In this document: positions 1 to 35,740 of the stretch, piece after piece
How positions within the stretch are numbered: the first letter of the stretch is position 1
How the letters are laid out: every line of letters begins with the position of its first letter
Source: a virus
Virus record (IMG/VR): IMGVR_UViG_3300032288_001059
Coordinates: 1-35,740 of that record
Length of the DNA: 35,740 bases
Strand: one strand, 5' to 3'
Translations under genes and position numbers: made by a program
Notes under the pieces: model-generated
Told to the model about the DNA's origin: nothing
Seen by the model: the letters and a program-made list of their open reading frames with translations, nothing else
The model's database searches: none

Positions 1-915
1 AGCATTAAATCTAACTTGAACCATTTGTGTAGAAGCATCTTGTTGTGGATATGGACGAAGATCCCACGCAATGTCCAATGAAGATCCTGTTGTTGCATAT
101 GTAATTCCAGTTCCTGTACTCCAAGTAGTCCAATCCCATCCTGCTATAGAAATAGATGGAGCATTTGGTGTTGCCCAATAATTAGAACCTTCGTTAACTC
201 CAAATGTAATTGTTGCATTTGAACCAACATAAACGTTGCTATATAGTGTGCCACCCATTTGTAAACTAAATGGAAGGTTCATTAAAATACCAGCATCATC
301 TACTCCAGCAAGAACATTTGTTGTAGTGCCAATAGTTGCTTGTAAATTATTTACTGCAGTTTGAGCATTATCAATTGCTATATTTGCTTGAGTAAGTTCG
401 GTTTGTGCTGTTGTTTGTGCTGTTGCTGCTATTGTTTTTGCTACAACGGCTTCGGATATTTCTACTTGAGCAGTTGATGTATCAATATTATTTATAGAGG
501 TTTGGGCTATAATAACAGTATCTTTAGCATCTTGAACTACTTGCGAACCTTGATCTGTTGGTGTAACAGATAAATTTATATTATTAATTGTTGCAGTTGC
601 TGTATCTACTAAGGCTACATCTGATTGTGCTATTGCTATTGTGGCTGTTACTGTATCTACCGCTGCTTGAGCCTCTACTCTTTCAGCAACTGCTACTGCT
701 ATAGTGGCTGTGGCGGTATCTGTGGCTGCAATAGCCTGTTGAACCTCTATAGTAGCCGTTGCAATGGCTGTATTGACCGCCTGTTGAGCAGGGCTAACAA
801 CAACTTGTTCTTGATTTTCTGTAGCATGAGCACGATTAGGAGACATTATTCCAAAAATTGTTAAACATAGTCCCACCCCAAAGGCTAATATTAGTCTTCG
901 TTTGAGGTTAGTCAA
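1..915 (-). CDS. Exported repeat-rich protein with signal peptide (partial, C-terminus beyond window)
   Basis: The frame is open from 915 to the window edge (305 codons) and no stop is reached. I chose the TTG at 915-913 because it gives a textbook Sec signal peptide: KRR at 5-7, a hydrophobic core at 8-24, and an A-H-A cleavage site at 29-31. A GGAG lies 12 bases upstream. The next ATG (846) would remove most of the signal. After cleavage comes an Ala/Thr/Val/Ile-rich region (about 45-200) with repeated DTATATI/DTVTATI-like units about 17-21 residues apart, probably helical. A Gly/Thr/Trp-rich beta domain follows, with an LPFSLQMGGTLYSNVYVGSN-like stretch near 225-245 that recalls nidogen-like extracellular folds. 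The function is unknown; a surface-exposed or virion-associated adhesin-like protein is an inference. Its GC is higher than in most neighbouring genes, as in the next exported gene. Confidence 0.7.
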   Translation of the reverse strand, partial: MTNLKRRLILAFGVGLCLTIFGIMSPNRAHATENQEQVVVSPAQQAVNTAIATATIEVQQAIAATDTATATIAVAVAERVEAQAAVDTVTATIAIAQSDVALVDTATATINNINLSVTPTDQGSQVVQDAKDTVIIAQTSINNIDTSTAQVEISEAVVAKTIAATAQTTAQTELTQANIAIDNAQTAVNNLQATIGTTTNVLAGVDDAGILMNLPFSLQMGGTLYSNVYVGSNATITFGVNEGSNYWATPNAPSISIAGWDWTTWSTGTGITYATTGSSLDIAWDLRPYPQQDASTQMVQVRFNA

Positions 916-951
916 TTGAGTGGTGGTCTCCAATGTGTAATTATATTAGCA

Positions 952-960
952 ATTATACCA
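952..960 (-). promoter_or_regulatory. Candidate extended -10 promoter
   Basis: On the minus strand this reads TGGTATAAT: a perfect TATAAT (957-952) preceded by TG one base upstream. It lies between the terminator of the 1020-2618 gene and the start at 915. Transcription would begin near 945, giving a leader of about 30 bases that contains the GGAG. No good -35 box is visible at 17 bases, as is common for extended -10 promoters. This is a sequence match only. Confidence 0.5.
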
Positions 961-1001
961 TTTTTTATAATAAAAAAGAGGGTAGAAATTAATCTACCCT
1001 C
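961..1001 (-). terminator. Rho-independent terminator
   Basis: A perfect 9-bp stem (978-986 with 993-1001) encloses a 6-base loop. On the minus strand it is followed immediately by a run of six T (977-972) and further T-rich sequence. It lies 18 bases beyond the stop codon of the exported protein gene at 1020-2618. Confidence 0.88.
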
Positions 1002-1019
1002 AATTTTACAAGGAGTTCG

Positions 1020-2618
1020 TTATGCTTTTACTTTCTTTTGAATCTTAAGAACTAGATTCGTAAGAGTTGTAATTAAAGTTTTTAACTGTGCCACTGTTAC
1101 TGCTAATGCAGCCACTGCAGCAAGTGCCTGTGATGCTGAATCAGTAACTGTTGCAGTTGCAGTAACTTTAACTTGTCCTGCTGTTGGAAGATCAGATCCA
1201 CCAGTTGCAGAAACAGTTACAGTACCAGCGCTTAGTGGCATGAAAACCTTATAAGTTTTTACACCATTTGCATCTGTTGTAACTGCTGTTGCAGTAATAG
1301 TATCACTTGATCCACCAAAAGAATAACTTGTGGTAATTCCACCAGCAGCAAGTAAGTTAGCATATGTCTTTCCAGATAATACAGCACCTGTAGCATCAAC
1401 TGCTGACAAGGTAATTGTTGCTTGCTCTCCTGCTACATAGTTTGCTTTATCAAAAGCCAACTTAATTGTAGCAACGGCAGCCTCAACACGAACTGTTGCT
1501 GTGTCTGCAGAAATTGTGCCACTCCTTACAACTAATCCTGCTGAACCAGTTTTTACACCAGTTAGAGAAAATAGTGCTGCACCATTTACAATTGAAGCAC
1601 TTGTTGCTGAGTTGCTAATTACTGTTAAATCACTTGAGGTAGCAGTTAATGTTCCTGCTCCAACAACTACTCCAGCAGCATCATATGCTACCGCAGAAAT
1701 TGCATCTGCATTTGAACCTACTGCAATTACTGGCTTCTTTACAGTTGTAACAATTTTAGCAATGTCTCCATAAAATGTTACTTTTTCTGTTCCTAGTAAT
1801 ACACCAGATGCTGAAGTTAGAGTAATTACTCCCTCTCCAGATGTTCCATCGGAAAATACTCCAATGTAACTACCTGCAGGAATAACCAATGATCTGCCTA
1901 GACCAGTAATTGTTGCATGGTTTGTTCCATGTCCCAACATACCTGCACCTGAAATAGTTGCTGTAATAGATTCTGAAGCAGAACCGTTGGCAGCATTCTT
2001 TTGAGTTAATACAATAACTGCTGCAGCATCAGATGAAACTGTTTTTGAAGCGTATACAGTAGCATCAGTTGTTGCTGAAATTGTTTCTCCAGCATTAAGA
2101 ATAGATGTTGTATGTGCAGTTGATGCCTTTAGATCTGGAGCAGTAACTGTAACTGTCCATGTTAATGGAACAGATGTTACTGAGCCAGAAGCACTTGTTA
2201 ATGTAGGAATAAATCTAACTACATATGTTCCAGGAACGCTAGGTACGTAGAATGACGATGTTAGTTTTGCAGTAACATAGCCAGTTGTATTTGTTGCTGG
2301 CGAAATTGCTGCTGTTGTTGTGTCTGCTGATAGTGCCACTGTTGCGCTAGATGTTTCTGTAACAGCAAATCGTGGAACGCTAGCAGTAGATGGGGCAGAC
2401 AATACTGCAGATATTACCGAAACAGTATCTCCAATAGTTGTTCCTAAAAACGATACTGATACTACTGCTGTTGCAGTCTCACCAGGATTAATTGTATCTG
2501 CTACTGCATCAATGCTAACAACGTCAGCATAGACTGTAGCCTGTGTCGGAAGTGCCGACATCACGCCAAGTGTCAAGGCTGCAGCCAAGACTGTGGCAAT
2601 TTTCTTAAATGAATTCAT
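1020..2618 (-). CDS. Secreted Ig-like beta-strand-repeat surface protein, host-like
   Basis: This 532-residue protein starts with a Sec signal peptide: KK at 5-6, a hydrophobic core at 7-23, and likely cleavage after V-Y-A at 29-31. The body is Ala/Thr/Ser/Val-rich, low in charge and cysteine-free, with repeated beta-sandwich-like segments. One is a GTYVVRF strand typical of bacterial Ig-like domains. The last ~35 residues form an amphipathic helix ending LTNLVLKIQKKVKA. I recall similar C-termini in surface proteins of freshwater acI actinobacteria; that is memory, not a search. The start is supported by AAGGAGA just upstream, and a strong terminator follows. Two sampled 60-base lines are 40-43% GC, above most of the window. 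Decoration of the virion or of the infected cell surface are both possible; neither is shown. Confidence 0.75.
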   Translation of the reverse strand: MNSFKKIATVLAAALTLGVMSALPTQATVYADVVSIDAVADTINPGETATAVVSVSFLGTTIGDTVSVISAVLSAPSTASVPRFAVTETSSATVALSADTTTAAISPATNTTGYVTAKLTSSFYVPSVPGTYVVRFIPTLTSASGSVTSVPLTWTVTVTAPDLKASTAHTTSILNAGETISATTDATVYASKTVSSDAAAVIVLTQKNAANGSASESITATISGAGMLGHGTNHATITGLGRSLVIPAGSYIGVFSDGTSGEGVITLTSASGVLLGTEKVTFYGDIAKIVTTVKKPVIAVGSNADAISAVAYDAAGVVVGAGTLTATSSDLTVISNSATSASIVNGAALFSLTGVKTGSAGLVVRSGTISADTATVRVEAAVATIKLAFDKANYVAGEQATITLSAVDATGAVLSGKTYANLLAAGGITTSYSFGGSSDTITATAVTTDANGVKTYKVFMPLSAGTVTVSATGGSDLPTAGQVKVTATATVTDSASQALAAVAALAVTVAQLKTLITTLTNLVLKIQKKVKA

Positions 2619-2634
2619 TTTTCTCCTTGTTATT

Positions 2635-4410
2635 TTATATTAAGTTTAGTTTATCAAGAAAATCCTTAACGTCGTTAGGCATTTCCCGATTATCCAATTC
2701 TACCATACCTTGTTGTTTTTCTGCAAATCGTGTTGCAGAACTCCAAGTATGAATTTCTATCTCTGTATTATTAGTCTTTTGTGTATGGGATATTGCTCCA
2801 AATACCGCACCACAGACTGCATCAGCCAAGTCTTTTGATTTTTTACGAGGATGATCTACCCTATTACCTTTCATTATTTTTAATTCTGACATTTCTTCTA
2901 ATAAAATAGGAATCATTGGAATGGCTACACGCTCCTCATAAATCATCATTGCTAAATCTTCGTAATGTTTTTTAGCAACTGAAACTGTTTCTGTTTTAAT
3001 TCCAACCGCTTGTAGTTCGTTTTGAATATCAAATGATTGCCAACGATCAAAAGAAACCATTCCAATATTAAAACCTTCTCTACGTAAGTTAATGATCCAT
3101 TGTTTTACTTCAGATAAATTAACTGGTCCTTCTGCTTTTGGTTCCCACCAAGCAACAGCATCAACAATAACAATTGGGGCTACCTGCTCATAATCTTTGA
3201 TAACTTGAATATTAACCCATTTATCAACATGTGCTATAGCAACAGCACATTTATCATGTTTTTGTGCAAGATCAGCGTGTATGTAATACACTTTATCTGG
3301 ATCTGGCTTAAATACTTTATCAAACCTTCTAAACGAATCTAATGGATTTCTAATGTTCATACATTTTTCTAGTTTTTCTTTTTGTTTAAAAAAAGCATCT
3401 GAAGCAAATGTTGGAACACAAGCAAATCGCATCATGGCATCTCCAAGATCTGTATAAAAGGCTAACTTAAAGTCATCAATTTTTCTTGTTGGATTTACCT
3501 CCCATGTTGGTCTTTTTAATGCTAATATTTTTGGAACCTTGTAAGAAATGATCTGATCTTCTTCCCAAATAATTTCAAATTGATTACTTGGGTCATCATG
3601 CGGTAAGGCTTCATTCATAATAAAGATATGTTTTTTTTCAATTGTTTCTTTTTCCATAATTACATCTTCGTACCGTTTTGAAATAAAGTCGCCTTGATAA
3701 CGAGGAAAAGAAAGAAGTACTACCTTTCCAAGATCTGGAAAACGAGAATCTACGGATCCACGAAATGCTTTATAAATATTTTCTGCAGTTTTACCTTGTT
3801 CATTACCAGTTCCAACCTCGGAAGCAAAACCAGATATTTCATCAAGAACTGCAAGCAATAAATTCAAACCCTCATGAGACTCTCTTTCTGAATGTCCAGA
3901 ATAAACTGTAATTGACTTATCAAATTCAACACTATCTGCTTTTGCATTATATTTTCCAGCAAACCATGGCGACTTTTCAATTTTAGTTTTAAACCCTTTA
4001 AAGAAAACATTTTTAGCCTGTTGAGCATTAATTGCAACGTTAATTAAATCTATTGCATCTCCACTTGGTTTTCCGAAATATCTTGCAGGGTCTTTAAGAC
4101 ATAATAACTTATAGACAATATAAGCACAAGCAACAGTAGAGGTAAAATCTTTACCACTGCCTTTGCCAAGTTGTAAAATGATCTCGTTTTTTGTGTATTT
4201 TTCATAATACCTAGCCCCTTCTACAGAACCATAAAGATCCTGTAAATCTTCTTTTTTATATATTTGACTCATTGCTTCAACAATGTCATATTGAATTGAT
4301 GACAAAGGTGGCTGACCAAGGTACTCAGAAGACTCTACAAATGTTTTTGCATCTACTGGCTTTTCTTCAAATTGATTTTCTTTTAATACTTCTAAAAAAT
4401 CATTGAACAT
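2635..4410 (-). CDS. terL: Terminase large subunit (packaging ATPase and nuclease)
   Basis: This is the motor that pumps DNA into the procapsid and cuts the concatemer. From the ATG at 4410 (591 residues) the ATPase shows Walker A GKGSGKD at 82-88 and Walker B LLLAVLDE ending at D190-E191. The nuclease half shows an RNase H-like acidic set: HADLAQ (D380), VSFDRW (D455) and KSKDLADAV (D527, D530). The length is normal for the family. A TTG at 4419 would add three residues, but the internal ATG is more plausible. The gene overlaps the end of the upstream small-subunit-like gene, which fits translational coupling. It sits after the replication and accessory genes and before two exported-protein genes, with no portal gene beside it inside the window. 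Confidence 0.95.
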   Translation of the reverse strand: MFNDFLEVLKENQFEEKPVDAKTFVESSEYLGQPPLSSIQYDIVEAMSQIYKKEDLQDLYGSVEGARYYEKYTKNEIILQLGKGSGKDFTSTVACAYIVYKLLCLKDPARYFGKPSGDAIDLINVAINAQQAKNVFFKGFKTKIEKSPWFAGKYNAKADSVEFDKSITVYSGHSERESHEGLNLLLAVLDEISGFASEVGTGNEQGKTAENIYKAFRGSVDSRFPDLGKVVLLSFPRYQGDFISKRYEDVIMEKETIEKKHIFIMNEALPHDDPSNQFEIIWEEDQIISYKVPKILALKRPTWEVNPTRKIDDFKLAFYTDLGDAMMRFACVPTFASDAFFKQKEKLEKCMNIRNPLDSFRRFDKVFKPDPDKVYYIHADLAQKHDKCAVAIAHVDKWVNIQVIKDYEQVAPIVIVDAVAWWEPKAEGPVNLSEVKQWIINLRREGFNIGMVSFDRWQSFDIQNELQAVGIKTETVSVAKKHYEDLAMMIYEERVAIPMIPILLEEMSELKIMKGNRVDHPRKKSKDLADAVCGAVFGAISHTQKTNNTEIEIHTWSSATRFAEKQQGMVELDNREMPNDVKDFLDKLNLI

Positions 4411-4936
4411 CGTGGACAATTGTAATCACTTCGCCTTCTTTTGCAATAGATGAAAGCCTATGCATAATTAAATCACGAACTTCTGGATGTTCTGATGCAA
4501 TGTCTCTAAGAATACCAACAAGAACTTCTTGACGACGTTCAATCTCAACCATCTCTTCTGCAAGTTCTTTATTCTCAAGAAGTCCAGCCTTTTGTAGCAT
4601 TTCAATTCTAGACTTTTCAATGTCTACAACTAATTTAATTGCTTGTGTTTTTGCACTAAGATTATTTGTCATTGATGCTTCATCAATAACTTCATAAGAT
4701 TTTGTAATTAATTTACTATAATGTGCATCTGCTCCAGCAAGTGCTTCTTTTGCACGAGCACGAATTGCTTCATTAGCAGAAGCCATAACTTTCCACTCAT
4801 TAATTAATGCAACAACACGAGTTCTTGGCATATCCAAATCTTTAGAAATTTTTGTTGGATCTTGTCCTTTAAGATATTCTGCAACAACTTTATTTACCTC
4901 ATCAAGGTGATCAATTAATTCTTTTTCAGTTGACAT
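4400..4936 (-). CDS. terS: Probable terminase small subunit (helix-turn-helix DNA binder)
   Basis: This 178-residue, highly helical and charged protein has an N-terminal helix-turn-helix-like segment at about 26-48 (DPTKISKDLDMPRTRV, then ALINEW). This is the usual DNA-recognition design of small terminase subunits. The middle (about 85-140) is predicted coiled coil, consistent with oligomerisation. The call rests on that layout and on its position directly upstream of, and overlapping, the large terminase gene. No specific family motif was identified, so another DNA-binding packaging factor is possible. The start ATG overlaps the end of the preceding Nmad1-like gene by 11 bases. Confidence 0.7.
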   Translation of the reverse strand: MSTEKELIDHLDEVNKVVAEYLKGQDPTKISKDLDMPRTRVVALINEWKVMASANEAIRARAKEALAGADAHYSKLITKSYEVIDEASMTNNLSAKTQAIKLVVDIEKSRIEMLQKAGLLENKELAEEMVEIERRQEVLVGILRDIASEHPEVRDLIMHRLSSIAKEGEVITIVHDVQ

Positions 4937-5261
4937 TTTTTTCCTTTGCTATTTTAAGCAAAACTAAATATCCAATAAGGTCATCTATGTCATTGTCTCC
5001 AATATAGTCTGTGCCCTTCATAAGCCTACTTAATTTATCATCAATTCTTACTCTAAGTTGTTCTACTGGATCTGATTTACTAAAAATTCTAACAGGGTCT
5101 AAAGCAGAATCTCCATATGCAATGTTTTTATCAATAAGCATTTTTGCAATTCCGTGACAAGTTACCCAAATATCTTTGCCAGAGGGTGCCCCTACAGAAT
5201 AAAGATATAAATCTTCACAACTAAAATTTTTTACATCTTTATATACTGGTTTTAATTTCAT
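4926..5261 (-). CDS. DUF1599/Nmad1-like protein
   Basis: This 111-residue protein matches the pattern I know for the DUF1599 family, also called nucleotide modification associated domain 1. It has YGDSALDPVRIFSK (about 49-62), then LRVRIDDKLSRL (69-80), then an acidic DNDIDDLIGYLVLLK stretch (about 88-102). The conserved acidic, Arg and Lys residues suggest nucleotide or nucleotide-sugar binding. The family has been linked by gene context to modified-base pathways, but its biochemical role is not established. No obvious base-modifying transferase or dNMP hydroxymethylase is in this window, so a modified-DNA role is only a possibility. Its ATG overlaps the stop of the upstream helix-turn-helix gene in an ATGA arrangement. 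Confidence 0.72.
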   Translation of the reverse strand: MKLKPVYKDVKNFSCEDLYLYSVGAPSGKDIWVTCHGIAKMLIDKNIAYGDSALDPVRIFSKSDPVEQLRVRIDDKLSRLMKGTDYIGDNDIDDLIGYLVLLKIAKEKNVN

Positions 5262-5413
5262 CGTCTAGATTTCCTTAATCCAAATTTTGCAAGGTATACG
5301 TAAATAGTTTCAACACTAGTTCCACACTCCTTGGCAATATCTTGTGGAGACTTTTTGTCTATAATAAATCTTTTACGGAGCCAAGCCTCGCTTGTATATA
5401 GTTTAGCAGTCAT
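5258..5413 (-). CDS. Small helix-turn-helix protein (51 aa)
   Basis: This short ORF runs from ATG 5413 to TGA 5258. It encodes 51 residues with a clear helix-turn-helix: WLRKRFIIDKKSPQDIAKEC, then GTSVETIYVYLAKFGLRKSR. The pattern of a long first helix, S-P-x-D-I-A-x-x-x-G-T-S and a recognition helix ending in LxxFGL resembles small phage DNA-binding proteins and the DNA-binding ends of some homing nucleases and invertases. There is no catalytic domain. It fills the gap between the halogenase and the Nmad1-like gene and overlaps the latter by four bases, so it is probably translated as part of that operon. The role may be regulatory; the target is unknown. Confidence 0.8.
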   Translation of the reverse strand: MTAKLYTSEAWLRKRFIIDKKSPQDIAKECGTSVETIYVYLAKFGLRKSRR

Positions 5414-5436
5414 AAAATTATTTGTCAAATTTTCTA

Positions 5437-6909
5437 TTAAACATATTCTGTATTTCTTATTTTTTCAATTATTTTTTTATGTGTTATAGTCTTATATGTC
5501 ATATCTATGTTCAATTGTTCATTAATTGTAAGATTTGTTATATTTTTTAAATTATTTGATAAAAAATTATACTCATTTAATATTTTTTTATTATCAAAAA
5601 GATTAAGACCAGCCATAACAAGAATAAAACTTGGTGAACGAAACATTGAATATGTTGAATCATTTTTAAAATCTTCCGCTATTGGGAGTTTTGTTTTCCA
5701 TTTTTCTAAATTATATTCTAAAGAATCTGGAATTTTTGTTTTTAAAATATTTTTCCAAAAATCCGTATCTTTCCTTTTTGTTAAATAGTGTAAAACAATA
5801 AAGTCTCTAATATTTTCAACAATACTATTAAAAGAAATATTATAATCTTTAATAACTTTTTCATCATAATTAGAAATTTTATGCATAAGCAAAAAACTTT
5901 GTTGAATACTTAATCCAATTGATGTTGCTTCAAGTGGCTCAAAAAAACTTCCACTTAGTCCTATAGCAACACAATTTTTAATCCAAACGTTTTCTAAAGT
6001 GCCTGGATCAAAATTAAAAGTTTTTCCAATTTCAATTTTATTTCCTAATTCTTTTTCTAATTCTAACTTTGCCTCATCGGCAGAAATAAAATTATTATCA
6101 TAAATATATCCATTGCCATGGCGACCCCAGACTGGTATCTTAAATCTCCATCCAGAATCCATTGCTTTTGCTAATGTCCATGCATTATAATTTTCTTCGT
6201 CTGGTGTTTGAAAAGTAATAGCAGAGTTTAATGTTAAATATTTACTAAATGATTTCCATTTAAAGTTTAGTTTATTCATTAAAACTCTTTTAAATCCAGT
6301 TGAATCTATATAAAAATCACTTTTATAATTTATATTTTTTCCAATTAACTCTTTAATATATCCATCACTGTCTAATTTAACATCAATAATTTCATCATCA
6401 AAAAGTTTAATTCCTTTTTTAATTGCTATTTTTTTTAAAAATTCATTTAATTTAAAAGTATTAAAATGATATTGGTTTATTGCTACATTTGTAACTGAAT
6501 CTATATCTATTATTTCTTCTTCTATTAAATTTTTTTCTATATTTTTAGAATAAAGATAGTTTGAATTTTCGGATATTTCTTTACCATATATAGCGCTATA
6601 TTGACCAAAGGTACTTGTAAATGGAAAAAACGGAGAATGGAGATATTTATGATTTTTTATCCAATTGTCAAACATTACTCCTTTTTTAAAAGTTGCATCG
6701 CATTCTTTTATAATTTCGCTTGGTTTAATTCCAACAAAACGCATAAAATCTGTAAAATTTTCTGTTGATCCTTCGCCAACACCAATGATTTCAATATTTG
6801 AAGAATATATTAAGTTAACATCTATACTGCTACGTTGTTTTAAAATAAGCGCAGAAATTAATCCCGCAGTACCACCACCAACAACTGTTAAACTTTTAAC
6901 CTGTTTCAT
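5437..6909 (-). CDS. Flavin-dependent tryptophan halogenase-like enzyme
   Basis: This 490-residue protein belongs to the FADH2-dependent halogenase family (PrnA/RebH type), in which hypohalous acid made at the flavin reaches the substrate via a lysine. Visible features are the FAD-binding GGGTAG at 11-16, GVGEGS at 43-48, a lysine in ATFKKGVMFDNW that aligns with the catalytic Lys79 of PrnA/RebH (K75), IDSTG at 201-205, and FFEPLEATSIG at 322-332, matching the FVEPLESTGI segment that carries the essential glutamate. The family signature WxWxIP appears as WRFKIP (254-259), with Phe for the second Trp. Length is slightly under the usual 510-540. No flavin reductase gene is in the window, so host FADH2 would be needed. 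The gene is strikingly AT-rich and follows the 214-residue gene with a one-base gap. The substrate is unknown. Confidence 0.9.
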   Translation of the reverse strand: MKQVKSLTVVGGGTAGLISALILKQRSSIDVNLIYSSNIEIIGVGEGSTENFTDFMRFVGIKPSEIIKECDATFKKGVMFDNWIKNHKYLHSPFFPFTSTFGQYSAIYGKEISENSNYLYSKNIEKNLIEEEIIDIDSVTNVAINQYHFNTFKLNEFLKKIAIKKGIKLFDDEIIDVKLDSDGYIKELIGKNINYKSDFYIDSTGFKRVLMNKLNFKWKSFSKYLTLNSAITFQTPDEENYNAWTLAKAMDSGWRFKIPVWGRHGNGYIYDNNFISADEAKLELEKELGNKIEIGKTFNFDPGTLENVWIKNCVAIGLSGSFFEPLEATSIGLSIQQSFLLMHKISNYDEKVIKDYNISFNSIVENIRDFIVLHYLTKRKDTDFWKNILKTKIPDSLEYNLEKWKTKLPIAEDFKNDSTYSMFRSPSFILVMAGLNLFDNKKILNEYNFLSNNLKNITNLTINEQLNIDMTYKTITHKKIIEKIRNTEYV

Positions 6910-6910
6910 T

Positions 6911-7555
6911 TTAGTTAGAATTTCCCGTCTCTGTAATTTTATAATAAAATTTGTCAGAATCTTCTAGCATCCATTTATCTTGATTTTCTACATCCCATTT
7001 TCTTTCATTAATTATCCTATCAATTACAAAATCTTTCTTTAAGGTAAAAGAAGGTTCATAGATGCGAACTCTGTTATTAGGCTGAATAGCAAAGTTTCCA
7101 TCATCTCTTTGAATAACATGTCCACATTTATGTTCTGCTGGATTTTCTGAATACCCGTCATCTAAAACATTAGAGTCTGGGTTATGCCAATCAAGAGTAA
7201 ATAAATACGTTCCTTTATGCATAGTTTTTGTTCTGTCAATGTAAGACATTTTAAGATTTGTAAGATTTTCAAATTTTGTCACAGATATATGATGACTAAA
7301 AGCATTCCATAAAACTAAATTGTGTATGTCTTCTTCTGGTATATTGGGCTGTGTGCAAAAAGCATTTATAGGCATTCTCCACCATAATCCACCATCCTCC
7401 ATCATTATATGGAATAACGGACTTCTACTTTTTATACTTGCAACTCCAAAAATAACACATGGAAAATATTTATCATGGCTATCTTTTTGGTTTCGTAAAA
7501 AATTTCCACGAACGTAACATTCAATTGGTGGTATGTTTGCATTTAGTTCTGGCAT
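6911..7555 (-). CDS. Uncharacterised protein coupled to the halogenase
   Basis: This 214-residue protein has no signal peptide or membrane segment. It begins with NANIPPIECYVRGNFL (about 5-20), followed by FGVASI (37-42), FHIMMEDGGLWWRMP (48-62), a His-containing NAFSHH segment (about 84-89), LDWHNPDSN, and AEHKCGHVIQRDDGN. The many conserved-looking Gly, His, Trp and Cys residues suggest a compact globular fold, and it has six tryptophans. I recall similar proteins in cyanophages and other aquatic phages but know no assigned function. Its ATG overlaps the stop of the RuvC-like gene (TAATG) and its stop is one base from the halogenase ATG. Co-translation with the halogenase is therefore likely, making it a candidate partner or substrate-side protein. 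Confidence 0.78.
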   Translation of the reverse strand: MPELNANIPPIECYVRGNFLRNQKDSHDKYFPCVIFGVASIKSRSPLFHIMMEDGGLWWRMPINAFCTQPNIPEEDIHNLVLWNAFSHHISVTKFENLTNLKMSYIDRTKTMHKGTYLFTLDWHNPDSNVLDDGYSENPAEHKCGHVIQRDDGNFAIQPNNRVRIYEPSFTLKKDFVIDRIINERKWDVENQDKWMLEDSDKFYYKITETGNSN

Positions 7556-8130
7556 TATTCTACCGCCCCTACTACTTTATTCCAATTATTAATAGCCCAG
7601 TGACCGATACCACAAGCATCAGCAACGTCATTATCGTTAATACTTTTATTATAGTTGATTTCAATTAATTTTATTGTCCTTTCTTTTCTAATTTGTCTTT
7701 CATATGTTTTATACCAAGAGTCTGATTTGCCAGGATTTTTTAATCTAATCTCTAATTGTTCTTCTTTAGTTAATTTTTTATTTCCTAAATAGTTTTGCCA
7801 AGTAATTGGGGCTACCGTTCCTATTTGTTTTGTTCCAGATAAACCTGCTGCACCAAGTAGTGCACCTTGAACTAGCGCAAGATCTGCAGCAGTTTTAGGA
7901 CTATTCATAAAAACTGTATGCTCAATTATTATTGCCTCAAATCCACCAAAGTATTCAAAAAATGCTTTTGTTTTAACACATGCATCCATTACCTTTTCAT
8001 AATTTGTATTACCCTCAAATTTTATTTTTCCAATAGTTCCAAGTTTTTTATTTTCAAATAATGCAAAAGCAAGACTATTAGTACTAGCATCAATCGCACA
8101 AATTTTAGTTAAACTACCATTGTTGTTCAT
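7555..8130 (-). CDS. RuvC-like Holliday junction resolvase
   Basis: This 191-residue protein from ATG 8130 has the RNase H-fold layout of RuvC-type resolvases. The first strand carries AIDASTNSLAFALF (D14), the second acidic residue lies in IIIEHTVF (E70), and the C-terminal helix carries NDVADACGIGHWA (D168 and D171). These four acids are the expected two-metal catalytic set for cutting four-way junctions. The TTG at 8136 would add two residues, but the ATG has AAAGGA at better spacing. It overlaps the zinc-protein gene upstream and the 214-residue gene downstream. It would resolve branched recombination intermediates made by the phage RecA before packaging. Confidence 0.85.
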   Translation of the reverse strand: MNNNGSLTKICAIDASTNSLAFALFENKKLGTIGKIKFEGNTNYEKVMDACVKTKAFFEYFGGFEAIIIEHTVFMNSPKTAADLALVQGALLGAAGLSGTKQIGTVAPITWQNYLGNKKLTKEEQLEIRLKNPGKSDSWYKTYERQIRKERTIKLIEINYNKSINDNDVADACGIGHWAINNWNKVVGAVE

Positions 8131-8407
8131 AGTCAATAAATCCTTTTATTTGTTTTAACATTTTATCTATTTCTTTTTTGTTTATATTACAGTTAGAACA
8201 AAATCCAGAGTCATTATATATTGATAATTGTTCACCACAACCACCAAGACAAAGTCTTTTTTTTCCTATTCTTTTTTGTCTACGAGTTATTTGATACCTT
8301 TCGGCTATTTTAATTTTAGTTGCCTGTTCTCTACAAACATCTCCACAATAAATTTGATATCCCACTTTAGGTTTAAATGGAGTATCACATCTTTCACATA
8401 GTTTCAC
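8114..8407 (-). CDS. Small double zinc-finger protein
   Basis: This 97-residue basic protein has eight cysteines in two sets: C4-C7 with C21-C25, and C53-C57 with C70-C73. Two zinc ribbons or knuckles are implied. The linker is rich in Lys and Arg (RRQKRIGKKR), as expected for nucleic-acid binding. It starts with GTG at 8407, because the ATG two bases further upstream is in another frame. It lies five bases after the Cas4-like nuclease gene and overlaps the resolvase start. Similar small zinc proteins are common in actinophage replication regions, and the specific role is unknown. Confidence 0.75.
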   Translation of the reverse strand: MKLCERCDTPFKPKVGYQIYCGDVCREQATKIKIAERYQITRRQKRIGKKRLCLGGCGEQLSIYNDSGFCSNCNINKKEIDKMLKQIKGFIDYEQQW

Positions 8408-8412
8408 ATCAA

Positions 8413-9273
8413 TTAATCCACTTCATCCTTTAGCAATTTCATAGGTTTAATCTTAATTGTTCCATCTCCTGCTTCAGCACATGCTTTTTGAATTGGGCAT
8501 ACCTTGCAAATTCTTGAATTAGAGCGATAAGGAATTTCTGGCAATTGTTTGTCTTGCCAATTTTTGTAAACTATCTTCATCCATTCAAATGCTTCTTCTG
8601 CCCAAGCACGATAATGTTCATTTACTACAACTGGTAAAGTAAGAAGTTCGTGAGTGTTTTTATTTTCATAAATCATTACACCCTTACGCATTTTCCAAAC
8701 CTTCATATACATTAATAATTGCATTAAGTGACCCATTTTAGGTCGTCTATTTATTTTCCTATATTCAAACTCTTCATTTTTTATTGTTTTAATTTCACCA
8801 ACAAGTCTCTCACCTTTATAGTCAATCATAACATCTCCATACCCATCAAAAGGTGGATCATCAGTTTTAACTCTAAACTCCATTGCTGGATGAGTTTGTT
8901 TATTATATTTTCTTGGCTCTGAATCAAACTCTAAATCTTGTGCGAGTAAACCAGAAGCCTCTATTGCATCTTGAATTCTTCCATGTCCAAGACTTCCTTG
9001 TGTTCTATTTGCTACACCAGTAGCATCTGAGTTATCATAGGTTATTTGTCCATCAAACATTAAACTCCAATATCTTGGACATTCGCCTGCACCATAGGTC
9101 AAACCAGATGCTGAAAAATTATTTTTCTTTTGAAATTTTGGTTTTGTTTGTACAAGATAGCCAGCATTTATGGCAGTTGGCAAACCTTCAACAAAATCTT
9201 CTTCTTCTTTAGTATTTGTTTTTTTCTTTTTAGTACTTTTAACCATAATTTGTTCTAATAAATTTTTAGCCAT
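8413..9273 (-). CDS. Cas4/RecB-like PD-(D/E)XK exonuclease with Fe-S cysteines
   Basis: This 286-residue nuclease shows the RecB-family catalytic series: H97, D147 in GYGDVMID, E160-I-K162 in GEIKT, and Q185 in the LMQLLMYMK helix. It also has the Cas4/AddB four-cysteine pattern: one Cys before the core (C65 in GECPRYW) and three near the C-terminus (C256, C259, C265 in CKVCPIQKAC). This is expected to hold a [4Fe-4S] cluster. It probably resects DNA ends for recombination. No CRISPR array or cas1/cas2 is present, so an adaptation role is not supported. The Lys-rich N-terminal tail (11-25) is likely disordered. The start has AAAGGA eight bases upstream and a candidate promoter just before it. 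Confidence 0.88.
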   Translation of the reverse strand: MAKNLLEQIMVKSTKKKKTNTKEEEDFVEGLPTAINAGYLVQTKPKFQKKNNFSASGLTYGAGECPRYWSLMFDGQITYDNSDATGVANRTQGSLGHGRIQDAIEASGLLAQDLEFDSEPRKYNKQTHPAMEFRVKTDDPPFDGYGDVMIDYKGERLVGEIKTIKNEEFEYRKINRRPKMGHLMQLLMYMKVWKMRKGVMIYENKNTHELLTLPVVVNEHYRAWAEEAFEWMKIVYKNWQDKQLPEIPYRSNSRICKVCPIQKACAEAGDGTIKIKPMKLLKDEVD

Positions 9274-9295
9274 GTTTTATCCTTTGTTTATACTA

Positions 9296-9304
9296 AGTAT
9301 AGCA
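9296..9304 (-). promoter_or_regulatory. Candidate extended -10 promoter before the nuclease gene
   Basis: On the minus strand this reads TGCTATACT in the 33-base gap between the 104-residue gene and the nuclease gene. TATACT occupies 9301-9296, which would start transcription near 9289 and give a leader of about 16 bases that includes the AAGGA. The -10 box is part of a perfect inverted repeat at 9289-9301 (TATAC-TAA-GTATA), which could bind a regulator. No clear -35 box was seen. Confidence 0.45.
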
Positions 9305-9306
9305 GG

Positions 9307-9621
9307 TTAGCGCATTATGTATTTAAGCGCTGATACCAGATCGTTAATTGCTTGTGCTGCTGTAAAATATATATTTTTCTTTGCCCTGTCAGATTTATCA
9401 ACATTTGCCATCCATGTTGCCTTAAATGACATTTTTGCTGCAATAGCCTGTAATCTTACTATCTCAAGGCTAGCAACCTGAAGGGGTATATCTGGCTTTA
9501 TAATAATTTTTGCAATCATTGTCAAAGCAACCGTTAGTTCTTCATCCTGCATATAGTCTGCAATTTCTGTCAAACCATTTACCATATCAAGTGTTGTTTT
9601 TTGTGATACTGTTTCAGACAC
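9307..9621 (-). CDS. Uncharacterised helical protein
   Basis: This 104-residue protein starts with GTG at 9621 and overlaps the end of the preceding 99-residue gene. It is almost entirely predicted alpha-helix (for example ADYMQDEELTVALTMIAKII, then LQVASLEIVRLQAIAAKM), with alternating hydrophobic and charged faces suggesting a helical bundle or dimer. There is no cysteine, signal peptide or recognisable catalytic motif. It sits between the small PD-(D/E)XK-like gene and the Cas4-like nuclease gene in the recombination cluster. I do not recognise the family, and a structural or accessory role in DNA processing is inference from position only. Confidence 0.7.
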   Translation of the reverse strand: MSETVSQKTTLDMVNGLTEIADYMQDEELTVALTMIAKIIIKPDIPLQVASLEIVRLQAIAAKMSFKATWMANVDKSDRAKKNIYFTAAQAINDLVSALKYIMR

Positions 9622-9913
9622 TATTATTCCCCTCTGTTAATTGTTCCAACATGTTCATTTCAATTATAGCAAGTCTTACTTTTGCATTACCTTCTCCAAG
9701 AATTACAACAATGGCTGGAGACTTGTCTCTACCCGCCTGAATAGAATCAGTAACAGCCTTTGCCCATATATCTTTATTCAATGTAAAAGATTTTCTGGCT
9801 TCTTTAAAGTCAATAACAAATTCCTTCCAAGTAGCATCACCCTTTTGAGTATTTCTACCTGAATTTTTATGCTGTTTTGCACCTATTCTTTTTGATTCAT
9901 TTTTTTCAGTCAT
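9614..9913 (-). CDS. Putative small PD-(D/E)XK endonuclease-like protein
   Basis: This 99-residue protein fits a small phage nuclease-like pattern: a basic N-terminus, a KGDAT segment (D26), then a hydrophobic strand ending in D-x-K (FVIDFKEA, D35 and K37), then SFTL and a long helix (about 46-60), then SPAIVVIL (65-72). In related phage proteins I recall FLVExK in place of VIDFK, so the D...(D/E)xK core is kept with Asp. It is short and the third metal ligand is uncertain, so activity is unproven. It overlaps the zinc gene upstream by eight bases and the 104-residue gene downstream. Confidence 0.6.
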   Translation of the reverse strand: MTEKNESKRIGAKQHKNSGRNTQKGDATWKEFVIDFKEARKSFTLNKDIWAKAVTDSIQAGRDKSPAIVVILGEGNAKVRLAIIEMNMLEQLTEGNNSV

Positions 9914-10091
9914 TAATAAAATCTTTTTTTCTTTTTTTAGAAGGAATTAAATTAACTTTTGAAATATGTTTTTGTGAGCACATCCAAGTAGCATCTCCAG
10001 TTTCTGCATAAAGTCTTAATATTTTTACAATTTCTTGACACGTTTTACAAGGCCATTTGCCAGTATACACAGTAAAATTTTGCTCAGGCAT
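9906..10091 (-). CDS. Small zinc-binding protein (61 aa)
   Basis: This 61-residue protein has C15-x2-C18 (PCKTC) and C38-x3-H42 (CSQKH) spaced by 19 residues, a likely single zinc finger, and a basic tail (SKKRKK). Its ATG overlaps the end of the recA-like gene by eight bases, and its end overlaps the next gene by eight bases. Translation within one operon is likely. Nucleic-acid binding is probable; the target is unknown. Confidence 0.72.
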   Translation of the reverse strand: MPEQNFTVYTGKWPCKTCQEIVKILRLYAETGDATWMCSQKHISKVNLIPSKKRKKDFIND

Positions 10092-11097
10092 TAATTATTT
10101 TTTTCTTAAGTTGTTCTTGTAAATCTAAATCTTCTTTAACACGATCTATAAAACCATCACGACCTTGTACCTTTGTTCCATCATCCAATTGATACCAGGC
10201 ACCAGTTCTATTAACTAGCCCCATTGACTCTGCAGTATCAACCAAATCTCCTATTGCATCAATACCAATATTGTTACCTCTAAAATAAAAATCATACTCA
10301 CCAGATTGGAACCCTGGAGAGGTTTTAGAGAATTGTAGTTCCCAACGAATTTTTCTACCAATTTTTTCTTCAATTAACTTATCCCCCACCTTAATCTTTC
10401 CTTTAATTGCTTGATTTTCTGACTCAGAAGAAAACAATTTAATAACACAAGATGAATAAAACTTAGTAGCCTGACCACCAGAAGGCTGTTGACTTGTGTA
10501 CATTGCATTAATATTATTTCTTGATTGTGAAATAAGAACAAGTAATGTCGGTTTTACTTTATTATTAGCATAATTAAGCATTTTCCAGGCATTACTAAAA
10601 TCTCTAGATTCTGCACCAATTTGTTTTGTATTCTCAAGCGCTTTCATTTCATCTGAATCTTTTTCAAAATATATAGCAGGAAGCATAGATGTAATAGAAT
10701 CAACTACGATTAGGTCAACTCCAGCATTCATCAATCCAACCCCAACATCTACCATATCACTAATAGTTCTTGCTTGTGAATAAATTAATTTTGTTGGGTC
10801 TACCCCCAGTTGTTTTGCCCAGTCTTCCGAGTATGACATTTCAGAGTCAATCCATGCACAAACTTTACCTTCTGCTTGTGCTAAAGCAATCATCTGTAAA
10901 CACATGGAAGACTTAGCAGATGACTTGCTTCCCCATATAAGTACTTGTCTACCATATGGTAGTCCACCGCCTAATGCACGATTTAATCCAAAACTTGGAG
11001 TTGGCTGATACTCAAAACTAACACCTTCTCCTGTACCAAGACGTTTTCTAATTCTTGGGTCTAACTGTGATAATACATCTTCTACACTAACTGACAC
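10084..11097 (-). CDS. recA: RecA/UvsX-type recombinase
   Basis: This 337-residue strand-exchange ATPase has a P-loop at 56-64 reading GSKSSAKSS, where bacterial RecA has GPESSGKTT. Ala replaces the usual Gly before the invariant Lys (K62), and the result resembles the GPSKSFKS loop of T4 UvsX. IDSEMSYS (83-90) holds the probable catalytic glutamate (E86). LIVVDS (129-134) is Walker B, and an ISQSRNN segment matches the ATP-sensing Gln region before loop 2. The start is GTG at 11097, overlapping the polymerase stop by 11 bases. The order polymerase, recombinase, nucleases, resolvase suggests recombination-dependent replication. Confidence 0.92.
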   Translation of the reverse strand: MSVSVEDVLSQLDPRIRKRLGTGEGVSFEYQPTPSFGLNRALGGGLPYGRQVLIWGSKSSAKSSMCLQMIALAQAEGKVCAWIDSEMSYSEDWAKQLGVDPTKLIYSQARTISDMVDVGVGLMNAGVDLIVVDSITSMLPAIYFEKDSDEMKALENTKQIGAESRDFSNAWKMLNYANNKVKPTLLVLISQSRNNINAMYTSQQPSGGQATKFYSSCVIKLFSSESENQAIKGKIKVGDKLIEEKIGRKIRWELQFSKTSPGFQSGEYDFYFRGNNIGIDAIGDLVDTAESMGLVNRTGAWYQLDDGTKVQGRDGFIDRVKEDLDLQEQLKKKIINA

Positions 11098-14000
11098 TTA
11101 CATCCTCCATTATAACGGTTCCATCTTTGGTTTTACCAAAATTAAATTTGTATGATTTACCCTCTTCAATGTGCATATATGCTTTAGGAAATGCAGTAGG
11201 AAATACTGTTACAGAATGTAAATCTCTAGCCGTATCTGCTAAGGTTAAAGAAGCCATTTTCTTTCCAGTTTTTGTAACTCTTGGTTTAAAAGAAACAACA
11301 AACATTTCATCTTCTTTATAAGGTAACTGTTTATAACTTAAAAATTTAACAAGTGCATTTGAAGACCCTTTTATTTCATCAACAGGAATTGCAGACACAA
11401 TCCTATTGTCATTAGCAAGAACCAAGTAAGTACGACCCGTCTCAATAGTTGTTCCTTCTTCATCAAATATACCAACACTCCCAGTTTTGTCCAAAATTTC
11501 AACTCGTGACCAACCCTTTCCTCGTTTAATTGTTTTAACCATACCCATTAAAATATATGATCCTTTTTCTTCAAAATCTTCAATTGATTGAATAAATGCA
11601 TGATAGTGAGATGGAATAGAAATATTAAATTCTGGAAGATTTAAATATTCATAAAGATTTTCTTTTATATCTTCATCATTGCGAGGATTGTCAGGAAATG
11701 TTGCTGCGCCAGTTAACTTTAATGCATTTAACGCTCTACTATTTACTCCATTTCCTTTTGTAAATGTAAACTCCTCAAGTTGTTTATAACTAGTGAATGG
11801 CCTTGCATTAATATATTTTTGTGCAATATTATTTGAAATAAATTTAATACCAGTTAATCCAAAGCGAATACCCTTGCCTTCAATTTTAAAATCTAAATCT
11901 GAATCATTAATATGTGGTAATTTAATTGAAATCCCCATGCGTTTTGCTTCAATAAGATATTCTGTTCTGCCATCTTTATCTTTTTCATTTTTAAGAAGAG
12001 AAAACATAAACTCAAGAGGATAATAATATTTTAACCACGCCGTCCAATACGAGAGAGTAGAGTAAGCAACTGCGTGGCTCTTGTTAAACGAGTACCCCGC
12101 ATGTTCTTCAAAATCATGCCAAAGGTCCAAGGCCTGGTTAGGAGATATGTACTTACTTGCCCCAGCAACAAACCTATCTTGAAATAGATTGAACTCTTTT
12201 GCATCCTTTTTCTTTCCAATAATCTTACGAACTTTGTCAGCCTCTGCCATTGTCATTCCACCAAGATAAACGCAAGCCTGCATAACCTGTTCCTGATATA
12301 GGATACACCCATATGTATCACTGGTAAATTCTTTTATGATTTGGTGAATATAGGAGACATTTTGTTTACCATGTTTGCGGGCAATATAATCTTTTCCAAT
12401 AGTATTCATGGCTCCTGGACGAACTAAAGCATTTGATGCTGCTAATTCATTAAAATTCTTTACCCCCATTTTTACTAAAAGGTTTGTATATGGTGTTGCT
12501 TCACACTGAAATACGCCTTTTGTATACCCGTCTGAAAGCATCTCGTATACTTTTGGATCTGCCATATCAAGAGATAAAAGATCAATATCTTTATAATGAT
12601 TTATTTTAATCATATCAATACAATCTTTAACTACACTTAAAGTTTTAAGACCTAATGCATCAATTTTAATAAGACCAATTTTTTCAGCCTCTTCCATATC
12701 AACACCAACCACAGGAATGCGATCATCGGATCCAGGAGAAGAGCGAGTTTCCAATGGCGCATACCTAAATATTGGATTCTTACTAGTAACCACACCAGCA
12801 GCATGAATGCCAGTGCCCCTAATACGACCACGTAATTGTTCTCCATAAATCTCCACCTCTGGATATTTTTCTCTAAACCATAATGTAGTTTTAGATGTGC
12901 AATATTCATCCCAAGTATCAACTAACTTTAATACTTTGTTAACATCTGTCAATGGTATATCTAAAACTCGTGCAACATCTCGCACAACACCTTTATCTTT
13001 AAATTCAAGGAATGTAGCAATAGATGCTACATGCCTATATTGTCTAACTAAATAATCTTTTACTTCATCACGACGTGTATCTTGAATGTCTGTATCAATA
13101 TCAGGGAAGTCATTACGTTCTGGATTAATAAAACGAAAGAACAAAAGTCCATGCTCTAATGGATCTATGTCCGTAATACCAAGCATGTAACAAACCAAAG
13201 ATCCAGCAGAAGATCCACGACCAGGACCAACTAAGATTCCTTCTTTCTTAGCCCAGTTAATCATGCTTTGAACTACAAGAAAGTATGGAGCAAACTTTTT
13301 ATCTTTAATAATTTCAAGTTCTTCATCTAATCTTAACTCATATGAATCATTCCCTATCCAGGAAGATGTTAATTTTTTATCACTTAATGCTTGCCATGCT
13401 AGATCTCTTAGTTGTTGATCTGGATTTTTATATTGAACAGGAAGTAGATTTAATCCATCTTTAATGTCATAATCTTCTATTGTATCTGCTAACAACAAAG
13501 TATTTGAGTATATATCTTCTCTATTAATACCTTGTTTTTCCATTGCTGCTTTAATTTCTTCATATGAAAGAAGATGAATATCAAATTTATTAAATGTTAT
13601 ATCACGATCATGACCATATAAATAATCAAGTCGTTCCATCATATCTGTTTTCTTTTTAGATTTTTCATATGTTGCTTCTTTGTTTACTTTTCCATGTGTA
13701 TTAAGGATCAACTTAAATTCTTGTATTTCTTTTTGTAGTGTATCTGAATGGTGACAGTCTGGCGTAACAACAGCCTTTATATTAAATTCATCAGCAAGTT
13801 CAATCAAGTATTTGTTTATTTCTGGTGTATTATGTGGCATAACTTCAATATAATAGTCACTACCAAAGTTATCTTTAAACCATTTAATATGTTTTTTAGC
13901 AAGCGCAAATTCTTGCTCTTCTAATGCTTTAACAATAATACTACTAGGACAAGCAGAGGTTACAATAATTCCTTCTTTATATTTTTGAAGAATATTAAAA

Positions 14001-14374
14001 TCAAACCTTGGTTTTTTAAAAAATCCATCTGTCCATGCAATTTCACTAATCTTATTAAGATTTTCTAAACCTTTTTGGTTCTTGGCTAGAAGGATAATAT
14101 GGTTATAAACAAGATCTTGTTGACCTTCTCTTTCAGACTTATCTCTTTTATCAGATATATCTGCACACATATATCCTTCTAGACCTAGAATTGGCTTAAT
14201 ACCCTTTTCTTTTGCAGCACGATACAACTCTCTGTGGCCAGAAAGTGTACCGTGATCTGTAATTGCAAGAGCGCTCATACCCAACTTGCTAGCACGGTCT
14301 ACATACTCTTGTGGAGTTGCTATGCCGTCAAATAGGGAGTAGTGAGTATGAACATGTAAGCCTACGTAGTTCAT
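11087..14374 (-). CDS. dnaE: DNA polymerase III alpha subunit (DnaE type) with intact PHP domain
   Basis: This 1095-residue replicative polymerase has an N-terminal PHP domain with the full metal-ligand set: H7-x-H9, D16, D40-H41, E66, H92, C142, and D206 with H208. Many enzymes that retain this set have 3'-5' proofreading by the PHP domain. The polymerase core shows GPGRGSSAGS (383-392), PDIDTDI (424-430, D425/D427/D429) and KIDALGLKTL with D572 as the probable third catalytic acid. The FNKSHAVAYSTLSYWTAWLK segment marks the fingers-to-duplex-binding region, and an OB-like domain ends the protein. It lies one base after the SSB gene and overlaps recA. No clamp, clamp loader or separate epsilon exonuclease gene is in the window, so host factors may be used. 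Confidence 0.95.
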   Translation of the reverse strand: MNYVGLHVHTHYSLFDGIATPQEYVDRASKLGMSALAITDHGTLSGHRELYRAAKEKGIKPILGLEGYMCADISDKRDKSEREGQQDLVYNHIILLAKNQKGLENLNKISEIAWTDGFFKKPRFDFNILQKYKEGIIVTSACPSSIIVKALEEQEFALAKKHIKWFKDNFGSDYYIEVMPHNTPEINKYLIELADEFNIKAVVTPDCHHSDTLQKEIQEFKLILNTHGKVNKEATYEKSKKKTDMMERLDYLYGHDRDITFNKFDIHLLSYEEIKAAMEKQGINREDIYSNTLLLADTIEDYDIKDGLNLLPVQYKNPDQQLRDLAWQALSDKKLTSSWIGNDSYELRLDEELEIIKDKKFAPYFLVVQSMINWAKKEGILVGPGRGSSAGSLVCYMLGITDIDPLEHGLLFFRFINPERNDFPDIDTDIQDTRRDEVKDYLVRQYRHVASIATFLEFKDKGVVRDVARVLDIPLTDVNKVLKLVDTWDEYCTSKTTLWFREKYPEVEIYGEQLRGRIRGTGIHAAGVVTSKNPIFRYAPLETRSSPGSDDRIPVVGVDMEEAEKIGLIKIDALGLKTLSVVKDCIDMIKINHYKDIDLLSLDMADPKVYEMLSDGYTKGVFQCEATPYTNLLVKMGVKNFNELAASNALVRPGAMNTIGKDYIARKHGKQNVSYIHQIIKEFTSDTYGCILYQEQVMQACVYLGGMTMAEADKVRKIIGKKKDAKEFNLFQDRFVAGASKYISPNQALDLWHDFEEHAGYSFNKSHAVAYSTLSYWTAWLKYYYPLEFMFSLLKNEKDKDGRTEYLIEAKRMGISIKLPHINDSDLDFKIEGKGIRFGLTGIKFISNNIAQKYINARPFTSYKQLEEFTFTKGNGVNSRALNALKLTGAATFPDNPRNDEDIKENLYEYLNLPEFNISIPSHYHAFIQSIEDFEEKGSYILMGMVKTIKRGKGWSRVEILDKTGSVGIFDEEGTTIETGRTYLVLANDNRIVSAIPVDEIKGSSNALVKFLSYKQLPYKEDEMFVVSFKPRVTKTGKKMASLTLADTARDLHSVTVFPTAFPKAYMHIEEGKSYKFNFGKTKDGTVIMEDVSVS

Positions 14375-14375
14375 C

Positions 14376-15032
14376 TTACCAATCTGTGTTGGTTGATGAA
14401 GTTACAGATGGAGTATCAAACCCCAAATAGAATGCTTCTTGTTCAGCGTAAGGAATTTTCTTTAATGCTAACTCAAGAGCGTATGGCTTGTATGCTGACC
14501 AGTCAAATGGTTCTTTATCTGGTGCAGATGGAATGAGTGTATAACTTGTTTCAGTACCCTGACCGTTACGCTTTAACTTCCATGAAATGTTTGATATGCT
14601 TCCTGTTTCAAGGGCATACTCACGAATAGTATTAAATGCAGATTGCTTACTTACACCCATTGACCAAATGGCTATGTATGGGTCTTCAATGCCATCATCT
14701 ACAAGTACATTACAATAAAAACGAAGACGTGCTCTCCACCCAGCCTTTGGGTCTTTGCGGTGCATTTCTTCAGCCCAATCACGGCCTTCTGTTTCCATAG
14801 TATCTACAGCCTTGCGCTTGTAGTCTTTTGGATTTGTATGTTCTTTGACAACAAGTGCTAAGCCACGGTCTGCGCTATAATTTGCAGAATCTTCGTCAAG
14901 TTCTTCAACAAATCTAATTTTTGCGGATTGTCCATCGGCAAGTTTTAACCATCTTACCTTTGGAGAGTTTTCATCATACTTTGGTTTGTCAACTAGGGCA
15001 TTAATATTTTTTAGTCCCTTTACAATAGTCAT
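14376..15032 (-). CDS. ssb: Single-stranded DNA binding protein (phage OB-fold type)
   Basis: This 218-residue protein begins with a basic and aromatic beta region (VRWLKLADGQSAKIRFVEEL, about 26-45). I associate it with actinophage and cyanophage single-stranded DNA binding proteins related in role to T4 gp32. Further strands follow, including RARLRFYCNVLVDD and ISNISWKLKRNGQG. The C-terminus is Ser/Thr-rich and ends in TDW, a short acidic-aromatic end that could contact the replication machinery. The start has AAGGAG ten bases upstream. Position between primase and polymerase supports the call. No cysteine zinc site like that of gp32 is seen. Confidence 0.78.
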   Translation of the reverse strand: MTIVKGLKNINALVDKPKYDENSPKVRWLKLADGQSAKIRFVEELDEDSANYSADRGLALVVKEHTNPKDYKRKAVDTMETEGRDWAEEMHRKDPKAGWRARLRFYCNVLVDDGIEDPYIAIWSMGVSKQSAFNTIREYALETGSISNISWKLKRNGQGTETSYTLIPSAPDKEPFDWSAYKPYALELALKKIPYAEQEAFYLGFDTPSVTSSTNTDW

Positions 15033-15060
15033 ATTATTTTTTTCTCCTTGTTTTTTTATT

Positions 15061-15375
15061 TTATAGTACTAACCCAAAATGTTTTAAAATAAATATGATA
15101 GCAAGAACACTCCATAATATATTAAACCATATTAAAGTTGGTATGGTTTTTACTGTTGATGACCAGATTAGTCCCAAACTTGATACTAAAGCAAAAATGT
15201 AAAACCACCATATGCTAATATCAAATAAAAGGCCTGGAATAATAATTAAGCCTTTGGCAACAAAAGCAAAAAACTCAACAGTATTGGCTCTAGTCCAATA
15301 TTTTTTATGGCCCATTGTTTTTAAAGCAATGACCCATTGCATGTTTTTATTTTTTGTTTTATTTTTCATGTTCAT
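15061..15375 (-). CDS. Small membrane protein with three predicted transmembrane helices
   Basis: This 104-residue protein has a Lys/Asn-rich N-terminus (MNMKNKTKNKN) followed by three hydrophobic stretches at about 33-52, 54-73 and 78-97. Trp residues sit at the boundaries. The basic N-terminus predicts a cytoplasmic start. A second ATG two codons in is also possible, and neither start has a strong ribosome site. Its place inside the replication operon, between primase and SSB, is unusual for a membrane protein. Possible roles include anchoring replication, superinfection exclusion, or a holin-like function, but the sequence does not decide among them. Confidence 0.68.
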   Translation of the reverse strand: MNMKNKTKNKNMQWVIALKTMGHKKYWTRANTVEFFAFVAKGLIIIPGLLFDISIWWFYIFALVSSLGLIWSSTVKTIPTLIWFNILWSVLAIIFILKHFGLVL

Positions 15376-15380
15376 CTTTT

Positions 15381-16304
15381 TTATTTTAACATACTGTTGA
15401 TAGAATTGTCAAACTGGAATTCCAGTTTTTTAATTGCATCATCATCCATGTCGCCTATATCTTTATATTTTTTATCTATATATATAGAAGTAACAACAGG
15501 ACCAAGTTTTTTAATTAACTTATCTCTCATTATTATTCCTGCATCATCGTTATCTGCAATTAAAACAATACTATTAAAATATTTTTCTAATAGTTTTATT
15601 TGTGCTGCAGAAACATTAGCCCCTAGCGTAGCAACCGCAGGGAATCCTACTTGATCTAATCTAATTGCATCAAAAGAAGACTCTACAACATATACAATGC
15701 TTGAAGTTTTTATTCTATGTAGATTAAATAATGTTTTACCTTTTGGCAAACCAGGTGTATTTTTAAATTCTTTTCCTTCAATTGTTCTAGCAACAAAGCC
15801 TATACATATACCATCTGGAGAATGTATTGGGATTGTAACTGAATCTTGTTTTTCTGAATAGCCAAGATTAAATTTTATTATTGAATCTTTAGTAATTTTT
15901 CTTCCTTCATAATACCTATTTGCTCTTGGAGATTCTAATGCTTGATTATTTAATCTTTTAATTAATAATTCATCGTATTGAACAAACTCTGGTTTACTTA
16001 TTAATGCTTTGTTTACTGATGTCTCAATACTAGTTTCTTGCTCTTTACTTTTAATATATCTTATTGCCTCAAAATATGTTCTATTAGATATATGCATTAC
16101 AAACTCAATAAGAGTTTTTGTAGTCTGACATCCAAAACAAAAAAATAATCCGTGCTCTTTTGATACTTCTCCAGCAGGGGTTCTATTATTATTGTGATAT
16201 GGACAAAATACAATATAGTCTGTTCCATATTCAGCCTCAATATCAATACCAGCACCAGTTAATACACGATAGACTTGTTCTGCAGTATAAGAGTCTTTAA
16301 CCAT
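15381..16304 (-). CDS. DnaG-like DNA primase
   Basis: This 307-residue primase from ATG 16304 has an N-terminal zinc-binding motif (C34-x2-H37 in CPYH and C56-x2-C59 in CFGC) and a Toprim domain with E208 (VVESSFDAI) and DNDDAG at 251-256 (D251, D253). It is shorter than bacterial DnaG and lacks an obvious C-terminal helicase-binding domain. I preferred 16304 over an upstream in-frame start at 16346 because GAGGA lies six bases before this ATG and the overlap with the helicase gene falls to eight bases. It synthesises RNA primers for the phage polymerase. Confidence 0.92.
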   Translation of the reverse strand: MVKDSYTAEQVYRVLTGAGIDIEAEYGTDYIVFCPYHNNNRTPAGEVSKEHGLFFCFGCQTTKTLIEFVMHISNRTYFEAIRYIKSKEQETSIETSVNKALISKPEFVQYDELLIKRLNNQALESPRANRYYEGRKITKDSIIKFNLGYSEKQDSVTIPIHSPDGICIGFVARTIEGKEFKNTPGLPKGKTLFNLHRIKTSSIVYVVESSFDAIRLDQVGFPAVATLGANVSAAQIKLLEKYFNSIVLIADNDDAGIIMRDKLIKKLGPVVTSIYIDKKYKDIGDMDDDAIKKLEFQFDNSINSMLK

Positions 16305-17523
16305 TTTTGTCCTCGTAATCCTTGTAGCGATAATATCCCCTATCAAAATCTACTTGAACTAAAAAATCCCCCATAAAACCATTTCTATTTTTTCTAAATA
16401 CGCATTCAATAATGTCACTATTTGTAGCACGACCAAGAGCCATTACCCAATCAGCATCATAAGCAATTTGTCTAGACCAAGCAGTTTGTCCTAAAGTTGG
16501 TGGAGTAGAAAGATCTTTAACGTCATCGGGAGTAGCAGATGAAATAGCAATAATAGGAACTTCTTCACTAATAGACATTAGTTTAAGTTCTCGTGAAAGG
16601 TTTTTCATACGTACCGTTTCATTATCAGCCTTTTGGTTTGGTGACATTAATTGTAAATAATCAACAATAACAAAGTCTGGTTTGTATTGATCAATTTTTC
16701 CACGTATAACTGAAGGAGTTAAATCTCCACCGTTGTCATTAGAAATAATATGAAATTCTGGTTTACCTGCTAATTTATCCGCATGCCATTTTTTAAGCAT
16801 CTCAATCTCTACTTCACCGTTGCTAAGTTTACGATGAGACCATAAACCTTCACCCATAATTGCAAATACACGATTACGAACTTCTGTTTCAGACATTTCA
16901 AGACTTATAATTAGTGGGCTACGACCTTGCTTCCAAGCCTGTACAGCGAAATACAGAGCCAACCAAGACTTTCCAATACCTGGATATGCAAGAAAGACTC
17001 CTAGTTGTCCTGGCATGATTCCAGAAGGTAAATAGTTATCAAACCCTGGCAAACCTGTTTTAATTCCAATATGTCCAAGATCTTGCATTTTCTTTACATT
17101 TTCAAAATATGCAATTGCCGATTCAAGATCTGTTACCTCAATATCTCTAATTGCAGCAGTATTCTTTTTTAGTTCTGATGTTTTTGTAATAAGATGTTCA
17201 AGGGCATTTGTTCCATTACCGCCTTGAACTTCGGATGCTGCGTTGCGTAAAATATCTTTAAGGCTATCATTTAAATATTCGGCTTGTAGTTCTTCAAGAT
17301 GGTGCTTGGTTGCGCCAACACCTTCTACTGGAACAAAATCTCTAAATTTTTCTACAACTAATGACATTGGCGGAATTGATTGATTGTTTTCTGAATATAG
17401 TCTGATAAAATTCCAAACATCACTATGAGTTCTTAAAAGATTATCAACATTTGCCTGAAGTAATACATGGATTTGTTTGTCATTTAATACTGCAGTAATT
17501 AATTTTGCTTCCGTATTATTCAC
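16297..17523 (-). CDS. dnaB: DnaB-like replicative helicase
   Basis: This 408-residue RecA-fold hexameric helicase has a short helical N-terminal domain (1-120), a linker helix, and an ATPase core. It shows Walker A AYPGIGKS at 179-186, LIISLEMSE (204-212), Walker B FVIVDYLQL at 284-292 (D288), and a C-terminal segment with RKNRNG (377-382) containing candidate Arg/Lys fingers. It is shorter than bacterial DnaB (about 470), mainly in the N-terminal region. The start is GTG at 17523 inside the end of the preceding gene. With the primase immediately downstream it forms a helicase-primase pair at the fork. Confidence 0.92.
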   Translation of the reverse strand: MNNTEAKLITAVLNDKQIHVLLQANVDNLLRTHSDVWNFIRLYSENNQSIPPMSLVVEKFRDFVPVEGVGATKHHLEELQAEYLNDSLKDILRNAASEVQGGNGTNALEHLITKTSELKKNTAAIRDIEVTDLESAIAYFENVKKMQDLGHIGIKTGLPGFDNYLPSGIMPGQLGVFLAYPGIGKSWLALYFAVQAWKQGRSPLIISLEMSETEVRNRVFAIMGEGLWSHRKLSNGEVEIEMLKKWHADKLAGKPEFHIISNDNGGDLTPSVIRGKIDQYKPDFVIVDYLQLMSPNQKADNETVRMKNLSRELKLMSISEEVPIIAISSATPDDVKDLSTPPTLGQTAWSRQIAYDADWVMALGRATNSDIIECVFRKNRNGFMGDFLVQVDFDRGYYRYKDYEDKNG

Positions 17524-17824
17524 TAATCCACATCCTTGCTAACTTTCTTCGCTCTTTTCGTTCTTTAATATCTTGTTCTACTTCTATTTTACCACTAAGA
17601 ATTTTTTCTGCATTATATGAAAAATAATTCCAAGTAGGATTTTCTGCTATCTTAAAATAATAATCTAATAAATCATAACATTGAGAAATACCATAGGACT
17701 CAATAAGAGCATCAGAAGCCCACTGCTCAACATTAAGATTCATGTTGCTTTTGGCTTCATACTTTTGTAGATGTAATTTGTTGTACCTACTTAGCAAAGC
17801 CATGCGGTCTTTGCGTTCTGCCAC
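17516..17824 (-). CDS. Conserved-looking small protein before the helicase
   Basis: This 102-residue protein starts with GTG at 17824, overlapping the previous stop (TAGTG). It is rich in aromatic residues and highly helical, with segments RMALLSRYNKLHLQKY, NLNVEQWASDALIESYG and CYDLLDYYFKIAENPTWNYF, and ends in a charged helix KERKERRKLARMW. It overlaps the DnaB-like helicase by eight bases. Size, helicity and position would suit a helicase loader or adaptor, but I see no ATPase or known loader motif, so function is open. Confidence 0.7.
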   Translation of the reverse strand: MAERKDRMALLSRYNKLHLQKYEAKSNMNLNVEQWASDALIESYGISQCYDLLDYYFKIAENPTWNYFSYNAEKILSGKIEVEQDIKERKERRKLARMWISE

Positions 17825-18033
17825 TATTCGCTTTTAAATTCTTTTGCTTCGTTACTTTTTTCAATTAGTTTGTTTTCAACAAACTTATATACACGCTCAA
17901 ATGCCTGATCTATATTTTCATCATCACGCCTATAATCAACAATGCCAAGATCAAACCTTACTGATTGAAAATTACCTAGATTATGTGTATATCCTAGTGT
18001 TACTGATACTTTTGTATTTTTATTTTCTTCCAT
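17824..18033 (-). CDS. Small uncharacterised protein (69 aa)
   Basis: This 69-residue protein from ATG 18033 has AGGTGGGG just upstream. It has an N-terminal beta-hairpin-like part (KVSVTLGYTHNLGNFQSVRF, about 8-27), then an acidic segment, then an amphipathic helix (about 42-65). The NLGNFQSVR stretch looks conserved in type; I recall similar small proteins in aquatic phage replication regions, with no assigned role. It precedes the 102-residue gene with overlapping stop and start. Confidence 0.65.
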   Translation of the reverse strand: MEENKNTKVSVTLGYTHNLGNFQSVRFDLGIVDYRRDDENIDQAFERVYKFVENKLIEKSNEAKEFKSE

Positions 18034-18051
18034 ACCCCACCTTTTCTATTA

Positions 18052-18594
18052 TTAAATATTCTCTGCCCAAACAGGAATAAATCTACCATCTTCTGTTTTT
18101 GTATATGTAAGTATACCGTCTCCCATTCGCCTTGTCAATTCTTGGCTTGTAGGTGTCATATTATTTGTTATAAGTCCATCTTTTCTTGGTTGTCCTATAT
18201 GTATAGTAGCCAGTATAGCACGAATCTCTTTTACCGTGTTTTCTGAATAATATGACCTTATTCTAAAACCACGCTCACCATTTATTTTTGCCCCGACTGG
18301 TGGTGGAATCATTCCAGTTTTAATTAATTTAGGCATATATTTTCTGTGACGATTAATTAATTTAGCAGTTTCTGCAACTGTATATGCTTTTTCTCTATTT
18401 TTTCTAAAATCGGAACGAAGACAAGTTTCAAGTCTGTCTTTAGTTATATTATAAACAGAGACCATCCCAGTAGAGCGTGAACTGTGATGAAGTCTTACTA
18501 GATCACCATTAAGAAACCATATTTTTTTGTTTCCTGTTATTACAGTTTCGTTATTGTAAATTTCGCCCTGGATAATTCCTTTGCTAGTAACCAT
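18052..18594 (-). CDS. Helix-turn-helix DNA-binding protein, likely regulator
   Basis: This 180-residue basic protein has an N-terminal beta-rich part (residues 1-65) and a MerR/excisionase-like helix-turn-helix near 69-85 (KAYTVAETAKLINRHRK). A wing-like region follows (GERGFRIRSYYSENTV), then a helix. It stands at the junction between tail genes and replication genes, where a regulator would be expected. The first ATG at 18594 (AAGGA close upstream) overlaps the small zinc gene by 55 bases, unusually long here. A later Met (residue 43 or 44) is the alternative but would lose the beta region. No recombinase is present, so an excisionase role is not supported. Confidence 0.7.
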   Translation of the reverse strand: MVTSKGIIQGEIYNNETVITGNKKIWFLNGDLVRLHHSSRSTGMVSVYNITKDRLETCLRSDFRKNREKAYTVAETAKLINRHRKYMPKLIKTGMIPPPVGAKINGERGFRIRSYYSENTVKEIRAILATIHIGQPRKDGLITNNMTPTSQELTRRMGDGILTYTKTEDGRFIPVWAENI

Positions 18595-18731
18595 TTTCCT
18601 TCTTCACTTTCTGTTGGAGGATGAAAAAATCTTCTTAAACCACATACCACACAGTAAGTTTCCATATGCTGAATACTGCTATATTGTCTATCAATGAACG
18701 TTCTTCCCCTACATTTTTTACAAAAAATCAT
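18540..18731 (-). CDS. Small zinc-ribbon protein
   Basis: From ATG 18731 this encodes 63 residues with C4-x2-C7 (CKKC) and C27-x2-C30 (CVVC), a four-cysteine zinc ribbon, followed by RRFFHPP and a charged helical tail. An in-frame TTG at 18761 would add ten residues and overlap the preceding tail gene; no convincing ribosome site supports either. It is the first gene after the tail module. The role is unknown; nucleic-acid or protein binding is likely. Confidence 0.65.
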   Translation of the reverse strand: MIFCKKCRGRTFIDRQYSSIQHMETYCVVCGLRRFFHPPTESEEGKWLLAKELSRAKFTITKL

Positions 18732-18741
18732 TATTTTATTA

Positions 18742-19182
18742 TTAGTTTGGAATTCCAACAAGAATTAAATGTACTGCTAAAGATAGATCGCCAGAGGCCC
18801 CAAACCTTACAACACCTTCAACCCTTGTTTCTGTAACACTTTTTAAAATAACATTTACATTTTGTCCTGCTGGAGTTTGTCCAATATTTACTGGAGTTGC
18901 TGAAACAATTGGCGGATATTTAAAATCTTTAAAATCATACGTAAAGGTTTTTTCATTTCCAGCAGAAACTGTTGAGTTATTAGCAACTTCAACATAACCA
19001 CCAATTATTCTTGAATTAGAAGTTTTAATTTCTTGTTTACCAGCACTTACTGTATCTATAACTGTTTTATTTGTAGTTGTGGATGCAATTTGCGTAGAAA
19101 GGTCGTTTACAGCATCAACTAAACTATACAAATATGTAACATCAAGAGGTTGACCTCTTTCTGGTAGTGGTACTTTAGCCAT
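18742..19182 (-). CDS. Virion-associated tail or fibre protein
   Basis: This 146-residue protein starts at ATG 19182 with an excellent AGGAGG. Its N-terminal part (1-45) includes a short helical YLYSLVDAVNDLSTQIA segment that could trimerise. The rest is beta-rich (GGYVEVANNSTVSAGNEKTF, PPIVSATPVN, then TRVEGVVRF and LAVHLILVG), resembling small beta-sandwich tips of phage fibres. It closes the tail module. Structural role is inferred from position and composition; no enzymatic motif is seen. Confidence 0.68.
   Translation of the reverse strand: MAKVPLPERGQPLDVTYLYSLVDAVNDLSTQIASTTTNKTVIDTVSAGKQEIKTSNSRIIGGYVEVANNSTVSAGNEKTFTYDFKDFKYPPIVSATPVNIGQTPAGQNVNVILKSVTETRVEGVVRFGASGDLSLAVHLILVGIPN
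18747..18758. repeat. Perfect 12-bp palindrome at module boundary
   Basis: TTGGAATTCCAA is a perfect palindrome at the end of the last tail-module gene and just before the first gene of the regulatory/replication module. It lies in coding sequence (end of the 146-residue gene). There is no T-run after it, so it is not an intrinsic terminator; a protein-binding site is possible but unproven. Confidence 0.35.
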
Positions 19183-19207
19183 TATTTCCTCCTATTAAAG
19201 TATATCA

Positions 19208-19708
19208 TTAAACAGTGTGTGGACCATCTTCATAGACTAATAAAAAAGAAGAATCTCTAGTAATTGGAGTTCCCTTTAAGTATACCTCTATTGAAAGTTT
19301 GTTTGGTTCAGATCCTTGAACTACCCCATTAATTGTATAGGTATTTGGAATTGGAAAAGAGGCATTTGTACCATCAATTCTTTGTTTGTATATCCAATCA
19401 CCGCCATCATTTCTATCCCATTTTAACCATAGATCAAACTCGTGTGATCTTCTAATTTGATTTCCATTTATTTGTATTGAAACAGAATCCCAAGCAAAAG
19501 TTGCAACCTGTCCAGATTTATTAAAAGATATGTTTCCACCAACATATGTATATTCTGGTTTAATAATTGATATTGGTGACCATTGAGATGTTCTATTTTT
19601 ATCTTCAGAAATAATTCGGTATTTTAAAACATATCCTTCTTCATTTACATTTATTGTTGGAAGATTATTTTGTTTTATTTTTATTTTTTTAATTCCAGCG
19701 TCAGCCAT
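19208..19708 (-). CDS. Minor tail protein, beta-sandwich type
   Basis: This 166-residue protein has a beta-rich sequence with fibronectin-III-like spacing: GYVLKYRIISEDKNRTSQWS, then IIKPEYTY, then FAWDSV and HEFDLWLKWD. RIISEDKNRTSQWSP is typical of Fn3-like modules I associate with actinophage minor tail proteins. Its ATG (19708) overlaps the stop of the 381-residue gene by one base. It probably decorates the tail tip or fibre; the exact role is unknown. Confidence 0.7.
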   Translation of the reverse strand: MADAGIKKIKIKQNNLPTINVNEEGYVLKYRIISEDKNRTSQWSPISIIKPEYTYVGGNISFNKSGQVATFAWDSVSIQINGNQIRRSHEFDLWLKWDRNDGGDWIYKQRIDGTNASFPIPNTYTINGVVQGSEPNKLSIEVYLKGTPITRDSSFLLVYEDGPHTV

Positions 19709-20853
19709 TATGTTACACCAACTGAAAATCTAAATTCAATGTAATTACTAGTATTAGGATTTTTTACAATAGTTGATGCATCTATATTTTGAACCACTGA
19801 GTATCCAGTTAAACCATAAAGTGGATTTTCTGTAGCAATATTTTCTAATCTTATTGCATCTAATGCTACATAATAATCATTAGATGGAACCCCTGCATCA
19901 ATAACGCAGGCATATATTTTTACAACTGTAACTGCATTCCATGTAAAATTGGCACTTGTATATAGTTCTTGAAGTTGTTTTGTTACAACAAAATATCTTT
20001 CTGTAGAAAAATCATATGACCCACCACTACTATCGTCAACAACTTCTGCCTCAAATCTAGCATATTCTGCAGTTTCTGTTTCTGTTGATGCAAACTCTAC
20101 CATTACCCTTACGATTTCTGGAGTTGTTATAGATGAACCATCTTTATTTATTAAAGAAAATGCTAAACGTAATTCGTCTGTTGGAGAATTTTTTGTAAAA
20201 TCAACATTTGCACCAGTTAAATGTATATGATTTGATCCAGGTTCTATAATAAAATGGTCTTGTGCTGCTCCACTTTCTTCATTAATTGTAATATCAGCAT
20301 CATCACCCTGAATTAAAATAACATTATTTAAAAATCTTGGTCTTTCATATCTTTCAACTCTTGGTGATTTGAAAAATATTGGATTGTCTGCACTTGTTTG
20401 AAATACTGTATCTGTAACTGCAATAATATTATCATATTCAGGTTGATCTAGTGCAGAAGAAAATGTATTAATTGCTACGGCTGCCTCGGTTGTATGGTGT
20501 TGCCAATTTTCAGTTTGTGTAAATGCATAAACTGTTTTACTATCATATGCTCCAGCAGAAGGATTTGACCCTGCAGAATAAATTCCAATTTCTGAAATTT
20601 CATATCTTTCTTCTGTTGGTAACTCTGCTGTTAAAACTATTTTATCTAATCCACCTTCATTTACAAACCCTCTTGAAGAAATTGGAACACGAAACATTTC
20701 AAAGTCTAAATTTTGTTTTGTTGAATAATTTCCAAGAGGATCACCAGTAATCAATGGTGTGGCTCCACATCCAATGGCAAGGTATGACGCATATGCTGGT
20801 GCTTGTCCAAGCAAATATTTTGCAATAATGGTTTTGCCAGTATTAGTTATCAC
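19708..20853 (-). CDS. Minor tail / fibre-like protein
   Basis: This 381-residue protein starts with GTG at 20853 in a four-base GTGA overlap with the preceding stop. The N-terminus (MITNTGKTIIAKYLLGQ, then YLAIGCGATPL) and the EISEIGIYSAG segment near 95-105 resemble the attachment part of tail-collar and fibre proteins. The rest is beta-rich, with a carbohydrate-binding-like stretch around 170-300 (including ITINEES and DEIRLAFSL-like strands). It is likely part of the baseplate or a receptor-binding fibre. No endosialidase or depolymerase motif was recognised. Confidence 0.75.
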   Translation of the reverse strand: MITNTGKTIIAKYLLGQAPAYASYLAIGCGATPLITGDPLGNYSTKQNLDFEMFRVPISSRGFVNEGGLDKIVLTAELPTEERYEISEIGIYSAGSNPSAGAYDSKTVYAFTQTENWQHHTTEAAVAINTFSSALDQPEYDNIIAVTDTVFQTSADNPIFFKSPRVERYERPRFLNNVILIQGDDADITINEESGAAQDHFIIEPGSNHIHLTGANVDFTKNSPTDELRLAFSLINKDGSSITTPEIVRVMVEFASTETETAEYARFEAEVVDDSSGGSYDFSTERYFVVTKQLQELYTSANFTWNAVTVVKIYACVIDAGVPSNDYYVALDAIRLENIATENPLYGLTGYSVVQNIDASTIVKNPNTSNYIEFRFSVGVT

Positions 20854-21629
20854 GAGATTATTTCTCCAAGATCTGCTTCATATATTGTACCATCTGTAGT
20901 AATTTGTATTTCAATTTGCTCATCATTGTTTATATTAATAAACTCAATAATTAGATCTCCTGTACTTTCTTCAATATATACATTTTCTCCATTTGTCCCA
21001 TTGCCTTCGTTTGGAATTTTGTCTTCTAATTTTATTGAAAATCCAGCAAAATATTTATTTGCAGTTTGTTGAAGGCTAAGAATGTTATTTGGGTTATATC
21101 TTTGCTGTATTGATGATAAATTTTTAATAGGCTGATATGATATTTTTTGACCATTAACAATATCAGATCTTGTAATATTGATTAATTCTTGCCCACCAAT
21201 ATTTTCAAAAATTAAATCTGCCATTGTATCTATTGGCGTTGCTTCATTGTCAAATAAAATACTGTCTATTGTTGCAGTTTTAACTGGTGGTGGAGGAGGA
21301 GCAATCATTATTTGTAAAGTTGGAGTTGGTGGAGTTGGATATACAAAATTTGTTGGAGCAGTACTAAAAACAATATTGCCGTTAGTAATAATACCACCAC
21401 TACCAGGGTCAACACTCCCACTACTGCCATCTCCAATAACATCAGGTTCTACAGGATTAACTGGTATAGAACTACTTATAACTTTTTTAGGAGCCTTGTT
21501 TGAAGGTGAAGGTTTAACTACTGTTGGTTCTTTATATAAGGGGTTACCTTGTCCATAGGTGAAACTTGAAGAAGTTGAATAGTTATATCTTGGTTTAGAT
21601 TTACCTTCACCTGAATTTTCGCCTGGCAT
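20850..21629 (-). CDS. Proline/glycine-rich tail protein
   Basis: This 259-residue protein has a long low-complexity first half (1-120) rich in Pro, Ser, Gly and Thr. It includes KPSPSNKAPKK, GDGSSGSVDPGSGG and an IAPPPPPVKT stretch, likely a flexible spacer. The second half (about 120-259) is a compact domain with DTMADLIFENIGGQELINIT and two strand-rich parts, ending in an acidic tail. It lies between the hub-like protein and the fibre-like protein, so a linker or tail-tip adaptor role fits. Frame use is confirmed by overlap with the next gene. Confidence 0.7.
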   Translation of the reverse strand: MPGENSGEGKSKPRYNYSTSSSFTYGQGNPLYKEPTVVKPSPSNKAPKKVISSSIPVNPVEPDVIGDGSSGSVDPGSGGIITNGNIVFSTAPTNFVYPTPPTPTLQIMIAPPPPPVKTATIDSILFDNEATPIDTMADLIFENIGGQELINITRSDIVNGQKISYQPIKNLSSIQQRYNPNNILSLQQTANKYFAGFSIKLEDKIPNEGNGTNGENVYIEESTGDLIIEFININNDEQIEIQITTDGTIYEADLGEIIS

Positions 21630-21630
21630 T

Positions 21631-24600
21631 TTAAACCTCCGCCAAATAAAGTGTCATATCTGGACCATTTATTTTTCTTGTATACTCAATATTATATACT
21701 ATAAACCTAGAGGTATTTTTTGTAACTAAGTCTAAATTATTAGAATCCTTATAGTTAATTGTAACAATATCTCCAAGTTGAATAATTGGGGTTGAAAATA
21801 TTTTGATACCAATAGATTTTTTAGGAACCATTAATTTATTTATTATCCATCCCATTAAATTTTCAGCATCGTCTTGTGTTTGAATATATGGAGTATCTAA
21901 AGAAAATTCATTATTACCATAAATCATTCTACTTAACTTTATATTATCAAATTTTTCTTTTTCAATAAGAGGAGAGATAATTTGAGAAGAACTAGTTAAT
22001 TGTGGATTAGAAAAATTACTACGTTTTTTAAAATATTCATCAACTGTTAACTCATGGGTTGTATCTTGTGTAAAAGTAATTCCTTGAATTCTTAAATAAT
22101 TTCCACTAGTTTCGTCAAGATTAATTGCTGTATCTGTAGCATTAAAAATTAAAAACTCAGCACCGTATGAATCAGCATAAAATCCAGATGTTATATAGCC
22201 TTTTATTTTATTAAATGTTGGAGAAAGTTGAGCATAAAGAGCGGGGTAAGCACGATCATATTTAATATCAAAATAAGAGCATTCTCTCATAATTGAGCCA
22301 AATTCTTCAAAATACATATTATATTTAGGTGGCTCCTGAGAACTAATTCCCGATAAATATGTTGATTGAACAATACCACTCATTGCATATTTTCTAAAAG
22401 ATTCGCTAGCGTTTATTTCTTTATCTCCAAATGCTGAAGAAAGCGTTTCTCCAATTGTAAAAACACTATTTTGAGAATAATTTTCAGATAGTGCATATAT
22501 ATTTTCAAACATAATTCTAGAAGATCCACGAACGAATGGGGCCATGTTATTATATATTGGAAGTGGATCTGAATCATCTACAACTTGAATTAATTGATTA
22601 TTTATATATAAGAAAAACCTTCTTATTTTTCCTATATCTTGATATTCTACTGCTAAATCATATACGGTAGAGTTTTCTTCGCCAGTCATTCTATATTGTC
22701 CCGTAAATCTACCGTCATCAACTATAATTTTTGATAATCCACCCCAAAGTTTTATGGGAATTGCTTCTGTATTTGAAGAATTTTTTTTAATTTTATAAAA
22801 TACTATATTATTAATTGAAATACTAGACTTATTATCTTTATCTAACTTTAAATATGACTCTATATTTTGTTCTGTCAAAGCAACAATTTCAAAATAATAT
22901 CCATTATTTGTTTCTGGATTAAGTAGTACTGCTAAACCACCAGATCCACCAGCAATATTTACATTTTGGTCTGGTTTAACTCCAGCAACTTGATAATATG
23001 TGGTGCTTCCTGTTGGAGTTTGGCTACGAGTTTCATTGTTTTCAATTTTACCAATAATCCTTATTCTAGTTCCAAAATGTTTATATGCATTATCTAGTTC
23101 TTTATAAACATATGAAACTAAATCAATTGGTTTTTCTGTTGTTGTAAATGATGGACCATTCATAACTAGAGCGGATGACTGTATAGTTCCAGATTGTGTT
23201 GATAATGTATTATTGACAGGTGTTTCAGTTGAATAACTTGAAGACATAAAATTTTTTATAGTTCCATTTCTTGATGTTTGTCTTGCTTTAGTATTATTTA
23301 CGCCTGCTGCTCCAGTTGTGGTTGATGGAGGGGATATATCCTCAAGTAATGTTGTTGTAAATAAATACTCTGTTTTCATTTCACAGCCTTTAACATAGTC
23401 ATTATTTGACCAATATGAATTTATACCTGCTGAATGAGATGTAATTTGTGTTCCAAACTGTCCTCTTCCATGTTCATAAACTAAACCATTTTGTAAACGA
23501 GTAATTCCATCAACTGTTTCATAAAATGGGACCGTATATATTCTTACCAGCCCTGTTGGATATATTTTTCCATTAAACGGCAATGATTTAAAGTAGTTTT
23601 GATACTCTTGATTATTTGTAATCCAGACATTGCTACTGCCCTGTCTATGCGACACCCTCCAAGCCTGTATTTCTTCGCCTTTTTGTGCTTCTGTAATTTC
23701 TCCATTTGCAACTTTTTTATCTAAATCATCAATAATATTAATTGGGGCTAATCTTCCAGGTAAAACAATTTGTGGAGAAGATTCTAACAATGATCCATCT
23801 GATTGAATAGGATACCAAAGTGCAAGAGTAACATTAAATTGAGCAGCATCATATTTAATAATTTCTCCATTAGAATAAAAATAACCCTGATATCTAGTAA
23901 GCCAATAAACATTTTCTCCAAGATCTATTATATTATTTTGAATTTGATGATTAACCACTGTTGGAACATTGTTAGATAAATCTGAATTTATTGGCATTGC
24001 CCCAAGAACATATTTTGATTGTTTAGATGCAACCTCATTAATTGTTTTTGTTGAATCTGTTCCAGAAACCTCCCAAAGTAAGGCTGGTTTATATATCCAA
24101 GTTTTTTCCTGATCAATCATACTTGCTTGACGAATATTTCCATAAGATCTTTGTATATATCTAGTTGTATAATTAATTTTTCCATTATTATAAACTTTTT
24201 TATCTTCAGATGCTATTGATAAAATATTTGGCAATGTCCCAGATGCTTGATTTTCAATTATTCCACTAGTAAACTGATTATTTGATCCAGATAGAATAAT
24301 ATTAGTATTTCTATCTTCTATATTTGGCAGCATATAGTTTTTACTCATTACAATAAAGTTATTGTACTCATCAAAAAACATTGCAGTTTGTGTAGATATT
24401 GCTAACTGATTTAAAACTTCTGCTACGGTTTGATCTGGCGCAATAAAAAAATATGGAATTATTGGTTCTGGTTCATTTGCTGTTCTATAAAAAGCGTAAT
24501 TACTAAAACCAATATAGTCAAGAATTAATGTAATGGCATAACTGAGTGATACCTCTGTAACTAACATTCTTGGCGCTGGCATAGATTCTAAAAAGAAATA

Positions 24601-26136
24601 AAAATCTCTTAGAGATAAATTTAATGTTCCAGCAGTTACATTTGCTTGTGGAAATCCATCTGAATATAAGGTTTTAATTGGTACCCAATAATCATATCCA
24701 TTTACATTTAATATTTTTTCATAAAAATTAAATTTTATATTTTTACGAATATAATCACTAACAATGCTATTAGTATTGTTATCATTAAATGCTTGATCAT
24801 CATCAAATATAGACAAATCACCAGTTGAGGCAAGCAACTGCCCTACTGGTAAAGCAGAATTTCCTAAATCTGAAAGTATTTTTTTAATACTATACTCTAT
24901 AACCTTGTCAGATATATTAGCAATAAGTCTTGGAGACATTTCAATTAAGTCAAATGTAGAATCAAATTTATTCATTCTCTCTACTACAACTCTTAATCCA
25001 CGAATATTTTGAAACTCTCTATATATTACTTTTCCATTTGTTGTTTCTGTAAAAGATAATGGAGATGTTAGATCTGTTACAAAACTTGTTTTATTATCAA
25101 TTTTTTCATTTCCTAAAATCCAACCATAAGTAGGTACAAAAGTTTCATATTCCTGTGTGGTTGAATTCCAAACGTAAAATGTTCCTATGTCTCCATCATT
25201 TTCAATAATTAAATATGCATATCCATTAACTGATTCTGTTGGTAATAATGTTGAAGAAGAAAATATTTCCGCTATAATAAAAGTATCTTTAAATTTATTT
25301 GGAATATTTTTTAATCCATACTGTAATTCAACATATCCATCATTAGAAATAATTGCAGATCCATTTTCTCTTAAATCGTTTTCATTAAAAATATATGCAT
25401 CGTTCCAATTATTTTCTTCAAGATATTGAACTTTCCATCTTGTTGGAGTTGTTTTATTTATATTGCCATAAAGAGGATCTGGAAATGTTTTAGAAATATC
25501 CGTAAAATCTCCAAGGTCTATATCACCAACATTTGTTTGCATTTTTATAATAATTCTATTTGTTGGAACATTTTTTTTATATACAACGAATGGCACGGCA
25601 TCATCTATATAATAGTTTCCATTAACTATTGTTTTTGCAATTCCTCTTTCAATACCTTGTTCTGTTCTAAAAGAAGTCCAATATTTAAATTGATCATATC
25701 TTGATGGCATATAATATCTTGGCCTTCTTGCAATATCTTTACCAGAGTTTGCCAAGTATTTACCGTTAAAAAATACCGCTTTATTAATACCAGATCTTGG
25801 CCTAAATGGTTTTATGCAGTCTTCTAAAGAATATAATAATTTAATCTTTTCTTTTGTTGAAGTAAAAACTTGTGGTATCCCATTATTTTCAAACCCCCCA
25901 TCAACAACAACATCGGCATCTGTTGCACCTGTATAAAATAAACCAATATCTGCTGGATCAAAAGTATTTATTAGTGTTAAGAATTGAGAATTTTGCTCTT
26001 GGGGTCTATACCTATAGTTACCAAGTTTAAATATATTATCTGGCATATTCATATTCCATTCAGCCAGAACTAGTGACTCTGTTTGTATTGTTGCAGATGT
26101 TTCAAAGTGTTCTTTTAGTTCGGTACTTTCAAACAT
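21631..26136 (-). CDS. Large minor tail protein, hub-like / adsorption apparatus
   Basis: This 1501-residue protein lies directly after the small tail protein that follows the tape measure, the normal place for the tail-tip hub or tail-associated lysin/receptor protein. A central segment (about 570-605: VAEVLNQLAISTQTAMFFDE, followed by NNFIVMSKN) and the extreme C-terminus (QLGDIVTINYKD, RFIVYNIEYTR, MTLYLAEV) match the pattern of phage hub domains of the Gp37-like type. Between them lie beta-rich blocks (about 1050-1250) that could be carbohydrate-binding, including one near the DGRFTGQYRM segment. No peptidase or muramidase motif was recognised. It likely links the tail tube to fibres and contacts the host. 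Confidence 0.82.
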   Translation of the reverse strand: MFESTELKEHFETSATIQTESLVLAEWNMNMPDNIFKLGNYRYRPQEQNSQFLTLINTFDPADIGLFYTGATDADVVVDGGFENNGIPQVFTSTKEKIKLLYSLEDCIKPFRPRSGINKAVFFNGKYLANSGKDIARRPRYYMPSRYDQFKYWTSFRTEQGIERGIAKTIVNGNYYIDDAVPFVVYKKNVPTNRIIIKMQTNVGDIDLGDFTDISKTFPDPLYGNINKTTPTRWKVQYLEENNWNDAYIFNENDLRENGSAIISNDGYVELQYGLKNIPNKFKDTFIIAEIFSSSTLLPTESVNGYAYLIIENDGDIGTFYVWNSTTQEYETFVPTYGWILGNEKIDNKTSFVTDLTSPLSFTETTNGKVIYREFQNIRGLRVVVERMNKFDSTFDLIEMSPRLIANISDKVIEYSIKKILSDLGNSALPVGQLLASTGDLSIFDDDQAFNDNNTNSIVSDYIRKNIKFNFYEKILNVNGYDYWVPIKTLYSDGFPQANVTAGTLNLSLRDFYFFLESMPAPRMLVTEVSLSYAITLILDYIGFSNYAFYRTANEPEPIIPYFFIAPDQTVAEVLNQLAISTQTAMFFDEYNNFIVMSKNYMLPNIEDRNTNIILSGSNNQFTSGIIENQASGTLPNILSIASEDKKVYNNGKINYTTRYIQRSYGNIRQASMIDQEKTWIYKPALLWEVSGTDSTKTINEVASKQSKYVLGAMPINSDLSNNVPTVVNHQIQNNIIDLGENVYWLTRYQGYFYSNGEIIKYDAAQFNVTLALWYPIQSDGSLLESSPQIVLPGRLAPINIIDDLDKKVANGEITEAQKGEEIQAWRVSHRQGSSNVWITNNQEYQNYFKSLPFNGKIYPTGLVRIYTVPFYETVDGITRLQNGLVYEHGRGQFGTQITSHSAGINSYWSNNDYVKGCEMKTEYLFTTTLLEDISPPSTTTGAAGVNNTKARQTSRNGTIKNFMSSSYSTETPVNNTLSTQSGTIQSSALVMNGPSFTTTEKPIDLVSYVYKELDNAYKHFGTRIRIIGKIENNETRSQTPTGSTTYYQVAGVKPDQNVNIAGGSGGLAVLLNPETNNGYYFEIVALTEQNIESYLKLDKDNKSSISINNIVFYKIKKNSSNTEAIPIKLWGGLSKIIVDDGRFTGQYRMTGEENSTVYDLAVEYQDIGKIRRFFLYINNQLIQVVDDSDPLPIYNNMAPFVRGSSRIMFENIYALSENYSQNSVFTIGETLSSAFGDKEINASESFRKYAMSGIVQSTYLSGISSQEPPKYNMYFEEFGSIMRECSYFDIKYDRAYPALYAQLSPTFNKIKGYITSGFYADSYGAEFLIFNATDTAINLDETSGNYLRIQGITFTQDTTHELTVDEYFKKRSNFSNPQLTSSSQIISPLIEKEKFDNIKLSRMIYGNNEFSLDTPYIQTQDDAENLMGWIINKLMVPKKSIGIKIFSTPIIQLGDIVTINYKDSNNLDLVTKNTSRFIVYNIEYTRKINGPDMTLYLAEV

Positions 26137-26772
26137 TTAAACTTCTTCCAGTGTTACCGATATGTTCCAAAGATCGTGATTTGTTGCTCCACGCTTTACG
26201 ACGGAATAATTAAAGTCTGCAAAATAAACTTGAATTATTTGATTATATCTATTTAAACCATTATACTTATAACTTTGACCATCTAAGTTTGTATATTTAT
26301 CATAAGCAAGATACATCCAAAAAGGCCCTTGATGTGTTTCATACCAATCAAGCAACTCTACTCCGCCTGCTCCACCATCTGCTGTATACTCTGCTGTAGA
26401 TCCTTCAGTTGGTGCTATACCTGTTGTTTCATTAAAGTTGACCAATCCTGCATACCCTCGTGAAGGCAGCATATTCCAAGATACAGACATGCTTAGTTTA
26501 TCTGCAATATGATATGAACGCATACGGCCATTAATTGTTCTTTGTCTTTGTTCAATTCTTTGGGTATTAAATTGCATATCTCCTCTATTATGATCAGACA
26601 AAATGATGAACTGATCTAATAGATCTGGATCTGTTTCTTCTGTGTCTGCTCCTATCTCTATGCCATTAGGCACATATAGGCCATTAGAAAGGGTTCCAGG
26701 GTTGTTTGCCCATAATATACCCTGTGGTCTTGTATATCTACGTCTACCCGTTAAATAAGCACTAGTAGCCAT
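26137..26772 (-). CDS. Small minor tail protein (probable distal tail protein)
   Basis: This 211-residue protein is encoded between the tape measure and the large hub-like protein, the position of the distal tail (Dit-like) protein in siphoviruses. The sequence is beta-rich and aromatic: TRPQGILWANN, DMQFNTQRIEQRQRTINGRM, LSMSVSWNMLPSR, and a C-terminal strand pair DLWNISVTLEEV. It ends immediately before the hub gene start and its ATG overlaps the tape measure stop by one base. Assignment as Dit is by position and length, not by a firm motif. Confidence 0.72.
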   Translation of the reverse strand: MATSAYLTGRRRYTRPQGILWANNPGTLSNGLYVPNGIEIGADTEETDPDLLDQFIILSDHNRGDMQFNTQRIEQRQRTINGRMRSYHIADKLSMSVSWNMLPSRGYAGLVNFNETTGIAPTEGSTAEYTADGGAGGVELLDWYETHQGPFWMYLAYDKYTNLDGQSYKYNGLNRYNQIIQVYFADFNYSVVKRGATNHDLWNISVTLEEV

Positions 26773-29700
26773 TATACTCTTTGCCCCCGAATTCTTTGTG
26801 AATCAACATTTTTAATTTCTCTCATTACTGCTCTAGCAATATCATTTGGATTTGAATTGGCTCCATTAATACTAAACCCTAAGTTATAATTATACACTGC
26901 GGTTGAGTTATCGCTCAAAGATGTTGATACATTATTAACTGGAATTCCAGTAGATCCTCCTAGAGCACTAAGCATTGATGGATATTTAGACTCATTCATA
27001 GATTGAAGCAATGGACCAAATTGTTGTGCTGCTGCTTTATTTACTACAAACTCGCCAGGAGTTAACATTGTTGGGACGGTATCAGAGCCAACAGATAGTC
27101 CGCCATTAGCCATATACTTGACTTTTCCACCATACATTAAATATCCAAGGGCTTTTGCTTGAGCAGTATACCTTGCTGAAGCAGCATTATCTGGGTCCGC
27201 CAAATCTAACATTTCGTGTCCAGTTTTTGGATCAATATATGTTGAATTTATTCCATCAACCTCTGCATAGTTAGTATTTAATTTGCTACCAGTTACACTT
27301 GCATTGAATGATGACGCAGTTTTTATAGAATCAGCAATAGATTTCCAAGCATTTGCTGCTGTGGTAGAAGATAAAGCAATTGCATCTATATTTGTTTTAA
27401 AATCATTTAATTTTTTATTAGATGCTTCTACATATTGTTGTATAAAATTCCATTGATTCTTTGTTATTCCATTAATTTGTAATGATTTTTGTTCTTGTTC
27501 AATTTGAAATGCAAGATCAGATAATAGTTGTCGTTTTGCTTCTGCTTGTTTTTGAAGTGGTTCAAGTTGTGAAACTTCAATATTATAAATTTGATCATTT
27601 AAAGTAACAACCTCTGCTTCAATTTGTTTTCTAGTCATTTTTTGACCATTAACAATTGCAACTATAGATGATAGTTCTTTTTGTTTTTGTACTTCTAGGT
27701 TTGTTACTGCTTTCTCTAAACCAGTGCCCATCCTATTTAAAGCCTCTTGTGCTGCCTCTGCTCTCATATCTTGTGCTGCTGCTGCAGCGGCTGAAATATC
27801 TCCCTGTGTCAAAGCATTGGCAAGTCCAAGTTGTTTTTGTTGTTGTGAAATTAAGAATGAATTAATTGATTTTACTGATTCAAGAGCATCTTTTTGTTTA
27901 TTTAAATAATCAATTTTTTGATCATAAGTTTCAGTAATTGCAGTTTCTTGTCTACCAATTAAATCAAGGGTGCGATTATAAGATTTAATTTCTGAATTAA
28001 TACCATTTATTTGATTTTGTATTTTTTCAATTGCTCTTTCATCAATAGCAATACTTAATTCTACTTGGTCTGGAGTCATCTTATTTATTGACAAAAATGT
28101 TTCTCTTGCTTTTCTTTCAATTTCTAAAAAGGCATAATCAAATTCTTCACTTAATTGTTCTGCAGCGCCCTCTGCCTCTTCGCTTGCTTGAAAGTCAACA
28201 ATCCTTTTTAGTCCCTGTTCAAGTTTTTTAGTTGCATCGGTTGCCATTTTTGCTGATATTGCTAGATTTTTTATTTGTTCATCTGTTACTTCTCCACTAG
28301 CAATTGCTGCTGCATCTAAAGAATTTGCAGTCATTTTTAATGCTGTAGCAGAGTCAATACCTGCTGTTTTAAGTCTTGTTAATGCTTTTAACTCATTGTC
28401 TTGTTGTGCCCGAATTGCCGATTGGTTATCACGCAAAACACCAACCTGAGCAGCAGGGCCTAATTTTTGAAGGGCTTCTCCATATTTACCTAAAACTAAC
28501 TTTCCATTTTTTGCTTTATCTGTAATTTTATCAAAAAACTTTGCTGCATTTTCAGCATCTAATCCTCTAGCCATTTCAAGAGTAAATTCATTGGCTTTTA
28601 ATTTTTCTAATTTATTAACAACACCATCAAAACCAGGAATTGACCTTCCTTTACCAAGTTGTTTTAATAATTCTTCCCAACCACCAAGAGCATTAACAGA
28701 TTCTTTTCTAAACAATTTTAATTTTAATAATAAATCATCAAGAATTGTATCTCTTTGTTTACCAGCACCGTTATCAACGTTAGGTGTTGGTGGAGCAATT
28801 GTTAAATCTACTCTAGCATTTGTTACTGTTTGACCAAGAGCATCTGCATATTTTTTAATTTGTGCTGGAATTGATAAATTACTATACTGACTACCTCCCA
28901 GTGGACCAGCCTCTTTTTGCCATTTTTTAAAATCATCACTACCTTTAACTGATGCTTCGTCCATGTTTATAACTGTTGCAACCTCTTGTAAGTAAACTGC
29001 TTTTTGTGCTTGATTTAATTTATTAAAATAATCTACATTTATTGCCCCCATTGCTTCTGGTGATAAAAATGTTGTTGCAACTTCAATACTTAATTTTCCT
29101 TCATTCTTTTTAATTGCATCAAAAACTGCTTGAAGTGAATCTTTAGCACCTTTATTTTTATCATTTAAATAATAATCAGCAATTACTGCAACATCAACAA
29201 CTCCAGCACTTTGACCTAATGCTGCATAAAAATCAATAAATTGTTGAGCCTCTTCTCCTGTTTTTTGTAAATTAACTTTAGCAATAAAATCTGCAGATAC
29301 TTTTGTATTTTGATTACCTTCTTTATCAACAAATGCACCAATTACTTGAGATATTTGTCCACCAGTTTTTCCACCAAACTTTGTCATAACATTAATTACT
29401 GCATCCATTGATTTTTTATCTTTACCAATAATATTAATAAGATTTACCATATCAGATGGGGCTATATTTCCTGCACCCATATTAACTGTTAAAACATATT
29501 CATTTCTTCCGCTTACGCCTTTAAGAAGTTCTTGTGCTGCACCAGCAAACTGTTCTTGTCCAGTTCCCTTATATTGTGCTATAACACTTTCTTTAGCAGC
29601 ATTAAGTAATCCTGCCTGAGTATTACCTTTTGAAGAGTCATATGCTTTTACTATTGCCTCGTTAGTTTTTAATGCTTTATTATCTAAACTAATTCTGTCA

Positions 29701-32700
29701 CGTATTAAATCATTTTGTAATTCTTTTAATTTTACAATATTTCCTTCAGCCTCTGCCTGTTTAATCTCTTGAGCATAATATTGTTCAAGAGATGCACGTA
29801 ATTCATTTTGTTGATTAAGTGCTGACTGTTGACTTGCTACTGCTGCACCAGTTAATTTTCCAACTGCTGCTGCTTGTCCTGCAATTGCTTTTACGGCAAT
29901 AAATCCTCCCGCAATTGCACCAGCCACTGCACCAACAACATTTCCAATTCCAGGAACAACTGTGCCTGCTGCTGCTCCAATGCCCGATGTTGCAGCAATC
30001 ATTCCTCCAATTGAAACATTTTTATTCATTGCTCCAAGACCTAAATTAGATACTTTAAATCCACCAGCCTCTTGTGCATTTAAAGCAGTAGTGCCAACTG
30101 ACTTAGTTGCTTCTTCTATTAATTGAACTCTAATTTTAAGCGGGTTATTTAATAAATTACTTCCATCTGGACCCATTAAAGAATCTAGTTGCCCTGCAAC
30201 GGTTAATCCAAGTGGTAGATCTCCTAATTGTTCTGCAATATTTACTGCAAGGCTTCTTGCTTGTTCTACTGAAAATAAGCCAGTACTAATTCCAGTAGAT
30301 AGTTGTGCAAATAATTCTTGTTGAGCACCCTGTCTACCACCAAGTCCTTTATCTGTAATTACTTTTGCAAGTGCAGCAACAGTTGCTTTTCCTTGTTCTC
30401 CTTGTATAAATGCAGATCCAAATGTTGTTTTTCCTGATTGTACAGAAAATGGAGAAAATCTTTTATTTCTTTCATAATCTGCAAGTTCTTGTGCAGAAAC
30501 TTTATTAGCAAATTTGGCAAGACCATCAAGTGCAGATTTTGTTGAAGAAATTTTTGTTCCAAGGTCTAGTGCTTCTTTATTTGCTTTATTAAAAGTATCT
30601 CTTATTGATTTAGTTGCAAAATAGAAAGATGCTAGTACTGCAGTTACTGTGATAAGTCCAGCCTTCATTGGTGTTAATGTTAGTGCTGTCTTTGAAAGAT
30701 TTGAAGCAAGCATTGTTAAACCTTGTAATACAAAAATTAGTGGCAATATTTTTTGAGCAACCTCTCCCATTTTTCCACCAGTAAATGATGCTGCAATTGT
30801 TAATGCTGATATTGCTCCAACCGCAGTATTGGCTGATTGGGCAAAAGATTTTTTAGTTGCAGCAGTTTCTGTAGTTACTTTTGTATCTTTATTAACTTCT
30901 TTTGTATTATCTCTTATTGCTTTTTCTGAATCTTTTTTAGACTGTAATCCTCTTGGGCCTAAAGCCATTCTAGATTGAATTTGTGATAAAGGAAGTCCAG
31001 TTTTTGGATCAACTTGAGGAGCATTAGCAAAACCACGTAATCTTTTAATTCTTTGAACAATTGTTTCATTTGGATTAAGTGGTGTAACTCTATTATCTGA
31101 AACATTTCTACTTGTTGTTTGTATGTTTGCTGGTTTACTTGCTGTATTTTGACCAGTTAATCGTGTTAATTCTCCATTACTTTGTCTCTTATACTCACCT
31201 TTACGGGCTGCTGCAAATCTTTCTGCAATACCATATTTATCTAGTTTTGCTGTTCTATTTCTAATAAATTCTTCTGCTTTGCCTTTGGCAGTTTTGGCAA
31301 TTTCTATTTGTCTACTACTTGATCCAAGTGCTCTTACTGGTCTAAATTTATCATCAACCATTAATGCAATGTTTTTCTTTGTTAAAGAAATACGACCGTT
31401 ATCAATTTCTGGTCTTTCAAATCCAACAATTCTGCCATTTGCTTTATCTCTAATAACGTTGAGTTCTAGGTTTGGATTTACTTTTTCAAGTTCTAATAAT
31501 TGATTAAGAGAACTTTGGTTTAATTTTCCACTACGAGCAGCCGATACTACATTTTGAATAGATGAAGTACCTGATACAGCACTTGGAAAAGTTCCTATCT
31601 TTTTTACATTTTTTAAAACTCTATCTAAGTTAAGTGTTCCACCCATAGATCTGCTGGATTCTGCATAAAGGGTTTGTACTGCATTTCTTAATACAGAATT
31701 TTTATTTTTTAATAATCCACCAATAATTCCAGTTTTATTATTTCCCATTCTTGAATAAATAGTTCTATCATTAATTTGATGATTATCTGGAAGTATTTTT
31801 AATGACTCTAAAAGATTTGCCCTAACTGTTGCTGCAACATTATAGGCTTTTTTAGGAGGCAGCCCTGCTTCTATTAACTTTGCTGTCATTGTTTTTAATG
31901 CTTCTGGACGATTTATTTCTGCACGATATTGGCCTAAAGAAACAGTGGCTTGATTCATTCTAGTGTTTGTATTTGGATTAATATCAAACCCTAATGCAGT
32001 ATAAATATTTTCTCTCTTAAAGCCAAATTGTTGTCCAAGTACAGACATTTGACTTGCTCTTGCTTCTCTAAAAGGAACTATGTGTCCAAACGATGTTTTA
32101 GTTGATTGGGATGTTGATGTTATGGATCCAGCATCTTTTGTTCCAGTTCCATATTTTGCAATTTTTCCAGTAACAAGGGCTTCAACTAATGGTTTAAATC
32201 TATCATCTTGTGCAGTTTTTGTTGGAACTACTGCTTCTCCAGGCATTAATAGTGCTGGTACTGAGTCTTTTCCGTTTATACCGCCAACTACTCCTGTTGT
32301 TCCTCCAGCAAATTTTTTACCAGTTCCTCCACCCTTTATACCAGGTTTAAATCCTGGAACCATCATTCCAGGGTTTATTGCTGCAAATCTTGCTGCTGCT
32401 GCACTTGCTTCAAGATATGCTTGACGCAATACCATAACTGCATCTGCTTCCATAACAAACTGTTGTGTAAGTTTTGAATGTGTTTGATTTAATGAAGATG
32501 CTACTGTTGCAGCCTCTAACTGTTCTGCTGTAAGATAATTAGTTTGTTCTGCTAAAATATTACTATTTCCACTAAGTTTTAAAAATCCACCACGCAGTGT
32601 TGTAAATAGTTTAATCATGTTTGCGCCAGCGTTTAATAGTAAACCAAAACTCATTAATAATACTGGACCAATTACACCAACAAGTGTTGTTGCTACAACA

Positions 32701-34331
32701 ATAAACTTTTTAGTGCCTTCTCCAAGATTATTAAATTTGTCTAATAATCTTCCAATACTTTGTGCAATTGGTGTTACTGCCTCTAAAAATGATTTTCCAA
32801 CTGGCTCAAGTGCTAATTTTAAATCTTGTACTGCTGATTTAAATTTTACTCCAACAGCATTTTCAACAGTCTTTAATTCTCGTTCAGACAATATTGCAAG
32901 TTCTGCAACAGAGGCTTGTGTCAATCCTAATACACGATTTGCTTGAGTTCCATCTTTTGTTACGTTTTGAAATAATGTTGATAAACGTGAAAACTGGAAC
33001 TTGCCAAATAGTTGTTCAATAGCACGAGCACGATTTAATGGGTCTAGAGTATCTAATGCTTGAGCAAATCCAACAACTGTTGCTTTTAAATCTCCCTTAT
33101 TTGCTTCAACAATACCCTTAATATTAATTCCAAATCCAGCCAACATGTCGCTAGCCTTTTTACTTGGATTAATAAGTGATGCAAGACCTGACTTAAGGGC
33201 ATTAGCGCCTTCTGATGCATTAATTCCACCCTCTTTCATAGCAGTCATAAAGAATGCTAAATCTTCAACAGATCCTCCTAATTGTTTAACAACTGGACCT
33301 GCTTTAGGAATTGCTTCTGTTAAATCTTCAATAGATAATACTGTTTGGTTTTCAACTGCGTTAAGAAAGTTTATTTTACTTGCTAAATCTTCTGCTGCAA
33401 TGCCAAATGCATTTGTAACGGATATAGTTGTTTCTAATGCTTTTCCTTGTTCAACATTACCAAGTACTGAAAGCCTTGTTGCTTCTGATATTTGTGCTGT
33501 TAGTTCTGCACCTGTTTTACCCATTGCTGCTGCATCTGCAGCCATTTTCATTGTATCTACAACCGCTACACCATATTTTGTAAAAGATTCTGCAAGTTTT
33601 CTTACATTATCTAATGCTTTATTTGTTTCATCTGTAGTTGTAAACATTTCCCCATATACACGTTTAAACCTAATTGCTTGAGCCTCAAGGTCCATGAAGG
33701 TTTTAGCAGCAGCAGTTCCTAAATAAGCAAGTGGAATTGTAAAACCAACCATAAGTTGGCGTCCTGCCCATTGTGTATTTTTACCAAAGTTTAAAAGATT
33801 GGTAGATCCTTGTTTTAATAATTGATTTAATAGCGCTTGTTTTTGTGCTGCTACTGCAACTTGATTTCCATAATCCTTCATATTTAAAGTATTTGGTGTT
33901 ACAGAAATAGCCTTCATTGCACCGCTAGTATCACGGCCTAATTTAATATATTGAGTTTGTAATCTTCTTACACGATCTTCGGCTACCTTGCCAATTGTGT
34001 CAAACTCTGCTTTAAATAATCTTCCAAATGTTTTTGTAGATCCTCCCGCATAACGGAAGTACTCTCGCATTGAGAGTTTGTTTTTTTCAAGAGCATTTGT
34101 AAAAGATTCTGTAGATGTTCTAACAACACCCATTTGTGCTGAAAACTTGCCAGTAGCATTTATTGAATTCAGCAGATTCTGCTGCATATTTCTTTGCTGA
34201 GCAGCAGCAGAAGCACTACCCTTTGCTACTGATGAGTGGAATAGTGCTAACTGTCGCTGTAAACTCTTAAGTTCTGCTAACGCCTGAGACGTATCAATAT
34301 GTACGCCAATATTGGCATTAACATCACTCAT
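26772..34331 (-). CDS. Tape measure protein
   Basis: This 2519-residue protein sets tail length and travels with the DNA at infection. A TP901-type core lies at about 180-470 (AGRQLMVGFTIPLAYLGTAA, KEGGINASEGANALKSGLAS, then IEQLFGKF). Hydrophobic, glycine-rich segments at about 540-570, 1165-1235 and 1445-1490 could insert into the host membrane. Two copies of a DxVPxxLxPGExVV motif lie at about 693-706 (DSVPALLMPGEAVV) and 2418-2431 (DTVPTMLTPGEFVV). Between about 745 and 1080 is a basic domain I do not recognise. Long coiled coils fill much of 1900-2300. At about 0.15 nm per residue a tail near 380 nm is expected. No peptidase motif was recognised. Confidence 0.95.
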   Translation of the reverse strand: MSDVNANIGVHIDTSQALAELKSLQRQLALFHSSVAKGSASAAAQQRNMQQNLLNSINATGKFSAQMGVVRTSTESFTNALEKNKLSMREYFRYAGGSTKTFGRLFKAEFDTIGKVAEDRVRRLQTQYIKLGRDTSGAMKAISVTPNTLNMKDYGNQVAVAAQKQALLNQLLKQGSTNLLNFGKNTQWAGRQLMVGFTIPLAYLGTAAAKTFMDLEAQAIRFKRVYGEMFTTTDETNKALDNVRKLAESFTKYGVAVVDTMKMAADAAAMGKTGAELTAQISEATRLSVLGNVEQGKALETTISVTNAFGIAAEDLASKINFLNAVENQTVLSIEDLTEAIPKAGPVVKQLGGSVEDLAFFMTAMKEGGINASEGANALKSGLASLINPSKKASDMLAGFGINIKGIVEANKGDLKATVVGFAQALDTLDPLNRARAIEQLFGKFQFSRLSTLFQNVTKDGTQANRVLGLTQASVAELAILSERELKTVENAVGVKFKSAVQDLKLALEPVGKSFLEAVTPIAQSIGRLLDKFNNLGEGTKKFIVVATTLVGVIGPVLLMSFGLLLNAGANMIKLFTTLRGGFLKLSGNSNILAEQTNYLTAEQLEAATVASSLNQTHSKLTQQFVMEADAVMVLRQAYLEASAAAARFAAINPGMMVPGFKPGIKGGGTGKKFAGGTTGVVGGINGKDSVPALLMPGEAVVPTKTAQDDRFKPLVEALVTGKIAKYGTGTKDAGSITSTSQSTKTSFGHIVPFREARASQMSVLGQQFGFKRENIYTALGFDINPNTNTRMNQATVSLGQYRAEINRPEALKTMTAKLIEAGLPPKKAYNVAATVRANLLESLKILPDNHQINDRTIYSRMGNNKTGIIGGLLKNKNSVLRNAVQTLYAESSRSMGGTLNLDRVLKNVKKIGTFPSAVSGTSSIQNVVSAARSGKLNQSSLNQLLELEKVNPNLELNVIRDKANGRIVGFERPEIDNGRISLTKKNIALMVDDKFRPVRALGSSSRQIEIAKTAKGKAEEFIRNRTAKLDKYGIAERFAAARKGEYKRQSNGELTRLTGQNTASKPANIQTTSRNVSDNRVTPLNPNETIVQRIKRLRGFANAPQVDPKTGLPLSQIQSRMALGPRGLQSKKDSEKAIRDNTKEVNKDTKVTTETAATKKSFAQSANTAVGAISALTIAASFTGGKMGEVAQKILPLIFVLQGLTMLASNLSKTALTLTPMKAGLITVTAVLASFYFATKSIRDTFNKANKEALDLGTKISSTKSALDGLAKFANKVSAQELADYERNKRFSPFSVQSGKTTFGSAFIQGEQGKATVAALAKVITDKGLGGRQGAQQELFAQLSTGISTGLFSVEQARSLAVNIAEQLGDLPLGLTVAGQLDSLMGPDGSNLLNNPLKIRVQLIEEATKSVGTTALNAQEAGGFKVSNLGLGAMNKNVSIGGMIAATSGIGAAAGTVVPGIGNVVGAVAGAIAGGFIAVKAIAGQAAAVGKLTGAAVASQQSALNQQNELRASLEQYYAQEIKQAEAEGNIVKLKELQNDLIRDRISLDNKALKTNEAIVKAYDSSKGNTQAGLLNAAKESVIAQYKGTGQEQFAGAAQELLKGVSGRNEYVLTVNMGAGNIAPSDMVNLINIIGKDKKSMDAVINVMTKFGGKTGGQISQVIGAFVDKEGNQNTKVSADFIAKVNLQKTGEEAQQFIDFYAALGQSAGVVDVAVIADYYLNDKNKGAKDSLQAVFDAIKKNEGKLSIEVATTFLSPEAMGAINVDYFNKLNQAQKAVYLQEVATVINMDEASVKGSDDFKKWQKEAGPLGGSQYSNLSIPAQIKKYADALGQTVTNARVDLTIAPPTPNVDNGAGKQRDTILDDLLLKLKLFRKESVNALGGWEELLKQLGKGRSIPGFDGVVNKLEKLKANEFTLEMARGLDAENAAKFFDKITDKAKNGKLVLGKYGEALQKLGPAAQVGVLRDNQSAIRAQQDNELKALTRLKTAGIDSATALKMTANSLDAAAIASGEVTDEQIKNLAISAKMATDATKKLEQGLKRIVDFQASEEAEGAAEQLSEEFDYAFLEIERKARETFLSINKMTPDQVELSIAIDERAIEKIQNQINGINSEIKSYNRTLDLIGRQETAITETYDQKIDYLNKQKDALESVKSINSFLISQQQKQLGLANALTQGDISAAAAAAQDMRAEAAQEALNRMGTGLEKAVTNLEVQKQKELSSIVAIVNGQKMTRKQIEAEVVTLNDQIYNIEVSQLEPLQKQAEAKRQLLSDLAFQIEQEQKSLQINGITKNQWNFIQQYVEASNKKLNDFKTNIDAIALSSTTAANAWKSIADSIKTASSFNASVTGSKLNTNYAEVDGINSTYIDPKTGHEMLDLADPDNAASARYTAQAKALGYLMYGGKVKYMANGGLSVGSDTVPTMLTPGEFVVNKAAAQQFGPLLQSMNESKYPSMLSALGGSTGIPVNNVSTSLSDNSTAVYNYNLGFSINGANSNPNDIARAVMREIKNVDSQRIRGQRV

Positions 34332-34346
34332 TTGTCACCTCATTAT

Positions 34347-34679
34347 TTAATTATTTGCAAGAACAGTGTTTAACAATGCATTTGCATCTTGCAGTTTTAC
34401 CCCTGAAGCAGACTCAATTACTTTATAAACAGTTGGAAGATCAATATTTTCTTCTAACTTTTTAGCATCATCTGCAATGTCTGGCTTATATTGCTTCATA
34501 GCAATTTGAACACACTCAATAAGAATAGTCGTTGACTTATCATTATCTTCTGCCACCTCTGCTAGTTCTGCAAACTTTTTCATAAATGGACGTAGTAATG
34601 AAATTTTAAGCGGTCTCGCTTTAATTTTAGTACCGTCCAAAAGAACTAGTTCTACCTCTTCATACGTGCTTGTTGCCAT
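34347..34679 (-). CDS. Tail assembly chaperone, short form (paralogue)
   Basis: This 110-residue protein is clearly related to the first half of the upstream 231-residue protein: both share DGT near the N-terminus, PLKI..LR.FM, LIECV.IAMKQY, and DLPT.Y...SG.K. In lambda-like phages the short chaperone (G) and its frameshifted long form (G-T) are made from one locus. Here the short form has its own gene, with a strong ribosome site (AGGAGGG) and a candidate promoter. It ends 15 bases before the tape measure start, so no long downstream extension is possible. It should guide tape measure protein during tail assembly. Confidence 0.85.
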   Translation of the reverse strand: MATSTYEEVELVLLDGTKIKARPLKISLLRPFMKKFAELAEVAEDNDKSTTILIECVQIAMKQYKPDIADDAKKLEENIDLPTVYKVIESASGVKLQDANALLNTVLANN

Positions 34680-34693
34680 TAATTTACCCTCCT

Positions 34694-34706
34694 ACATAGG
34701 CTATGT
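34694..34706. promoter_or_regulatory. Inverted repeat at the predicted transcription start
   Basis: The sequence ACATAG-G-CTATGT is a perfect 6-bp inverted repeat around one base. It covers the start point (about 34702) predicted from the extended -10 at 34709-34717 and precedes the AGGAGGG ribosome site. A one-base centre makes an RNA hairpin unlikely, so a protein-binding operator is the better guess. A chance palindrome in AT-rich DNA is possible. Confidence 0.35.
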
Positions 34707-34708
34707 TA

Positions 34709-34717
34709 ATTATAGCA
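34709..34717 (-). promoter_or_regulatory. Candidate extended -10 promoter between chaperone paralogues
   Basis: On the minus strand this reads TGCTATAAT: a consensus TATAAT (34714-34709) with TG one base upstream. It lies in the 62-base gap between the long and short chaperone genes, one of the largest gaps in the window. Predicted start is near 34702, with a leader of about 23 bases that contains AGGAGGG. No good -35 box was found at 17-18 bases. Confidence 0.55.
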
Positions 34718-34741
34718 TGACTAACTTTATTTTTTATTGTC

Positions 34742-35437
34742 TTATTTTGTTAAATCTTCGTAATCTAACCCCATGCCAATTCCAAACCCTGCTTTCTTAG
34801 CATTTTGTCCTTGTAAAGCCAAGATATCTTTGCTATCAGAGGTTTGTCCCTTACTGAATACTCTTGCTTTCATGTCTTCCCATTCTTTTTGTCCTTTATT
34901 AGATCCAGACTGTTTATCTAAGTCTACCCCCTGAATTGCAGCAAGAAATTTTTTTTCTTCATAATCAAGTTCTCTACGACTTGATAAAGTAGCCATTAAT
35001 TCTGGCATAGATAGTGATTCTTCTAATTCCATGTAATCTTTCCAAATACCCAGCAAAAATACTTCGGCCTCAATTTTTGCTAAGTCTAGTTCTGACCAAG
35101 TTGATCCACTTTCTGTTGCTTGATTTTTAACAGTTTCTTCTGATTTTTTATTTATTTTAATGCCAGAAGAAATGTCCAATATGGTATAAATTGTTGGTAA
35201 GTCAAGGCTGTCTTCTACATCAGATTTTGTTAATTTTATTTCTGGATAATATTGTTTCATGGCAATTCTTACGCACTCTATCAAACATTCTATTGCCTCA
35301 TCATCATTTTTGGCTTTTTTTACATACTCAAATGCTTCCATAAACTCACGTAAATATTTTATTTTTAATGGAACAATCTCTAATTCTGTACCATCTACAA
35401 ATTTTATTATTTTATTTTGATAAACAGTTGTTGCCAT
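34742..35437 (-). CDS. Tail assembly chaperone, long form
   Basis: This 231-residue protein has an N-terminal domain (1-95) homologous to the short chaperone encoded just downstream, then an extra domain (about 113-231) with LAKIEAEVFLLGIWKDYMEL, LPELM-like SMPELMATL, and YEEKKFLAAIQGVDL. This last segment is the hallmark I know of the T-like extension of actinophage tail chaperones. It is encoded in a single frame, so no programmed frameshift is needed to make the long form. No convincing slippery heptamer in the zero frame was seen near the domain junction (about 35110-35160). It lies after the major-tail-type gene and its terminator. Confidence 0.85.
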   Translation of the reverse strand: MATTVYQNKIIKFVDGTELEIVPLKIKYLREFMEAFEYVKKAKNDDEAIECLIECVRIAMKQYYPEIKLTKSDVEDSLDLPTIYTILDISSGIKINKKSEETVKNQATESGSTWSELDLAKIEAEVFLLGIWKDYMELEESLSMPELMATLSSRRELDYEEKKFLAAIQGVDLDKQSGSNKGQKEWEDMKARVFSKGQTSDSKDILALQGQNAKKAGFGIGMGLDYEDLTK

Positions 35438-35460
35438 AATCTTTCTATTCTATCATAAAG

Positions 35461-35492
35461 AAAACAAAAAACCCACCTGATTAAAGGTGGGT
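35461..35492 (-). terminator. Rho-independent terminator after the major tail gene
   Basis: A perfect 7-bp GC-rich stem (35471-35477 with 35486-35492) encloses an 8-base loop and, on the minus strand, is followed by five T, one G and four more T-rich positions. It lies about 23 bases after the stop of the partial gene at 35515 and about 24 bases before the chaperone start. Confidence 0.85.
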
Positions 35493-35499
35493 CTAATGT

Positions 35500-35517
35500 T
35501 AATCTAAAATTAGATTA
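35500..35517. repeat. AT-rich inverted repeat over the stop codon
   Basis: TAATCTAA and TTAGATTA form perfect 8-bp arms around a 2-base centre; the stop codon of the major-tail-type gene is within one arm. With the terminator 8 bases away this makes two tandem stem-loops at the transcript end. It might protect the upstream message from decay; stability as RNA is low because it is AT-rich and the loop is tight. Confidence 0.5.
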
Positions 35518-35740
35518 TGATTGACCAAATGTACGATCTACGATCTTTCCATATGATCCTGACACATCTTCTGGTAGAAGACGGAATGAAACTTCAAACA
35601 TTGACGCTTCGTCACGTTTTGCGGATACAGTTACGTTCTCAATTGATAGAGCACGATATGCTGTGTAAACACGCTCAACAGAGTCAGAGTTGTCGCAATC
35701 TCCAGTTCCTGGTCCAACAGCAACGATTCCTCGTTCTACT
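35515..35740 (-). CDS. Probable major tail tube protein (partial, C-terminal end)
   Basis: The frame is open from the window edge to a TAA at 35517-35515, giving 74 residues of C-terminus. It contains VYTAYRALSIENVTVSAKRD, EASMFEVSFRLLPED and ends IVDRTFGQS. Position directly upstream of the tail assembly chaperones and the tape measure is that of the major tail tube protein in siphoviruses, and the Glu/Val strand-rich end fits. The start and most of the gene are outside the window, so this rests mostly on gene order. Confidence 0.7.
   Translation of the reverse strand, partial: VERGIVAVGPGTGDCDNSDSVERVYTAYRALSIENVTVSAKRDEASMFEVSFRLLPEDVSGSYGKIVDRTFGQS

Follow-up and report, generated by a model that had tools for sequence, protein, structure and literature searches.

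The window, by which we mean the whole stretch of DNA analysed, is a linear virus record of 35.7 kb. Beside its terminase genes it carries a gene for a flavin-dependent halogenase and one for a 214-aa protein, hereafter the partner (Table 1).

Table 1. Genes around the halogenase in the window
Feature	Position	Strand	Basis
Large terminase (TerL), 54% to Streptomyces phages	2635..4419	-	PHROG match, identity
Probable small terminase (TerS), PHROG 9507	4400..4936	-	position before TerL and weak HTH match
Core protein, 111 aa (orf111), PHROG 1485	4926..5261	-	PHROG match, synteny
Helix-turn-helix (HTH) protein, 56 aa, TTG start, directly downstream of halogenase	5258..5428	-	ORF comparison
Flavin-dependent halogenase, 490 aa	5437..6909	-	ORF, PF04820, alignments, AlphaFold model
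Core phage protein (partner), PHROG 3704, 214 aa, all-beta model	6911..7555	-	ORF, PHROG match
RuvC-like Holliday junction resolvase, upstream core neighbour	7555..8136	-	PHROG match, synteny

Both reading frames are as the earlier note had described them: a single base separates the stop codon of the partner from the start of the halogenase (...AACTAA-A-ATG), and the partner start overlaps the stop codon of the resolvase gene (...GAATAATG, TAATG). The overlap is real, but it is a property of the RuvC–partner pair: it is also found in the halogenase-free contigs L007, L008, L025 and L036, and its spacing (gap value 3) is the same in many halogenase-free relatives in which RuvC adjoins the partner. 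The HTH gene had been overlooked before; most relatives have an ORF of about that size at the same place. Downstream of TerL (window positions 1020-2618, minus strand) lies a gene whose 532-aa product begins like a signal peptide and has a weak Ig-like match; this protein varies strongly among relatives (about 30–95% identity).

A megablast search of the window against named phages gave no match. The terminase is 53–54% identical over its full length to those of Streptomyces phages, and 11 of 20 records of the family carry WhiB, a gene that occurs only in Actinobacteria and their phages (PMC6802176, PMC10611076). The hosts are therefore probably actinobacteria, in agreement with the actinobacterial type proposed in the earlier note. 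The low GC content would fit freshwater lineages.

Sequence and predicted fold of the halogenase

The 490-aa protein matches PF04820 with 308.5 bits (cut-off 21, E 1e-91) and PHROG 2928 with 343 bits. Against PDB sequences it gave 30 distinct matches, all of them named halogenases or VirX1; among these is 9lmg (LooH), listed with tryptophan-bound forms. The flavin motif GxGxxG reads GGGTAG at residues 11-16, and its G11, G13 and G16 are invariant in 34 viral sequences. The same is true of K75 and E327, the latter in the motif EPLE(327)ATSI, which align to solved halogenases including PyrH; the catalytic pair of PrnA consists of K79 and E346 (PMC8407142, PMC5945002). An AlphaFold model built from the 34 sequences (pLDDT 91) superimposes on SttH (Z 49.6, rmsd 2.4 over 468), PrnA (Z 45.7, rmsd 2.4 over 468), RebH (Z 43.1, rmsd 2.6 over 472) and VirX1 (Z 37.6, rmsd 3.4 A over 458 residues), the last three being the enzymes against which a check had been proposed. 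Judged by its sequence and predicted fold, the protein is a genuine flavin-dependent halogenase, and the identity first assigned to it stands. The gene looks intact and its enzyme is predicted to attach Cl, Br or I.

One motif deviates. Residues 254-259 read WRFKIP, so that the second Trp of the WxWxIP signature is replaced by Phe. This signature has documented variants and absences (PMC8407142) and is thought to prevent monooxygenation (PMC8407142, PMC5945002). A pattern scan of viral ORFs yielded 47 with WxWxIP and 35 with WxFxIP, with Phe often present in the ORFs most similar to the window enzyme; among cellular relatives, WxWxIP made up 88 of 93 pattern matches. WRFKIP is a variant common in the viral clade of this halogenase, and the exchange could change the chemistry. 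In phmmer comparisons, the likeness to PrnA-type enzymes is weak at residues 100-146 and ends near 421-441; these weakly similar stretches (100-146 and beyond 421-441) may lie where the fold shapes the substrate site.

The partner protein and gene order in the phage family

The earlier note regarded the partner as a protein without assigned function and pointed out its six Trp residues. The count is right and the Pfam search indeed gave no match, but the protein belongs to an existing family, PHROG 3704 (E 1.7e-58). Members are carried by 114 named phages, mostly cyanophages but also Pelagibacter and Flavobacterium phages, and in several of them the gene adjoins DNA polymerase A, ribonucleotide reductase or purM. 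The partner sequence matched nothing in the PDB at E 1. Its model is all-beta (pLDDT 82); Foldseek found no match to it in the PDB below E 0.001, and the best VIA-align scores (Z 7.2) were weak, to Tudor/SH3-like barrels over 58–77 residues. Scores of this size are usual for common arrangements, and we therefore claim no function from this resemblance.

Many public phage records label PHROG 3704 proteins as PurM or ferredoxin, and by domain content both labels are wrong. Neither the window protein nor PSSM2_175 contains an AIRS or AIRS_C domain, as would be expected of PurM (AIR synthetase); the true PurM of P-SSM2, with both domains, is the product of the next gene, PSSM2_176 (L087:4001-5642). 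For a ferredoxin, cluster-binding cysteines are required, whereas only C144 is nearly invariant and there is no Fer2-type Pfam match. The partner most likely acts independently of the halogenase; its gene context suggests a role in DNA replication, recombination or packaging.

Scans of viral contigs for the partner returned 288 relatives in one scan and at least 600 with a profile. The order PolC-RecA-...-Cas4-orf97-RuvC-partner-(orf111)-TerS-TerL is conserved in parts in 76 of the 80 contigs kept from the first scan, and the core order of the family is RuvC-partner-HTH-orf111-TerS-TerL. We examined 160 partner loci, from two scans that overlap by a few contigs, and found a halogenase at 6 of them within the DNA examined. 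A separate halogenase scan recovered more family members and brought the number of related contigs with the gene to 18, some of them near-identical.

In these contigs the halogenase adjoins the partner wherever both are visible. The order is RuvC-halogenase-partner wherever both flanks can be seen; only the window has the halogenase downstream, as RuvC-partner-halogenase. The family halogenases nevertheless form a single clade (support 100/100), and one clade on either side of the partner is as expected of a single insertion hotspot. In other members the slot after the partner is filled differently: by glycosyltransferases (L007, L017, L021, L046), endonuclease VII (L011), a cupin-like protein (L060) or an unknown 220-aa protein (L008, L049), or it is empty. 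The presence of the halogenase does not follow the similarity of the partner, whose window copy is 93% identical to those of the halogenase-free L007 and L008 and 81% identical to that of the halogenase-bearing L177. Two family phages (L263:148-4764 and L264:3751-8785) encode an additional halogenase of greater length (519 and 531 aa) that has the motif GWIWKIP; a PHROG 7084-like gene lies near it, and WhiB is a few kb away.

On the core-gene tree, the distribution of the halogenase requires five or more gains or losses. L175 and L181 are near-twins in their core genes, yet their halogenases are only 70% identical. A single clade with such divergent alleles in near-twin phages is the pattern expected if alleles are exchanged at a hotspot with conserved genes on both sides. 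The GC content of the halogenase gene is 24.5%, compared with about 33% in neighbouring genes. Pairwise dN/dS values of 0.15–0.29 (six pairs) indicate that the gene is under purifying selection. The comparison does not support a recent uptake of the gene from any sequenced bacterial host: no relative that is clearly cellular exceeds 34% identity, and the two better matches from the cellular genome collection have phage-type genes on their contigs. The closest halogenases of that collection, on a Porticoccaceae MAG contig (L266) and an Actinomycetota MAG contig (L267), sit amid such genes, and both contigs are therefore probably viral.

Halogenases of other viruses

Outside the family, we inspected 65 viral contigs with halogenases. 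None of them contained the partner, and 32 carried 2–5 halogenases each. In 58, 2OG-Fe(II) oxygenases were encoded no more than about 6 kb away; this proximity is weak evidence of a link, since T4-like phages commonly carry 2OG enzymes. An unnamed family of about 240 aa, PHROG 7084/17480, was encoded directly beside the halogenase in 29 of 47 cases; in the 15 named phage records with PHROG 7084, coordinates or matched features place it next to a halogenase in all except S-RIM4. In Cyanophage Syn10 (L347:4998-7362), the 3′ end of the VirX1 gene (CPUG_00131) overlaps a PHROG 7084 gene, with a 2OG oxygenase close by. These recurrent neighbourhoods point to 2OG oxygenases and PHROG 7084/17480 as better candidates for functional partners than PHROG 3704.

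On several contigs (L191, L194, L197, L213-L217, L229), 3–5 halogenase paralogues are arrayed in a stretch of 13 kb or less, with genes for 2OG-Fe(II) oxygenases and DUF6445 proteins between them. Tail sheath or fibre genes lie close by on some of the other contigs with halogenases. On L187 (5446-7584), a single 713-aa ORF comprises a halogenase and a further ~228 residues, which in the relative L186 correspond to a gene of its own, from an oxygenase-like phage family that carries the label ferrochelatase; the long ORF is either a true fusion or the result of a lost stop codon.

Possible roles and comparison with known systems

We consider it very probable that the halogenase is an optional accessory gene (moron) of an abundant actinophage lineage, horizontally exchanged, selectively maintained and placed in a variable slot. 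This slot would flank a core gene, the partner, which is present with or without the halogenase. During infection, the enzyme would take FADH2 from the host, assuming a host flavin reductase, and with O2 and halide would form HOX; passed to K75, this would halogenate an electron-rich aromatic substrate. The substrate could be a small molecule, such as free indole, tryptophan or some other host metabolite, or else a glycan or aromatic side chain carried by a protein of the host or the virion.

One possible role, although a rather unlikely one, is the halogenation of tryptophan or indole to an antimicrobial or signalling compound, as has been proposed for the PrnA-like genes of cyanophages (PMC2984593, PMC9964418). 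The fold and catalytic residues are those of tryptophan halogenases; on the other hand, the neighbourhood contains no biosynthetic genes, and the similarity to PrnA-type enzymes is weak in the parts that would shape the substrate site.

It is unlikely, in our estimate, that the enzyme instead modifies aromatic residues of a structural or surface protein of the phage, alongside 2OG oxygenases and glycosyltransferases. The frequent oxygenases near outside halogenases would agree with this, as would the tail or baseplate genes that adjoin some of them and the glycosyltransferases in the slot next to the partner in relatives. In Actinomycetia phage DSL-LC01 (L262:1308-7850), collagen-repeat tail genes are followed by one gene, by a halogenase overlapping a glycosyltransferase gene, and then by WhiB. 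The window halogenase, however, lies in a replication-packaging module, and the window has neither a PF13640 oxygenase nor a PHROG 7084-like gene. A broader version is doubtful: viral flavin halogenases, 2OG-Fe(II) oxygenases and PHROG 7084/17480 would together form a phage system that chemically modifies virion or host-surface proteins, of which the window enzyme would be a WxFxIP branch relocated to the replication-packaging region of actinophages.

Very improbable is the two-gene cassette of the earlier note, with the partner as substrate, adaptor or regulator of the halogenase: the genes are adjacent and co-directional in the window and neighbours in the family contigs that show both flanks of the halogenase, but the partner is a core gene mostly found without a halogenase and absent from the outside halogenase contigs, the gene order is reversed in relatives, the two genes are about 30 kb or more apart in P-SSM2, P-SSM5, HTVC008M and P-TIM40, the conserved Trp residues of the partner are retained in halogenase-free phages too, and a conserved neighbourhood of the pair is thus largely lacking in related phages. 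The adjacency in family contigs with this halogenase would still allow a functional link within the family.

The analysis separates a false neighbour (PHROG 3704) from the recurrent ones (2OG oxygenases and PHROG 7084/17480). Viral halogenases are common, and as far as the literature shows, VirX1 has been characterised on non-natural substrates. Closely related actinophages that have or lack the gene lend themselves to direct comparison, by metabolomics or virion proteomics, in the search for the substrate.

Among known systems, PSSM2_175 of P-SSM2 and gp11 of HTVC027P, two of the proteins labelled PurM or ferredoxin, belong to the same family as the partner (32–43% identity) but differ in context, lying with DNA polymerase A, ribonucleotide reductase and purM. 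VirX1 (PDB 6qgm) is, like the window enzyme, a viral flavin-dependent halogenase of the same family by sequence, at about 24–26% identity. Its motifs are GWVWNIP and EPLESTGL, compared with GWRFKIP and EPLEATSI, and its neighbours are a second halogenase, PHROG 7084 and a 2OG oxygenase, in contrast to RuvC and terminase. The closest named phage proteins are the "tryptophan halogenases" of cyanophages in PHROG 2928 (S-H38, 45% identity; P-SSM2, 40%), which share EPLEATSI but have WSWxIP and come from T4-like cyanophages; unlike in the window, the neighbours in P-SSM2 are 2OG and tail-assembly genes.

The Streptomyces phages Yaboi and Gilson resemble the window in their full-length terminase, but no Streptomyces phage is among the records with a halogenase match. 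The enzyme is not the first halogenase of an actinophage; one was previously annotated in DSL-LC01 (OQ999401), a lake phage (PMC10611076). That protein is distant, matching a relative of the window halogenase at about 29% over a part, and has the motifs GWVSKIP and EPLDFSSM. The window gene belongs to a known enzyme family and occupies a known kind of place, as an accessory gene of a phage; its motif variant is conserved, and its alleles are patchily distributed and exchanged.
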